Part shown: positions 1 to 53,783 of the stretch, one piece after another
How the letters are laid out: each line of letters opens with the position of its first letter
How positions within the stretch are numbered: the stretch's first letter is position 1
Notes under the pieces: generated by a model
Seen by the model: only the letters and a program-made list of their open reading frames with translations
The model's database searches: none
Told to the model about the DNA's origin: nothing
Program-made: the position numbers and the translations under genes
Assembly (NCBI RefSeq): GCF_030270585.1
Contig: NZ_BSYI01000039.1
Location: 1-53,783, forward strand
DNA length: 53,783 bases
Source: Paralimibaculum aggregatum
GTDB lineage: Bacteria > Pseudomonadota > Alphaproteobacteria > Rhodobacterales > Rhodobacteraceae
Reading direction: 5' to 3'

Positions 1-44
1 TGTTCTGTCTCCCTGTTCTTCCGGTCCGGGGCCTTGGCCGGCCC

Positions 45-335
45 TCAGACACCCTCCACGATGGTCTGCACGCTTGTCGAGGCCCGCTGCCTGAGCAGCT
101 TCGCCGCGGCATAGTCCTCGGAATGATACCAGTCCCGCGCCGCCTCGAAGCTGGGGAAGCGGATCACCACGGTGCGCCGGCCCGGCGGCTCGCCCTCGTG
201 ATACTCCGCCCGGCCGCCGCGCACGAGGAACTCGCCGCCGAACCGCGCCACCACCGGGCCGACCATCGCGACATAGTCGGGATAGGCCGCCGGGTCGGTC
301 ACGTCGATCTGCGCGATGACATATCCGAAGGGCAT
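45..335 (-). CDS. DUF1330 family protein, 96 aa
   Basis: A complete small protein of the DUF1330 family, a ferredoxin-like alpha+beta barrel related to antibiotic-biosynthesis monooxygenases. The fold is suggested by the opening YVIAQIDVTDPAAYPDY, the central FGGEFLVRGG and the late FPSFEAARDWYHSEDYAAAK, the usual three landmarks. The length is normal for the family. It is the last gene of the leftward nitrogen operon, 24 nt after the 196-aa gene. The biochemical role of most DUF1330 proteins is unknown, so none is proposed. The start is the ATG at 335. Confidence 0.85.
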   Translation of the reverse strand: MPFGYVIAQIDVTDPAAYPDYVAMVGPVVARFGGEFLVRGGRAEYHEGEPPGRRTVVIRFPSFEAARDWYHSEDYAAAKLLRQRASTSVQTIVEGV

Positions 336-359
336 CGGCCGGGCGCGCTCCCTCAGGCC

Positions 360-950
360 TCAGACCGGACTCGGATCGGCGGCGCTCGCCGCCCAGTCGG
401 GCTCGAAGCCGAGGATCACCGTGTCCGGCGCGAGCTGCGGGTTGAAGAGGAAATTGTGCCACCAGGTCGCCTGGTGCAGCGGGTGGTGCTCGGCCAGCCG
501 CCAGACCCGGCAGGCGAGCTCCCAGCGCTGCGCATAGGCCTCGAAGACCAGCCGGCAGCGCCCGGCCTCGCGGATCCGCGCCGCCCCCTCCGAGCCCGGC
601 GGGAAGGTCGCCGTCAGCATGTCGGAGAATTCCTGGCCCTTCTGGTAATAGGTCTGCGACAGGAACTCGAGCGCCTTGCCGCGCCGCTCCGCCGGGTCGG
701 CGGTGCGCTTGGCGATATGCATCAGCTCCGGCGTCTTCGAGGCGTTGGGCGCCTTGTTGAGCACGGTGATGACATGGCCCATCGGCGCCTCGGCGCCCTC
801 CAGCCAGAGTTCGGGCGTGACCGCGTCGTCGGGCCGGCCGAGCCCCTCGCGCATCGCGATCTGGCGCACCCGGCACTGCCATTTCAGGAAGGCATCGCGC
901 AGCGGGTGACGCACCGGCGCGATGCCGAGGGCGGCGGTGAGCTCGCTCAT
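360..950 (-). CDS. unrecognised 196-aa protein of the glx-type operon
   Basis: I do not recognise this protein. It has no signal peptide or membrane segment and is rich in Trp, Arg and acidic residues. It looks largely alpha-helical, with a Trp/His-rich stretch near the end (HHPLHQATWWHNFLFNP, about residues 154-170). Its ATG overlaps the stop of the nitrilase gene by 4 nt (ATGA), so translation is probably coupled and it belongs to the operon. Codon use and GC content match the neighbours, which argues for a genuine gene. Position suggests a helper or enzyme in the same amine or amino-acid pathway, but nothing in the sequence proves it. Confidence 0.8.
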   Translation of the reverse strand: MSELTAALGIAPVRHPLRDAFLKWQCRVRQIAMREGLGRPDDAVTPELWLEGAEAPMGHVITVLNKAPNASKTPELMHIAKRTADPAERRGKALEFLSQTYYQKGQEFSDMLTATFPPGSEGAARIREAGRCRLVFEAYAQRWELACRVWRLAEHHPLHQATWWHNFLFNPQLAPDTVILGFEPDWAASAADPSPV

Positions 951-1828
951 GCGACCTCCTTTGGGTCTGTCGGGCCGTGTCCCGCACGGCCGGTTCCGGA
1001 AGCCCCTGCCGGGGCGAAGGCGCGGTCATGGGTCAGGCTCGGGATCTTCGCCCGCGCCTCGGCCACCGCGTCGAGATCGATCGTCGCCGCCACCACGCCG
1101 GGCTCGGTGCCGCCATCGGCCAGCACCTCGCCCCAGGGCCCGACGATCAGCGAATGGCCATAGCTCTCGCCGCCCCCCGGCACCGGGCCGATGGCGCAGG
1201 GGCTCACCACGAAGGCGCCGTTCTCGATGGCGCGCGCCCGGTTCAGCACGTGCCAGTGCGCCTCGCCGGTCCTGCGCGTGAAGGCCGCCGGCACCGCGAG
1301 GATCTCCGCCCCGGCCTGCGCCAGATCGCGGTAGAGCGCCGGAAAGCGCAGGTCGTAGCAGATCGTGTGGCCGATCCGCGCGCCGGCGGCCTCCGCGAGG
1401 CAGGCCGCCGCCCCCGGCGCCACCCGGGCGCTCTCGCGGTAGACCTCCGTCTCCGAGAGCTGGATGTCGAACATGTGGATCTTGTCGTAGCGCGCGGCGA
1501 TCGCGCCGTCCGGCGCGATGGTCAGCCCGCGGTTCAGCACCCGCCCCGCCGGCCCCGGCACCGCGACCGAGCCGACCAGCAGCCAGACGCCGCGGTCCCG
1601 CGCGAAGGCCCGCAGCCCCTGCACCACCGGATGGTCCGCCTCCGCCGCCGCGGGCGGCGCGATCATGCCGCCCTCGGTGGCGAGCCCGCCGCAGTATTCG
1701 GGCAGCGCGATGAGCTGCGCGCCGCCCGCGGCGGCCTGCCCGGCCAGGCCGAGCGCCTCCGCCAGCGCCCCCTCGAAATCGGCGCGGGGGCGCGTCTGCA
1801 GGCAGGCGATGGCGAGACGGCGCGCCAT
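947..1828 (-). CDS. carbon-nitrogen hydrolase (nitrilase superfamily amidase)
   Basis: A 293-aa nitrilase-superfamily protein. The Glu-Lys-Cys triad is visible: Glu in ALPEYCGG (about residue 44), Lys in RYDKIHMFD (about 115) and the nucleophilic Cys in HTICYDLRFP (about 155). The KIHMFD and CYDLRFP motifs are those of the Nit1/omega-amidase-like branch, which hydrolyses amides such as 2-oxoglutaramate or deaminated glutathione. The start ATG at 1828 shares one base with the stop of the 137-aa gene (TGATG). Inside an operon with a glutamate ligase and glutamate-synthase-like subunits, an amide-hydrolysing step on a glutamyl-amide or omega-amide is plausible; the substrate is inference. The reading frame is open upstream as far as 2941, but that extension lies across glxD and is not coding. 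Confidence 0.9.
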   Translation of the reverse strand: MARRLAIACLQTRPRADFEGALAEALGLAGQAAAGGAQLIALPEYCGGLATEGGMIAPPAAAEADHPVVQGLRAFARDRGVWLLVGSVAVPGPAGRVLNRGLTIAPDGAIAARYDKIHMFDIQLSETEVYRESARVAPGAAACLAEAAGARIGHTICYDLRFPALYRDLAQAGAEILAVPAAFTRRTGEAHWHVLNRARAIENGAFVVSPCAIGPVPGGGESYGHSLIVGPWGEVLADGGTEPGVVAATIDLDAVAEARAKIPSLTHDRAFAPAGASGTGRAGHGPTDPKEVA

Positions 1829-2241
1829 CAGAACTTCGTGTAGGCCTTGCGCAGCGTGACCAGCGGATGCCGGTCCGACATCTGGAACTTGATCAGCAGC
1901 TCGCGCGCGATCATGTCCCGGTCCTGCTGGTTGTCCGGCAGCGAGATGCTGTCCGGCACCCGGACCCAGCCGTTGATGTTGCGGTCGAACACCGCCGGCT
2001 TGCCCTCCTCGTAGCCCATGTGCACGTCCTCGAGCCAGTTCAGGTCGTCCCATCCCATGAACTCGACATAATCCTTCAGGAACGGCGTGATCCGGTCGTA
2101 GTCCGGCACGAGGTTCACGTCGTAGCGATAGCCGATATGCTGGCCGATCTCCTTCTCGCGCGCGGAGGCGAGCCCCTCCGCATCGGTCAGGAACTGGTCC
2201 ACATCGGTGATCTCGGAGCCCTTGTAGCTGGTGCCCGCCAT
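1828..2241 (-). CDS. unrecognised acidic 137-aa protein
   Basis: An unrecognised cytosolic protein, acidic and rich in Asp and Tyr. Fragments such as YRYDVNLVPDYDRITPF and FMGWDDLNWLEDVHMGYE stand out. No signal peptide, metal-binding cysteines or nucleotide motif is visible. It lies between glxD and the nitrilase gene. A stem-loop precedes it and its stop overlaps the nitrilase start by one base, so it is an operon member. The near absence of Cys and the evenly spread aromatic residues fit a small folded accessory subunit rather than a spurious reading frame. Function unknown. Confidence 0.8.
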   Translation of the reverse strand: MAGTSYKGSEITDVDQFLTDAEGLASAREKEIGQHIGYRYDVNLVPDYDRITPFLKDYVEFMGWDDLNWLEDVHMGYEEGKPAVFDRNINGWVRVPDSISLPDNQQDRDMIARELLIKFQMSDRHPLVTLRKAYTKF

Positions 2242-2276
2242 GTCTCGAATTCCTTGCGTTTGTCAGAGGCGCCCGC

Positions 2277-2331
2277 GATCCCCCGCGGGGATCGCCGCGG
2301 GGCCGGGGGCTCGATGCCCCCGGTCCCGCGG
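2277..2331 (-). terminator. paired intercistronic stem-loops before the 137-aa gene
   Basis: Two hairpins lie side by side. One pairs 2277-2283 with 2287-2293 (GATCCCC/GGGGATC, 3-nt loop). The other pairs 2295-2310 with 2316-2331: 16 bp with one G-T wobble and a 5-nt loop. They fill the gap between the glxD stop and the next start. No T-run follows on the transcribed strand, so they more likely tune downstream expression or protect the 3' end of glxD mRNA than fully terminate. Confidence 0.6.
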
Positions 2332-2337
2332 ATGCCC

Positions 2338-3699
2338 TCAGAGATGGTGATAATCCGCGATGCCCACGGTGTGCTCGGTGCCGGCCAGCGGCACGCCCGC
2401 CATCGCCGAGGCTTCCATGGTCAGCGCCGCCAGGTCCTCCGGCTCGAGGCTGTGCAGGTTGGTCTTGCCGCAGGCGCGGGCGAAGAGCTGCGCCTCGATG
2501 GTCAGCGTGTGCAGGAAGTTGTAGACCCGCTCCGCCGCCTCGTCCGGGTCGAGCCGCTTGCGCAGCGCCGGGTCCTGCGTCGCCACGCCGACCGGGCAGC
2601 GCCCGGTGTGGCAGTGGTAGCAGTAGCCGGGCTCCGAGCCGATCTCCTCGGGATAGTTGGCCTCCGGGATGTCCTTGTTGCAGTTCAGCGCCATCATCAC
2701 CGAATGGCCGAGCGCGATGGCATCGGCACCCAGCGCGATCGCCTTCGCCACATCGGCGCCGTTGCGGATGCCGCCGGCATAGATCAGCGTGATCTCGCCG
2801 CGCTTGCCGAGATCGTCGATGGCGCGCCGCGCCTGCCGGATCGCCGCCATGCCGGGCACGCCGGTATCCTCGGTGGCGAGGTGCGGGCCGGCGCCGGTGC
2901 CGCCCTCCATGCCGTCGATATAGATCGAGTCCGGGTCGCATTTCACCGCCATGCGCACGTCGTCATAGACGCGGGCGGCGCCGAGCTTGAGCTGGATCGG
3001 GATCTGCCAGTCGGTCGCCTCGCGGATCTCCTGGATCTTCAGCGCGAGATCGTCCGGGCCCAGCCAGTCCGGGTGCCGGGCCGGCGAGCGCTGGTCGATG
3101 CCGGCGGGCAGCGAGCGCATCTCGGCGACCTGGTCGGTCACCTTCTGGCCCATCAGGTGGCCGCCGAGGCCGACCTTGCAGCCCTGCCCGATGAAGAACT
3201 CGCAGCCATCCGCCAGGACCAGGTGGTTCGGGTTGAAGCCGTAGCGGCTCTGGATGCACTGGTAGAACCATTTCGAGCTGTAGCGGCGCTCGTCGGGGAT
3301 CATGCCGCCCTCGCCCGAGCAGGTCGCGGTGCCGGCCATGGTGGCGCCGCGGGCCAGCGCGGTCTTGGCCTCGTAGCTCAGCGCGCCGAAGCTCATGCCG
3401 GTGACATAGACCGGGATGTCGAGCTCGATCGGGCGCTTGGCGCGCGGGCCGATCACCGTCTTGGTGTCGCATTTCTCCCGGTAGCCCTCGATGACGAACC
3501 GCGTCAGCGTGCCGGGCAGGAAGGTCAGGTCGTCCCAGTGCGGGATCTTCTTGAACAGCGAGAACCCGCGCATCCGGTAGCGGCCGAGCTCGGCCTTCAC
3601 ATGGATGTCGTCGATCACCCGCGGCGGGAAGACGAAGGAATTGCCGAGCCGGTACGGGTCCCGGTCGAGCGGCTTCTTGGTCGGTGCTCCGTCGGCCAT
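2338..3699 (-). CDS. glxD: FMN-binding glutamate-synthase-like subunit (GlxD/MgsC family)
   Basis: A 453-aa protein matching the synthase core of glutamate synthase, as in GlxD of rhizobia and MgsC of N-methylglutamate synthase. FMN-barrel landmarks are VYVTGMSFGALSYEAK (about 97-112), GGMIPDERR, DGMEGGTGAGPHLA and IYAGGIRNGADVAKA. The iron-sulfur ligand cluster appears as CYHCHTGRCPVGVATQDP, equivalent to the [3Fe-4S] site of GltB. The start chosen is the ATG at 3699, preceded by GGAG; the frame continues upstream to 3759 through a hairpin with no ribosome site. With glxB and glxC it should form a three-part enzyme that transfers ammonia or an amine to 2-oxoglutarate. Whether the acceptor or product is glutamate or an N-alkylglutamate cannot be read from the sequence. 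Confidence 0.92.
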   Translation of the reverse strand: MADGAPTKKPLDRDPYRLGNSFVFPPRVIDDIHVKAELGRYRMRGFSLFKKIPHWDDLTFLPGTLTRFVIEGYREKCDTKTVIGPRAKRPIELDIPVYVTGMSFGALSYEAKTALARGATMAGTATCSGEGGMIPDERRYSSKWFYQCIQSRYGFNPNHLVLADGCEFFIGQGCKVGLGGHLMGQKVTDQVAEMRSLPAGIDQRSPARHPDWLGPDDLALKIQEIREATDWQIPIQLKLGAARVYDDVRMAVKCDPDSIYIDGMEGGTGAGPHLATEDTGVPGMAAIRQARRAIDDLGKRGEITLIYAGGIRNGADVAKAIALGADAIALGHSVMMALNCNKDIPEANYPEEIGSEPGYCYHCHTGRCPVGVATQDPALRKRLDPDEAAERVYNFLHTLTIEAQLFARACGKTNLHSLEPEDLAALTMEASAMAGVPLAGTEHTVGIADYHHL

Positions 3700-3723
3700 G
3701 ATGGTCTCCAGACTTTTGACTTG

Positions 3724-3747
3724 GCCGGGGGCACCATAGCCCCCGGC
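3724..3747 (-). terminator. intercistronic hairpin glxC-glxD
   Basis: A perfect 9-bp stem (GCCGGGGGC at 3724-3732, GCCCCCGGC at 3739-3747) with a 6-nt loop lies between the glxC stop and the glxD ribosome site. Its GCCGGGGGC arm resembles the arm of the hairpin following glxD. There is no T-run, so it is probably a processing or attenuation structure. Confidence 0.6.
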
Positions 3748-3763
3748 AGACGGGTGCATGCCG

Positions 3764-4633
3764 TCAGAGGATCAGCTTCTTCTCGGAGGGCTCGAGGTTG
3801 TCGTAGTTCCAGAGCTGCTTGCCCGCCACGACCTTGGTGAAGTGGTCGACGCCCTTGTCCGGCATCAGCCCGTACTGGGTGAGCTTGCGGGTCAGCCACT
3901 TGCGGTCGAGATCGGTCAGCTCGGCCTCGACGGCATCGACGCCCAGCGAGCGGATCGAGCCGCCGATGAAGATCGTGCCGTCATACATCGAGTCGCCGAG
4001 GTTCTTGCCGGCATTGCCGCAGACCACCATGCGCCCGCGCTGCATCATGAAGCCCGAGAGCGCGCCGGTGTCGCCGCCGACGATGATCGTTCCGCCCTTC
4101 ATGTCGATGCCGGTGCGGCTGCCGACGGAGCCCTTGCAGACCAGGTCGCCGCCGCGGATCGCCGCGCCGAAGGTGGAGCCGGCATTCTTCTCGACCACCA
4201 CGGTGCCCGACATCATGTTCTCGGCGCAGGACCAGCCGACGCGCCCGTTGATGCGGACGTTCGGCCCGTCGATCAGCCCGGTGCCGAAATAGCCGAGCGA
4301 GCCCTCGAAGATCAGGTTGAGCCGGCTCAGGATGCCGACCCCGAGGCTGTGCTTGCCGCGCGGGTTCTTCACCACGATGGTGCCGAAGCCCTCGCGCATC
4401 AGGCCGCGGATCTTCGCGTTGACCTCGGTCGTGGTCATCGCGTCGGCGTCGATCTCGGTGCGCTTGTTGAAATCGACATCCGGCGCCCAGGGATAGCCGA
4501 AGCGGGCCTCCTCCCCCGGCTTGAACTCGATGAACATCGAGCGCGAGGTCAGCTGCTCGGTCATCATCCCGAGGGCGCGGGCGCGCTCCTCCTGGCTCAT
4601 GGTCTTGAGCTCGGCGTCGCTCACGCTTGCCAT
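3764..4633 (-). CDS. glxC: GXGXG-domain glutamate-synthase-like subunit (GlxC/MgsB family)
   Basis: A 289-aa protein consisting mainly of the GXGXG beta-helix that is the C-terminal domain of the large glutamate synthase subunit, here a separate chain. Repeating Gly turns are visible: YFGTGLIDGPNVRINGRVG, GAAIRGGDLVCKGSVGSR, GGTIIVGGDTGALSG and YDGTIFIGGSIRSLG. The N-terminal 60 residues are a helical extension. Its start lies 13 nt inside the end of glxB, so the two are translationally coupled. It is expected to bridge the amidotransferase (GlxB) and FMN (GlxD) subunits and help channel ammonia. Confidence 0.92.
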   Translation of the reverse strand: MASVSDAELKTMSQEERARALGMMTEQLTSRSMFIEFKPGEEARFGYPWAPDVDFNKRTEIDADAMTTTEVNAKIRGLMREGFGTIVVKNPRGKHSLGVGILSRLNLIFEGSLGYFGTGLIDGPNVRINGRVGWSCAENMMSGTVVVEKNAGSTFGAAIRGGDLVCKGSVGSRTGIDMKGGTIIVGGDTGALSGFMMQRGRMVVCGNAGKNLGDSMYDGTIFIGGSIRSLGVDAVEAELTDLDRKWLTRKLTQYGLMPDKGVDHFTKVVAGKQLWNYDNLEPSEKKLIL

Positions 4634-5556
4634 ACCCGGACCTCCTCATCGTAAGGATCGGTGGTGTCGATTTCCTGCGGCAGGATCGAGCGGATCGCGA
4701 CCTCCTCCGAGGCCATGGCGATCAGCTCGTCGGATTCGTAGAGCACCAGCGGCTTGGCGGCCATGGTGTCCTTGGCCATGCCGAGCTGGTCGCTGGTGGC
4801 CACGAGATAGGTGAACACCCCGTCGATCTCATCGATCGACTGGCGCAGGCTGTCCTCGAGGCTCACGCCGTTGGCCAGGTTGTGCGCGGTGTAGACCGCG
4901 AGCAGCTCGCTGTCGCAGTTCGACATGAAGCGGTGGCCCTTGCGCTCCATCTGGCGGCGCATGATCCAGTAGTTGGTGATCTGGCCGTTATGCACCACCG
5001 AGACGTCGTTGTAGGGAAACGCCCAGTAGGGATGCGCGGAGCGGATGTCGACGTCGGATTCGGTCGCCATCCGGGTGTGCCCGATGGCATGCGTGCCGGC
5101 GAAATCGCCGAGCGCGTACTGGCCCGAGACCACGGTCGCGTCGCCGAGATCCTTGATCAGCTCGAGCGCGTTGCCGAGCGAGAGGATCTCGACGCCCTCG
5201 ACCTCCTCGATATGCTTGGCCATCGCCTCGGTGTCGCCGGAATGGCCGAGCACGTAGCGCAGCGCATAGGGCGTGACCCGGCTCTGCGACTTCACCTGGG
5301 CGTCATGCGAGGCCAGGCGCTTGTCGACCTCGGCGATGCGCGCCTCGATCAGGTCGCGCACGCCCGAGCCCTTGCCCATGTCCTCCTGCTCGGCAACCTT
5401 CAGGCGCATCACGTAGTCGCCCGGGTTGCCGGAGCCGTAGACCGCGAAGCCGGTCGAATCCGGCCCCCGATGCTTCAGCGATTGGAGCATCGAGGTCATC
5501 TCGCCGCCCACGTTCGAAGTCTTGCCTCGATGGATGAGGCCTGCAATTCCACACAT
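4621..5556 (-). CDS. glxB: class II glutamine amidotransferase subunit (GlxB/MgsA family)
   Basis: A 311-aa Ntn-type glutaminase domain. The start is set by the catalytic Cys at position 2 (MCGIAGLIHRG). An upstream in-frame extension to 5634 would bury this residue and is rejected. Other family marks are LKHRGPDSTGFAVY, HTRMATESDVDIRSAHPY (with the conserved Arg), VVHNGQITNYW and NCDSELLAVY. It should release ammonia from glutamine for the GlxCD partners. It follows the ligase gene after a hairpin-containing gap and overlaps glxC by 13 nt. Confidence 0.93.
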   Translation of the reverse strand: MCGIAGLIHRGKTSNVGGEMTSMLQSLKHRGPDSTGFAVYGSGNPGDYVMRLKVAEQEDMGKGSGVRDLIEARIAEVDKRLASHDAQVKSQSRVTPYALRYVLGHSGDTEAMAKHIEEVEGVEILSLGNALELIKDLGDATVVSGQYALGDFAGTHAIGHTRMATESDVDIRSAHPYWAFPYNDVSVVHNGQITNYWIMRRQMERKGHRFMSNCDSELLAVYTAHNLANGVSLEDSLRQSIDEIDGVFTYLVATSDQLGMAKDTMAAKPLVLYESDELIAMASEEVAIRSILPQEIDTTDPYDEEVRVWQA

Positions 5557-5577
5557 TGCGTTTGACCCTTGCTTGCA

Positions 5578-5647
5578 GCCGTTCCGGGCCGCGGCCAGCG
5601 GCGTCCCCGCAGGGATCGGGGCGCTCTTCGCCACGCCCCGGAACGGC
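5578..5647 (-). terminator. branched intercistronic hairpin before glxB
   Basis: An 11-bp perfect outer stem (5578-5588 with 5637-5647, GCCGTTCCGGG/CCCGGAACGGC) encloses about 48 nt. That interior contains a second stem (GCG-CCCC with GGGGCGC). It lies between the ligase stop and the glxB start, the third long hairpin of this operon. It could attenuate transcription into glxBCD or stabilise the ligase mRNA. Confidence 0.55.
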
Positions 5648-5673
5648 GGTTGTCCTTCCCGACAGGCCCGAGA

Positions 5674-7173
5674 TCAGGGCAGGCAGTCGAGATAGGTCTT
5701 CTGATCCCAGTCCGTGACGGTGTGGTTGAAGCGCTCCCACTCGTCGGTCTTGTACTCGTGATAGAGCCGGTACATCTCGCCCGGCATCGCGCTCTTGATC
5801 ACATCGTCCGCGGCCAGCGCCTCGAGCGCCGCGCCCAGCGTCATCGGCAGCTTGGCGACCTGCTTGCCGGCCTCCATGGCGGCGTAGATGTTGCGCTCCT
5901 CGGGCTTGCCGCAGTCGATCTTGTTGGAGATGCCGTCGTCGCATGCCTGCAGGATCGCCGAGGCCATCAGGTAGGGGTTGACCATCGAGTCCACCGAGCG
6001 GAACTCGAACCGCCCCGGCGCCGAGATGCGCAGGCCCGTGGTGCGGTTCTGGAAGCCCCAGTCCTTGAAGACCGGCGCCCAGAAGCCGGTGTCCCAGAGC
6101 CGGCGGTAGGAGTTGACCGTGGAGCAGCCGATCGCGGTCATCGCGTCGAGATGCTTGACGATGCCGCCGATCGAGTGCTGCCCGACGATGCCCGGCATCT
6201 GCCGGTCGTCGCCCTCCGGGTCGAACAGGTTCTCGCCGCCCGAACGATAGGTAAACACCTCGTCCATCGCCGCGCGGGTCTCCTGGCCGAGCTTCTTCGG
6301 CGCGTCCTCGCCGCCGGTCCACAGCGAGATGTTGTGGTGGCAGCCCGAGGCCGAGACGCCCATGAAGGGCTTGGTCATGAAACAGGCGATCAGGTTGAAC
6401 TCGCGGCCGACCTGCGCGCAGATCTGGCGATAGGTCGAGAGCCGGTCGGCGGTGCGCTCGCAGTCGTCGAAGGACCAGTTCAGCTCGAGCTGGCCCGGCG
6501 CGTCCTCATGGTCGCCCTGGATGATGTCGAGCCCCATCGCGCGGGAATACTCGATCACCTTCATGTAGACCGGGCGCAGGCTCTCGAACTGGTCGATGTG
6601 GTAGCAGTAGGGGTTGGAAAACCCGCCGTTCGGCTGGCCGTTCTCGTCCTTCTTCAGCCACATCATCTCCGGCTCGGTGCCCGAGCGCAGGTGGCAGCCG
6701 TGCTTCTCCTTGAAGGCGGCATGCAGGCGGCGCAGGTTGCCGCGGCAGTCGGAGGTCAGGTAGGCGCCGGCGTCCTCGCGCTCCTCGCGGTTGCGGAACA
6801 GCGTGCACCAGATGCGCGCCACGCGCTTGTCCCAGGGGAGCTGGCAGAAGGTCTCGGGCTCGGGGATGCCGACGAGCTCCGCCGCCTCCGGGCCATAGCC
6901 GAGATACTCGCCATGGCGGTTGGTGAACAGGTTGACCGTCGCGCCGTAGACGAGCTGGAAGCCCTTGCGCGAGATGCTCTCCCAGTGATCCGCGGGGATG
7001 CCCTTGCCGCAGATCCGCCCCGTCACCGAGACGAACTGCAGATAGAGATACTCGATGCCGAGGGCGTCGATCTTCTGACGCACCTCCCGTACCAGTGCCT
7101 CGCGGCCGTCAGCCTCGACGAAGGCTTCGATATCCTGCTGTGCCAATGCTCGCTCTCCCTGTTCTGGACCCAT
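5674..7173 (-). CDS. glutamine synthetase family protein (probable gamma-glutamyl-amide ligase)
   Basis: A 499-aa glutamine-synthetase fold enzyme. The N-terminal beta-grasp runs about residues 20-110. The catalytic domain shows GTEPEMMWL (metal Glu), GDHEDAPGQLELNWSF, ASGCHHNISLW (ATP/metal His), NSYRRL and NRTTGLRISAPGRFEFR. These correspond to the EAAPGQ, HCHQSLW and NRSAAIRIP motifs of GS. Length and divergence separate it from housekeeping GlnA and from the roughly 435-450 aa GlnT and GmaS proteins. With glxBCD downstream, ligation of glutamate to an amine, as in methylamine or polyamine use, is more likely than bulk ammonia assimilation; this is inference. The start at 7173 has GGGAGG 6 nt upstream; an upstream extension to 7302 runs through the regulatory region. 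Confidence 0.88.
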   Translation of the reverse strand: MGPEQGERALAQQDIEAFVEADGREALVREVRQKIDALGIEYLYLQFVSVTGRICGKGIPADHWESISRKGFQLVYGATVNLFTNRHGEYLGYGPEAAELVGIPEPETFCQLPWDKRVARIWCTLFRNREEREDAGAYLTSDCRGNLRRLHAAFKEKHGCHLRSGTEPEMMWLKKDENGQPNGGFSNPYCYHIDQFESLRPVYMKVIEYSRAMGLDIIQGDHEDAPGQLELNWSFDDCERTADRLSTYRQICAQVGREFNLIACFMTKPFMGVSASGCHHNISLWTGGEDAPKKLGQETRAAMDEVFTYRSGGENLFDPEGDDRQMPGIVGQHSIGGIVKHLDAMTAIGCSTVNSYRRLWDTGFWAPVFKDWGFQNRTTGLRISAPGRFEFRSVDSMVNPYLMASAILQACDDGISNKIDCGKPEERNIYAAMEAGKQVAKLPMTLGAALEALAADDVIKSAMPGEMYRLYHEYKTDEWERFNHTVTDWDQKTYLDCLP

Positions 7174-7345
7174 TCCGGACCTCCCAGGAGTTGGCGAGGC
7201 CCGCGCTAGGCGACGGGTCTGTTCGGCTGCTGGAAACGCTACTCGATTCGCACCGGAGCGCAACCTCTTTTGAGCCAATTGCGGACAGAAAACTTGCCTC
7301 ACGCCACGTTCGGTATATTATTGGATCAAAATCAAGGGAGCCACC
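7174..7345. promoter_or_regulatory. divergent promoter region, ligase operon / GntR gene
   Basis: A 172-nt gap between divergent genes. The part from about 7260 to 7340 is markedly AT-rich for this window. It includes CGGTATATTATTGGATC and the imperfect palindrome TTGGATCAAAATCAA (7321-7335), a candidate GntR/FCD operator. The ribosome site of the regulator, AGGGAG, is at 7335-7340. Regulation of the leftward operon by the adjacent GntR protein is inferred from this arrangement. Confidence 0.5.
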
Positions 7346-8035
7346 ATGGAAAGTGAAGGCCGCCGGCGCATCGGCTCGAGCGAGGTCACCGCGAGCCTCC
7401 GCAGGGAGATCATGTCGGGTCACCTGATGCAGGGCGACCGCCTGCCCCCGGAACGCGCGCTTTCCGAACGATTCGGCGTCGCCCGCGGCACCGTGCGCGA
7501 GGCGCTCGGCCGGCTGGCGCGCGAGGGGCTGGTGGAGATCCGCCCGGGCAGCGGCGCCTATGTCCGCAGCTCTGCCGTCGGCGCGGTCAACCCGGTGATC
7601 GACAACACCGGCCCGCTCGAACTGATCGATACCCGCTTCGCCCTCGAGCCGCATATCTGCCGGCTCGCCGTGCTGCATGCCCGGCGCGAGGATCTCGACC
7701 GCTACGAGGCGCTGCTCGGCCAGATGGAGGAGAGCGAGGGCAACCCGGAGCGCTTCTCCGATGCCGATACCGAGTTCCACACCCTGCTCGCCCAGAGCAC
7801 CGGCAACGGCCTGCTGATCTGGATCGTCGGCCAGATCAGCTCGGTGCGCGGGCGCGACCAGTGGTACCGGATGCGGACCCTGACGCTCGACCGCGAGATG
7901 ATCGCCGCCTACAACCGCCAGCACCGCGAGATCGTCGCGGCGATCCGCGAGCGCGAGCCGGAGCGCGCGGCGGAGGCGATGAAGCGGCATCTGGAAACCG
8001 CCCGGCTGTCGCTGACCCGCGCCGCCAGCACCTGA
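7346..8035 (+). CDS. GntR family regulator, FCD (FadR) subfamily
   Basis: A 229-aa regulator. The winged helix-turn-helix occupies about residues 8-75 (LPPERALSERFGVARGTVREALGRLAREGLVEIRPGSGAYV). The C-terminal FCD domain carries an Asp-His-His-His type metal/ligand site, seen in DADTEFHTLLAQS, HREIVAAIRE and MKRHLETA. It is divergent from the glutamine-synthetase-like operon and most likely controls it in response to a small acidic metabolite. Effector and sign of regulation are unknown. Confidence 0.93.
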   Translation: MESEGRRRIGSSEVTASLRREIMSGHLMQGDRLPPERALSERFGVARGTVREALGRLAREGLVEIRPGSGAYVRSSAVGAVNPVIDNTGPLELIDTRFALEPHICRLAVLHARREDLDRYEALLGQMEESEGNPERFSDADTEFHTLLAQSTGNGLLIWIVGQISSVRGRDQWYRMRTLTLDREMIAAYNRQHREIVAAIREREPERAAEAMKRHLETARLSLTRAAST

Positions 8036-8149
8036 CCGGCCGGCACCTGACCGGCTGCGCGGGGCGCGCGCCGCGCCTGTACCAAAACCCCACCGAAATC
8101 GGACCAAAGCCGGCGCAGGACCGCGCCGGCACCCGCCCTCCGGCCGGGC

Positions 8150-8878
8150 TCAGACCCGTGCCGCGGTCTGCATCCAGTTGATGTAGACCCGCTCGGCGAG
8201 GCGGTTGAACTCGGCCATCCGCGCCGCGCAGTCGGCCGCCAGGCGCGCCGGCCCGTCCGGCCCCATCGCCGCCTCCAGCGAGGCGCGGTATTCCGGGATC
8301 GCGAGCCAGTTCGCCACGGTGTCGGGCTCCACCTCGATGTGGAACTGCGCCGAATAGGCGCGCGGGCCCCAGGCCATCGCCTGCACCGCGCAGGCCGGCG
8401 AGGTGGCGAGGCAGCTCGCCCCGGCCGGCATCTCCAGCACCTCGGCGCCGTGCCATTGCAGGCAGGCGAAGACCTCAGGCAGATCGTCGAAGATCACCGT
8501 GGTGGCGCCGACCTCGGTGAGGCGCACATCCATCACGCCGATCTCCGGCGTCGCCGAGGGGCCGACCCGGCCGCCGACCGCCTCCGCCAGCAGCTGGTGC
8601 CCGAGGCAGAGCCCGAGGAAGGGCATGCCGCGCTCCTCCACCGCGGTGCGGATCAGCCGCTTCTCCGGCGCCAGCCAGGGATGCGCCTCCTCCTGCCAGA
8701 CATCCATCGGCCCGCCCATCACCCAGAGCGCGTCGTTGCCCTCGAGCGCCGATGCCTCGGGCACCGGCTCGCCCTCGTCGAGATGCACCGGGTGCCAGCT
8801 GTGGCCGTCCTCCTCGAGGAAGGGGCGGAAGGCGCCGGGGTGCTCGGCGCGGGCATGCTGCAGGACGAGGATCTTCAT
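8150..8878 (-). CDS. type 1 (class I) glutamine amidotransferase-like protein
   Basis: A 242-aa stand-alone GATase1-fold protein, like the GuaA glutaminase domain. The nucleophile is Cys in FLGLCLGHQLLAEA (about 92) and the catalytic His and Glu are in SAQFHIEVEPDTVANW. It starts with MKILVLQH, typical of the family. Stand-alone members hydrolyse glutamine or gamma-glutamyl compounds. The nearby glutamyl-ligase operon makes a gamma-glutamyl amidase role attractive, but it lies beyond the regulator and is a separate unit, so the link is weak. The ATG at 8878 has no strong ribosome site; GGGACC is the best candidate. Confidence 0.88.
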   Translation of the reverse strand: MKILVLQHARAEHPGAFRPFLEEDGHSWHPVHLDEGEPVPEASALEGNDALWVMGGPMDVWQEEAHPWLAPEKRLIRTAVEERGMPFLGLCLGHQLLAEAVGGRVGPSATPEIGVMDVRLTEVGATTVIFDDLPEVFACLQWHGAEVLEMPAGASCLATSPACAVQAMAWGPRAYSAQFHIEVEPDTVANWLAIPEYRASLEAAMGPDGPARLAADCAARMAEFNRLAERVYINWMQTAARV

Positions 8879-8965
8879 GTCGGGGGGTCCCTCTCGATGG
8901 GCGCGCCGGGCAGGCCCGGGGCGGCGCGGGAATGGAATTGGCGGCGGGTCCGGCGGGCCGCGGCC

Positions 8966-10501
8966 TCAGCCGGCGGCGGGGGCGGCCCCGCCCGGCGGGA
9001 GCTCGTCCAGCACCCGGTCGATCACCGCGGAGAGCTCGTCATAGCGGATCGGCTTGGCGATGTAGGCGTCCATGCCGGCCTCGAGGCATTCCGCCATGCA
9101 GCGCGGCATCGCATCGGCCGAGACCCCGACCACCGGCAGCACGCGGCCCGAGGCCGCCTCGCCGGCGCGGATGCGGCGCACCAGCTCGATCCCGTCCATG
9201 CCGGGCATCCGGACATCCATCACCACGAGGTCGATGCCGCCGCGTGCGAGCCGTTCCAGCGCCGCAGCGCCGCCATCGGCCGGCTCGGAGGTGATGTTGC
9301 AGAGCTTCAGCAGCTCCTTCATCAGCATGGCATGGGCCGGGTTGTCCTCGACGCAGAGCGCATGGGCGCGCACCGGCGTGGTCTCGACATCGGCGCGCAG
9401 CGGCAGCTCGACGCTGACCGTGGTGCCGGCGCCCGGGGCGCTGTCGATCTTCACCGTGCCGGACATCCGCTCGACGGTGTTGTGCACGATGGCGAGGCCG
9501 AGGCCGAGCCCGTCCCGCTCCTGCACGCCGGCGGAATGGTCGCGCAGGAAGGGCTCGAAGGCGCGCGCGGCGAATTCCGGGCTCATCCCGATCCCGGTGT
9601 CGATCACCGCGATCCTGAGTCCCGCCTCGGCGGGCGCGACGGTGACGCGCACGCCGCCGGTCTCGGTATAGTTGATCGCGTTGGAGAGCAGGTTGGTGAC
9701 GATCTGGCCGACCCGCATCGGGTCGCCGAAATGGCGTTCGGGCAGGCCCGGATCGAGATCGATTCCCAGCCGAAGGCCCTTCGCGATCGCCTGCCCCTGC
9801 TGCTCTGCCAACACGCTCTGCATCAGTCGCTCCACCTCGAACCATTCCTCGTTCAGCGTGAGTTGCTCGCTCCAGCCGCGGGCATAGTCGAGCACCTCGT
9901 TGATCAGGCCGAGCAGCGCCCGCCCCGACTGGTCGATCAGGCCGAACATCCGCTTCACATCCGCCGGCAGCGCGCGCTGCGCGGCGAGCTGGGTCATGCC
10001 GAGGATGGTGTTGAGCGGGGTGCGCAGCTCGTGGCCCATATGCGCGACGAAGCTGTTCTTCGCCGCATTCGCCGCCTCGGCCGCCTCCTTGGCGGCGCGC
10101 AGCTCGGCCTCGAGCTGCTTGACCGCGGTGATGTCGATCATCACCCCGCGCAGGCGGCAGCCGCCGGCGCCCTCCTGCATCACGGTGACGATGTCGCGCA
10201 GCCAGAGATAGCGCCCGTCGGCCGCGCGCATCCGGTATTCGAGCTCGTGGTCGCGGCCCTCGGCGGTCTGCTCCATGCAGAAGGCGAGCGCGCGCTCGCG
10301 GTCCTCCGGGTGGATCATGCTCTCCCAGAAGCCGGGGCGATACCAGGCCGCCTCCGGGTGGCCGAGCAGCGTCTCGGCAAAGGCCGACACGAAGGTGAAG
10401 TGCAGATCCGGAAGCTGGGCCTCCCAGAGGATCGCCTTGGTCGACTCCACGATCGCCTCGAGATCGTCGACGCTCCCCGCCCGGTCGGCTGCCTCGGTCA
10501 C
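8966..10501 (-). CDS. hybrid sensor histidine kinase (PAS-HisKA-HATPase-REC), soluble
   Basis: About 511 aa from a GTG at 10501, which has GGAG 6 nt upstream; a TTG 26 codons earlier is also open. Domain order: PAS_3-type sensor (about 10-125, including [17 protein letters not shown] and the PAC strand [16 protein letters not shown]), dimerisation/His box ([18 protein letters not shown]), ATPase (N box [15 protein letters not shown]1 [11 protein letters not shown]2 GLGLGLAIV) and a C-terminal receiver with Asp in [12 protein letters not shown] and Lys in YIAKPIRY. No membrane segment is visible, so it should sense a cytosolic or diffusible cue. No response regulator or Hpt gene is in the window. 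It follows the AraC gene by 109 nt on the same strand. Confidence 0.93.
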
Positions 10502-10610
10502 GCTCAACTCCAACGCCCGTTCGTCGCACCAGCCTGCTGGCACCCGCCAAGTCTTGCCCGCCGCGGGGAAAAACTGCAAGCGCGGGCTCCGCCGGGCGGG
10601 CCGGCGGCGG

Positions 10611-11516
10611 TCAGGGCGGGCCGGGAATGTTCTGCGCCTCCGAGGGCGGGTGGCGGAAATAGCGGCGGAAGTCGCGGCTGAACTGCGAGGGGCTCTCGTA
10701 GCCGACCGCGTGGGCGGCCCGGCTTGGCGTCAGATTGTTGTGCAGGATCAGCGCCTTGGCCCGGTTGAGCCGGAGCTTCTTGAGATATTGCAGCGGGGTC
10801 TCGGCGGTCACCTCCTTGAAGGCGCGGTGAAACGCCGAGACGCTGAGCCCGGCCTCCTCGGCCAGCTCGGCCACCGGCAGGCGCCCGGTGAAGCCGGTAT
10901 GGATGCGGCCGATTGCCCGGGCGATGCAGGCGGCGCGCGTGTCGGCCCGGGCCAGCGCGCGAAGCGCCGCGCCATGCCCGCCGGTGAGCGCGCGATAGAC
11001 CACCTCGCGGGCCAGCCCGGGGCCGAGCGCGCGGGCATCCGCCGGGTTGCCATGGGCCAGCAGCAGCCGCTCCACCGCATCGGCCATCCCCGGGTCGAGC
11101 CGCACCGGCTCGGCGCCGAGCCAGCCCGGGTCGCCGGCCGCCGCGCCGGCGGCCCCCGGCGCCGTGCCGTCGATGAGGTCCACCAGCTCGCCGAGCATCG
11201 CCCGGTCGATCCCGATGAAGACCCCCATCAGCGGCTCTTCCGGGGTGGCGAAGGTCTCGCATTCGAAGGGCATCGGCACCGAGACCACGAGATAGGTCTG
11301 CGGGTCGTAGCGGAACTCGCGCGCGCCGAGGCGCCCGATCTTGTAGCCCTGCCCGATGATCACCAGCCCGGCATCGTAGAGCACCGGGGTGCAGGGCACG
11401 TAGTCCTGCGCCCAGTAGAGCCGCACGCCGGGCACCTGGCCCTCGACCATGCCGTTGGGCGTGCCCGCCGCGTGCTCCGCGAGCAGCTCCCGCAGGAGCG
11501 ATCCGATCCGCGTCAT
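10611..11516 (-). CDS. AraC family regulator with AraC_N domain (YqhC-like)
   Basis: A 301-aa regulator. The N-terminal AraC_N sensor domain (about 1-170) includes [21 protein letters not shown], typical of the YqhC group. The C-terminal double helix-turn-helix (about 200-295) includes [20 protein letters not shown] and [20 protein letters not shown]. The start at 11516 has GGGAGG upstream. It is divergent from the molybdenum aldehyde oxidase genes. YqhC-type regulators respond to aldehydes, so it probably controls iorA/iorB; that is inference from family and placement. Confidence 0.92.
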
Positions 11517-11531
11517 GCCAGCACCTCCCGT

Positions 11532-11585
11532 CTGCCGCCCGGCCCGCCCGGCCCGTCCGGCCCATCCTGCCCATCCGGCCCGTCC
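11532..11585. repeat. 9-bp tandem repeat, six copies, GGCCCRTCC type
   Basis: Six contiguous 9-nt units (consensus GGCCCRTCC) start immediately upstream of the AraC ribosome site, inside the AraC/ior divergent promoter region. The rest of the 246-nt gap (11586-11762) shows no clear operator. The iorA ribosome site GAGGAAGG is near 11750. Confidence 0.75.
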
Positions 11586-11762
11586 GGAGCACAGAATAGA
11601 CAGCAAGCGGGCGCTCCGCCGAGCCCCGGCGGCGCATCCGGGCAGGATCGGGCAAGAGATAGAGAGGAACCGACCCGCCATCGCCGTCGCTGCGCCGCGC
11701 CGCCGCGCTATATCTCCCACCATCGCCCGGACCGCCGGGCAGAACCGAGGAAGGGATGCGGC

Positions 11763-12221
11763 ATGACCGATTTCAAGCTCAACGGACGGGAGGTCTCCCT
11801 CTCGATTCCCGAGGACACCCCGCTTCTGTGGGCGCTGCGCGACGAGCTGCGGATGACCGGCACCAAGTTCGGCTGCGGCATCGCGCAATGCGGCGCCTGC
11901 ACCGTGATGATCGACGGCGTCGCCAGCCGCGCCTGCGTGACCCCGGTCGCGGCCGTCGCGGGCTCGGAGGTCACCACCATCGAGGGCCTCGAGGGCCGCG
12001 AGGCGGCGGCGGTGCGCGAGGCCTGGGTGGCGATCGACGTGCCGCAATGCGGCTACTGCCAGTCCGGCCAGGTGGTGGCGGCCACGGCGCTGCTGCGCGA
12101 GACGCCGAAGCCGAGCGACGAGGACATCGACTTCGCCATGGAGGGCAATGCCTGCCGCTGCGCCAGCTATGTGCGCATCCGCCAGGCGATCCACGACGCC
12201 GCCGCCAAGCTGGAGGGCTGA
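11763..12221 (+). CDS. iorA: 2Fe-2S subunit of molybdenum aldehyde/isoquinoline oxidoreductase
   Basis: A 152-aa small subunit with the two [2Fe-2S] motifs of the xanthine-oxidase family. The plant-type ferredoxin motif is GCGIAQCGACTVMIDG with a later Cys in SRACVTP. The second cluster is in QCGYCQSGQ plus ACRCASYVRIRQA. It passes electrons from the molybdenum subunit encoded 3 nt downstream. IorA is the best-known member, but many such pairs act on aldehydes. No cytochrome c subunit gene follows, so the final electron acceptor is not encoded here. Confidence 0.92.
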   Translation: MTDFKLNGREVSLSIPEDTPLLWALRDELRMTGTKFGCGIAQCGACTVMIDGVASRACVTPVAAVAGSEVTTIEGLEGREAAAVREAWVAIDVPQCGYCQSGQVVAATALLRETPKPSDEDIDFAMEGNACRCASYVRIRQAIHDAAAKLEG

Positions 12222-12224
12222 GCC

Positions 12225-14402
12225 ATGACCAAGATCGCACCCAACCGACGCGAGATGCTGGCCGGCGCTGCCGGGCTGGTGATCGGCCTGGCGCTGCCCG
12301 GGGCCGCGCGTGCGCAGTCCGGCGCCGCCGCGGTGATCCGGGGCGAGGCCGACGCGGTCTTCGCGCCCAACGCCTTCATCCGCGTCGCGCCCGACAACAC
12401 CGTCACCGTGCTGATCAAGCATATCGAGTTCGGCCAGGGCCCGATGACCGGGCTGGCCACGCTGGTCGCCGAGGAGATGGATGCCAGCTGGGACCAGATG
12501 CGCGCCGAGCACGCGCCCTCGGACCCCCAGATCTATGCCAACCTCGCCTTCGGCATCCAGGGCACCGGCGGCTCCACCGCCATCGCCAACGCCTATCTGC
12601 AGATGCGCCGGGCCGGCGCCGCGGCGCGGGCGATGCTGGTGGCCGCGGCGGCCGCGCGCTGGGGCGTGCCGGCCGGCGAGATCGCGGTGGCCGAAGGCAT
12701 CCTCTCGCACCCCTCCGGCAAGTCCGCCAGCTTCGGCGAACTGGCCGAGGCGGCGGCCGGGCAGGCCGCGCCGGAGGCGCCCCGGCTCAAGGAGCCCTCC
12801 GAGTTCCGCCTGATCGGCACCGACCGGCCGCGGCTCGACAGCCGGGCGAAATCCACCGGCACGGCCAAGTTCACCATCGATGTCTACCGCGAGGGGATGC
12901 TGACCGTGGCGGTCGCGCATCCGCCGAAATTCGGCGCGGTGGTGGCGAGCGTGGACGAGACGGCGGCGCTGGCCGTCGCCGGGGTCGAGCGGGTGGCGCG
13001 GATCGGCGCGGGCGTCGCGGTCTATGGCCGCAACACCTGGGCGGCGCTGCAGGGCCGCGATGCGCTGGAGATCGACTGGGACGAGAGCGCCGCCGAGACC
13101 CGCTCGACCGACGAGCTGGCCCGCATCTTCGCCGAGGCGGCGCGCAGGCCGGCCACCCCGGTGGAGGGCGGCGGCGATGTCGATGCCGCCTTCGCCGCGG
13201 CGGCGACCACCCATGAGGCGGAGTTCGAGTTCCCCTATCTCGCCCATGCCCCGCTCGAGCCGCTGGATGCGGTGATCGAGCATCGCGGCGACAGCGCCGA
13301 GCTCTGGATGGGCTCGCAGCTGCAGACGGTGGACCACCAGGTCGTGGCCGGCGCCCTCGGGCTCGACCCGGCGCAGGTGCGCATCAACACCATGCTCGCC
13401 GGCGGCAGCTTCGGCCGGCGCGCGCAGCCCACATCGCATCTCGCCGCCGAGATCGGCGAGATCGCCCGCGCCGCCGGGCCCGGCGCCTACAAGCTGCTCT
13501 GGACCCGCGAGGACGACATCACCGGCGGTCACTACCGCCCGCTCACGGTGCACCGGCTGCGCGGCGCGCTCAATGCCGAGGGCCGGATCTCGGCCTGGGA
13601 GAACACCATCGCCAACCAGTCGATCGTGGCCGGCAGCCCCTTCGAGATGCTGATGCAGGACGGGGTCGACGCCACCTCGGTCGAGGGCGCGCGCGACATG
13701 CCCTATGCCTGGCCGGCGCACCGGGTCTCCTGGGCGCGGATGGAGGCCGGCGTGCCGGTGCTCTGGTGGCGCTCGGTGGGCCACACCCACACCGCCTATG
13801 CCACCGAGGTGTTCCTCGACGAGCTGCTGGCGAAGGGCGGGCAGGACGCGGTGGAGGGCCGGCTGCGGCTGATCCGCGGCGACCGGCCGCGCGACCGGGC
13901 GGTGCTCGAGCGGGTCGCCGAGATCTCCGGCTGGCAGGGGCCGGGCCGCGGCGACCGGGCGCTCGGCGTCGCGCTGCACAAGAGCTTCGGCACCCATGTG
14001 GCGATGATCGCCGAGGTCTCCGAGGCGGACGGCATGCCGAAGGTGCACAAGGTCTGGGCGGCGGTGGATTGCGGGGTCGCGGTCAACCCCAACATCATCC
14101 GCGCGCAGGTCGAGGGCGGCGTCGGCTACGGCCTCTCGGCGGCGCTGCACAACGAGCTGACCCTCGAGGAAGGCGGCCGGGTGGCGCAGACCAATTTCGA
14201 CACCTATCCCCTGCTGCGCATCCCCGAGATGCCGGTGGTCGAGGTCTCGATCATCGCCAGCGCCGAGGCGCCCAGCGGCATCGGCGAGCCCGGCGTGCCG
14301 CCGCTGGCGCCGGCGGTCGGCAATGCCTGGCGGGTGCTGACCGGAGCCGCCAAGCGGCGCCTGCCCTTCGCGGCGCCCGAGCGCGATCTCGGCCGCGCCT
14401 GA
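12225..14402 (+). CDS. iorB: molybdopterin-binding large subunit (IorB family aldehyde oxidase)
   Basis: A 725-aa periplasmic molybdenum hydroxylase. A Tat signal is clear ([20 protein letters not shown], then ARAQ). The MoCo-binding region contains [32 protein letters not shown] and [17 protein letters not shown]. The catalytic Glu lies near the C-terminus in [17 protein letters not shown]. The length is normal for single-chain IorB-type subunits. It sits 3 nt after iorA and is expected to be exported folded with it. The substrate is probably an aldehyde or N-heterocycle; the divergent YqhC-like AraC gene favours an aldehyde. Confidence 0.92.
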
Positions 14403-14409
14403 CGCCGCC

Positions 14410-14434
14410 GCGGGGAGGGCCCACCCCTCCCCGC
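14410..14434 (+). terminator. hairpin after iorB
   Basis: A perfect 10-bp stem (GCGGGGAGGG at 14410-14419, CCCTCCCCGC at 14425-14434) with a 5-nt loop begins 8 nt after the iorB stop. It lacks a T-run, as is common in very GC-rich genomes. The remaining gap to kbl (14435-14589) would hold the kbl promoter. Confidence 0.65.
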
Positions 14435-14589
14435 ACCCCCTCTCCCGCGACATCCGGCAATTCCTGTCGATCCCGGGTGGCGAGCGGTCGCAGACCGGTG
14501 GCCGGCCGCGGCGGCGCGCGCTAGTCTGGCGCGGCCCCGCTTCCACCTGCCGGCCCGGCCCCCGCCGGGCAAGACCGAGGAATCACCCG

Positions 14590-15801
14590 ATGAATGCCCC
14601 CGCGCCCCATCCGCTGATCGCCGCCGCCGCCGCGGCGCTCGAGGAGATCACCGCCGCCGGCACCCGGAAATCCGAGCGCGAGATCCTCTCCCCGCAGTCG
14701 AGCCACATCCGCGTCGCCGCCGATGGCGGCAGCGGCGAGGCGATCAATCTCTGCGCCAACAACTATCTCGGGCTGGCCGACGATCCGCGGCTGATCGAGG
14801 CGGCCAAGGCGGCGCTCGACAGCCACGGCTTCGGCATGGCCTCGGTGCGCTTCATCTGCGGCACGCAGGACCTGCACCACCGGCTCGAGCGGCGCATCGC
14901 CGGCTATCTGCGCACCGAGGACGCGATCCTCTTCCCCTCCTGCTTCGACGCCAATGGCGGGCTCTTCGAGCCGCTGCTCGGGCCGGAAGACGCGATCATC
15001 TCGGACGCGCTCAACCACGCCTCGATCATCGACGGCATCCGGCTCTGCAAGGCGAGGCGCCTGCGCTATGCCAACAACGACATGGCCGAGCTCGAGGCCC
15101 GGCTAAGGGAGGCCGAAGGCGCCCGGCACAAGCTGATCGCCACCGACGGGGTGTTCTCGATGGACGGGATCATCGCCGACCTGCCGGCGATCTGCGACCT
15201 CGCCGAGCGCTACGGCGCGATGGTGATGGTGGACGACTGCCACGCCACCGGCTTTCTCGGCGCGCGCGGCGCCGGCACGCCGGAGCTGACCGGCACCGAG
15301 GGGCGGGTGCAGATCCTCACCGGCACGCTCGGCAAGGCGCTCGGCGGCGCCTCGGGGGGCTATGTCGCGGGGCCGGCGGCGATCGTCGAGCTGCTGCGCC
15401 AGCGCGCCCGGCCCTATCTCTTCTCCAATGCCGTGGCGCCGCCGATCTGCGCCGCCTCGCTCGCCGCGATCGACATCGCCGAGGCCGCCACCGGGGCCCG
15501 CGCCCGGCTCGAGGCCAATGCCGCGCGCTTCCGCGAGAAGATGACCGCGGCGGGCTTCACCCTGGTGCCGGGGCGCCACCCGATCATCCCGGTGATGGTC
15601 GGCGATGCGGCGCTGGCCGGGCGGCTGGCTGCCGACCTGATGGCGGCCGGGCTCTATGTCGTGGCGTTCTCCTACCCGGTGGTGCCGAAGGGCCAGGCGC
15701 GCATCCGCACGCAGATGTCGGCCGCCCATACCGAGGCCGAGATCGACCGCGCGGTGGACCTCTTCACCGCCGCCGGCCGCGCCCACGGCCTCGTCTCCTG
15801 A
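14590..15801 (+). CDS. kbl: glycine C-acetyltransferase (2-amino-3-ketobutyrate CoA ligase)
   Basis: A 403-aa PLP enzyme of the alpha-oxoamine synthase family, close to the length of E. coli Kbl (398). Seen: [48 protein letters not shown] and the PLP-lysine segment [19 protein letters not shown]. It splits 2-amino-3-oxobutyrate with CoA into glycine and acetyl-CoA, the second step of threonine catabolism after Tdh. tdh follows after 21 nt, the usual kbl-tdh order. Confidence 0.96.
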
Positions 15802-15822
15802 GCCCCCGAGAGGAACACCGCC

Positions 15823-16848
15823 ATGCGCGCACTGGTCAAGGAAACCGCCGCCCCCGGGCTCGCCCTCCGCGATGTCGACCGGCCGGAGCCCGGCCCCGGC
15901 GAGGTCCGCATCCGGGTCGAGCATGTCTCGATCTGCGGCACCGACCTGCACATCTACAACTGGGATGCCTGGGCCGCCGCCACCGTGCCGGTGCCGATGG
16001 TGATCGGCCACGAGTTCGTCGGCCGCATCGAGGCGCTGGGCCCGGGGGTGGAGGACTACCACATCGGCCAGCGGGTCTCCGGCGAGGGGCATATCGTCTG
16101 CGGCCATTGCCGCAACTGCCGGGCCGGGCGCGAGCATCTCTGCCGCGCCACCAAGGGCGTCGGCGTCAACCGCCCCGGCGCCTTCGCGGATTACCTGGTG
16201 ATCCCGGCGCATAATGTCTGCCCGATCCCGGACAGCATCGCCGATGCCCAGGCCAGCGTGCTCGACCCGCTCGGCAATGCGGTGCACACCGCGCTCGGCT
16301 TCGATCTGGTCGGCGAGGACGTGCTGATCACCGGCGCCGGGCCGATCGGGCTGATGGCCGCCGCGGTCTGCCGCCATGCCGGCGCGCGCCACGTGGTGGT
16401 GACCGATCTCAACGCCGAGCGGCTGAAGCTCGCGACCCGGATGGGCGCCTCCCGCGGCGTGGTCGCCGGCGAGGAGAGCCTGAAGGACGCGATGGCCGCG
16501 CTCGGCATGCTCGAGGGCTTCGATGTCGGCCTCGAGATGTCCGGCGCCGGGCCGGCGCTGTCCGAGATGATCGAGGCGATGAACAATGGCGGGCGGATCG
16601 GGCTGCTCGGCATCTTCAAGGGGCCGGTGCAGGTCGATCTCAACAAGGCGATCTTCAAGGGGCTCGAGTTCAAGGGCGTCTATGGCCGGGAGATGTTCGA
16701 CACCTGGCACAAGGCGCTGGCGATGCTGGAGAGCGGGCTCGACATCACCCCGGTGCTGACCCACCGCTTTCCCTTCGAGGACTACGAGCAGGGCTTCGCG
16801 GCGCTCAACCGGGGCGAGGCCTGCAAGGTGGTGCTGGATCTGGTCTGA
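15823..16848 (+). CDS. tdh: L-threonine 3-dehydrogenase
   Basis: A 341-aa zinc-dependent medium-chain dehydrogenase, the family's normal length. The catalytic zinc site is [15 protein letters not shown] plus GHEFVG. The structural zinc cysteines are [15 protein letters not shown]. The NAD motif is [15 protein letters not shown] and [16 protein letters not shown] is typical of Tdh. It oxidises threonine to 2-amino-3-oxobutyrate, the Kbl substrate. An AGGA ribosome site precedes the ATG. The operator-like half palindrome following the gene belongs to the next unit. Confidence 0.96.
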
Positions 16849-16873
16849 CCGGCGCCCCCCTTCCCACGGGACC

Positions 16874-16885
16874 TGAACCGATTTA
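16874..16885. promoter_or_regulatory. degenerate LacI-type operator before otnK
   Basis: TGAACCGATTTA matches the window's repeated palindrome TAAATCGATTTA at 10 of 12 positions. The right half (CGATTTA) is intact. It lies 38 nt upstream of the otnK start. It is the weakest of five sites and its neighbouring promoter boxes are unclear. Confidence 0.5.
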
Positions 16886-16923
16886 GACAGCCGCTCCGGC
16901 GGCCTTGGCAAGGGACGGACAGC

Positions 16924-18186
16924 ATGGCACGGATGCTCGGCGCGGTGGCGGACGATTTCACGGGCGCGACGGATCTCGCCTCGATGCTCACGCGCGGCGG
17001 GCTCGCCACCGTGCTGCAGCTCGGGGTGCCGGAGGCCGGCGCCCCCTGCCCCGAGGCGGGCGCGGTGGTGGTGGCGCTGAAGTCGCGCACCGCGCCGGTG
17101 GCCGAGGCGGTGGCCGAGAGCCGCGCGGCCTGGGCCTGGATGGCCGGGGCGGGCATCGGCCGGGCCTATTTCAAGTATTGCTCCACCTTCGATTCGACCC
17201 CTGCCGGCAATATCGGCCCGGTGGCCGAGGCGCTGATGGCCGATACCGGCGCGCCCTACACCGTCTACACCCCGGCGCTGCCGGAGAACGGGCGCACGAT
17301 CTACATGGGCAAGCTGTTCGTCGGCGACCGGCTGCTCTCCGAGACCGGGATGGCGAAGCATCCGCTGACGCCGATGACCGATGCCGACCTGGTGCGCGTG
17401 CTGGCGCCGCAGCTTGCGCCGGGCGCGGCGGCGGGGCTGGTCGGCTGGCCGGTGGTGCGGCAGGGCGCGGCGGCGATCCGCGCGGCGCTGGAGGCGCATG
17501 CGGCCGAGGGCCGGCGGCATCTCGTGGTCGATGCGGTGGCGCAGGGCGATCTCGATGCGCTGGCCGAGGCGGTGCGCGATCTGCCGCTGGTGACGGCAGG
17601 CTCGGGGCTCGGGATCTCGCTGGCGCGGGTGCTGACCGGCACCGCGGGCGAGGCCGATCCCCCCGCCCTGCCGGCGGTCGGCGGCCCGGCGGCGCTGCTC
17701 TCGGGCTCCTGCTCCGAGGCGACCAATGCGCAGGTGGCGCGCTGGGAGGCCGATGGCGGGCGCCTCTTCCGGCTCGACCCGCTGGCGCTGGCGGCCGGCG
17801 ACGAGACGGTTCCGGACGCGATGCGCGCGGCGCTGGCCGAGGGCCCGGCGCTGCTGGCCGCGACCCAGCCGCCGGAGCAGGTGGCGCGGGTGCAGGCCGA
17901 GCTCGGCACCGCCCGGGCGGCGGCGCTGGTCGAGGAGGCGCTGGCCCGCACCGCGCGCCGGCTCCGCGCCGAGGCCGGGGTGCGGCGCTTCATCGTCGCC
18001 GGCGGCGAGACCTCGGGCGCGGTGGCGCAGGCCCTCGGCGCGACCCAGCTCCGCGTCGGCCGCTCGATCGCGCCGGGGGTGCCCTGGTGCACCACGCTCG
18101 GCCCGGAGCCGGTCGCGCTGGCGCTGAAATCGGGCAATTTCGGCGCCGTCACCTTCTTCGCCGATGCGCTGGAGACGGCGCCATGA
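16924..18186 (+). CDS. otnK: 3-oxo-tetronate kinase (DUF1537 four-carbon acid sugar kinase)
   Basis: A 420-aa DUF1537 kinase. The N-terminal acid-sugar-binding domain opens with GAVADDFTGATDLASMLTRG (about 5-24) and has KYCSTFDSTPAGNIGPVAEAL. The C-terminal nucleotide-binding domain has GPAALLSGSCSEATNAQV, FIVAGGETSGAVAQALG and the end motif KSGNFGAVTFFADAL. OtnK phosphorylates 3-oxo-tetronate to its 4-phosphate, the substrate of the adjacent OtnC. The 4-nt ATGA overlap with otnC and the presence of denD and ltnD in the window strongly support this member over the D-threonate kinase DtnK. Confidence 0.93.
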   Translation: MARMLGAVADDFTGATDLASMLTRGGLATVLQLGVPEAGAPCPEAGAVVVALKSRTAPVAEAVAESRAAWAWMAGAGIGRAYFKYCSTFDSTPAGNIGPVAEALMADTGAPYTVYTPALPENGRTIYMGKLFVGDRLLSETGMAKHPLTPMTDADLVRVLAPQLAPGAAAGLVGWPVVRQGAAAIRAALEAHAAEGRRHLVVDAVAQGDLDALAEAVRDLPLVTAGSGLGISLARVLTGTAGEADPPALPAVGGPAALLSGSCSEATNAQVARWEADGGRLFRLDPLALAAGDETVPDAMRAALAEGPALLAATQPPEQVARVQAELGTARAAALVEEALARTARRLRAEAGVRRFIVAGGETSGAVAQALGATQLRVGRSIAPGVPWCTTLGPEPVALALKSGNFGAVTFFADALETAP

Positions 18187-18833
18187 GCCACCGCATCGGC
18201 CCCGAGGAGGCGAAGCTCCGCGAGGAGATCTGCGTCCTCTCCGCCTCGCTGTTCAACCGCGGCTATGGCTGCGGCGCCTCCGGCAATGTCTCGGTGCTGA
18301 CCGAGGCGGGGATGATCGTCTCGCCGACCGGCAGCTCGATGGGAAGGCTCGACCCCGAGCGGCTCTCGCTGGTGGCGCCGGACGGCACGCATCTGGCCGG
18401 CGACAGGCCCTCGAAGGAGGCCTTCCTGCACCTCGCGATGTACGAGGAGCGGCCGGAGATGCGCTCGGTGGTGCATCTGCACTCGACCCATTCGGTGGCG
18501 CTCTCCTGCCTCGAGGAGATCGACCCGGAGGACGTGCTGCCGCCGATCACCGCCTATTACGTGATGCGCGTCGGGCGCTGCCCGCTGGTGCCCTATTTCG
18601 CGCCGGGCGACCGGGCGCTGGCCGAGGCGGTGCGCGGCGTGGCGCGCCATGCCCATGCGATGCTGCTGGCCAATCACGGGCCGGTGGTGGCGGGCAAGGG
18701 GCTGGATGCGGCGGTCGCCGCGGCCGAGGAGCTGGAGGAGACGGCGAAGCTCTACCTGATGCTGCGCGGCGAGAAGACGCGGTTTCTCACCCAGGCCCAG
18801 GTGGCGGATCTCAGGCTGCGCTTCCCGTCGTGA
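18183..18833 (+). CDS. otnC: 3-oxo-tetronate 4-phosphate decarboxylase (class II aldolase family)
   Basis: A 216-aa class II aldolase/adducin-fold protein. Metal ligands are in VVHLHSTHSVALS (His-x-His) and a later His in LLANHGPVVAGK. The phosphate-binding SGNVSVL and SPTGSSMGRLDP segments are conserved and the acid Glu lies in SKEAFLH. It decarboxylates 3-oxo-tetronate 4-phosphate to dihydroxyacetone phosphate, feeding glycolysis. It starts inside the otnK stop. Confidence 0.92.
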   Translation: MSHRIGPEEAKLREEICVLSASLFNRGYGCGASGNVSVLTEAGMIVSPTGSSMGRLDPERLSLVAPDGTHLAGDRPSKEAFLHLAMYEERPEMRSVVHLHSTHSVALSCLEEIDPEDVLPPITAYYVMRVGRCPLVPYFAPGDRALAEAVRGVARHAHAMLLANHGPVVAGKGLDAAVAAAEELEETAKLYLMLRGEKTRFLTQAQVADLRLRFPS

Positions 18834-18834
18834 G

Positions 18835-18855
18835 CCGGCGCCGCTCAGGCGCCGG
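18835..18855. terminator. shared hairpin between convergent otnC and monooxygenase genes
   Basis: A perfect 8-bp stem (CCGGCGCC at 18835-18842, GGCGCCGG at 18848-18855) with loop GCTCA. The leftward gene's stop codon occupies the loop, and the rightward otnC stop is 1 nt before the stem. A compact bidirectional terminator is likely. Confidence 0.65.
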
Positions 18856-19138
18856 GATCGAGCGCCCAGATCTCGACCGTCTTTTCCGTCACCATCGGCG
18901 CCACCGCCCGGTCGAAATCGCGGAAATGCGGGCTGGCGAGATGGCTCTCGAAGGCGGCGCGGTCGTCGTAGATCTCGTAGAGGAACACCCGCTCCGGCCG
19001 CGGCGGGTCGAGGCAGATCTCGAAGCGCCGGCAGCCCGGTTCGAGGCGCAGGCTGTCGGCCGCCTGCCGCCGCATCCGGCCCAGGAAGGCCGCGGCCATC
19101 TCGGGCTCGATCTCGAAACGCACGGTCACGACATACAT
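18845..19138 (-). CDS. antibiotic biosynthesis monooxygenase-domain (ABM/LsrG-like) protein, 97 aa
   Basis: A 97-aa ferredoxin-like ABM-domain protein. Seen: VTVRFEIEPEMAAAFLGRM, EPGCRRFEICLDP, VFLYEIYDDRAAFESHLASPHF. These match small quinol-monooxygenase or LsrG-like isomerase proteins. The ATG at 19138 is chosen because upstream sequence is the operator-bearing promoter. It is divergent from the SMP-30 gene across that operator and convergent with otnC. Such proteins often act as tautomerases or isomerases on small sugar-derived diketones, a possible link to oxo-tetronate chemistry. Confidence 0.85.
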   Translation of the reverse strand: MYVVTVRFEIEPEMAAAFLGRMRRQAADSLRLEPGCRRFEICLDPPRPERVFLYEIYDDRAAFESHLASPHFRDFDRAVAPMVTEKTVEIWALDPGA

Positions 19139-19191
19139 GCCTGCTGTCCTCCCTTGCGGAATGGGGCTTGTCTCCCTCCGGCATCCTGATC

Positions 19192-19203
19192 TAAATCGAT
19201 TTA
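19192..19203. promoter_or_regulatory. exact LacI-type operator TAAATCGATTTA
   Basis: A perfect 12-bp palindrome lies between the divergent ABM-protein and SMP-30 genes, 26 nt before the SMP-30 start. A rightward promoter is plausible: TTGTCT at 19168-19173, 17-nt spacer, CTAAAT at 19191-19196, so the operator covers the -10 box. AAnCGnTT is the LacI-family core. Confidence 0.75.
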
Positions 19204-19229
19204 AATGCCAAGCTGAAAGGGGCAGGCCG

Positions 19230-20246
19230 ATGAGATTCCCGATCGGGCCCGATGCCATCCGCTTCCACGGCGCCGGGCTCAGGCGGCCGGAATGCGTGCT
19301 CGCCCATGCCTCGGGCCTGCTGATCGCGCCGGACTGGACGCCCCCCGGCGGGGTCAGCCTGATCGCCCCGTCCGGGCGGGTGCACCGGCTGCTGGCGACC
19401 CGGCCGGAGCCGGGGATCGACCTGCCGGTCCGCGCCAACGGCATCGCGCTCGAGCCCGGCGGCACGATCCTGGTCGCCCATCTCGGCGAGACCCGCGGCG
19501 GCATCTACCGCCTGCACCCGGACGGGCGCTGCACGCTGGTGACCGACAGCATCGCGGGCTGCCCGATGCCGCCGGCGAATTTCGTCGCCGCGGATGCCGA
19601 AGGCCGGCTCTGGATCACCATCTCGACCACCCGGGTGCCGCGGGCGCTGGACTATCGCCCGGATGCCGCCTCCGGCCTCGTCGCCGTGCACGAGGGCGGC
19701 GAGACCCGCATTGCCGCCGAGGGGCTCGGCTACACCAACGAATGCCTGATCGCGCCGGATGGCGGCACGCTCTGGGTCAACGAGACCTTCGCCCGCCGGC
19801 TCACCGCCTTTCCCCTCGCCGGCGCCCGGCTCGGCGCCGGCCGCACCCATGCCGGCTTCGGCCCCGGCACCTTCCCGGACGGGCTGGCGCTCGACGAGAC
19901 CGGGGCGCTGCTGGTCACCTCCATCGTCTCCAACCGGGTGATCCGCGTCGCCCCGGACGGGCAGGCCGAGACGCTGCTCGAGGATGTCGACCCGGCGCAT
20001 CTCGCCTGGGTCGAGGCAGCCTTCCAGGCCGGCGAGATGGGCCGGCAGCATCTCGACACCGCCGGCGGGCGCCGCCTCGCCAACATTTCCAACCTCGCCT
20101 TCGGCGGGCCGGACCGGCGCACCGCCTGGCTCGGCTGCCTGCTCGGCGAGGCCGTCGCCGCCTTCGAGGCCCCCGCACCGGGCCACCCCCTGACCCACTG
20201 GGAGGCCGAGATCGGCCCCCTCGCAAAGCTGATGGAGACCGCCTGA
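19230..20246 (+). CDS. SMP-30/gluconolactonase family protein
   Basis: A 338-aa six-bladed beta-propeller of the SMP-30/gluconolactonase/LRE family. Visible blade motifs are RANGIALEPGGTILVAHLG, FVAADAEGRLWITISTT, LGYTNECLIAPDGGTLWVNE and FPDGLALDETGALLVTS. The family binds a divalent metal and hydrolyses sugar-acid lactones. Here it may open a tetronolactone or aldonolactone before dehydrogenation. The ATG at 19230 is preceded by AAAGGGG; the open frame further upstream crosses the operator. Its stop overlaps the next start (TGATG), so it opens a three-gene operon. Confidence 0.88.
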   Translation: MRFPIGPDAIRFHGAGLRRPECVLAHASGLLIAPDWTPPGGVSLIAPSGRVHRLLATRPEPGIDLPVRANGIALEPGGTILVAHLGETRGGIYRLHPDGRCTLVTDSIAGCPMPPANFVAADAEGRLWITISTTRVPRALDYRPDAASGLVAVHEGGETRIAAEGLGYTNECLIAPDGGTLWVNETFARRLTAFPLAGARLGAGRTHAGFGPGTFPDGLALDETGALLVTSIVSNRVIRVAPDGQAETLLEDVDPAHLAWVEAAFQAGEMGRQHLDTAGGRRLANISNLAFGGPDRRTAWLGCLLGEAVAAFEAPAPGHPLTHWEAEIGPLAKLMETA

Positions 20247-21340
20247 TGAGCAGCAATTCCGGATTTCGCGTGGCGGTGTTCCCCGGCGACGGCATCGGCG
20301 CCGAGATCACCGAGCCGACGCTCCGCCTGATCGAGCGCGCCGCCGCCCGCGCCGGCGCCCCGCTGCCCGACTGGTCGCATTGCGATGCCGGCGCCGTGCA
20401 CTACCGCGACCACGGCACCGCGCTGCCGAAGCGGTCGATCGCCACCGCCGACGCCGCGGACGCGATCCTGCTCGCCGCCATGGGCCTGCCGGCCGTGCGC
20501 TATCCCGACGGGCGCGAGATCACCCCGCAGATCGACCTGCGCATGGAGTTCGGCCTCTATGCCGGGGTGCGCCCGGTGAAGCCGATCCCCGGCGTGCGGC
20601 GCGTTCTCGCCGACCCGCGCGCGCATGACATCGACTATGTGATCCTGCGCGAATCCACCGAGGGGCTGTTCGCCCCGCAGGCCCCCGGCACCCGCGACGG
20701 CGACCGCGAGGCGCGCGAGACCATGGTGATCACCCGGCCGATCTGCGAGAAGCTGTTCGACTTCGCCTTCCGGCTCGCCGATGCCCGCGGCGGCCAGCGC
20801 AAGGTGACCTCGGTCGACAAGGCCAATGTCTTCGGCGCCTTCGCCTTCTGGCGCGAGGTGTTCGAGGCGCGCGCCGCGGCGCATCCCGGCATCGGCGCCG
20901 AGAGCGTCTATGTCGACGCCTTCGCCATGACCATGGTGCAGAAGCCCTGGAGCATCGACGTCGCGGTCACCGAGAACATGTTCGGCGACATCCTCTCCGA
21001 TCTCGGCGCGGCGCTGATGGGCGGCATGGGCTATGCCCCCTCGGCCGATATCGGCGACACCCATGCGGTGTTCCAGCCCTGCCACGGCTCGGCGCCGGAC
21101 ATTGCCGGCAAGGGCCTCGCCAACCCCACCGCGATGATCCTCTCGGCGGCGATGATGCTCGACTGGCTCGGCACCCGCCATGCCAGCCGCGAGACGGCAC
21201 GGGCCGGCGCCCTGCTGCGCGCGGCGGTCGAGGCGGCCTTCGCGCCGGGGCGGCTGGTGACCTGCGAGCTCGGCGGCGATGCCGGCACGGCGCAGGTCTT
21301 CGCCGCGGTCGGCGATGCGCTGGAGCGCCAGGATGCCTGA
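20246..21340 (+). CDS. isocitrate/isopropylmalate-type decarboxylating dehydrogenase (tartrate dehydrogenase-like)
   Basis: A 364-aa beta-decarboxylating dehydrogenase. Marks: AVFPGDGIGAEITEPTLRL, MEFGLYAGVRPVKP, ILRESTEGLF, the catalytic Lys in MVQKPWSIDVAVTENMFGDI, SDLGAALMGGMGYAPSADIG and PCHGSAPDIAGKGLANPTA. It is not LeuB by context. Members next to sugar-acid genes oxidise tartrate, 3-isopropylmalate-like or other 2-hydroxy-3-substituted acids with NAD. Within this lactonase operon a C4 hydroxyacid is the best guess. The start shares one base with the SMP-30 stop. Confidence 0.85.
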   Translation: MSSNSGFRVAVFPGDGIGAEITEPTLRLIERAAARAGAPLPDWSHCDAGAVHYRDHGTALPKRSIATADAADAILLAAMGLPAVRYPDGREITPQIDLRMEFGLYAGVRPVKPIPGVRRVLADPRAHDIDYVILRESTEGLFAPQAPGTRDGDREARETMVITRPICEKLFDFAFRLADARGGQRKVTSVDKANVFGAFAFWREVFEARAAAHPGIGAESVYVDAFAMTMVQKPWSIDVAVTENMFGDILSDLGAALMGGMGYAPSADIGDTHAVFQPCHGSAPDIAGKGLANPTAMILSAAMMLDWLGTRHASRETARAGALLRAAVEAAFAPGRLVTCELGGDAGTAQVFAAVGDALERQDA

Positions 21341-22385
21341 GGCGGCGCTGCCGGAGCGGGTGCGCGTCGGCGTCGTCGGCGCGGGCTATTTCGGCCGCTT
21401 CCACCTCGATGCCTGGGCGCGGATCGGCGGCGCCGCGCTGGTCGCGGTGGCGGAGCCGGACGCGGCGCGGGCAGCCGGGGCGCTCGCCGGCCTGCCGGAG
21501 GGCGCGCGGCCGCGGGTCTATCCCGGCGTTGCCGAGATGCTGGCGGCGGAGGCGCTCGATCTCGTCGACATCACCGCGCCGCCGGCGGCGCATCCGGCGA
21601 TCCTCGAGGCGGTGCTGCCGCGGGTCTCGCACGCGATCTGCCAGAAGCCGTTCTGCGGCGGGCTCGAGGCGGCGCGCGCCGCCTCCGCCCTCGCGGCCCG
21701 GCACGGCACCCGCCTCGCGGTGCACGAGAACATCCGCTTCCAGCCCTGGAACCAGGCGGCGCGGGGGCTGATCGAGGCCGGCGCCATCGGCGCGCCCTAC
21801 CAGGTGACCTTCCGCCTGCGCCCCGGCGACGGCCAGGGCGCCCGCGCCTATCTCGACCGGCAACCCTATTTCCGGGCGATGCCCCGCTTCATGGTGCACG
21901 AGACCGCGGTGCACTGGATCGACACCTTCCGCTACCTGCTCGGCGAGATGACCGGCGTCTGGGCGCAGCTCCGGCGCATCAACCCGGCGATCGCCGGGGA
22001 GGATGCCGGGGTGATCCTGTTCGACTTCGCCAGCGGCGCGCGCGGGCTCTTCGACGGCAACCGCTGCGCCGACCACGGCGCCGAGAACCGCCGGCTGACC
22101 CTCGGCGAGATGTGGATCGAGGGCGCGGCGGGCACGCTCCGCCTCGACGGCGCGGGCCGGCTCTGGCTCCGGCGCTTCGGCGAGACGGAGGAGGCGCAGC
22201 AGCGCTTCGCCTGGCAGGACCGGCATTTCGGCGGCGACTGCGTGCATCGCTGCGCCGCCGGCATCCTGGCCGACTGGCGCGCCGGGCGCCCCTCGCCGAT
22301 GGAGGCCGCCAGCTACATCCGCAACCAGGAGATCGAGGCGGCGGTCTACGAGAGCGCCGCGACCGGCCGGCACATCCCGCTCTGA
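21333..22385 (+). CDS. Gfo/Idh/MocA family oxidoreductase
   Basis: A 350-aa NAD(P)-dependent sugar or polyol dehydrogenase. The Rossmann motif is VGVVGAGYFGRFHLDAW. The conserved EKP motif appears as CQKPFCGG (Gln for Glu). The C-terminal domain has HETAVHWIDTFRYLLGEM, where the His is the likely acid/base. It overlaps the preceding gene by 8 nt. With the lactonase upstream it could oxidise an aldose whose lactone SMP-30 then hydrolyses. The EKP-to-QKP change is unusual but known in some subfamilies. Confidence 0.87.
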   Translation: MPEAALPERVRVGVVGAGYFGRFHLDAWARIGGAALVAVAEPDAARAAGALAGLPEGARPRVYPGVAEMLAAEALDLVDITAPPAAHPAILEAVLPRVSHAICQKPFCGGLEAARAASALAARHGTRLAVHENIRFQPWNQAARGLIEAGAIGAPYQVTFRLRPGDGQGARAYLDRQPYFRAMPRFMVHETAVHWIDTFRYLLGEMTGVWAQLRRINPAIAGEDAGVILFDFASGARGLFDGNRCADHGAENRRLTLGEMWIEGAAGTLRLDGAGRLWLRRFGETEEAQQRFAWQDRHFGGDCVHRCAAGILADWRAGRPSPMEAASYIRNQEIEAAVYESAATGRHIPL

Positions 22386-22395
22386 GCCCGCCCCG

Positions 22396-22451
22396 GGCCC
22401 CGCGCCAGTGGCGTCACGCCGCCGGCCCCGCGCCAGCGGCGTCACGCCGCC
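22396..22451. repeat. 28-bp direct duplication with internal hairpin
   Basis: Two head-to-tail 28-nt units (22396-22423, 22424-22451) differ at one base. Each contains the small hairpin GGCGTCACGCC. They lie in the short gap between the convergent Gfo/Idh gene and the 171-aa gene and may serve as a bidirectional terminator. Confidence 0.7.
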
Positions 22452-22455
22452 GGCC

Positions 22456-22971
22456 TCACTCCACCGCCGGCAGCGGGCGGTGCGGCAGCGGCTCAGGCAG
22501 GCCCATCAGCCCCTTGCGGGCGTGCAGCAGCTGGTCGATCTCGTGGCGCACCGCGGTCCAGACGAAGGGCACGCAGTCGTCCAGCACCCGCTCGCGCGTC
22601 TCGAGATCGCGGAACTTCTCGCCATGCTCGCGGATCAGCGCCGAGTTGTCGAAGAAGAACCGCTCGGCATAGCGCACCCGGTCGACCGAGGTCCGCACCG
22701 CGTTCGACGGATGGCCGAAGACGTATTCCGACATCACGAAATACATCTGCTCGAGCAGCGTCTCGGCGACGGCGCGGGGATAGCGCGCCTTGCTCCAGCT
22801 CTCGGTCTCGAGATGGAACAGCAGCGCCACCCGGCACATCCGGAACTGCGCCTCGCCCGGCGGGATCTCGACCTGCGCGGCGGCCGGCGCGCCGCCCAGC
22901 GCCGCCGCCAGCCCGAGCGCCGCCAGCCCCTTCGCCAGCCGCTTCGCCAGCCGTTTTGCCGGCCGCCTCAA
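22456..22971 (-). CDS. unrecognised exported 171-aa protein
   Basis: Not recognised. A signal peptide is clear: a basic n-region RRPAKRLAKRLAKG, a hydrophobic LAALGLAAALGG and a cleavage-like APAAAQ. The mature part is helical, with FRMCRVALLFHLETESW and a second Cys in VLDDCVPFVWTAV that may form a disulfide. The start appears to be a TTG at 22971 overlapping the SDR stop (TTGA); no ATG precedes the signal sequence. The n-region is encoded by a 12-nt repeat (CTTCGCCAGCCG type on the plus strand), so its length may vary between strains. Confidence 0.7.
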   Translation of the reverse strand: MRRPAKRLAKRLAKGLAALGLAAALGGAPAAAQVEIPPGEAQFRMCRVALLFHLETESWSKARYPRAVAETLLEQMYFVMSEYVFGHPSNAVRTSVDRVRYAERFFFDNSALIREHGEKFRDLETRERVLDDCVPFVWTAVRHEIDQLLHARKGLMGLPEPLPHRPLPAVE

Positions 22972-23708
22972 TAGGTCGCCCGCCCGCCGGAGATGTCGAA
23001 CACCCCGCCGGTGGTGAAGCTGGTCTCGGCCGAGGCCAGCCAGCAGATCATGCCCGCCACCTCATCCACCGTCACGAAGCGCCCGCGCGGGATCTTCGAG
23101 AGCATGTAGCCGATATGCTCCTCGGTCATCTGGTCGAAGATCGCGGTGCGGGCCGCCGCCGGGGTCACGCAGTTGACCGAGATGTCCTGGCCCGCCAGCT
23201 CCTTGCCGAGCGATTTGGTCAGCGCGATCACCCCGGCCTTGGCGGCGGAATAGGCCGAGGCGTTGGGGTTGCCCTCCTTGCCGGCGATCGAGGCGACGTT
23301 GACGATGCGCCCGTAGCCGCCCTCGACCATGCCCGGCACCACCGCCTTGCAGCAGTGGAACACCGCGTCGAGGTCGATCGCCAGCACCCGGCGCCACTCC
23401 TCCACCGGATACTCCGCCACCGGGGCGTTGAGCCCGGCGATGCCGGCATTGTTCACGAGGATCTCGATGCCGCCCATCTCCGCCGCGGTGCGGGCATGGG
23501 CCGAGCGCACCGCCGCCCAGTCGGTCAGGTCGACATCGACATAGCCCGCGCCGAGCTCCTCCGCCGCGGCCTGGCCGAGCGCCCGGTCGACATCCCAGAT
23601 CGTCACCTGCGCGCCGCTGGCGATCATCCGCTCGACCACCGCGCGGCCGATGCCCTGCGCGCCGCCGGTGACGATGGCGCGTTTGCCCTCGAGATCGATC
23701 CTGTTCAT
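22968..23708 (-). CDS. short-chain dehydrogenase/reductase (FabG-like)
   Basis: A 246-aa classical SDR. Seen: IVTGGAQGIGRAVVERM (cofactor), DVDLTDW, ILVNNAGIAGLNAP, the catalytic Ser in VNVASIAGKEG and Tyr/Lys in ASAYSAAKAGV, and a C-terminal ISGG. IWDVDR after beta-2 favours NAD(H). The substrate is unknown. The ATG at 23708 has GGGAGGG upstream. It is transcribed with the 171-aa exported protein and is divergent from the MetX-like hydrolase. Confidence 0.92.
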   Translation of the reverse strand: MNRIDLEGKRAIVTGGAQGIGRAVVERMIASGAQVTIWDVDRALGQAAAEELGAGYVDVDLTDWAAVRSAHARTAAEMGGIEILVNNAGIAGLNAPVAEYPVEEWRRVLAIDLDAVFHCCKAVVPGMVEGGYGRIVNVASIAGKEGNPNASAYSAAKAGVIALTKSLGKELAGQDISVNCVTPAAARTAIFDQMTEEHIGYMLSKIPRGRFVTVDEVAGMICWLASAETSFTTGGVFDISGGRATY

Positions 23709-23836
23709 CCGGTCCCTCCCTGACAGGTTTGGCGCGAGCTTACGCGGGCCGGCCGGCACGGGGCAATCCGCGCTCTTCACGCGGCGGGAGGATCGGCTAG
23801 CCTCGGAGCCATCAAGAACGCTCCGGGAGGACACCC

Positions 23837-25009
23837 ATGATTCGCGCAACCACCGCGGCCCTTGCGGCCGCGCTCCTCGCCGTCCCTGCCCTCGCCTACG
23901 AGCCGCTGGTCGAGAAGCAGGTCTTCGAGGCCGAGAGCTTCACCACCCAGGGCGGCAGCGAGATCGCCGGGCTGCGGCTCGGCTGGGAGGCCTATGGCAC
24001 CCTCAACGAGGCCCGCGACAACGTCATTCTGATCACCCACTACTTCTCCGGCAACTCGCACGCCGCCGGGCGCTACACCGAGGACGGCGCGCGCGGCTAC
24101 TGGGACAGCATCATCGGCTCGGGCAAGCCGATCGACACCGACCGGTTCTACGTCGTCTCGATGGATACCCCGGTGAACCTCGGCGCCCATCTGCCGGATG
24201 TGACCACCACCGGCCCGGCCACCACCAACCCGGCCACCGGCGAACCCTGGGGGATGGACTTCCCGATCCTCACCATCCGCGATTTCGTCGAGACCCAGCG
24301 GATGCTGCTCGACAGCCTCGGGGTGGAGAAGCTGCACGCGGTGATGGGCGCCTCGATGGGCGCGCTGCAGGCCTATGAATGGGGCGCCGCCTATCCCGGC
24401 CGGGTCGGCCGGGTGATCCCGGTGATCGGCTCGGGCTGGGCGGATGGCGACCTGATCGCCTGGCTCAACATCTGGGGCGCGCCGATCCGGCTCGACCCGA
24501 ACTGGAACGGCGGCGACTACTATGGCGGCGAGCCGCCGCTGGCGGGGCTGGCCGAAGCGCTCAAGATCGTCACCCTGCACGCGCAGTCGGCGGAATGGTC
24601 CAACGGCGTCTTCGGGCGGGCCTGGGCCGATGACGGCGCCGACCCGGCGGCGAGCTTCGACAACCTCTACCGGATCGAGGCGGTGCTCGACGGCGCCGGC
24701 ATGGGCCGGGCCAAGACCTCCGACGCCAACCATTTCCTCTATCTCGCCAAGGCCAACCAGCTCTTTTATGCCGGCCATGGCGACAGCCTCTATGCCGGGC
24801 TGCTGGCGATCGACGCGCCGGTGCTGGTGATCCACACCGACGAGGACCTGGTGTTCCCCGGCAATGCGGTGCGCGAGACCGCGAGCATCATCCGGTCCGA
24901 CGGCACGCCGGTGACGGTGGTCGAGCTCGAGGGCACCCGCGGCCATCTCGACGGCGTGCTCGGCATCGCCCAGGCCGGCGCGGCGATCCGCGCCTTCCTC
25001 GAGAACTGA
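23837..25009 (+). CDS. exported alpha/beta hydrolase of the homoserine O-acetyltransferase (MetX) family
   Basis: A 390-aa MetX-like alpha/beta hydrolase with a Sec signal (MIRATTAALAAALLAVPALA, cleaved before YEPL). Nucleophile Ser is in VMGASMGALQAYEW, Asp in VLVIHTDEDLVFP and His in GTRGHLDGVLG. MetX enzymes are cytosolic, so a periplasmic location argues for an esterase or acyltransferase of another kind. No methionine genes are nearby. A strong hairpin follows the gene, so it is monocistronic. Confidence 0.87.
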   Translation: MIRATTAALAAALLAVPALAYEPLVEKQVFEAESFTTQGGSEIAGLRLGWEAYGTLNEARDNVILITHYFSGNSHAAGRYTEDGARGYWDSIIGSGKPIDTDRFYVVSMDTPVNLGAHLPDVTTTGPATTNPATGEPWGMDFPILTIRDFVETQRMLLDSLGVEKLHAVMGASMGALQAYEWGAAYPGRVGRVIPVIGSGWADGDLIAWLNIWGAPIRLDPNWNGGDYYGGEPPLAGLAEALKIVTLHAQSAEWSNGVFGRAWADDGADPAASFDNLYRIEAVLDGAGMGRAKTSDANHFLYLAKANQLFYAGHGDSLYAGLLAIDAPVLVIHTDEDLVFPGNAVRETASIIRSDGTPVTVVELEGTRGHLDGVLGIAQAGAAIRAFLEN

Positions 25010-25023
25010 GCCGCCTGCACCCC

Positions 25024-25051
25024 GGGGGAGCCGCCCTGCCGCGGCTCCCCC
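25024..25051 (+). terminator. strong hairpin terminator after MetX-like gene
   Basis: A perfect 11-bp stem (GGGGGAGCCGC at 25024-25034, GCGGCTCCCCC at 25041-25051) with a 6-nt loop starts 15 nt after the stop and is followed by CGCTTG. It isolates the next, operator-controlled unit. Confidence 0.75.
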
Positions 25052-25077
25052 GCTTGACCGCGCCGCCCCCGGCCCGA

Positions 25078-25089
25078 TAAATCGATTTA
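25078..25089 (+). promoter_or_regulatory. exact LacI-type operator before ltaE operon
   Basis: TAAATCGATTTA, exact, 68 nt before the ltaE start. A promoter fits: TTGACC at 25054-25059, 16-nt spacer, GATAAA at 25076-25081, so the operator overlaps the -10 box. This is the usual geometry for repression. Confidence 0.78.
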
Positions 25090-25157
25090 ACATCCGACCG
25101 AGATCCGCCGGCCCCGCCGCGCGCCCTCCGAAACCGGCCCCAGGGGGACCCGACCTC

Positions 25158-26186
25158 ATGCAGATCCGGCACAATTTCTACTCCGACACCCAGACCCGCC
25201 CGCCGCGGGCCATGCTGGAGACCGCGCTGACCGCCGAGACCGGCGACGAGCAGGGCATGCTCGACCCCACCACCCGCGCGCTCGAGGAGCGCGTCGCCGA
25301 GCTGCTCGGCATGGAGGCGGCGGTGTTCCTGCCCTCCGGCAGCATGTGCAACGAGATCGCCGTGGCGGTGCATTGCCGGCCCGGCGACGAGGTGATCTGC
25401 CACCGCGTCTGCCACCTGATCGAGGCCGAGGGCGGCGGCCCGGCGGCGCTCTCGGGGGTGATGATGCACCCGCTCGACAGCCCCGACGGGCAGTTCGGCG
25501 CGGCCGAGGTGACGGCGGCGATCCGCGAGCCCTCGCGCTACAGCCCGCGCTCGCGGCTGGTCGCGGTGGAGCAGACCTGCAACCTCGCCGGCGGCACGGT
25601 CTGGCCGGTCGAGCGCCTCCTCGAGACCGGCCGCGCGGCGCGCGCCGCCGGCCTCGCGGTGCATATGGACGGCGCCCGGCTGATGAACGCGGTGGTCGCC
25701 TCGGGCCGCCCCGCCGCGGCGCACACCATGGAATGCGACAGCGCCTGGATCGACCTGACCAAGGGCCTCGGCTGCCCGGTCGGCGCGGTGCTCGCCGGCA
25801 GCCGCGGCTTCATCGAGGAGGCCTGGCGCTTCAAGCAGCGCTGGGGCGGCGCGATGCGCCAGTCCGGCGTGCTCGCCGCCATGGGGCTCTACGCGCTCGA
25901 CCACCATGTCGAGCGGCTCGCCGACGACCATGCGCTGGCCGCCGGCATCGCCGACCGGCTCGGCCGCTTCGATCTGGTGACCGACATCCTGCCGGTGACC
26001 ACCAACATCGTGATCTTCGACCTGCACCCGGCGGGCCCGGATGCCGAGACCGCCGCCGCCCGGCTGCTGCAGGACGGCGTGCGGGTCAGCGTGTTCGGCC
26101 CGCGCCGGCTCAGGGTGGTCACGCATCTCGATGTCGGCGCGGCGGATGCGGAGGCGCTGATCGCGGCCTTCGCCAGGCTCGACTGA
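25158..26186 (+). CDS. ltaE: low-specificity threonine aldolase (beta-eliminating lyase family)
   Basis: A 342-aa PLP enzyme. Seen: SDTQTRPPRAMLE, FLPSGSMCNEIA, EQTCNLAGGTVWPVE, HMDGARLMNAVVASG and the PLP-lysine segment IDLTKGLGCPVGAVLAGS. It cleaves threonine or other beta-hydroxy amino acids to glycine and an aldehyde. It opens a five-gene operon with FAH, denD, SDR and VOC genes. In a tetronate context a beta-hydroxy-amino-acid derivative such as 4-hydroxythreonine is an alternative substrate (inference). Confidence 0.9.
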   Translation: MQIRHNFYSDTQTRPPRAMLETALTAETGDEQGMLDPTTRALEERVAELLGMEAAVFLPSGSMCNEIAVAVHCRPGDEVICHRVCHLIEAEGGGPAALSGVMMHPLDSPDGQFGAAEVTAAIREPSRYSPRSRLVAVEQTCNLAGGTVWPVERLLETGRAARAAGLAVHMDGARLMNAVVASGRPAAAHTMECDSAWIDLTKGLGCPVGAVLAGSRGFIEEAWRFKQRWGGAMRQSGVLAAMGLYALDHHVERLADDHALAAGIADRLGRFDLVTDILPVTTNIVIFDLHPAGPDAETAAARLLQDGVRVSVFGPRRLRVVTHLDVGAADAEALIAAFARLD

Positions 26187-26235
26187 TGGGGCAGCCCCCC
26201 GCAAGAACAGGGACCGAGAGGGAAGGAACCAAGCG

Positions 26236-27084
26236 ATGAAACTGTTGCGTTACGGGCCTGCGGGCGCCGAGAAGCCCGGCATCCTCGATGCCGCCGGCCG
26301 GATCCGCGATCTCTCCGGGGTCTCGCCGGATCTCGAGGGCGAGGCGGTCGGCCTCGCGGCGCTCGACAGGCTGCGCGCGATCGACCCGGAGAGCCTGCCG
26401 CCGGTGGCCGGCGAGCCGCGGATCGGCGCCTGCGTCGCGCGCACGCCGACCTTCCACTGCGTCGGGCTCAACTATGTCAACCACGCCAAGGAGAGCGGCA
26501 TGGCGCCGCCGACCGAGCCGGTGCTGTTCAACAAGGCGGCCTCGGCGCTGTGCGGCCCGTTCGAGCCGATCATCCAGCCGAAGGGTTCGACCAAGCTCGA
26601 CTACGAGGTCGAGCTCGGCATCGTGATCGGCGCGCGCACCCAGCACATCTCCGAGGCCGATGCGCTCTCGGCGGTGGCCGGCTACTGCGTGATCAACGAT
26701 GTCAGCGAGCGGGCCTTCCAGAACGAGCGGCTCGGGCAGTGGGTCAAGGGCAAGTCCTCGCCGAATTTCGGGCCGACCGGGCCCTGGCTGGTCACCGCCG
26801 ACGAGGTGCCGGACCCGCAGGCGCTGGGCTGCTGGCTCACCGTGAACGGTGAGGACCGGCAGCGCTCCAGCACCGCCGACATGATCTTCTCGGTGCGCGA
26901 GATCGTCTCCTACCTGTCGCGCTTCATGGTGCTGATGCCGGGCGACCTGATCGCCACCGGCACGCCGGAGGGCGTGGCCATGGGCATGACCCCGCAGGCC
27001 TGGCTGACCCCGGGCGACGAGGTCCGTCTCGGCATCGACGGGCTGGGCGAGCAGGCCCAGACCGTCGTCGCCTTCCCGGGCTGA
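26236..27084 (+). CDS. fumarylacetoacetate hydrolase (FAH) family protein
   Basis: A 282-aa FAH-family protein. Seen: CVGLNYVNHAKESGM, PVLFNKAASALCGPF, the metal-ligand segment LDYEVELGIVIG, GYCVINDVSERAFQ, KGKSSPNFGPTGPWLVT and LMPGDLIATGTPEGVAMG. The family hydrolyses or decarboxylates 2-oxo acids, including 2,4-dioxo sugar acids and oxaloacetate. Placed between ltaE and denD (4 nt upstream of denD), it probably acts on an oxidised acid sugar. It is one candidate for a step in place of the missing isomerase. Confidence 0.9.
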   Translation: MKLLRYGPAGAEKPGILDAAGRIRDLSGVSPDLEGEAVGLAALDRLRAIDPESLPPVAGEPRIGACVARTPTFHCVGLNYVNHAKESGMAPPTEPVLFNKAASALCGPFEPIIQPKGSTKLDYEVELGIVIGARTQHISEADALSAVAGYCVINDVSERAFQNERLGQWVKGKSSPNFGPTGPWLVTADEVPDPQALGCWLTVNGEDRQRSSTADMIFSVREIVSYLSRFMVLMPGDLIATGTPEGVAMGMTPQAWLTPGDEVRLGIDGLGEQAQTVVAFPG

Positions 27085-27088
27085 GCCG

Positions 27089-28072
27089 ATGCGCGTTCTC
27101 ATCATCGGCGGCGGCGGCTTTCTCGGGCAGAAGCTGGCCCGCCGCCTCGCCGCCGCGGGCGAGCTGGCGGGCCGCGCGATCACCGCGCTGACGCTGGCCG
27201 ACCTGGCGCCGCCGGCGCCGGTGACCGGCCGCGTCGCCTCGCAGTCGCTGGCGCTCGACATCACCGACATGGCCGCCACCGGCGCGTTGATCGGCGCCGG
27301 GCACGACGTGATCTACCACCTCGCGGCGGTGGTCTCCGGCCAGGCCGAGGCGGAGTTCGACCTCGGCATGGCGGTCAATCTCGACGGCGCGCGCCATGTC
27401 TTCGAGGGCGCCCGCGCGCTCGGCGCCGCCGAGGGCAGCCGGCCGATGGTGATCTTCACCTCCTCGATCGCGGTCTATGGCGGCGAGCTGCCCGAGCCGA
27501 TCCCGGACTGGGCGGGGCTGACCCCGACCAACTCCTACGGCGCGCAGAAGGCCGCCGGCGAGCTGATGCTGGCGGACTATTCCCGCAAGGGCTTCCTCGA
27601 CGGGCGCGCGCTGCGCCTGCCGACGATCTCGATCCGCCCGGGCAAGCCGAACAAGGCCGCCTCCTCCTTCATGTCCTCGATCTTCCGCGAGCCGCTGCAG
27701 GGCGAGCCGGCGATCTGCCCGGTGAGCCCGGACTACACGCACTGGTTCCTCTCGCCGCGGGCCTGCATCGAGAACCTGGTGCACGCCGCGACGATCCCGG
27801 ACGAGACCTGGGGCCCGCGCCGGGCGCTGGCCCTGCCCGGGCGCACCCACCGCATCGGCGACATGGTCGAGGCGATGCGCCGCGTCGCCGGCGACGCGCC
27901 CTGCGAGCTGATCCGCTGGCAGCGCGACCCGGAGATCGAGAGCATCGTGCTCGGCTGGAAGGCGCGGCTCGACCCGGCCCGCGCGCTCGAGCTCGGCTTC
28001 GTCGCCGATGCCAGCTTCGAGGACAACATCCGCTACTTCCTGGAGGACGACATCCTCCCCGCCAGCCATTGA
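27089..28072 (+). CDS. denD: D-erythronate dehydrogenase (NAD-dependent epimerase/dehydratase fold)
   Basis: A 327-aa extended SDR matching DenD: NAD motif LIIGGGGFLGQKLARRL, VIYHLAAVVSGQAEAEFDLG, FTSSIAVYGG with catalytic Tyr/Lys in NSYGAQKAAGELML, then RLPTISIRPGKPNKAASSF. DenD oxidises D-erythronate at C2 to 2-oxo-tetronate, which OtnI normally isomerises before OtnK and OtnC act. otnK and otnC lie 9 kb upstream under a related operator. The assignment rests on family resemblance plus context. Confidence 0.88.
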   Translation: MRVLIIGGGGFLGQKLARRLAAAGELAGRAITALTLADLAPPAPVTGRVASQSLALDITDMAATGALIGAGHDVIYHLAAVVSGQAEAEFDLGMAVNLDGARHVFEGARALGAAEGSRPMVIFTSSIAVYGGELPEPIPDWAGLTPTNSYGAQKAAGELMLADYSRKGFLDGRALRLPTISIRPGKPNKAASSFMSSIFREPLQGEPAICPVSPDYTHWFLSPRACIENLVHAATIPDETWGPRRALALPGRTHRIGDMVEAMRRVAGDAPCELIRWQRDPEIESIVLGWKARLDPARALELGFVADASFEDNIRYFLEDDILPASH

Positions 28073-28079
28073 GGCCCAG

Positions 28080-28835
28080 ATGACCGACCGAACCGCCCCC
28101 CTCGTCCTCCTCGTCACCGGCGCCTCCAGCGGCATCGGCCGCGCCACCGCCGAAGCCGCCGCCCGCGCCGGGCACAAGGTGGTGCTGGCGGCGCGCGGCG
28201 CCGAGAAGCTCGAGGCCGTGGCCGCCGAGATCGGCGGCGGCACGCTCGCGGTGCCGACCGATGTCGCCGACCCGGCCTCGGTCGAGGCGCTCTTCGCCCG
28301 CATCGGCGAGACCCATGGCCGGCTCGACGCGGTGTTCAACAATGCCGGGGTCTCGCTGCCGACGACGCTGGTCGGCGATGTCTCCTGGGAGGACTGGCGC
28401 CGGGTGGTCTCGATCAATCTCGACGGCGCCTTCCTGATCGCCGCCGCCGCGTTCCGGATGATGCGCGCGCAAAGCCCGCAGGGCGGGCGCATCGTCAACA
28501 ACGGCTCGATCTCGGCGCATGCGCCGCGCTACGGCTCGGTCGCCTACACCGCCTCCAAGCACGCGATCACCGGGCTCACCAGGTCGCTGGCGCTCGACGG
28601 GCGGGCCTTCTCCATCGCCTGCGGCCAGATCGACATCGGCAACGCCGCCTCGGCGATGACCGCGCAGATGACCGGCGGCGTGCCGCAGGCCGATGGCGAG
28701 ATCCGCGCCGAGCCGGTGATGGACGTGACCCATGTCGCCGCCGCGGTGCTCTCGATGATCGAGCTGCCGCTGGCCAGCAACGTGCTGTTCCAGACCATCA
28801 TGGCAACCAACATGCCCTTCGTCGGGCGCGGCTGA
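28080..28835 (+). CDS. short-chain dehydrogenase/reductase
   Basis: A 251-aa classical SDR: LLVTGASSGIGRATAEAAAR, VFNNAGVSLP, Ser in VNNGSISAHAPR, Tyr/Lys in VAYTASKHAITGLT. AARG after beta-2 suggests NADP preference. It starts 7 nt after denD and belongs to the same operon, so a tetronate- or polyol-type alcohol is a reasonable substrate. The exact substrate is unknown. Confidence 0.9.
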   Translation: MTDRTAPLVLLVTGASSGIGRATAEAAARAGHKVVLAARGAEKLEAVAAEIGGGTLAVPTDVADPASVEALFARIGETHGRLDAVFNNAGVSLPTTLVGDVSWEDWRRVVSINLDGAFLIAAAAFRMMRAQSPQGGRIVNNGSISAHAPRYGSVAYTASKHAITGLTRSLALDGRAFSIACGQIDIGNAASAMTAQMTGGVPQADGEIRAEPVMDVTHVAAAVLSMIELPLASNVLFQTIMATNMPFVGRG

Positions 28836-28856
28836 AGCAGAAAGAGGGAGGGCGGC

Positions 28857-29237
28857 ATGACGTACCGGCTCGATCACGTGAACATCCGGACGGCGGACCC
28901 CGAACGGCTGGTGGAGTGGTATGGCCGGGTGCTCGGGCTCGAGAGCGGCTGGCGCCCGCCCTTCGATTTCCCCGGCGCCTGGCTCTATGCCGGCGAGCAT
29001 CCGGTGATCCATCTCGTCGGCGTCGCGGTGACCCCCGGCGCGGCGGCGGATGCGGTGCGGATCGAGCATTTCGCGCTGTCCGGCGACGATCTCGAGGGGT
29101 TCCGCGCGCGGCTCGCGGCCGCCGGCGTCGAGAGCCGGGAGCGCCCCGTGCCGGGGACGGATATCCTGCAGTTCAACCTGCGCGACCCGGACGGCAACCA
29201 CCTGCATATCGACTTCCGCACCGGCGAAACCGGCTGA
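28857..29237 (+). CDS. VOC (glyoxalase/dioxygenase fold) protein, 126 aa
   Basis: A single vicinal-oxygen-chelate module: YRLDHVNIRTADPERLVEWY, GAWLYAGEHPVIHLVG, IEHFALSGDD and NLRDPDGNHLHIDF. The metal His near residue 5 and a mid-chain His are present. The usual final Glu is not evident; HLHIDF replaces it. It is the last gene of the ltaE operon, with AGAGGGAGG upstream. It could be an isomerase or lyase acting on an oxo-acid. Confidence 0.85.
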   Translation: MTYRLDHVNIRTADPERLVEWYGRVLGLESGWRPPFDFPGAWLYAGEHPVIHLVGVAVTPGAAADAVRIEHFALSGDDLEGFRARLAAAGVESRERPVPGTDILQFNLRDPDGNHLHIDFRTGETG

Positions 29238-29523
29238 GGGCGGCCGGCGCCGGGTGAAATGGCCGGCCCGTTCACCGGATCTTAACGCCGATGGGGTGTA
29301 ACGGGGGCGTCGCGCGACACGTGCGGCGGGTCGGGTGCGATACGTCCCGTTGCAGAGAGGCTCCTGGCAAGAGCCTTCCCCCCCCCGGGCGGCCGCCCAT
29401 TCTCTCTCTCCCCCCCTTGGTCCCAAGGACCGCCGGACGGCCGATTTCCCCCCGCGAGCCCCCGTTCCAGAGGCCCGGCCCCCGCCGCGCCGCGCGCAGC
29501 CCGTGGCGCCGCGCCGGCCGGGC
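29238..29523. other. non-coding gap with small hairpins
   Basis: No gene is supported between the VOC gene and the repeat array. Small palindromes are visible, such as CCTTGGTCCCAAGG (29415-29428) and the stem GGTGAA/TTCACC near 29253-29275. A pyrimidine-rich run (29387-29417) has long C tracts. Nothing else is recognised. Confidence 0.6.
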
Positions 29524-29744
29524 TGCGCCCGCAGACCGGCATCGGCAGACCCGCGCCCGCGGACCGGCGCCCGCGGACCGGCGCCCGCGGACCGGCGTCG
29601 GCAGACCCGCGCGCGCGGATCGGCGCCCGCAGACCAGCGTCAGCAGACAGGCGTCGGCAGACAGGCGTCGGCAGACCGGCGCCCGCAGACCCGCCTCAGC
29701 AAACCGGCGCCCGCGGACCGGCGTCAGCAGACCGGCGTCAGCAG
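29524..29744. repeat. 14-bp tandem array, about 16 copies
   Basis: About 15.8 contiguous units of 14 nt, consensus GGCGYCNGCRGACC, no spacers. The last one and a half units (29724-29744) are the 3' end of the 2-hydroxyacid dehydrogenase gene, encoding its last residues and stop codon on the minus strand. The array may have expanded from that gene end. Since 14 is not a multiple of 3, all frames across it are artefacts. Confidence 0.9.
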
Positions 29745-30662
29745 CGGGTCGCCGGCGAAATGCGCCGCCATGTTGCGCACCACCAGGTCGCCCATCGCCA
29801 TGCGGGTCTTCACCGTCGCCGAGCCCTGATGCGGCGAGAGCACCACGTTCTCCATGGCGTAGAGCGTCTCGGGCACCTGCGGCTCCTCGGCAAACACGTC
29901 GAGCGCCGCGCCCCCCAGCCCGCCGGAGCCGAGCAGATCGACCATCGCGTCCTGGTCCACGATCGAGCCGCGGGCGACATTGACGAGGCAGCCCTCCGGC
30001 CCCAGCGCCTCGAGCACGGCGCGCGAGACGATCCCCTCGGTCGCCGGCGAGCCGGGCGCGATCACCACCAGCCAGTCCACCGCCCGTGCCATCTCCTCGA
30101 GATCGGCATAAAAGGGATAGGGCTGGTCGGCCTGCCGGCTGCGGCCGTGATAGACCACCTCCATCCTGAAGGCCTGGGCGCGGCGCGCGATCTCCTTGCC
30201 GATGCGCCCGAGCCCGAGGATGCCGAGGCGCCGCGCGGTGAGCTCGCCGGTCAGCGGGAAGTTCCCCTCCGCCGCCCAGCGCCCGGCGCGGACATAGGCA
30301 TCGGCCTGCGGCAGCCGCCGGCAGAGCGCGATCATCAGCCCGAGGGTCATCTCCGCCATCGCGTCGTTGAGCACGTCCGGCGTGTTCGAGACCTTGATGC
30401 CGCGGGCCTTGCAGGCGGCGATGTCGATCGCGTCGTAGCCCACGCCATAGGAGGCGATCATCTCGAGCGCCGGCAGCGCCGCCATGATCCCGGCCTCGAG
30501 CCCGGCATGGCCGTTGGTCGCCACCGCGCGGATGCGCGGGCCCGCCTCGGCCAGCAGCGCCGCCCGGTCCGGCAGCTCCCAGAGCCGGTGGACGGTGTGC
30601 GCCGCGCCGAGCGCTGCCTCCACATGGGGCATCATCGGCGCGATCTGCAGAATCTCGGGCAT
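29724..30662 (-). CDS. D-2-hydroxyacid dehydrogenase (glyoxylate/hydroxypyruvate reductase-like)
   Basis: A 312-aa NAD(P)-dependent D-isomer 2-hydroxyacid dehydrogenase. Seen: [17 protein letters not shown], the nucleotide fold [19 protein letters not shown] followed by HGRSRQ (favouring NADP), catalytic Arg in [14 protein letters not shown], Glu in [11 protein letters not shown] and His in [10 protein letters not shown]. The C-terminus PLLTPVC merges into the 14-bp repeat array, so its last residue and stop may derive from a repeat. Likely reduces hydroxypyruvate, glyoxylate or a 2-oxo-tetronate. It is divergent from the ABC importer, with an exact operator 16 nt before its ATG. Confidence 0.92.
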
Positions 30663-30677
30663 CGGGTTCTCCTCTTC

Positions 30678-30689
30678 TAAATCGATTTA
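30678..30689. promoter_or_regulatory. exact LacI-type operator between hydroxyacid dehydrogenase and ABC importer
   Basis: TAAATCGATTTA, exact, just upstream of the leftward ribosome site AGAGGAG. It would cover the leftward transcription start. A possible rightward promoter for the ABC operon lies beside it (TTGACC at 30699-30704, 17-nt spacer, CAATAT at 30722-30727). The site could control both directions. Confidence 0.75.
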
Positions 30690-30802
30690 AAAAACACATT
30701 GACCGAGCTTTGCCCCGGTCTCAATATCCAATTGGCCGCAGGCTGCGAGCGGGCGCCAGACCCGCCGCATGGGAACGGAGACCAGGGGAGGGCGGCGGCG
30801 TC

Positions 30803-31879
<1,077 letters not shown>

Positions 31880-31968
31880 GGGCCGCATCGCCCGGGACCC
31901 GCGGAAGACGGGCGCCGGGCCGGACTGAGGGGGCGCCATCCGCGCCCGGCAAGCCAGGGAGGACGACC

Positions 31969-33291
31969 ATGATCTCACGCCGTTCACTTCTGAAGGGCTC
32001 TGTGGCGCTCGGCGGCGCTGCGGTGACCCTCGATCTCGCGGGCTGGGCCAAGGCCTGGGCCGCGGACGACATGATGTACGCGCCCGAGGAGGGCGCGAGC
32101 CTGCAGCTGCTGCGCTGGAAGCGCTTCGTGCAATCCGAGGAGGACAGCTTCCTCGCGCTCGTCGCCGCCTTCACCGCGGCCACCGGGGTCGCGGTCGAGG
32201 TGCTCTCGGAGAGCATGGACGACGTGCAGCCGAAGGCCTCGGTGGCGGCCAATGTCGGCACCGGGCCGGACATGTTCTGGGGGCTCTACTCGCTGCCGCA
32301 CCTGTTCTCCGAGAAATGCATCGACGTCACCGATCTGTGCACGCATCTCGGCGAGAAATACGGCGGCTGGGCGCCCTCGGCCGAGGTCTACGGCACCTCG
32401 GGCGACAAGTGGATCGCGGTGCCGGTGGCCTACAACGCCAACCTGATCAACTTCCGCATCTCGGCGATGAACGAGGCCGGCTTCTCGGAGATGCCGGGCG
32501 ATCTCGAGGGCTTCCTCGAGCTCAACAAGGCGCTGAAGGGCATCGGCAAGCCCGGCGGCATGGCGCTCGGCCACGCCTCCGGCGACGGCAATGCCTGGGT
32601 GCACTGGGTGCTCTGGGCGCATGGCGGCTACCTCGTCGATGCCAATGACGAGGTGATCATCAACAGCCCGGAGACCGAGGCGGCGCTGGAATACGCCAGG
32701 CAGCTCTACGAGGCCTGGATCCCCGGCACCGCGTCGTGGAACGACGCCTTCAACAACAAGGCGTTCCTGGCCGAGGAGGTCTGGCTCACCAACAACGGCG
32801 TCTCGATCTATGCCGCGGCCAAGCGCCAGGCGGCGGAAGACCCGAAGATGGCGATGATCGCCGAGGACATGGACCACGCCTTCTGGCCGATCGGGCCGGC
32901 CGGCAAGCCGACCGAGTTCCACATCTGCTACCCGCTGCTCGGCATGCAGTACACCAGGTATCCGAACGCGGTGAAGGCCTTCATGCAGTTCCTGATGGAG
33001 GCGGAGCACTACGAGCCCTGGCTGGAGGGCGCGGTGGCCTATCTCAGCCATTCCTACAAGGCGGGCGACGACTTCGCCTTCTGGAGCGCCGATCCCAAGC
33101 TGGTGGCGGCCAAGCCGGCGGCCTGGCGGACCTCGACCGCCGGCCATCTCGGCTCGGTCGGCGAGAAGGCGGCGGCGGCGCTGGCCGATTTCATCGTGCT
33201 CGACATGGTGGCCAATGCCTGCTCGGGCCGCGAGAGCGTCTCCGGCGCGATCAAGATCGCCGAGCGCCAGGCCAAGCGGCTGTATCGCTGA
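31969..33291 (+). CDS. ABC transporter solute-binding protein (extracellular family 1)
   Basis: A 440-aa periplasmic sugar-type binding protein. It has a Tat-like leader (SRRSLLKGSVALGGAAVTLD) cut near AWAADD. The fold shows WKRFVQSEEDSFLALVAAF, NVGTGPDMFWGLYSLP and AYNANLINFRISAMNEAGF. It delivers substrate to the two permeases. Sugar-acid uptake (erythronate, threonate or a lactone) is inferred from context. A 20-nt palindrome follows the stop, as often seen after binding-protein genes to keep their transcript abundant. Confidence 0.92.
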   Translation: MISRRSLLKGSVALGGAAVTLDLAGWAKAWAADDMMYAPEEGASLQLLRWKRFVQSEEDSFLALVAAFTAATGVAVEVLSESMDDVQPKASVAANVGTGPDMFWGLYSLPHLFSEKCIDVTDLCTHLGEKYGGWAPSAEVYGTSGDKWIAVPVAYNANLINFRISAMNEAGFSEMPGDLEGFLELNKALKGIGKPGGMALGHASGDGNAWVHWVLWAHGGYLVDANDEVIINSPETEAALEYARQLYEAWIPGTASWNDAFNNKAFLAEEVWLTNNGVSIYAAAKRQAAEDPKMAMIAEDMDHAFWPIGPAGKPTEFHICYPLLGMQYTRYPNAVKAFMQFLMEAEHYEPWLEGAVAYLSHSYKAGDDFAFWSADPKLVAAKPAAWRTSTAGHLGSVGEKAAAALADFIVLDMVANACSGRESVSGAIKIAERQAKRLYR

Positions 33292-33298
33292 GACGCAG

Positions 33299-33318
33299 CC
33301 GGGGCGGCGCCGCCGCCC
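33299..33318 (+). terminator. 20-nt palindrome after the binding-protein gene
   Basis: CCGGGGCGGCGCCGCCCCGG is a perfect palindrome 7 nt after the stop and 33 nt before the first permease gene. It is probably an mRNA-stabilising or partial terminating hairpin that raises binding-protein levels over the permeases. Confidence 0.7.
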
Positions 33319-33351
33319 CGGCCATCCGACCCGACCCGGGAGACAGGCCCG

Positions 33352-34392
33352 ATGGCCGAAACACCGCTCGAGACCGCCCGCCGGGCCGCTGCCCCGGACG
33401 ACGCCGCCTCCGCCTGGACGCGGCTGCAGTCCAACCGCAACTGGCTCGGCTTCTGGTTCATGCTGCCGGCGGCGGCCTTCCTGATCCTGTTCCTGGCCTA
33501 TCCGCTGGGGCTCGGGGTCTGGCTCTCCTTCACCGATGCCAAGGTCGGCTCGGAGGGCGAATGGATCGGGCTGGAAAACTACGAATGGCTGCTCGGCGTG
33601 GCGCCGGTCTCCGACTTCCTCGGGATCATCGCCAACGAGCTCTTCGGCACCGAGTTCGAGCTGGAGGGCGACACCACCTTCTGGCTCTCGGTGTTCAACA
33701 CGCTGCTCTACACCGTGGTGGCGAGCGCGATAAAATTCGCCATCGGGCTCTACCTGGCGCTGCTGCTGAACCGGCACATGCCGTTCAAGGCGATCATCCG
33801 GGCGGTGGTGCTGATCCCCTTCATCGTGCCCACCGTGCTCTCGGCGATCGCCTTCTGGTGGATCTTCGACACGCAGTTCTCGATCCTCACCTGGATGCTG
33901 CAGGGGCTCGGCGCGATCGCCGAGGACCACCAGATCAACTGGCTGGGCGACGAGACCATGGCGCGGGCCAGCGTGATCTTCGCCAATATCTGGCGCGGCG
34001 TGCCGTTCATCGCGATCACCCTGCTGGCCGGGCTGCAGACCGTCTCGGCCTCGCTCTACGAGGCGGCGGTGATCGACGGCGCCACCCGCTGGCAGATGTT
34101 CCGCTACATCACCTACCCGCTGCTGACCCCGATCATCGCCGTGGTGATGACCTTCTCGGTGCTGTTCACCTTCACCGATTTCCAGCTGATCTGGGTGCTG
34201 ACCCGCGGCGGTCCGTTCAACGCCACGCATCTGATGGCGACGCTCTCCTACCAGCGCGCGATCCTCGGCGGCTATCTCGGCGAGGGGGCGGCGATCTCGA
34301 CCGCGATGATCCCCTTCCTGCTGGCCGCGATCATGTTCTCCTGGTTCGGGCTGCAGCGGCGCAAGTGGCAGCATGGAGGCCGCGATGACTAG
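33352..34392 (+). CDS. ABC transporter permease, CUT1 type, subunit 1
   Basis: A 346-aa inner-membrane permease. The first membrane segment is FMLPAAAFLILFLAYPLGLG (about 40-60). The periplasmic loop that follows is long, and five more segments come after it. The EAA loop that contacts the ATPase is EAAVIDGATRWQMFRYITYP. The family is MalF/UgpA. It overlaps the second permease gene by 8 nt. Confidence 0.92.
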   Translation: MAETPLETARRAAAPDDAASAWTRLQSNRNWLGFWFMLPAAAFLILFLAYPLGLGVWLSFTDAKVGSEGEWIGLENYEWLLGVAPVSDFLGIIANELFGTEFELEGDTTFWLSVFNTLLYTVVASAIKFAIGLYLALLLNRHMPFKAIIRAVVLIPFIVPTVLSAIAFWWIFDTQFSILTWMLQGLGAIAEDHQINWLGDETMARASVIFANIWRGVPFIAITLLAGLQTVSASLYEAAVIDGATRWQMFRYITYPLLTPIIAVVMTFSVLFTFTDFQLIWVLTRGGPFNATHLMATLSYQRAILGGYLGEGAAISTAMIPFLLAAIMFSWFGLQRRKWQHGGRDD

Positions 34393-35302
34393 AACCGGCG
34401 AGCCGAGGGACAGCGCGGTGCAGGTCACCGGCGATGCCGCGGATCACCGCGAGGGGATCGACCATCTGGAGACCCGGCTGTCGCGGATGGTGACGCTCTG
34501 GCTGCCGCTCGGGATCATCATGCTGGTGCTGCTGTTCCCGTTCTACTGGATGACGCTGACGGCGATCAAGCCGGATGCCGAGCTGATCGACCTCGACACC
34601 ACCAACCCGCTCTGGACCTGGCACCCGACCTTCAAGCACATCTACGTGCTGCTGTTCGAGACCGACTACCCGGTCTGGCTGTGGAACACGATGTCGGTGG
34701 CGATCGGCTCCACCGTGCTGTCGCTGATCGCCAGCGTCGGCGCCGCCTATGCCATCGTGCGGCTGCGCTACCGCGGGGCCAACTGGGTCGGCGGGGCGAT
34801 CTTCCTCGCCTATCTGGTGCCGCCCTCGATCCTGTTCATCCCGCTGGCCAAGGTGGTGTTCGACTACGGGCTCTTCGACACCCCCTTCGCGCTGATCCTG
34901 ACCTATCCGACGATCCTGATCCCGTTCTCCACCTGGCTGCTGATGGGCTATTTCAAGACCATCCCCTTCGAGCTCGAGGAATGCGCGCTGATCGACGGCG
35001 CGACGCGCTGGCAGATCCTCGTGCGGATCGTGCTGCCGCTGGCGATCCCGGGGCTGATCTCGGCCTTCATCTTCTGCTTCACGCTGTGCTGGAACGAGTT
35101 CATCTATGCGCTCACCTTCATCTCCGACCAGTCGAACAAGACGGTGCCGGTGGCGATCGTGACCAACTTCACCGATGGCGACATCTTCCGCTGGGGCTCG
35201 ATCATGGCCGGCGCGCTGGTCGGCTCGCTGCCGCTGGTGGTGCTCTACGCCTTCTTCGTCGAGCACTACGTGGCGGCGATGACGGGGGCGGTGAAGGAGT
35301 GA
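34385..35302 (+). CDS. ABC transporter permease, CUT1 type, subunit 2
   Basis: A 305-aa MalG/UgpE-type permease. The first membrane segment is LPLGIIMLVLLFPFYWMTLT (about 40). Later marks are IFLAYLVPPSILFIPLAKVV and the EAA loop EECALIDGATRWQILVRIVL. GGAGG lies 5 nt before the ATG, inside the previous gene. It completes the importer. Confidence 0.92.
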   Translation: MTRTGEPRDSAVQVTGDAADHREGIDHLETRLSRMVTLWLPLGIIMLVLLFPFYWMTLTAIKPDAELIDLDTTNPLWTWHPTFKHIYVLLFETDYPVWLWNTMSVAIGSTVLSLIASVGAAYAIVRLRYRGANWVGGAIFLAYLVPPSILFIPLAKVVFDYGLFDTPFALILTYPTILIPFSTWLLMGYFKTIPFELEECALIDGATRWQILVRIVLPLAIPGLISAFIFCFTLCWNEFIYALTFISDQSNKTVPVAIVTNFTDGDIFRWGSIMAGALVGSLPLVVLYAFFVEHYVAAMTGAVKE

Positions 35303-35321
35303 GACGCCCCGCGCCGCCGGC

Positions 35322-35413
35322 TGCGCGGCGCGCCGGGGGGTGCGCGGCGCTCCAGGGGTTTTGCGCGGCGCTCCGGGGGTTGCGCGACGCTCCCGGTGCC
35401 CTGGCGGGCACCG
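35322..35413. repeat. four degenerate ~20-nt repeats followed by a hairpin
   Basis: Downstream of the permease, units starting TGCGCGGCGC occur at 35322, 35341, 35362 and (TGCGCGACGC) 35381, each 19-21 nt. A perfect 8-bp hairpin (CGGTGCCC 35394-35401, GGGCACCG 35406-35413) closes the series and probably terminates the ABC operon. The rest of the gap to 35668 holds only GC-rich sequence, then an AT-rich segment (about 35612-35640) likely to be the next promoter. Confidence 0.6.
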
Positions 35414-35668
35414 TCCGCCGCCGCGCGGTGGCCCGCCACCACCCCCGCCGCCGCCCCGCGCTGCGCGCGGTCTGGCGGCCGGGCCGGCAGGGGGCGGATG
35501 AACCAGCGCGCCGGCCCGGCGCCGCCGGATGGAAAGGCGCGGCGCCTGCCGGGGCGGGAGGGGTTGCGGGCACGGGTGGCGGGCACGGGCGGCCATCCCG
35601 CGCCCCGCCAGTTGAATTCTGAATCGGAACTGTTGCCAATCCCGGCCGCCGGCAGCAGGATGCGGCGC

Positions 35669-36103
35669 ATGACCTGGTCCATCCATCACGTGAACCTGCC
35701 GGCGCCCGATGTCCGGGCCTCCGCCCGGTTCTACACCGAGATCCTCGGCCTGACCGAGGGCACCTGGGTGTTTCCGCCGGCCGGCGAGGTCGGCCAGATC
35801 TCCGCCGATCCGGCCCGCCTCACGGTCTTCCCCTGCCCGGCCGCGGCCGAGGGCGCCAATGCCGGGCTGCACCTGATCCGCCCGGAGCCGGAATTCGCCC
35901 GGAAGAACGGCCTCGACCACAACCCCTCGATCGGCGGGCATGTGGCGATCCAGGTGCCGGATCTCGACGCGGTGATCGCCCGGCTCACCGCCGCCGGCAT
36001 CCCGTTCTCCTTCGCGCCGACCTACGCGATCCCGCGGATGCGGCATGTCTATGTCTACGATCCGGCGATGAACCTCTTGGAGATCAACGAGATCGTGCGA
36101 TGA
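35669..36103 (+). CDS. VOC (glyoxalase/dioxygenase fold) protein, 144 aa
   Basis: A VOC module: WSIHHVNLPAPDVRASARFY, IGGHVAIQVPDLDAVIARL and YVYDPAMNLLEINEIVR, where the final Glu metal ligand is present. It is distinct from the 126-aa VOC protein of the ltaE operon. The ATG at 35669 has AGGA 8 nt upstream; an ATG 9 nt earlier is possible. ltnD follows after 52 nt, so they are likely co-transcribed. Confidence 0.88.
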   Translation: MTWSIHHVNLPAPDVRASARFYTEILGLTEGTWVFPPAGEVGQISADPARLTVFPCPAAAEGANAGLHLIRPEPEFARKNGLDHNPSIGGHVAIQVPDLDAVIARLTAAGIPFSFAPTYAIPRMRHVYVYDPAMNLLEINEIVR

Positions 36104-36155
36104 TCCGGTGACGGCGGCAGGCAGCGGCCGCCGCGGCATCACAGGGGAGGACGCG

Positions 36156-37046
36156 ATGAAGGTTGGGTTCATAGGGCTCGGCGCCATGGGCGGGCGGATG
36201 GCCGCCGTGCTGGCCGGCGCCGGGCATGGCGTGGCGGGCTTCGATCTCTCCTCCGAGGCGCTGGCCCGGCTCGAGGCGGCGGGCGGCATCCCGGTCTCGA
36301 GCGCCGCGAGCGCCGCTGCCGGCGCCGAGGCGCTGGTGCTGATGGTGGTGAACGCCGCCCAGGCCGAGACCGTGCTCTGGGAGGCCGGCACGCTGGCGGC
36401 GCTGCCCGAGGGGGCGCTGGTGATCTCCTGCGTGACCATGCCGCCGGCCGATGCCGCGCGGATCGCCGGGCGGGTGGAGGCCGAGGGCCGGCGCTTCCTC
36501 GACGCCCCGGTCTCCGGCGGCAGCAAGGGGGCCGAGACCGGCACGCTCACCTTCATGGTCGGCGGCGCGCCGGCGGATCTGGCCAGCGCGCAGCCGCTGC
36601 TCGAGGCGATGGGCCGGCATGTCTTCCACATGGGCGAGAACGCCGGCGCCGGCAGCACCATGAAGATGGTGCACCAGCTCGCCGCCGGCGCGAACCTCGC
36701 GGTGGCCGCCGAGGTGATGAGCTTCGGCGCGCATCTCGGGCTCGCGCCGGCGCAGCTGCTCGAGGTGCTCAACGTCTCGGCCGGCGGCTCCTGGATGATC
36801 GCCGATCGCGGCCCGCGGATGATGGAGGCGGGCACCGAGGCGCGCTCGGCGGTGGACATCTTCGTGAAGGATCTCGGGATCGTGACCGATGCCGGACGGG
36901 CCGCGCGCTTTCCCCTGCCGGTCTCGGCGGCGGCGCTGCAGGTGTTCCTCGGCGCCTCGGGCGCGGGCTTCGGCGGGCATGACGACAGCCAGGCGGTGCG
37001 GTTCTACGAGGCGCTCGGCGGCAGGCGGGTGCGCCGCGGGGACTGA
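36156..37046 (+). CDS. ltnD: L-threonate dehydrogenase (3-hydroxyisobutyrate dehydrogenase family)
   Basis: A 296-aa beta-hydroxyacid dehydrogenase. NAD motif VGFIGLGAMGGRMAAVLA, substrate loop DAPVSGGSKGAETGTLTFMVG, catalytic Lys in STMKMVHQLAAGANLA. The K-x-x-H-Q-L form, instead of K-x-x-N-N of 3-hydroxyisobutyrate dehydrogenases, is a mark I associate with LtnD/YgbJ-type enzymes. LtnD oxidises L-threonate at C2 to 2-oxo-tetronate, parallel to DenD for D-erythronate. GGGGAGG precedes the ATG. Confidence 0.85.
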   Translation: MKVGFIGLGAMGGRMAAVLAGAGHGVAGFDLSSEALARLEAAGGIPVSSAASAAAGAEALVLMVVNAAQAETVLWEAGTLAALPEGALVISCVTMPPADAARIAGRVEAEGRRFLDAPVSGGSKGAETGTLTFMVGGAPADLASAQPLLEAMGRHVFHMGENAGAGSTMKMVHQLAAGANLAVAAEVMSFGAHLGLAPAQLLEVLNVSAGGSWMIADRGPRMMEAGTEARSAVDIFVKDLGIVTDAGRAARFPLPVSAAALQVFLGASGAGFGGHDDSQAVRFYEALGGRRVRRGD

Positions 37047-37075
37047 GGGGCGGGGCCAGAAGGCTGGGGCCGGAA

Positions 37076-37150
37076 GGCCCGCCGCGCCCCACCCCTGCGC
37101 CGTCGCGGCGGCTGCGCGGGCAGCGCGGCCCACCCACGGCGCGGCGGGCC
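37076..37150 (+). other. 3'-end hairpin element, copy A (after ltnD)
   Basis: A perfect 13-bp stem (37076-37088 with 37138-37150) encloses a 49-nt core (37089-37137) shared with copies B and C. The core contains CCCCTGCGCCGTCGCGGCGG near its start and CGGCCCACCCAC at its end. It lies 29 nt after the ltnD stop in sense orientation. The rest of the 37047-37486 gap apart from copy B shows no gene. Confidence 0.8.
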
Positions 37151-37398
37151 GGGCCGCGGGGCCGGGGCGGGCAACCTCCGGGCAGGGAACCGCCCGCGGC
37201 ATCCGGCAGGAGGGTGCGATGGCCCCCACCGGCGCGCGCCGCCCCGGATGCGATCCGCCCACCGGGCGCCCCGGGGCAGCGCGGGACGGAGCCTGCCCGG
37301 CGCCGCATGCCCGGCAGCCGAAAACCGGGCCGGGCCAGGACCCTGCGCCGTGATACACCAGGGGCCGCCACGAAGTCGCGCCATGCCAGTCCGTTCCC

Positions 37399-37479
37399 GG
37401 CACCCGGGCGTGCCATGGGTGGGCCGCGCTGCCGGCGCCGCCGCCGCGACGGTGCAGGGGCGGGGCGCGCCCGGGCGCC
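37399..37479 (-). other. 3'-end hairpin element, copy B (after lacI-type gene)
   Basis: The same 49-nt core as copy A, on the minus strand (37463-37415). It is flanked by a 16-bp stem of different sequence (37464-37479 with 37399-37414) containing 14 Watson-Crick pairs, one G-T wobble and one mismatch. It begins 7 nt after the stop codon of the LacI-family gene, in sense orientation for that gene. Confidence 0.8.
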
Positions 37480-37486
37480 GGCCGGC

Positions 37487-38575
37487 TCAGCCCGGCGGCG
37501 CGCCGCAGCTCGCGCGGATCACCAGCTTCGGGTCGAGCGCGATCCGGCGCGGCGGCGCGCCCGGCTCCTCGAGCCGCTGCAGCAGCATCTCCGCCGCCAG
37601 CCGGCCGATCTTCGCCGGGTTGTCGAGCACCGTGGTCAGCGCCGGGTGATAGGCCGCCGCCTCCTCGGTGCCGCCGAGCGCGACCACGCCGAGATCCCGC
37701 CCCGGCTCGACCCCCATCGAGCGCGCCGCGTTCATCGCGCCGAAGGCCACGAGGTCGTTGAAGGCGACGAGCCCGGTCACCCGCGGCGCCTCGGCGAGCA
37801 GCGCCCGCGTCGCCGCGCCGCCCTCGATCAGCCGCGGCCGGCACTGCCGCCAGAGCCGCGCGTCCCAGCCGATCCCGGCGCCCTCGAGCGCCTCGCGGAA
37901 CCCGGCCACGCGCTCCTCGGCGACGGTGTTGCCCGGCTGGCCGCCGACCAGCGCGATGTGCCGGTGGCCGAGCGACAGCAGCCGCCCGGCCGCGCGCGCC
38001 ATCGCCGTCCGGTCGGCATTGACCACCCAGTCGGCCCGCTCGTCCTCGCGGATCCGGCGCGAGACATAGACCACCGGGGTGCCGCGCTCGGCGATCGGCG
38101 CCAGGATCTCCGGCCCGACATGCGGCGGCGGCGACACCAGCAGCCCCTCGGCGCCATGCGCCGAGAGCGTCTCGACGAAGCGCGCGAGGCTCGGCGCCTG
38201 CTCGCCGTGATTGTTGATGAAGACCGAGAGCCCGGCCGCCCCCAGCGTCTCCTCGATGGCGATCAGCATCTCGGCGAAGAACTGGTGCGCGATGTTGTGA
38301 AAGCTCACCCCGACGATGCGCGAGCGCCCGGTGCGCAGCGCGGCGGCGGAGACATTGCGGACATAGCCGGCCTCGGCGATCGCCTCGCGCACCAGCCGCC
38401 GGGTCTCGGCCGAGATCATCGGGTTGTCGCGCAGCGCCAGCGAGACCGTCGCCGGCGAGAGGCCGAGGCGCCGGGCGATCTCGCGCTGGGTCGGCCGGCG
38501 GCCGGGGCGCTCCGGTCGGTCGCCGCGGCTCACCCGGTGGCCCGTTTTCCCGCCGTCACAGCGGCGCCTCGCCAT
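37487..38575 (-). CDS. LacI family transcriptional regulator
   Basis: A 362-aa repressor. The helix-turn-helix and hinge are TQREIARRLGLSPATVSLAL, then ISAETRRLVREAIAEAGY and LRTGRSRIVGV. The periplasmic-binding-like effector domain follows (about 85-355), with VYVSRRI, GHRHIALVGGQPG, AFNDLVAFGAM and a normal C-terminus. The start is uncertain: ATG 38575 lies inside the preceding DUF1311 gene with no ribosome site, and GTG 38533 would give 348 aa. It is the only LacI-type gene here and the natural candidate to bind TAAATCGATTTA. The variant site at 39514, upstream of its own operon, suggests autoregulation. Confidence 0.9.
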   Translation of the reverse strand: MARRRCDGGKTGHRVSRGDRPERPGRRPTQREIARRLGLSPATVSLALRDNPMISAETRRLVREAIAEAGYVRNVSAAALRTGRSRIVGVSFHNIAHQFFAEMLIAIEETLGAAGLSVFINNHGEQAPSLARFVETLSAHGAEGLLVSPPPHVGPEILAPIAERGTPVVYVSRRIREDERADWVVNADRTAMARAAGRLLSLGHRHIALVGGQPGNTVAEERVAGFREALEGAGIGWDARLWRQCRPRLIEGGAATRALLAEAPRVTGLVAFNDLVAFGAMNAARSMGVEPGRDLGVVALGGTEEAAAYHPALTTVLDNPAKIGRLAAEMLLQRLEEPGAPPRRIALDPKLVIRASCGAPPG

Positions 38576-39002
38576 AGGTGATCGGCGCCAGCTCGCGCGG
38601 CACGCGATAGCGCCAGACCAGCTGGCGGGTGCGGGTCTGGGCGGTGAGGATCAGGCATTCGCCCTCGTATTGCTGGCCGGCCGCGGTGCCGCCGTAATGC
38701 GCGCGCACCCCGTCGACGCATTCCGCCAGGCGATACTCCTCCCAGGCGCGCTGGGCGATCAGCGCATGCTGGGCGAGCACCGGGCCATCGGCGCCGCCGA
38801 CCGCGTCGATGCGCCGGCGCGCGGCCTGCCAGACCTTGTCGAGCTCGGCCTCCACGCGGGCCACCTTCTCGGCATAGCAGGCGGCGAGCCCGGGCTCGGT
38901 GGTGGCATCCTCGCAGGCCGCCCGCGCCGCCCCCGGCAGCAGGCCGGCCAGCGCCGCCGCCACCAGCGCCGCCGGCAGCGCCCCGCGGCGCGCGGCGCTC
39001 AC
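38556..39002 (-). CDS. exported DUF1311 (LprI-like) protein, second copy
   Basis: A 148-aa protein with a signal peptide (ALVAAALAGLLPGAARAACED) and the DUF1311/lysozyme-inhibitor LprI-type repeat: EPGLAACYAEKVARVEAELDKVW, QRAWEEYRLAECV, EGECLILTAQTRTRQL. Four Cys remain in the mature chain, probably two disulfides. It starts at a GTG that overlaps the previous stop (GTGA), so it is coupled to the first DUF1311 gene, and it runs 20 nt into the LacI gene. The function of most family members is unknown. Confidence 0.82.
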   Translation of the reverse strand: MSAARRGALPAALVAAALAGLLPGAARAACEDATTEPGLAACYAEKVARVEAELDKVWQAARRRIDAVGGADGPVLAQHALIAQRAWEEYRLAECVDGVRAHYGGTAAGQQYEGECLILTAQTRTRQLVWRYRVPRELAPITYGEAPL

Positions 39003-39430
39003 GGCGTCGCCCGCATGGCAAGCGGCGCGGCATCGGGGTCGATGTCGTAGCGCCGGACCAGCTCGCGGGTGCGCCGGGTGGTGGCGGCGTGCAGGCAGCC
39101 GGCGATCGCGCTGCCGGCGCCCGAGCCGCCCCACCACTCGTAGCCGACGACGTCGTGGCAGTCGGTGTCCTTGAAGGCGATCCAGCTGCGCTGCGCCGCG
39201 ACCAGCCGGGCGCGCCAGTCGGCCCGCTGCCCGGCCGAGAGATGGTCCATCTCCGCAATCCGCCCGAGCACCAGCGTCCAGATCCGGTTGAGCTCGGCAT
39301 CGGCGGCCTCGGCCTCGCCGGCCATGCAGGCGGTGAATTCGAGATTGTTGCCGGTGTCCTCGCAGAGCGCCGCCGCCGCAAGCGGCGCGAGCGCGAGCTG
39401 AACTCCCAGACAGGCGCCTGCGATGCGCAT
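38999..39430 (-). CDS. exported DUF1311 (LprI-like) protein, first copy
   Basis: A 143-aa periplasmic protein. The signal is MRIAGACLGVQLALAPLAAA. The mature part has LEFTACMAGEAEAADAELNRIW, QRSWIAFKDTDCHDVVG and GCLHAATTRRTRELVRRYDI. Domain and cysteine layout match the second copy, so this is a tandem duplication that has diverged strongly. The ATG at 39430 has GGGAGGG upstream. It is divergent from the 295-aa dehydrogenase across an operator variant. Confidence 0.82.
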   Translation of the reverse strand: MRIAGACLGVQLALAPLAAAALCEDTGNNLEFTACMAGEAEAADAELNRIWTLVLGRIAEMDHLSAGQRADWRARLVAAQRSWIAFKDTDCHDVVGYEWWGGSGAGSAIAGCLHAATTRRTRELVRRYDIDPDAAPLAMRATP

Positions 39431-39513
39431 CCGATCCCTCCCGCGGGGCCCGGCCGGCGGCCGCGCGGACCCCGGCGGGCCATGCCCGTTTGCACTCCTG
39501 ACGGGCATGAGCT

Positions 39514-39525
39514 TAAATCGTTTTA
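39514..39525. promoter_or_regulatory. LacI-type operator variant (11 of 12)
   Basis: TAAATCGTTTTA differs from the repeated palindrome by one base. It lies 26 nt before the dehydrogenase start. A promoter fits: TTGCAC at 39490-39495, 17-nt spacer, TTAAAT at 39513-39518, again with the operator on the -10 box. It is also upstream of the leftward DUF1311-LacI operon. Confidence 0.7.
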
Positions 39526-39551
39526 GCGAAGTCAGGCAAGCGGAGGGGACG

Positions 39552-40439
39552 ATGAACGGGAAACCTGTGGTTGGCTTCATCGGGGTCGGCCTGATGGGCT
39601 GGGGCATGGCGAAGAACGCGGTGGAGAAGGGCTTCCCGCTCCGCGTCGTGGCGCATCGCAAGCGCAAGGCGGTGGAGGATCTCGTCGCGCGCGGCGCCGA
39701 GGAGCGCGCCGGCGCCGCCGAGCTGGCCGCCGAATGCGACATCATCGTGCTCTGCGTCACCGGCTCGCCGCAGGTCGAGGCCAACATCGCCGAGATCCGC
39801 GGCCGCGCCCGCCCCGGGCTCACCATCATCGACAGCACCACCGCCGATCCGGGCTCCACCGAGGCGCTCGCCGCCAGCCTCGCCGAGGACGACATCACGC
39901 TGATCGACGCGCCGCTCTCGCGCACCCCGGCGCATGCCTGGGACGGCGAGCTCACCACCTATGTCGGCGGGCCGGCGGCAGAGATCGAGCGGATCCGACC
40001 GCTGCTCGAGACCTGGGCGAGCGCGATCATCCCCACCGGCGGGCCGGTCGGCTCGGCACATGCGCTGAAGCTGGTCAACAACCTGATCGGCATCGGCTAT
40101 GCCGCGATCTGGTCGGAAGCCTATGCCATGGTCGAGCGGCTCGGCGTGCCGCCCGCGGTGCTGCACGAGGTGGTGACGAATTCCGGCATGACCTGCGGCA
40201 ACTTCCAGAACTATTCGAAATACGTGCTGGAGGGCGACAACTCGGCGCACAAGTTCGCGCTGGCCAACTGCCTCAAGGATCTCGGCTATTACAGCCGGCT
40301 GGCGGCCGAGCACAACGCCCCGACGCTGGTCTCCGACGGGGTGCTGCAACTGCTGAAGATCGGCGTCAATCTCGGCCATGGCGAGCGCTACATGCCGGAG
40401 ATGGTCGAGATCGTCCGCGCCCTGCACCCGCAGGACTGA
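39552..40439 (+). CDS. NAD(P)-dependent beta-hydroxyacid dehydrogenase (3-hydroxyisobutyrate family)
   Basis: A 295-aa relative of LtnD and GarR: NAD motif VGFIGVGLMGWGMAKNA followed by AHRKRK (favouring NADP), CVTGSPQVEANI, DAPLSRTPAHAWDGELTTYVG and catalytic Lys in AHALKLVNNLIGIGY (the K-x-x-N-N form). SRTP replaces the usual SGG substrate loop, so the substrate probably differs from that of ltnD. GGAGGGG precedes the ATG. The operator variant upstream places it in the acid-sugar regulon; tartronate semialdehyde or a tetronate are guesses. Confidence 0.88.
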   Translation: MNGKPVVGFIGVGLMGWGMAKNAVEKGFPLRVVAHRKRKAVEDLVARGAEERAGAAELAAECDIIVLCVTGSPQVEANIAEIRGRARPGLTIIDSTTADPGSTEALAASLAEDDITLIDAPLSRTPAHAWDGELTTYVGGPAAEIERIRPLLETWASAIIPTGGPVGSAHALKLVNNLIGIGYAAIWSEAYAMVERLGVPPAVLHEVVTNSGMTCGNFQNYSKYVLEGDNSAHKFALANCLKDLGYYSRLAAEHNAPTLVSDGVLQLLKIGVNLGHGERYMPEMVEIVRALHPQD

Positions 40440-40451
40440 GCGCCGCCGGCT

Positions 40452-40556
40452 CCGGCTCCGGCCGGGCCCGCCGCCTCCCATGGGTGGGCCACGATGCCGG
40501 CGCAGCCGCCGCGACGGTGCAGGGGCGGGGGAGGCGGCGGGCCCGGCCGGAGCCGG
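40452..40556 (-). other. 3'-end hairpin element, copy C (after the 573-aa gene)
   Basis: The same 49-nt core (minus strand 40528-40480) held in a perfect 28-bp stem (40529-40556 with 40452-40479) whose sequence differs from the stems of copies A and B. It lies between convergent gene ends, in sense orientation for the leftward 573-aa gene, 58 nt after its stop. It could also stop rightward transcription. Confidence 0.85.
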
Positions 40557-40614
40557 CGCCCCGCCCGGTCCCCCTGCCCCGCCCGCTGCCCGTCAGGCGC
40601 CCGCGGGGCGCGCG

Positions 40615-42336
40615 TCAGGCGATGGTCTGCTCGATCCGGTCGAGCGCCTGGCCGAGCGGCCCGCGGATGTCGACCTTCACGCCGAAGGGGTTCTTCTCGC
40701 AGAGATCGACCAGCTTGTTCGAGCCGAGGAAGCCGCGATAGCTGGAGACCTGCTCGCGCAGCTTGGTGGTGGCGGTCTCGCGCGCCGGGCCGGCGGCCAT
40801 GTTGTAGTCGAACAGCGCCTTGGTCAGCGCGGTCTGGTTACCCTCGGTGGCGCCATTGAGGCCGAACTCGGCGATGCGGTCGAGATCCGGGTGGCCGATG
40901 CCGCGGATATGGCTGGTCAGCGCCGCGATGCCGGTATCGGCGGTCTCCTTGGCGCTGCGCCAGATCGCCAGCGGATCGCCGCCGTCGCCCGGCTCCGAGG
41001 CCCCCTCGGCAGCCTCGATCTCGGCCACCAGCGTCTCGATCGACGCCTCGGCATCGACGAGCTGGCCGGCGCGCAGCATGCTCTGGATCTCCTTGGCGCG
41101 CGCCGCGAAGCCGCGGGCGAGCTCGAGCTGGCCGGCCTTGCCGAGCGCCGCGATCCGCTTGCCGAGCCGGACCAGGATCGCCTCGAGCCGCTTGGCGGCG
41201 TCCTCGGGCGGCGGCGGCGGCGCTGCCGCCGCCGCGAGGCCGGCCTCGAGCCGCACGATCACCGGCTCGGCGCCGGCGCCGTCGCCGGCCTTCAGCAGCG
41301 CACCGGCCTCCTTGGCCAGCTTGGCGAGCTCCGGGCCCTGCGGCGGCGGCACCGCGGCGATCTTCGGCACCGCATCGGTCAGCCGCTTGCGCAGCGCCGC
41401 GATGTCGATCTCCTGCGGCGGCGGCGGCGGCGCCTCGGGCGGTGCCTGCTCCTCCGGCGGCGCCTGCTCCTCCGGCGGCAGATCGGCGGTCTCCTCCTCG
41501 AGCACCTCGTCCTCGGGGTCCACCGTGTCGAGATCGAAGGGCTCGAGCTTCTCGTCGACATCCTCGTCGGCGCCGTCGATCTCCTGCCCGCCTTTCAGGA
41601 TCTTGACCCGGCCGAAGGAGCTGATCTTCATCTTCTTGAGCATCAGCTTCACGCGCTTGGCGAGGCCGGGGATGTTGCGCCCCTCGAGATGCAGCACCAG
41701 GGTGCGGGCGCCCTCCTCCTCGCCGCCGAGCTCGCTGCTCAGCGCCTCGGTGCCGGCCTGGCCGAAGGTGAACTTCTTCGCCCCCACCGCCTTCTTCAGC
41801 TTGCCGGCGAGGCCGCGCCCGGCCTTCTTCGGGTGGAACAGCATGCGCATGTCGCCGGGCTCGTTGGTCGGCAGGCCGACGGCGAAGTTGAACACCCGCT
41901 TCTTCAGCTTGCCGGCGGTCTTCTTGAGATAGGCCGAGTGCAGCCCCGGATCGGCGATTTTGTCGCCGCTCTCGTCCTCCTCGTCGAGGTCGGGCATGCC
42001 GGAGAGCGCGGCTCCGATCTCGCGCGGCAGCGCCTTCTCCATCACCGAGATGGTGTTCTTCAGGTCCTCGAGCCGCTCCTTCTTGGCCTTGGCCTTCTTC
42101 TCCGACTTCTCGAGATCCTTGGCCTCCTGCGCGACCTTGCGGCCGGCATCCTCGAGATCGTCGAGCGCGCTCTCGAAGGCCTCGATCGCCTTGGCATCGG
42201 GATTGCGCAGGCCGGCATTGGCCTTGGTGTAGGCATCCAGCGCCTTCTCGAAGGCCGCGCCCGACTTCTTCAGCCCGTCGGGGGCCTCCTTCTTCCACCA
42301 AGCCTTGTTGAGCTGAATGGCGTTGCCGCTCTTCAT
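40615..42336 (-). CDS. unrecognised 573-aa protein, coiled-coil and proline-rich
   Basis: Not recognised. No signal peptide. Layout: a charged, helical N-terminus (1-120) with AWWKKEAPDGLKKSGAAFEK and a Lys/Glu coiled coil around EKSEKKAKAKKERLEDLK. A basic globular part (150-250) has MLFHPKKAGRGLAGKLKKAV and LVLHLEGRNIPGLAKRVKLM. An acidic linker follows (260-300), then two Pro-rich stretches (QAPPEEQAPPEAPPPPPQ and AAAAPPPPPEDAAKR) flanking short helical repeats. The C-terminal block ends NPFGVKVDIRGPLGQALDRI. GGGAG precedes the ATG. The modular build suggests a scaffold or cytoskeleton-like protein; no function is claimed. Confidence 0.8.
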   Translation of the reverse strand: MKSGNAIQLNKAWWKKEAPDGLKKSGAAFEKALDAYTKANAGLRNPDAKAIEAFESALDDLEDAGRKVAQEAKDLEKSEKKAKAKKERLEDLKNTISVMEKALPREIGAALSGMPDLDEEDESGDKIADPGLHSAYLKKTAGKLKKRVFNFAVGLPTNEPGDMRMLFHPKKAGRGLAGKLKKAVGAKKFTFGQAGTEALSSELGGEEEGARTLVLHLEGRNIPGLAKRVKLMLKKMKISSFGRVKILKGGQEIDGADEDVDEKLEPFDLDTVDPEDEVLEEETADLPPEEQAPPEEQAPPEAPPPPPQEIDIAALRKRLTDAVPKIAAVPPPQGPELAKLAKEAGALLKAGDGAGAEPVIVRLEAGLAAAAAPPPPPEDAAKRLEAILVRLGKRIAALGKAGQLELARGFAARAKEIQSMLRAGQLVDAEASIETLVAEIEAAEGASEPGDGGDPLAIWRSAKETADTGIAALTSHIRGIGHPDLDRIAEFGLNGATEGNQTALTKALFDYNMAAGPARETATTKLREQVSSYRGFLGSNKLVDLCEKNPFGVKVDIRGPLGQALDRIEQTIA

Positions 42337-42401
42337 CGCCGATCTCCCTGGGGTGGCATCTCGGCGCCAGTGTGCCCCAACTCGGGGCCGGCTTGAAGAC
42401 C

Positions 42402-43979
42402 TTATGACGCGGCGGCAGAGCCCGGCGGCGCGGGCAGGATGCGGAAGATCTCCACGCTGCCGTTCCCGAAGATCCGCCCGAAGCGGGCCGGGTCGTCGAA
42501 GCAGCCCGTGCCGGAGGCGTCGAGCACATGGCTCGCCGGCGGCACGATCGGCGCCATCGCGCGGTGCAGCGCGCGGCAGCCCTGCGCGCCATTGATCGCG
42601 CGCGTCAGCGCGACGGTCCGGGCGAAGGCGCGGTCCGGCAGCCATTCGGTGCCCTGCACGATGTTCACCCCGACATGGCCGGAATAGTAGGGGAACCACT
42701 CCGCCACCTCGTCGACCTGCCAGGCCTCGCCGGAGATCACGACGAAGCGCCGGCCCGGCGGCAGCGTCTCGCGCGCCCAGGCGGTGGCTTCGAGATAGTC
42801 CGGCGTCGCCTGCTCGAGATTGCGCCCCGGCGGCGAGAGCACGACCGAGATCGCCAGCAGGATGCCGACGAAGATCGCCGCCGCCGCCAGGCCGAGCGCC
42901 CGGCGCGGCGGGCCCGCCGGCCCGGGCGGCACCGCCCAGGGCGGAACGTGGCGGTCCGGCGAGACGGCGCGCACCAGCCGGTCGATCCCCGCCACCACGC
43001 CGAGCGCCACCAGCACCGCCTGCGGCAGCACCGCCACCGTATCGAACTGCCGCGGCGTGAGGGCGAGGAAGCCGAAGAGCAGCGCGGGCCAGAACCACTG
43101 CCGGTGCCAGAGCGCGGCCGCCATGCCGGCGACGAAGGGCAGGACGAGCAGCGCCGGCGCGATCTTGAGCGTGAGGGGCGCGAAGAACTGCCCGAGGCCG
43201 AGCCAGCTGCTGGTGCCGGCGGCATGGTCGAAGGGCGCGGTGCCGTGGATGCCCAGCACCGTCGCCGCCCAGGGCGCGATCGCCAGCGCCGCCACCGTGC
43301 CGGCGAGGCAGAGGCGCAGGAAGTCGTGCCCGGGCCGCGGGCTGCGGTAGAGCATCACCAGGCTCACCGCGAAGGCCCCGGCGATGCCCCATTCGAGATG
43401 GCTGAGGATCGCGCCGCCCACCGCGAGCCCGGCCAGCCCCGGCAGCAGCCAGCCGCCGCGCCGCCGCGCCCGCTCCGCCGCCAGCAGCGCCAGCGCGAAG
43501 CAGAGCGCCCCGGTGGCGCGCGAGATCCCGCCGCCCATCATCAGGAACTCGAAGGACCGCGTGACGAAGAGGAACACCGCCGCCGCCAGCACGAAGAGCA
43601 GGTCGCGCGCCAGCAGCCGGCGCAGCAGCAGCAGCACCGCGGCGCTGTAGAGCGTCGTCATCAGGAAGGGATACCAGGCCGCGAACAGCAGCGGATCGGC
43701 GCCGAGCCGCACCAGCCCCGCCCCGATCAGGAACGACAGCGGCGGATAGGCGAAGGGCAGGCAGTGGCCGTTGAAGTCGATGCAGGCGGGAAAGCCCCCG
43801 CCCGCCGCCAGCGCCTCGATGAAGACGACGAAGAGCGCGCCGTCGCTCAGCGGCAGCCAGCTGCCGCCGAACACCGAGAGGCGCTGCGCCATGGCGGCGG
43901 CGAACAGCAGCGCCACCGCCGCCGCCGGCCTCCAGCGGGCCGCCGGCGCATCGCTCCGCTCCGTAGCTGGCTCCCACAT
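42402..43979 (-). CDS. polytopic membrane protein, GT-C (GT39/ArnT-like) glycosyltransferase candidate
   Basis: A 525-aa integral membrane protein with roughly 10-12 hydrophobic segments up to about residue 375 and a soluble periplasmic C-terminal part. The first loop after TM1 has an acidic site (WLPLSDGALFVVFIEALAAG), then GHCLPFAYPPLSFLIGAGL, the layout of polyprenyl-phosphate-sugar transferases. The C-terminus shows RRFVVISGEAWQVDEVAEWF. It would transfer a sugar from a lipid carrier to an unknown acceptor. A GT2 gene lies 2.4 kb upstream on the same strand. No key residue proves activity. Confidence 0.72.
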   Translation of the reverse strand: MWEPATERSDAPAARWRPAAAVALLFAAAMAQRLSVFGGSWLPLSDGALFVVFIEALAAGGGFPACIDFNGHCLPFAYPPLSFLIGAGLVRLGADPLLFAAWYPFLMTTLYSAAVLLLLRRLLARDLLFVLAAAVFLFVTRSFEFLMMGGGISRATGALCFALALLAAERARRRGGWLLPGLAGLAVGGAILSHLEWGIAGAFAVSLVMLYRSPRPGHDFLRLCLAGTVAALAIAPWAATVLGIHGTAPFDHAAGTSSWLGLGQFFAPLTLKIAPALLVLPFVAGMAAALWHRQWFWPALLFGFLALTPRQFDTVAVLPQAVLVALGVVAGIDRLVRAVSPDRHVPPWAVPPGPAGPPRRALGLAAAAIFVGILLAISVVLSPPGRNLEQATPDYLEATAWARETLPPGRRFVVISGEAWQVDEVAEWFPYYSGHVGVNIVQGTEWLPDRAFARTVALTRAINGAQGCRALHRAMAPIVPPASHVLDASGTGCFDDPARFGRIFGNGSVEIFRILPAPPGSAAAS

Positions 43980-44067
43980 CGCCGCCCCCGCCTGCCTGCG
44001 CGCCCGATCCTAGGGCGCGCCCGGCCGCGGGGCAACGCCGCGGCAAGATCGGGGGCGAGACCCGGGG

Positions 44068-46191
44068 TCAGACGAAGTCCCAGTAGCCTTCCTCGACCTC
44101 GAAGAGCCGCTCCACCGCGGGCAGGTCGGCGATGTTCTCGGCGCTCTGCGCGAAGGAGAGCAGCAGGTCGTCGCGGCCGAAGCCCTCGATCTCGAGCTGG
44201 CCCTCCCAGAAGTCCTGGCCGTCCTCGTCGCCCTCGCGGCCGAGGATGTTGAGATAGAGCCGCCCGACGAATTCGCTGTCGTCGAGATTGTCCGGGTCCT
44301 CGCCGACCAGCTCGGCGAACTCGGCGGAGACGAGGAAGGTGGCGGCGAGCTCGACCTCGGTGAGATCGCCGGCCTCGCGCCGGTCGATCCAGAAGTTGAG
44401 CCCGGCGATGTCGGCGATCCGCCCGAGCCCGGCCTCGTAGATCCGGGCGACGTCGCGCGCCTCCTCGACGGAGATCCCGTCCTCGCTCGGGCCGAGCCTG
44501 AGCCGCGTGCCGCCGGCCTCCCCGGTGACGGTGATGAGATCGGCATCGGCGGTCTGGCCGAGGAAGATCGTCGCCGCCACCGCGCCGCCCTCGGAGATCT
44601 GCAGCGTGCGCCCGCCATCGGTCAGCGACACCGCCCCGCGCCCGAAGCTCTCGCCGGTGAACAGGATGCTGTCCTCGGGGGCGAAGTCGAACAGCGTGTC
44701 GAGGTTGAGCGCCTCGAAGCTGCCGCGCACCTCGTCGGCCGCGCCGGCGCCGGTGGCGATCAGGTCGCGCCCGGTGCCGGGGGCATAGCTCTCCGCCCTG
44801 CCGAAGGCGCCGATCAGCATGTCCGGCCCGCCGGCGCCCGAGGGATCGCCGAAGATCATGCCGACCCCGCCGGGGTTCTCCGCCAGCCCGTCGGCAAAGC
44901 GCTGGCCGAGCCCGCGCAGCGCCACGTCGATCAGCATCTTCTCGAGCTCCGGCCCGCGGATCTCGCCCGAGCCCTCCGGCGCGAAATCGGCGACCTCGGC
45001 CTGCACGCGCACCATCAAATCGGCGAAGAGCTGGTAGAACGGGTCGGTGATCAGCAGCGTGATGATGAAATCCTCGACCGTCAGCAGCCCGCCCGGCGCC
45101 ACCAGGTCGGCATTGTCGAGCCGGGCCAGCAGCCCCGGCAGCGCGGTGGAGAGGGTCTCGAGGCTCGGCCGGCTGTCGCTCGCGCGGATCTCGCTGTCGA
45201 GGGTCAGCGTGACCAGCTCCGGGGTGTGCATGGTGAAGGGGTCGGCCAGCACCGCGCCGAGGTCGATCTCGCGGTCGAGCCGGTCGCCCGCCGGCAGGTC
45301 GAGCGGGCTCGCGGTGAGATAGAGCCCCTCCACGAAGCTGCCCTCGAGCCGGTAGGTGTCGGCGCTGTCGGCCAGCAGCTCCGCCGGCGCGGTCGCGGTG
45401 TCCCAGCCGAAGGCGGCGGGGTCGATGCCGGGCCGCGCGGCGAGCATCTCCAGCGCCTTGTCGCGGGCGAAATCGAGCAGCGCATCGGTGTTGTAGGGTG
45501 CCGGATCGAACAGCGTCACCTCGATGCCGAGCGCACCGGCCACCGCGGCGGCGGTGGCGCCGCCGAGCGAATGGCCGGTGACGCTGATCGCCATCCCCGG
45601 ATTGGCCGCGGCCACGTCGAGCACCGTGTCGAGCGCGCTTTCCACCTGGTTGCGCAGCTGCTGCTCGCCGATCCGGGCCAGCGCCTGCACGCCCTCGTCG
45701 AGCCCGAGCTCGGCGAGGATGTCGAGCACGTCGTCGAGCGTGTCGGCATCGTCGCCCTCGAGGTTGAAGGTGTCGCGCAGATAGGTCGGCAGGTCGCCGT
45801 CCTCGTCGAAGAAGTCCTCCAGCGTCAGGCCGTCGTCCTGATAGTAGCCGAAGAAGGTCAGGATGTCGTCGTCGAGATTGGCCTCGCCGATGTCGCGGAT
45901 ATCGCCCTGCCCGACGGCCTGGAAGAAGCCGTCGAACTCGGTGCCGCGGAAGGCGATCACCACCTGCCCGCGCGCGGCGTTGACATAGACATTGGCGTCC
46001 ATGCCGCTGGCATAGCTGGCATCGGCGTTGCGCGCGTTGCTGGCCTGGCCGGTCGGCTGGTGCACCCAGCCGGGGAAGAAGCTCTCGACCGCCGGGTCGG
46101 CGAAGCTCGGCGCGCCGGTGTCGTTGATGCGGCTGCGGGAATCGTAGGCGTCGAGCGCCATCCAGCTGAGTTCGCGCAGGGTCGGTTCCAT
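44068..46191 (-). CDS. lipase-like alpha/beta hydrolase with C-terminal DUF4214 domain
   Basis: A 707-aa acidic protein without a signal peptide. The N-terminal lipase (class 3 type) has VVIAFRGTEFDGFF and nucleophile Ser in ISVTGHSLGGATAAAVAG (about residue 210). The middle (about 470-580) shows a T1SS-substrate-like TGAGAADEVRGSFEALNLDT. The C-terminus carries DUF4214-type modules: RIYEAGLGRIADIAGLNFW and RLYLNILGREGDEDGQDFW. Acidity, lack of a leader and this C-terminus suggest export by a type I system, none of which is encoded here. The ATG at 46191 has GGAGG 6 nt upstream; an ATG 51 nt earlier is less likely. Confidence 0.85.
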   Translation of the reverse strand: MEPTLRELSWMALDAYDSRSRINDTGAPSFADPAVESFFPGWVHQPTGQASNARNADASYASGMDANVYVNAARGQVVIAFRGTEFDGFFQAVGQGDIRDIGEANLDDDILTFFGYYQDDGLTLEDFFDEDGDLPTYLRDTFNLEGDDADTLDDVLDILAELGLDEGVQALARIGEQQLRNQVESALDTVLDVAAANPGMAISVTGHSLGGATAAAVAGALGIEVTLFDPAPYNTDALLDFARDKALEMLAARPGIDPAAFGWDTATAPAELLADSADTYRLEGSFVEGLYLTASPLDLPAGDRLDREIDLGAVLADPFTMHTPELVTLTLDSEIRASDSRPSLETLSTALPGLLARLDNADLVAPGGLLTVEDFIITLLITDPFYQLFADLMVRVQAEVADFAPEGSGEIRGPELEKMLIDVALRGLGQRFADGLAENPGGVGMIFGDPSGAGGPDMLIGAFGRAESYAPGTGRDLIATGAGAADEVRGSFEALNLDTLFDFAPEDSILFTGESFGRGAVSLTDGGRTLQISEGGAVAATIFLGQTADADLITVTGEAGGTRLRLGPSEDGISVEEARDVARIYEAGLGRIADIAGLNFWIDRREAGDLTEVELAATFLVSAEFAELVGEDPDNLDDSEFVGRLYLNILGREGDEDGQDFWEGQLEIEGFGRDDLLLSFAQSAENIADLPAVERLFEVEEGYWDFV

Positions 46192-46335
46192 GGCAGCCTC
46201 CGGGCATTGCTGTGGCAGCGGGTCGGGGAAGAGAAACGGCACGGGGTCGGCGTCGGCAAGGTCAACCGGGTCCGGGCGCAGGGTCTGCCGCCCGCCGGAC
46301 GTCGCCTACCCGCAGCGGCGGGCTCAGCGGCGGGC

Positions 46336-47343
46336 TCAGCGCCGGGCGATCCGCGACGGCAGATGTTCGGCGAGCAGCACCCGGGCGAAACCGAGCCCGC
46401 CCGCCAGATAATGCACCGCATGGGCCGGAACCGCCACCGCCGCGACCGCGGGCCCCGCCACGCGCAGCAGATAGGCCAGCAGCCGCGCGCTCGCGGTGAG
46501 ATAGAGCGCCGCCCCCGCCCCGGCAAGCCAGAGCGCCCGAGAATCGACCGGCGCCAGCGCCAGCCCGGCCAGCGCCAGCCCCACTCCGGCCACCCCGAGC
46601 CGGTGCGAAAGCCCGAGATTGAGCCCCGCCCGCGGCACCCGCCCGGCGAGCAGCAGCCGCGACCAGGGGATCGCGCGGAGCCGCAGATCGGTGCGCCACA
46701 TGCCCGCCCAGCTCCAGCGCTTGAGATGCGTGCCGCGGATCTCCGGGTCGAGCCGGATGCGGCCGCCGCCGGCCGCCAGCCGCGCGCCGAACTCGACATC
46801 CTCGACCCCGGTCCAGGCCGGGTCGAAGCCGCCCGCCGCCTCGAAGGCACGGCGCCGCACCGCGCCGAGCCCGGTCCAGAAGCTGGCCACCTCGCCGGCG
46901 GCAGCGTGATGCACATGGTGGTGCAGCAGGTTGCGGTAGCGGCTCACCAGCCCGGCATCGCGCGGCGCCGCGTCATAGGCGCCGAAGATCGCGCCGAGCC
47001 CGGGCTCCGCGGCGAAGGCGGCGAGCATCCGCCGCCGCACGTCCGGCGCCATCACCACATCGGCATCGACGAAGACGATGATCGCGCCGGCGCTCGCCGC
47101 GACGCCGCGGTTGCGCGCCGTGGCCGGGCCTTCGGAGACCGCACGGGAGATCACCCGGACGCCGGCGCGGCGCGCGATCGCGGCGGTGCCGTCGCGCGAG
47201 CCGTCATCCACCAGCACCGTCGCCGCCGGGTCGAACCCCGCCGCGCGCGCCGCGGCCAGCACCTCGCCGAGATGCTCCGCCGCGTCGCGTGCCGGGATCA
47301 CCAGCGCGACATCCCCGCCTTCCTCGCTCTCCGGCTGCGCCAT
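46336..47343 (-). CDS. glycosyltransferase family 2 protein with membrane C-terminus
   Basis: A 335-aa GT2 enzyme: nucleotide-sugar site VALVIPARDAAEHLGEVLAAAR, TVLVDDGSRDGTAAIARRAG, metal motif IIVFVDADVVM, acceptor region GLGAVRRRAFEAAGGFDPAW and VEDVEFGARLAAGG. Hydrophobic helices follow (about 225-310). It probably acts at the membrane in surface glycan or glycolipid synthesis. The stop codon lies in a short repeat of GGCGGGCTCAGC (46316-46340). The 144-nt gap to the lipase gene shows nothing else. Confidence 0.9.
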   Translation of the reverse strand: MAQPESEEGGDVALVIPARDAAEHLGEVLAAARAAGFDPAATVLVDDGSRDGTAAIARRAGVRVISRAVSEGPATARNRGVAASAGAIIVFVDADVVMAPDVRRRMLAAFAAEPGLGAIFGAYDAAPRDAGLVSRYRNLLHHHVHHAAAGEVASFWTGLGAVRRRAFEAAGGFDPAWTGVEDVEFGARLAAGGGRIRLDPEIRGTHLKRWSWAGMWRTDLRLRAIPWSRLLLAGRVPRAGLNLGLSHRLGVAGVGLALAGLALAPVDSRALWLAGAGAALYLTASARLLAYLLRVAGPAVAAVAVPAHAVHYLAGGLGFARVLLAEHLPSRIARR

Positions 47344-47419
47344 CGCCCTCCCCCTGCTGCCGCAAGGTTATCGCGTGCCGGGCGCCGCCGCACAAAGGCT
47401 TTCTCGCCGGCGCCGGGGC

Positions 47420-48733
47420 CTATCGGGGCCAGAGCCGCTCCCACCAGGCATCGCCGTCCGGGGTGATGCCGGCGGCGCGCATCTCGTTGCGGATCGCGTC
47501 GAGCTTCCAGCCGGTGAGACCGGCGAGCAGCGCCGCCTCGCGCTCGAACCGCCCGGCGAGCCCGGCCTGGTAGTTCCGCCCGGCCGGGCAGCTCGCCGCC
47601 GCGGTGAAGGGGTGGCGCAGCACGTAGCGGCCCTGGAAGTTCTCCCGCTCGGACGTCACCCGCAGGCGCAGGTCCTCGGGGAAGCGCGCCGCATCGTAGC
47701 GCGCATGGAGCCGCGTGACGAAGACATCCGGCGCCGCGCCCGCCCCGGCCCAGGACACGCCGAGCTCCTGCAGCTCGTGCTGGCTCAGCGGATCGGCGGC
47801 GCAGGGGTCGCACCAGGCCATGTCCCAGGCATATTCGAGCATCACCGCCGCGCCGCCCTCGCGCCGCACCGCCTCGGCGAAGATCGCCTTGTAGGTCTCG
47901 CCGAAGCGGTCCCGCACATAGACCGGGATCTCCTGCCCGGTCGGCATCCGCGACACCGCATAGTTCTCGGTCTCGACCCGGCCGGTGCGGGTCAGCGTCA
48001 GCAGGATCAGGTCCTGCAGCCCGCGGGCGTTCACCATGCCGAGGCGGATCGGCAGCATGAAATCGTCGCTCTCGAAGGCGATCTGCAGCGGCCGCAGCAC
48101 GCCGCCGCCGGCCGCCGCATGCTCGGCGAGGTTCACCCGGGCGACGAAGAACTTCATGCCCATGTCGATATAGCCGGCCAGCACCGGGCCCGCGTTCTCG
48201 GGCATCGCGTAGCCGTTCCGGTCGAGCCAGGTCACCAGCCCGTCCGACTCCGCCGCCGACAGGATCGCGATGTCGTATTCGCCGACCGTGTATTCCGCCT
48301 CGACCGTCACGCCGAGCGAGTCCTCCACCGCGGGCGGCGCGCTGTCGGACACGCTCATGCAGTTCGGGCAGCTCGAGGGCAGCGGCAGCGGGAGGCAGGG
48401 ATCGGGGTCGAAATACTCCACCAGCCGCGGCGCGGTATAGGCATCGAGATGGTCGATGATCGCCGCCTCGACGACGCGGATCTGCTCGCGCGCCAGCACC
48501 TCGGGCGCCGGCACCACCATGGCGAATTCCCGCGCCTCGCCGGCGAAATCGCTGACCATGGTGATCACCGTGCGATCCTCGTCGCGCACCATCACCACCT
48601 TGGAGGCGTCGTTGAAGAGCCGGGCGTCGCCGCGCGCCGCGTAGAAGCCGCAGAACGCCCCGGCGGCGGGGGCGATCAGCAGCGCCGCGAGCGCCAGGGC
48701 GATCGCGAGCAGGTTGAGCAAGGGGCGGGCCAT
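47420..48733 (-). CDS. exported DUF2330 domain protein
   Basis: A 437-aa protein of the DUF2330 family. The signal is LLNLLAIALALAALLIAPAAG, followed by AFCGFYAARGDARLFNDASKVVM, the family hallmark. Further marks are FAMVVPAPEVLAREQIRV, CPNCMSV and WCDPCAADPLS, so several disulfides or a metal site are likely. The family is widespread in exported form and has no known activity. GGAGG lies about 9 nt before the ATG. It is 76 nt upstream of the GT2 gene on the same strand. Confidence 0.88.
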   Translation of the reverse strand: MARPLLNLLAIALALAALLIAPAAGAFCGFYAARGDARLFNDASKVVMVRDEDRTVITMVSDFAGEAREFAMVVPAPEVLAREQIRVVEAAIIDHLDAYTAPRLVEYFDPDPCLPLPLPSSCPNCMSVSDSAPPAVEDSLGVTVEAEYTVGEYDIAILSAAESDGLVTWLDRNGYAMPENAGPVLAGYIDMGMKFFVARVNLAEHAAAGGGVLRPLQIAFESDDFMLPIRLGMVNARGLQDLILLTLTRTGRVETENYAVSRMPTGQEIPVYVRDRFGETYKAIFAEAVRREGGAAVMLEYAWDMAWCDPCAADPLSQHELQELGVSWAGAGAAPDVFVTRLHARYDAARFPEDLRLRVTSERENFQGRYVLRHPFTAAASCPAGRNYQAGLAGRFEREAALLAGLTGWKLDAIRNEMRAAGITPDGDAWWERLWPR

Positions 48734-48825
48734 GGGGCATGTCCTCCGGCAGACTGGGCGCAGGATAGCACGGACAGCGCCCCGGCGCAGCGCCCTGCCC
48801 GCCCGGACCGCCGCGTCTCAGCGCG

Positions 48826-49983
48826 TCACAGGCAGTCCTCGAACAGCCCGCGGGCGCGCTCCACGGTCAGCTCCACCGGGTTGCCGCCGGCGGTCGGGTC
48901 GACCACCGCCATCTCGGCCATCTCGCCGATCCGCTCGGCGCCGACCCCGAGGCCGGCCAGCGTGTCCGGGATGCCGAGCTCGGCGCGCAGGCCCATCACC
49001 CAGTCGTAGAACCCGTCGAAGCCGCCGGGGATGCCGAGATAGGCCGCCGCCGCCGCGATCCGGTCCTCGATCGCCGGGCGGTTGAAGCGCAGCACCGCCG
49101 GCATCACCACCGCATTGGTGGTGCCGTGATGGGTGTTGTAGACCGCGCCGACCGGATGCGACAGCGCGTGGATCGCGCCGAGCCCCTTCTGGAACGCCAC
49201 CGCCCCCATCATCGCCGCGCTCATCATGTGCGCCCGCGCCTCGAGATCGGTGCCGTCGGCATAGGCCCGCGGCAGGTTCTCCCGGACCAGCCGCATGCCC
49301 TCGAGCGCGATGCCCTGGCTCATCGGGTGGTAGAACGGCGAGCTGTAGGCCTCGAGGCAGTGCGCCAGCGCGTCCATGCCGGTGCCGGCGGTGATCGCCT
49401 GCGGCATGCCGACGGTCAGCTCCGGGTCGGCGATCACCTGTTTCGGCAGCACCTCGGGGTGGAAGATCACCTTCTTGGTATGCGTCGCGGAATTGGTCAG
49501 CACCCCGGCGCGGCCGACCTCGGAGCCGGTGCCCGCGGTGGTCGGCACCGCGATGTTGGGATGGATCCGGCCGGCATCGGCGCGGGTCCACCAGTCGCCC
49601 ACATCCTCGAGATCCCAGACCGGGATCGCCTGGTCGGCCATCAGCGCCACCAGCTTGCCGAGATCGAGCCCGGAGCCGCCGCCGAAGGCCACCACGCCGT
49701 CATGCCCGCCGGCCTGGAAGGCGGCGATGCCGGCGGCGAGGTTCACCTCGCTCGGGTTCGGATCGACCTCCGCGAAGAGCCCGCGGCCGAGGCCCGCCGC
49801 CTCCAGCCGGTCGAGCGCGGCGGCGGTGATCGGCAGCGCCGCGAGGCCGCGGTCGGTCACCAGCAGCGGGCGCTTGATCCCGGCGGCGGCGCAGGCATCG
49901 GGCAGCTCGGCGATGCGCCCGGCGCCGAAGCGCACATGGGTCGGATAGGACCAGGTGGCGGTGGGACAGGTTGCTCGGCTCAT
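48826..49983 (-). CDS. iron-containing alcohol dehydrogenase
   Basis: A 385-aa group III alcohol dehydrogenase. NAD-binding VVAFGGGSGLDLGKLVAL, PTTAGTGSEVGRAGVLT, and iron ligands in TAGTGMDALAHCLEAYSS (Asp, His) and HALSHPVGAVYNTHHGTTNA (two His). The ATG at 49983 has GGGAGGG upstream; the open frame beyond it is rejected. It likely oxidises a short alcohol, diol or hydroxyacid. The TRAP importer lies upstream on the same strand beyond a repeat-bearing gap and may supply the substrate (inference). Confidence 0.93.
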   Translation of the reverse strand: MSRATCPTATWSYPTHVRFGAGRIAELPDACAAAGIKRPLLVTDRGLAALPITAAALDRLEAAGLGRGLFAEVDPNPSEVNLAAGIAAFQAGGHDGVVAFGGGSGLDLGKLVALMADQAIPVWDLEDVGDWWTRADAGRIHPNIAVPTTAGTGSEVGRAGVLTNSATHTKKVIFHPEVLPKQVIADPELTVGMPQAITAGTGMDALAHCLEAYSSPFYHPMSQGIALEGMRLVRENLPRAYADGTDLEARAHMMSAAMMGAVAFQKGLGAIHALSHPVGAVYNTHHGTTNAVVMPAVLRFNRPAIEDRIAAAAAYLGIPGGFDGFYDWVMGLRAELGIPDTLAGLGVGAERIGEMAEMAVVDPTAGGNPVELTVERARGLFEDCL

Positions 49984-50137
49984 GGGGCCCTCCCTCGCGG
50001 CTCTCGTGACGGGTCTCGCCCGACCACTCCGCATAACGCCCCCCCGCGCCGCTGCCTAGGGCGGAAACGCGGCCGGCCCGGGCCCGGAAACCGGGCATGT
50101 GGTCTCGGCATGGTTCGGGCGTGTCGTCGGCGGGTCG

Positions 50138-50201
50138 GGGTGTCGGCAGGACGGGGTGTCGGCAGGACGGGGTTTCGGCAGGTCGGGGTTTCGGCAGGTC
50201 G
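50138..50201. repeat. 16-bp tandem repeat, four full copies
   Basis: Four contiguous 16-nt units, consensus GGGTKTCGGCAGGWCG, with degenerate units on both sides (about 50101-50137 and 50202-50217). They occupy the 315-nt gap (49984-50298) between the dctP stop and the iron alcohol dehydrogenase gene. The rest of the gap shows no gene or clear terminator. Confidence 0.85.
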
Positions 50202-50298
50202 GGGTGCCGGCGCCGGCCGGGCCGGCGCCGAGGCGGATGGCGGGCGGCGCGCGGCGGGCGGGGAGCCCCCGGCACGGAGGCCCCCCGCCGCGCCGGGC

Positions 50299-51336
50299 TC
50301 AGCCGTAGCGGTAGGGCCGGCCGGCGTCGCGCATCACCGCGTTGTAGTCCTTGATGATCTCGATCACCCTGGTCTCGACCTCGCCCTGCCCGGCGATCTC
50401 GTCCCAGAAGCCCTTGGCGGCCTCCTCGACCTGGGCCCATTCGGCATCCGGGATCGCGGTCAGCTTCATCTTGTCGCCGCGCACGCGCAGCTCGGCCTCG
50501 CCGCCCCAGTACCACCACTGGCGGTAGTAGTGGCTGGCGTCGAAGCAGACCCGGACCAGCTCCTTGAGATTGTCCGGCAGCTCGTCCCAGCGCGCCTGGT
50601 TGGCGAAGAAATGCCCGATCCAGGCACCGGAGATGTTGTTGGTGAGGAAATAGTCGGTCACGTCGGCCCAGCCGACGGTGTAGTCCTCGGTGATGCCCGA
50701 CCAGGCGATGCCGTCGAGCTCGCCGGTCTGCACCGCGACCTCGATGTCCTCCCAGGGCAGCGTCACCGGCACGACGCCGAAGCGGCTGAGGAAGCGCCCG
50801 GCGGTCGGGAAGGTGAAGACCCGCTTGCCCTGCAGGTCGGCGAGGCTGTTGATCGGGTCCTTGGTGGCGAAGTGGCACGGGTCCCAGGAGCCGGCCGAGA
50901 TCCACTGCACGCCGACCTCCTTGTACTGCTCCTCCCAGATCTTGCCGAGGCCGTACTGGTTGAACAGCACCGGCACGTCGAGCGAGTAGCGCAGCGCGAA
51001 GGGGAAATAGCCGCCGAAGACGCGCACCGCGGTCGGCGAGGCCATGCTGTCGTCGTCCGACTGCACGGCGTCGATGGTGCCGTTCTGCATGGCGCGGAAG
51101 AGCTCGCCCGTGGGCACCAGCTGGTCGGCATAGTAGAGCTCGATCTCCATCTGCCCGGCGGCGATCCGGTTGAAGCTGTCGACCGCGGGCTTGATCACGT
51201 GCTCGGCCAGCGCCGGGCCGGCATAGGTCTGCAGCCGCCACTTGATCGGGGCCTGCGCGCGGGAAACGGCGGGGGCGGCGAGCGCCGCGGCACCGGTGGC
51301 CGCGGCCCCGGTCAGGATATGGCGTCGGGTGGTCAT
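50299..51336 (-). CDS. dctP: TRAP transporter solute-binding protein (DctP family)
   Basis: A 345-aa periplasmic receptor. Tat-type leader TTRRHILTGAAATGAAALAA, cut after VSRAQ. Family landmarks: ADQLVPTGELFRAMQNGTID, LQGKRVFTFPTAGRFLSRFG, GELDGIAWSGITEDYTVGW and a Trp-rich QWWYWGGEAEL. It captures a carboxylate or hydroxyacid for DctQM. AGAGGAGAG precedes the ATG. The exact ligand cannot be told. Confidence 0.92.
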   Translation of the reverse strand: MTTRRHILTGAAATGAAALAAPAVSRAQAPIKWRLQTYAGPALAEHVIKPAVDSFNRIAAGQMEIELYYADQLVPTGELFRAMQNGTIDAVQSDDDSMASPTAVRVFGGYFPFALRYSLDVPVLFNQYGLGKIWEEQYKEVGVQWISAGSWDPCHFATKDPINSLADLQGKRVFTFPTAGRFLSRFGVVPVTLPWEDIEVAVQTGELDGIAWSGITEDYTVGWADVTDYFLTNNISGAWIGHFFANQARWDELPDNLKELVRVCFDASHYYRQWWYWGGEAELRVRGDKMKLTAIPDAEWAQVEEAAKGFWDEIAGQGEVETRVIEIIKDYNAVMRDAGRPYRYG

Positions 51337-51404
51337 GTGTCTCTCCTCTGTCGGGTTGTCGGTCTTTTGTTTGGCGTCGTTGCGTCGTTGCGCGCGGGCC
51401 GGGC

Positions 51405-52727
51405 TCACTTGCCGTAGACATACTCCGGCAGCCAGAGCGCGATCTGCGGAAAGACCGTCACCAGCACCAGCGCGAGGATCATGACAAAGACGAAGGGGAT
51501 AATCGAGCGGTAGATGTCGCCCAGCGAGATCTCCGGCGGCGCCATCGCCCGCATCAGGAACAGGTTGTAGCCGAAGGGCGGCGTCATGTAGGCGATCTGG
51601 CAGGTGATGGTGTAGAGCACGCCGTACCAGATCAGGTCGAAGCCGAGCGCCCCGACCAGCGGCACGTAGAGCGGCGCCACGATCACCAGCATCGCGGTGT
51701 CGTCGAGGAAGGTGCCCATCAGCAGGTAGCTGAGCTGCATCAGGATCAGGATCTCCCAGGGCCCGAGCCCGAGCCGGTCGACGAAGAAGCCCTCGATCGC
51801 CTTCACCGCGCCGAGCCCGTCGAACACCGAGCCGAAGCAGAGCGCGGCGAGGATGATCCACATGAACATGCAGGAGATGCCGAGGGTCTGGCGCACGCTG
51901 GTCTCGAACACCTCGCGGGTCAGCCGGCGCTTCAGCACCGCCGCCAGCAGCGCGGTCAGCGCGCCGATCGCCGAGCTCTCCACCAGCGAGGTCCAGCCGT
52001 TGACGAAGGGCACCATCATCGCCGCGAAGATCCCGAGCGGCAGCGCCCCGGCCCAGAGCAGCGAGAGCTTCTCCGAGAGCGGCACCCGGCGCTCCTCCTC
52101 CGGCAGCACCGGGCCGAGCTCGGGCTGCAGGCGGCAGCGGACGAGGATGTAGAGGATGAAGAGCCCGGCCATCATCAGCCCCGGGAACACCCCGGCGAGC
52201 CAGAGCTGGCCGACCGGCTGGCGCGCGATCATCGCATAGAGCACCAGCACCACCGAGGGCGGCACCAGGATGCCGAGCGAGCTGCCCGCCTGGATCACCC
52301 CGGTGACCATCCGCTTGTCGTAGTTGCGCCTGAGCAGCTCCGGCAGCGCGATGGTCGCCCCGATCGCCATGCCGGCGACCGAGAGCCCGTTCATCGCCGA
52401 GATCAGCACCATCAGCCCGATCGTGCCGATCGCCAGCCCGCCCGGCACCGGCCCCATCCAGACATGGAACATCCGGTAGAGATCGTCCGCCAGCCGGCTC
52501 TCGGAGAGCACGTAGCCCATGAAGATGAACATCGGCAGGGTGAGCAGCGGATACCACTTCATCACCTTCATCGCCGCGGCGAAGCCGAACTCCGCCCCGC
52601 CCTGCCCGTAGAGCAGGATCGCCGAGACCACGGCGACGAAGCCGATCGCCGCGAAGACCCGCTGCCCGGTCATCAGCATCAGCATCATCGAGCCGAACAT
52701 CAGCAGCGCAATGGCCTCGTAGGACAT
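51405..52727 (-). CDS. dctM: TRAP transporter large permease subunit (DctM)
   Basis: A 440-aa protein with about 12 membrane helices. Seen: GQRVFAAIGFVAVVSAILLY, SESRLADDLYRMFHVWMGPVPGG, QAGSSLGILVPPSVVLVLYA, GTFLDDTAMLVIVAPLYVPL and AYMTPPFGYNLFLMRAM, all family marks. It uses a sodium or proton gradient to import the DctP-bound solute. The ATG shares one base with the dctQ stop (TGATG). Confidence 0.94.
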   Translation of the reverse strand: MSYEAIALLMFGSMMLMLMTGQRVFAAIGFVAVVSAILLYGQGGAEFGFAAAMKVMKWYPLLTLPMFIFMGYVLSESRLADDLYRMFHVWMGPVPGGLAIGTIGLMVLISAMNGLSVAGMAIGATIALPELLRRNYDKRMVTGVIQAGSSLGILVPPSVVLVLYAMIARQPVGQLWLAGVFPGLMMAGLFILYILVRCRLQPELGPVLPEEERRVPLSEKLSLLWAGALPLGIFAAMMVPFVNGWTSLVESSAIGALTALLAAVLKRRLTREVFETSVRQTLGISCMFMWIILAALCFGSVFDGLGAVKAIEGFFVDRLGLGPWEILILMQLSYLLMGTFLDDTAMLVIVAPLYVPLVGALGFDLIWYGVLYTITCQIAYMTPPFGYNLFLMRAMAPPEISLGDIYRSIIPFVFVMILALVLVTVFPQIALWLPEYVYGK

Positions 52728-53323
52728 CAGATCTCCTCGCCGCGGATGGTCGCGATGTCGCGGATCAGGATGGCGATGCCCTGCAGCAGCATCAGCAGCA
52801 CCGCGGCGCACATCAGCAGCTTGATCGGCCACATCATCGGGCGCCAGGCGGTGGGGCTGCGTTCGAGGAAGCCGAGCTTCTCCTCCGCCGCGGCCGAGCC
52901 CTCGCTGGCGAAGGTGGCGGCGACATCCCAGAGAAAGCCGAAGGGCTCGCCCTTGAAATGGCCGAGCGAATAGGCCAGCGAGCTCAGCCCGCCATAGAGC
53001 AGCACGCCGAGATAGAACAGCATGGCGAGCACGGTGAAGCCGTCGACCCAGGCCTTGGTGCGCGGCGACCAGCCGCTGTAGAACAGGTCCATCCGCACGT
53101 TCGAGCCGAGCTGCAGCGCATAGGGCCCGCCCAGCAGGTAATAGGCCACCATGGTGAACTGCGCCATCTCCAGCGTCCACAGCGTCGGCATGAAGAAGGT
53201 CTTGGAGATCGACGACCAGAGCAGGATGCCCATCATCGCGAAGATCAGATACATCGCGACACGGCCGATCCGGCGGGTGACCGCCTCGACGATGCGCACA
53301 TATCCGCGAAGCACGGCGGGCAT
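52727..53323 (-). CDS. dctQ: TRAP transporter small permease subunit (DctQ)
   Basis: A 198-aa four-helix membrane protein: helices around LIFAMMGILLWSSISKTFFM, FTMVAYYLLGGPYALQLGSN, LAMLFYLGVLLYGGLSSLAY and LLMCAAVLLMLLQGIAILIR. The NVRMDLFYSGWSP loop is typical. The loop between helices 3 and 4 (about 120-165) is longer than usual. First gene of the dctQMP operon; its promoter must lie in 53324-53490, where no clear box was found. Confidence 0.92.
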   Translation of the reverse strand: MPAVLRGYVRIVEAVTRRIGRVAMYLIFAMMGILLWSSISKTFFMPTLWTLEMAQFTMVAYYLLGGPYALQLGSNVRMDLFYSGWSPRTKAWVDGFTVLAMLFYLGVLLYGGLSSLAYSLGHFKGEPFGFLWDVAATFASEGSAAAEEKLGFLERSPTAWRPMMWPIKLLMCAAVLLMLLQGIAILIRDIATIRGEEI

Positions 53324-53490
53324 TCCGCGTCACCCCCTCTGACAGATCCCTCTGCGCACCGGTTCCGGAACGCCGGCGCATGCGTGCCACGCCGCCACCC
53401 GATCCCGCAACAGGGGCACCGCCCCGGTCAAGGCTTTTTTGCGCTGCAGGGTGACGGGAAGCCCGCCCGCCGCGCCCGCCGCCCCCCGGC

Positions 53491-53783
53491 AGGCGGCCTG
53501 ACGCACCGCCCCGGCCGGCGGCCTGGCGCTCCGCCACGGCGCACGTCCTGGCGCACCGCCCCGACGAGCCGCCTGACACTCCGCCCCGGCGGTCGGCCTG
53601 ACACTCCGCCCCGGCGGTCGGTCTGGTGCACCGCCCCGGCGCACGGCCTGGCGCGCCGCTCCGGCGGGCGGCCTGGCGCACCGTTCCGGCGGGCCGCCTG
53701 GCGCAGCGCTCCGGCGGGCGGCCTGGCTTGCCGCTCAGGCAGGCGGCCTGGCGCACCTCCCCGGCGAGCCGCGTGGCACACCG
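53491..53783. repeat. 25-bp tandem array, at least 11.7 copies, running off the window
   Basis: Contiguous 25-nt units starting every 25 bases from 53491. Units share GGCCTGRCGCACCGCYCCGG with variable ends and have no spacers. The array is upstream of dctQ and continues past 53783. Because 25 is not a multiple of 3, the open frames across it are chance. The 53324-53490 stretch before it holds no recognisable gene. Confidence 0.92.

Follow-up and report, generated by a model that had tools for sequence, protein, structure and literature searches.

The window analysed here is the whole stretch of 53,783 nucleotides (53.8 kb) from contig NZ_BSYI01000039.1 of Paralimibaculum aggregatum. Three related hairpins lie in it close to the ends of genes:

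36108..37046, plus strand: gene labelled ltnD in the initial annotation, stop codon 29 nt before copy 1 (ORF with codon-score gene call)
37076..37150, G-rich strand minus: expanded G4-hairpin copy 1, arms 37076-37088 and 37138-37150 (13 bp, perfect)
37089-37137: loop of copy 1, with GGGTGGG and GGGGTGGGG inside
37399..37479, G-rich strand plus: expanded G4-hairpin copy 2, arms 37399-37414 and 37464-37479 (with defects), loop 37415-37463
37487..38533, minus strand: gene labelled lacI in the initial annotation, end 7 nt from copy 2 (ORF with codon-score gene call)
39567..40439, plus strand: gene, end 12 nt before copy 3 on its G-sense side (codon-score gene call)
40452..40556, G-rich strand plus: expanded G4-hairpin copy 3, arms 40452-40479 and 40529-40556 (28 bp, perfect), loop 40480-40528
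40615..42336, minus strand: 573-aa gene, end 58 nt from copy 3 on its C-sense side (codon-score gene call)

As the initial annotation reported, these elements share a 49-nt core, which has three matches in the window (up to three mismatches) and none in 100 shuffles. Both perfect stems were recovered by an inverted-repeat scan (limit: score 12, loop up to 75), at which limit the whole window contains only six inverted repeats; the middle stem, with 16 pairs in 18 positions, falls under the limit. The orientation described for the elements was also found, the C-rich strand being the sense strand of the gene that ends 29, 7 or 58 nt away in all three cases. A gene on the opposite strand also stops 12 nt before copy 3, which makes the context of this copy convergent. 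Taken alone, folding stability does not set copies 1 and 2 apart (z -0.3 to -1.3); copy 3 is the only unusual one (z -4.7 and -5.3). A scan of positions 36500-41000 with the Rfam covariance models gave no match up to E 5.

The quadruplex motif and its stems

Judged from sequence, the hairpins are members of a large family with a predicted G-quadruplex motif at the tip, each with its own stem sequence. In the minimal element this motif, usually GGGTGGGYGGGYGGG, is exactly at the apex of a long copy-specific stem. The 49-nt core represents an expanded form of this minimal element, and the window copies fall in that expanded subclass, whose central quadruplex loop has been lengthened by about 33 nt. 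The window's genome holds 52 minimal copies and at least 33 expanded ones. Although the core had been put forward as the conserved unit, genome-wide its middle ~33 nt are exchanged for unrelated inserts or missing, while the G-tracts on either side (GGGTGGGC...GGGGYGGGG) are constant. The small hairpin suggested within the core is likewise not a common feature, the inserts of the expanded copies having no one shared inner fold.

Four G-tracts of three with short loops are present at 53 sites GGGNGGGNGGGNGGG in the genome, 52 of which have pyrimidine spacers; the expanded copies, with one loop of ~33 nt, fit this short-loop motif only loosely. In six out of six minimal examples, ViennaRNA with quadruplex terms, using RNA parameters, placed a quadruplex at the tip of the G-strand stem; on the C strand it placed none. 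Stems reach 38 positions and the quadruplex loop is 15 nt.

Stems that change while pairing is kept had been read as the mark of a selected structure, and the mismatch and arm-swap counts used to measure compensation agree with this. Among the 52 minimal copies, pairing falls from 0.88 between a copy's own arms to 0.44 between swapped arms. Copies without flanking complementarity are rare, since 51 of the 52 minimal copies have strong stems (stem score >=8) and 33 of the 34 expanded-pattern matches have at least nine paired positions. The arms are for the most part copy-specific (left-arm identity between copies 0.448 vs 0.416 shuffled). Flanks are thus generally not shared by descent, but 54 of 1326 arm pairs have >=75% identity (shuffled rate 0.24%), so subfamilies with related stems do exist.

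Position and strand relative to genes

A gene 3' end lies within 60 nt of 63 of the 85 copies in the window's genome, and two minimal copies are inside called genes. Gene ends at this distance are distributed as follows:

Minimal copies, window's genome (n=50): C-sense only 29, G-sense only 5, both 6, neither 10
All copies, window's genome (n=83): C-sense only 40, G-sense only 9, both 14, neither 20
Other genera (n=79): C-sense only 47, G-sense only 3, both 8, neither 20, inside gene 1

The elements are therefore 3'-end elements with an orientation rule, as had been proposed, and their orientation relative to genes is not random. The contexts of all copies are convergent (24), tandem (49), and divergent (4), compared with 19, 99, and 36 in the intergenic background. 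With the C-rich strand serving in most cases as the gene's sense strand, it is the template strand for transcription that carries the quadruplex motif. This preference is weaker in the expanded copies (tandem C-sense 5, G-sense 8). A U-tract (>=4 T in the next eight nucleotides) was looked for after gene-side stems; none of the 77 from this genome has one, and 7 of the 55 from other genera do.

Stem mismatches in the minimal copies of this genome are G·T rather than A·C on the quadruplex strand (41:7, p 6e-7), with the same direction in C-sense (21:4), G-sense (8:1), and convergent (11:2) contexts. The ratio in other genera is 35:6 (p 5e-6). As the G strand tolerates G·T in every gene orientation, selection in the minimal copies does not act on the transcript hairpin; a strand-specific mutational process could be an alternative source of the polarity. 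For expanded copies the polarity is not significant, either in the score-chosen register (9:3, p 0.15) or in the Watson-Crick-only register (4:0, p 0.12). The regularities seen in the minimal copies are weak throughout the expanded class, window copies included, and we infer from kinship that the window copies function like the minimal ones.

Relatives and the replication strand

A further 42 genera of the family contributed 92 distinct sites, 79 of which have stems; at 32 similar sites elsewhere in the Alphaproteobacteria there are none. The minimal motif occurs in at least one copy in 102 of 394 family genomes, including the window's; an earlier idea of a genome-private family, drawn from the expanded core, was dropped once this was found. 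The expanded core itself has no match in 148 other family genomes and three in a wider genome contig collection; the one in Marinibacterium profundimaris seems genuine, and the other two seem fortuitous. A match on a Microvirga plasmid, in a stretch without annotation, is also chance-like. A phage origin was rejected, as the expanded pattern is absent from the viral contigs and only one of 48 viral GGGTGGGCGGGCGGG sites has a stem, of score 8.

Insertion of the core into pre-existing palindromes was considered, and rejected, using the 88 gene neighbours of copies, seven of which have an orthologue (>=45% identity) in 400 kb of the congener G001. The element is absent at all seven of these gene ends, and an ordinary hairpin can be seen by eye at no more than two; at the site matching the L142 copy, the next operon gene starts at once. 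The palindromes therefore look new, seven sites in one relative being a thin sample.

In G074, a relative with long contigs, all 22 sites examined have stems, including L398 and L408, which have the same stems as L396 and L364 and were left out of the distinct-site set because their 15-nt flanks are equal to those of these two loci. A repeat of about 430 bp (94-95% identity) carries the element at three G074 loci, and the same stem is found at two more. Ends of rRNA or tRNA operons were rejected as the site of these loci, which carry the ~430-bp repeat and no tRNA; none of the five has an Rfam match at gathering score.

The G strand of the motif is on the G-poor strand at 29 of 29 motif sites on four G074 contigs. 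Leading-strand identity comes from GC skew alone, measured well only in G074, where the skew is opposite in one of 20 stretches (near 1.0 Mb of C1), and on this basis the G-poor strand of G074 was taken as the leading-strand template. Genes in G074 are unbiased (51% leading; 174/339 genes, 19 stretches), and copies near a gene end there still obey the gene-strand rule. Copies also run on the same strand over contigs in G624 (10 listed sites), G638, and G100, and in G747 with the exception of one site. Concordance is weak in the window's genome (21/28 adjacent pairs, p 0.013) and in G702 (17/26).

A candidate barrier at gene ends

One-way facing along the chromosome in some relatives, together with placement at gene ends, suggests a one-way stop or pause signal in DNA. 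C-sense placement at gene ends, the G·T polarity, and the strand rule in G074, all for minimal copies, speak for a DNA element over one acting in mRNA. The elements may be polar DNA-encoded barriers that lack a U-tract, probably terminators or else pause sites; this is the best explanation we can offer, held tentatively and at a little under an even chance. Once unwound, or when negatively supercoiled, the G strand would adopt a DNA fold made of the stem and the quadruplex, and the folded element would be a polar barrier to RNA polymerase leaving the upstream gene, the template-strand quadruplex taking the place of the U-tract of ordinary terminators. On the same view, the replication-strand rule would come from selection that keeps quadruplexes off the lagging-strand template while it is single-stranded. 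The terminator first suggested for these hairpins survives as the best functional guess, moved to the DNA level by minimal-copy mismatches that favour the G strand over the RNA of the upstream gene. Passages of one report give bacterial G4s downstream of transcript ends as enriched 2.78-fold on the template strand vs 1.54-fold (PMC12581993); the same passages, however, describe template-strand G4s as depleted right around transcript ends. In one study, (G3T)8 in Escherichia coli with G on the lagging template had mutation 5- to 174-fold higher in one background, although for a (G4T)4-dimer the higher rate, by fourfold, came with G on the leading template (PMC10530614).

A further reading, possible but more doubtful, is that quadruplex-capped hairpins form a new class of one-way gene-end signal in DNA, locked both to the transcription template strand and to the leading-strand template, in which a template-strand DNA structure, and not an RNA hairpin, stops RNA polymerase and couples termination to replication direction. 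The elements would then be usable only by genes running with the fork.

A mobile REP/MITE-like element, spreading via single-stranded DNA by a transposase or recombinase that recognises the G-strand hairpin, is unlikely but accounts for several observations. Copy number is patchy (GGGTGGGCGGGYGGG occurs 40 times in this genome and in none of four congeners), related-stem subfamilies exist, a repeat carries the element at several G074 loci, and the element is missing at the seven congener gene ends. Strand-biased insertion and the folding constraint would come from the enzyme, with 3'-end placement a residue of purifying selection. REP/BIME elements, associated with RAYT transposases, are dispersed extragenic palindromes at gene ends, as are those described here; unlike them, this family has a conserved loop and variable stems (left-arm identity being close to the shuffled value), and unlike the conserved terminal inverted repeats of MITEs its arms are mostly copy-specific, so that the element is not simply copied. 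A search for Y1 tyrosine transposases (PF01797), the one transposase family covered, gave no match in the window's genome, which is 98.7% complete, and none in three of the four congeners; adherence to the gene-strand rule in G074 despite its unbiased genes also speaks against mobility.

It is quite improbable that the element acts in RNA. The mRNA of the upstream gene would then carry, in its 3' UTR, a hairpin with a C-rich loop that blocks exonucleases, loads Rho, or terminates transcription. Sites near stop codons, the C-rich strand as sense, and compensating stems would suit this reading, but it predicts G·U in the C-strand RNA, seen as A·C on the G strand, and the opposite was observed both here and in other genera; the U-tract is also lacking, and the replication-strand locking is left unexplained. 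A chromosome-architecture signal read by a translocase or helicase, as are FtsK-orienting (KOPS) or Chi sequences, is very improbable despite the same-strand contig runs, because it needs neither 3'-end placement nor a gene-strand rule, locking is weak in G702 and the window's genome, and the G motif is on the strand of lagging identity, opposite to KOPS and Chi, whose G-rich motif is on the leading strand.

The putative DNA barrier resembles intrinsic terminators in being a GC-rich hairpin just past the stop codon, but differs in its missing U-tract, its 15-nt quadruplex loop in place of a short one, its stems of up to 38 positions, and the constraint on the G strand rather than the transcript (in minimal copies; expanded 9:3). 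Quadruplex-duplex hybrids, like the E. coli G-quadruplex-hairpin-duplex switch, also join a quadruplex to a duplex stem; the present family differs in spanning many genera, with a strand rule and with compensating stems particular to each copy. Xanthomonas GGGAATC and Nostoc GGGGA(C/T)T repeats are described, in passages of one report, as dispersed intergenic G4-forming sites near stop codons, where transcripts start or stop more often (PMC4692102). They differ in being tandem heptamers, and for Xanthomonas these passages give about equal strands, with no leading/lagging preference and no clear coding/non-coding preference. Intrastrand triplex motifs of bacteria are also dispersed G/C-rich structures, but, as set out in part of their description, require one C-rich and two G-rich stems (PMC4666352), rather than four G-tracts in the loop of a mixed-sequence stem. 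No family of quadruplex-capped hairpins was recognised among the top-ranked results of a literature search of partial coverage.

The usefulness of DNA quadruplexes in bacteria is debated. The family described here is a natural set, with dozens of copies in some genomes and many genera represented, and it has built-in controls in its varying stems, unvarying loops, strand rule, and copy-free relatives. It would allow a direct test of whether a template-strand quadruplex terminates transcription, and of the reason for its exclusion from the lagging template.

Quadruplex-motif hairpins in the source genome

The initial annotation proposed three hairpins in the window, sharing a conserved 49-nt core on stems of differing sequence; re-examination bore out the copies, their coordinates, and their stems.

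37076-37150, minus strand, expanded hairpin (copy 1)
37399-37479, plus strand, expanded hairpin (copy 2)
40452-40556, plus strand, expanded hairpin (copy 3)

No Rfam covariance-model match was found in window positions 36500-41000. A blast-type search of the source genome (5.5 Mb, 201 contigs) with copy 3 as query returned 74 matches, partial and self-inverted ones among them; scoring of first-look candidates covered 40 of 468. A gapped pattern of the expanded core matches exactly at 28 places in this genome; 148 other Rhodobacteraceae genomes (one per genus) yielded no match. Read side by side, the copies have an interchangeable core middle, with several unrelated inserts between GGGTGGGC and GGGGYGGGG, and one blast match has no insert, carrying GGGTGGGCGGGCGGG, a plain quadruplex motif, atop a perfect stem. 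Such elements are termed minimal, and those with an insert of about 33 nt in the central loop expanded. Elsewhere in the window, the hairpins at 2295-2331 and 25023-25052 (16 and 12 bp, loops of 5 and 6) are without a quadruplex loop, and a perfect 18-bp inverted repeat at 1644-1735 lacks the G-tract pattern in its 56-nt loop.

The source genome contains 53 GGGNGGGNGGGNGGG sites, 40 of them exact GGGTGGGCGGGYGGG. All 52 sites with a pyrimidine spacer have a stem score of at least 6, and 51 of the 52 at least 8 (median stem length 26, maximum 38 positions); the sole site with a purine spacer is stemless. Over the first 16 positions, pairing is 0.883 between a copy's own arms versus 0.439 for arms swapped between copies, and the mean identity of arms from different copies is close to that of shuffled sequence (0.448 vs 0.416). 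Stem subfamilies nevertheless exist, since 54 of 1326 arm pairs are at least 75 % identical (shuffled rate 0.24 %), and one, with stem CCCGCCGCCTCC, occurs among both minimal and expanded copies, thereby linking the two classes. In all six minimal copies tested, ViennaRNA with quadruplex terms (RNA parameters) placed a quadruplex at the stem tip on the G strand. Regular-expression searching identified at least 33 expanded copies, making at least 85 elements with the minimal ones; the total is estimated to exceed 100. A further expanded subtype, with an insert of 30-odd nt preceded by GGTGGGGG and followed by GGGGTGGGCGGG, lies at 11848-11968 of extracted locus L240 and at least 14 similar places in this genome (E <= 4e-9), with long stems in the three inspected.

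Background was sampled from 398 kb of the source genome, comprising the whole of contig C1 and stretches of C2 picked for holding copies. Nineteen inverted repeats score at least 14 there, and under a loose criterion the loops of 18 carry a G-run (doubtfully in one case); in unselected C1 alone the figure is six out of six, the doubtful one counted. In 400 kb of one congener there are 10 such repeats, one with the loose G-run flag and none with the motif, and GGGTGGGCGGGYGGG has no site in four congeners. The G-rich hairpin of two congeners, G003 (L108, L118, L126) and G002 (L112, L134), is of another kind: GGGTGGGCGC-GTTY-GCGCCCGCCCT-GGGGGCGGG and close variants, resembling a terminator or an intrastrand-triplex motif.

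Occurrence in other genomes

Most genomes compared are drafts. GGGYGGGYGGGYGGG occurs 52 times in the source genome versus at most three times in any other of 385 Alphaproteobacteria across the class (five from its own family), and none of 32 such sites examined elsewhere reaches stem score 8. At least one GGGTGGGYGGGYGGG is present in 102 of 394 family genomes (the source genome counted; otherwise nearly all one per genus). Stems were found at 79 of 92 distinct sites in other genera and were lacking at 13; the 42 genomes concerned include 15 chosen chiefly because their motif counts were higher. The Marinibacterium profundimaris genome carries an expanded copy whose stem is entirely different.

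GGGTGGGYGGGYGGG counts and adjacent pairs of sites on the same strand in family genomes
G041: 122 sites
G702: 42 sites; 17/26 pairs
G022: 36 sites
G074: 30 sites; 25/25 pairs
G624: 27 sites; 9/9 pairs (among sites listed)
G747: 23 sites; 11/12 pairs
G638: 9/9 pairs
G100: 7/7 pairs
G704: 1/1 pair
All relatives combined: 79/89 pairs

G041, the richest family genome sampled, has its 122 sites in 4.0 Mb, 61 per strand, with stems at both loci examined. Six stemless sites in other family genomes (L288, L295, L297, L302, L305, L306; near position 1500) have a common alternative layout, a GGGGGC..GCCCCC hairpin (L302 has a variant of the stem), some four bases, GGGTGGGYGGGYGGG, and then, at most of the sites, a C-rich stretch; this layout may be a second 3′-end motif.

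Gene ends, mismatches, and replication strand

Genes were called with a simple codon-score caller made for this analysis. All called gene ends of the source genome lie outside the stems (smallest distance 0), the smallest distance in other genera is -10, and two minimal copies of the source genome sit within called genes. Neighbours are termed C-sense or G-sense according to whether their sense strand is the C-rich or the G-rich strand of the element.

Gene ends within 60 nt of the element
Source genome, copies outside genes (n=83): C-sense only 40, G-sense only 9, both 14, neither 20
Source genome, minimal copies (n=50): C-sense only 29, G-sense only 5, both 6, neither 10
Other genera (n=79): C-sense only 47, G-sense only 3, both 8, neither 20, within gene 1

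The elements favour convergent regions and avoid divergent ones (24 convergent, 49 tandem, 4 divergent, 8 unassigned or within genes in the source genome, against an intergenic background of 19, 99, and 36 in contig C1 and the window's contig, C39). Gene-strand preference is less clear in the expanded class (n=33: tandem C-sense 5, tandem G-sense 8, convergent 12, divergent 3, unassigned 5). A U-tract after the stem is not a feature in the source genome or other genera.

Read on the G strand in a fixed register of 20 positions, mismatches in the 52 minimal copies are G·T or T·G in 41 cases versus A·C or C·A in 7 (P=6e-7; 26 vs 3 by copies). The sense is the same whatever the direction of the neighbouring gene (C-strand reading 21:4, G-strand reading 8:1, convergent 11:2). 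In other genera, with the register chosen by Watson-Crick pairs alone, the counts are 35 versus 6 (P=5e-6; 31 vs 5 by copies). Among the 33 expanded copies the imbalance has the same direction but is not significant (9:3 or 4:0 depending on register). In genome G074, an intergenic dispersed repeat of about 430 bp carries a quadruplex hairpin and is 94-95 % identical at L364, L396, and L411, its stem recurring at L398 and L408; among three aligned copies of the stem, two have a G·T pair where one has a compensated A-T pair.

The motif tends to stay on one strand across whole contigs in those relatives that have long ones; in the source genome 21 of 28 adjacent pairs share a strand (P=0.013). 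The plus-strand GC skew of G074 is +0.065 and +0.057 on two contigs with all sites on minus, and -0.107 and -0.111 on two with all sites on plus, with one of 20 stretches, near 1.0 Mb of its contig C1, of opposite sign. By contig average, the G strand is thus the G-poor strand at 29/29 sites (the contig of the 30th lies outside the skew measurement). Gene direction does not cause this bias, as 51 % of G074 genes are leading (174/339, odd-skew stretch excluded). Skew sign is concordant in short G747 stretches around copies and in source-genome contigs C1, C2, and C3, where skew is weak. Strand assignment takes the leading strand to be the G-rich one, as is usual (SkewDB, PMC8941118). Pseudomonadota quadruplexes are reported generally to prefer the leading strand (PMC12581993), and the placement here runs against that preference as reported.

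A proposed polar barrier and its alternatives

The minimal copies show three rules: gene-end position mostly with the C strand as sense, G·T over A·C mismatches, and, in relatives with long contigs, a tendency to keep one putative replication strand. A mobile single-strand-DNA element, which we consider unlikely, would account for the patchiness and the strand lock, but leaves the gene-strand rule unaccounted for, and no Y1 transposase was found in the source genome. A transcript hairpin as the selected structure, which we consider less likely still, would predict the opposite mismatch polarity at C-sense genes. If the strand assignment is right, deamination on the exposed lagging template would also predict the opposite polarity.

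A polar barrier is the simplest reading that would account for all three rules. On its way out of the gene, RNA polymerase would have the quadruplex strand as its template, and so would the leading-strand polymerase that follows it. The replication-strand rule would stem from G-tract instability on the lagging template, as described for (G3T)8 in E. coli; the same paper describes the opposite behaviour for a (G4T)4 dimer (PMC10530614). The closest published case is that of the Xanthomonas and Nostoc repeats, likewise near stop codons and tied to transcript starts and stops, although the Xanthomonas repeats are without a strand rule (PMC4692102). The three window copies belong to the expanded class, which adheres least to the polarity and strand rules, and the rules would extend to them from the minimal copies by kinship. 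From the sequence patterns, the likely function of the family is transcription termination or pausing.
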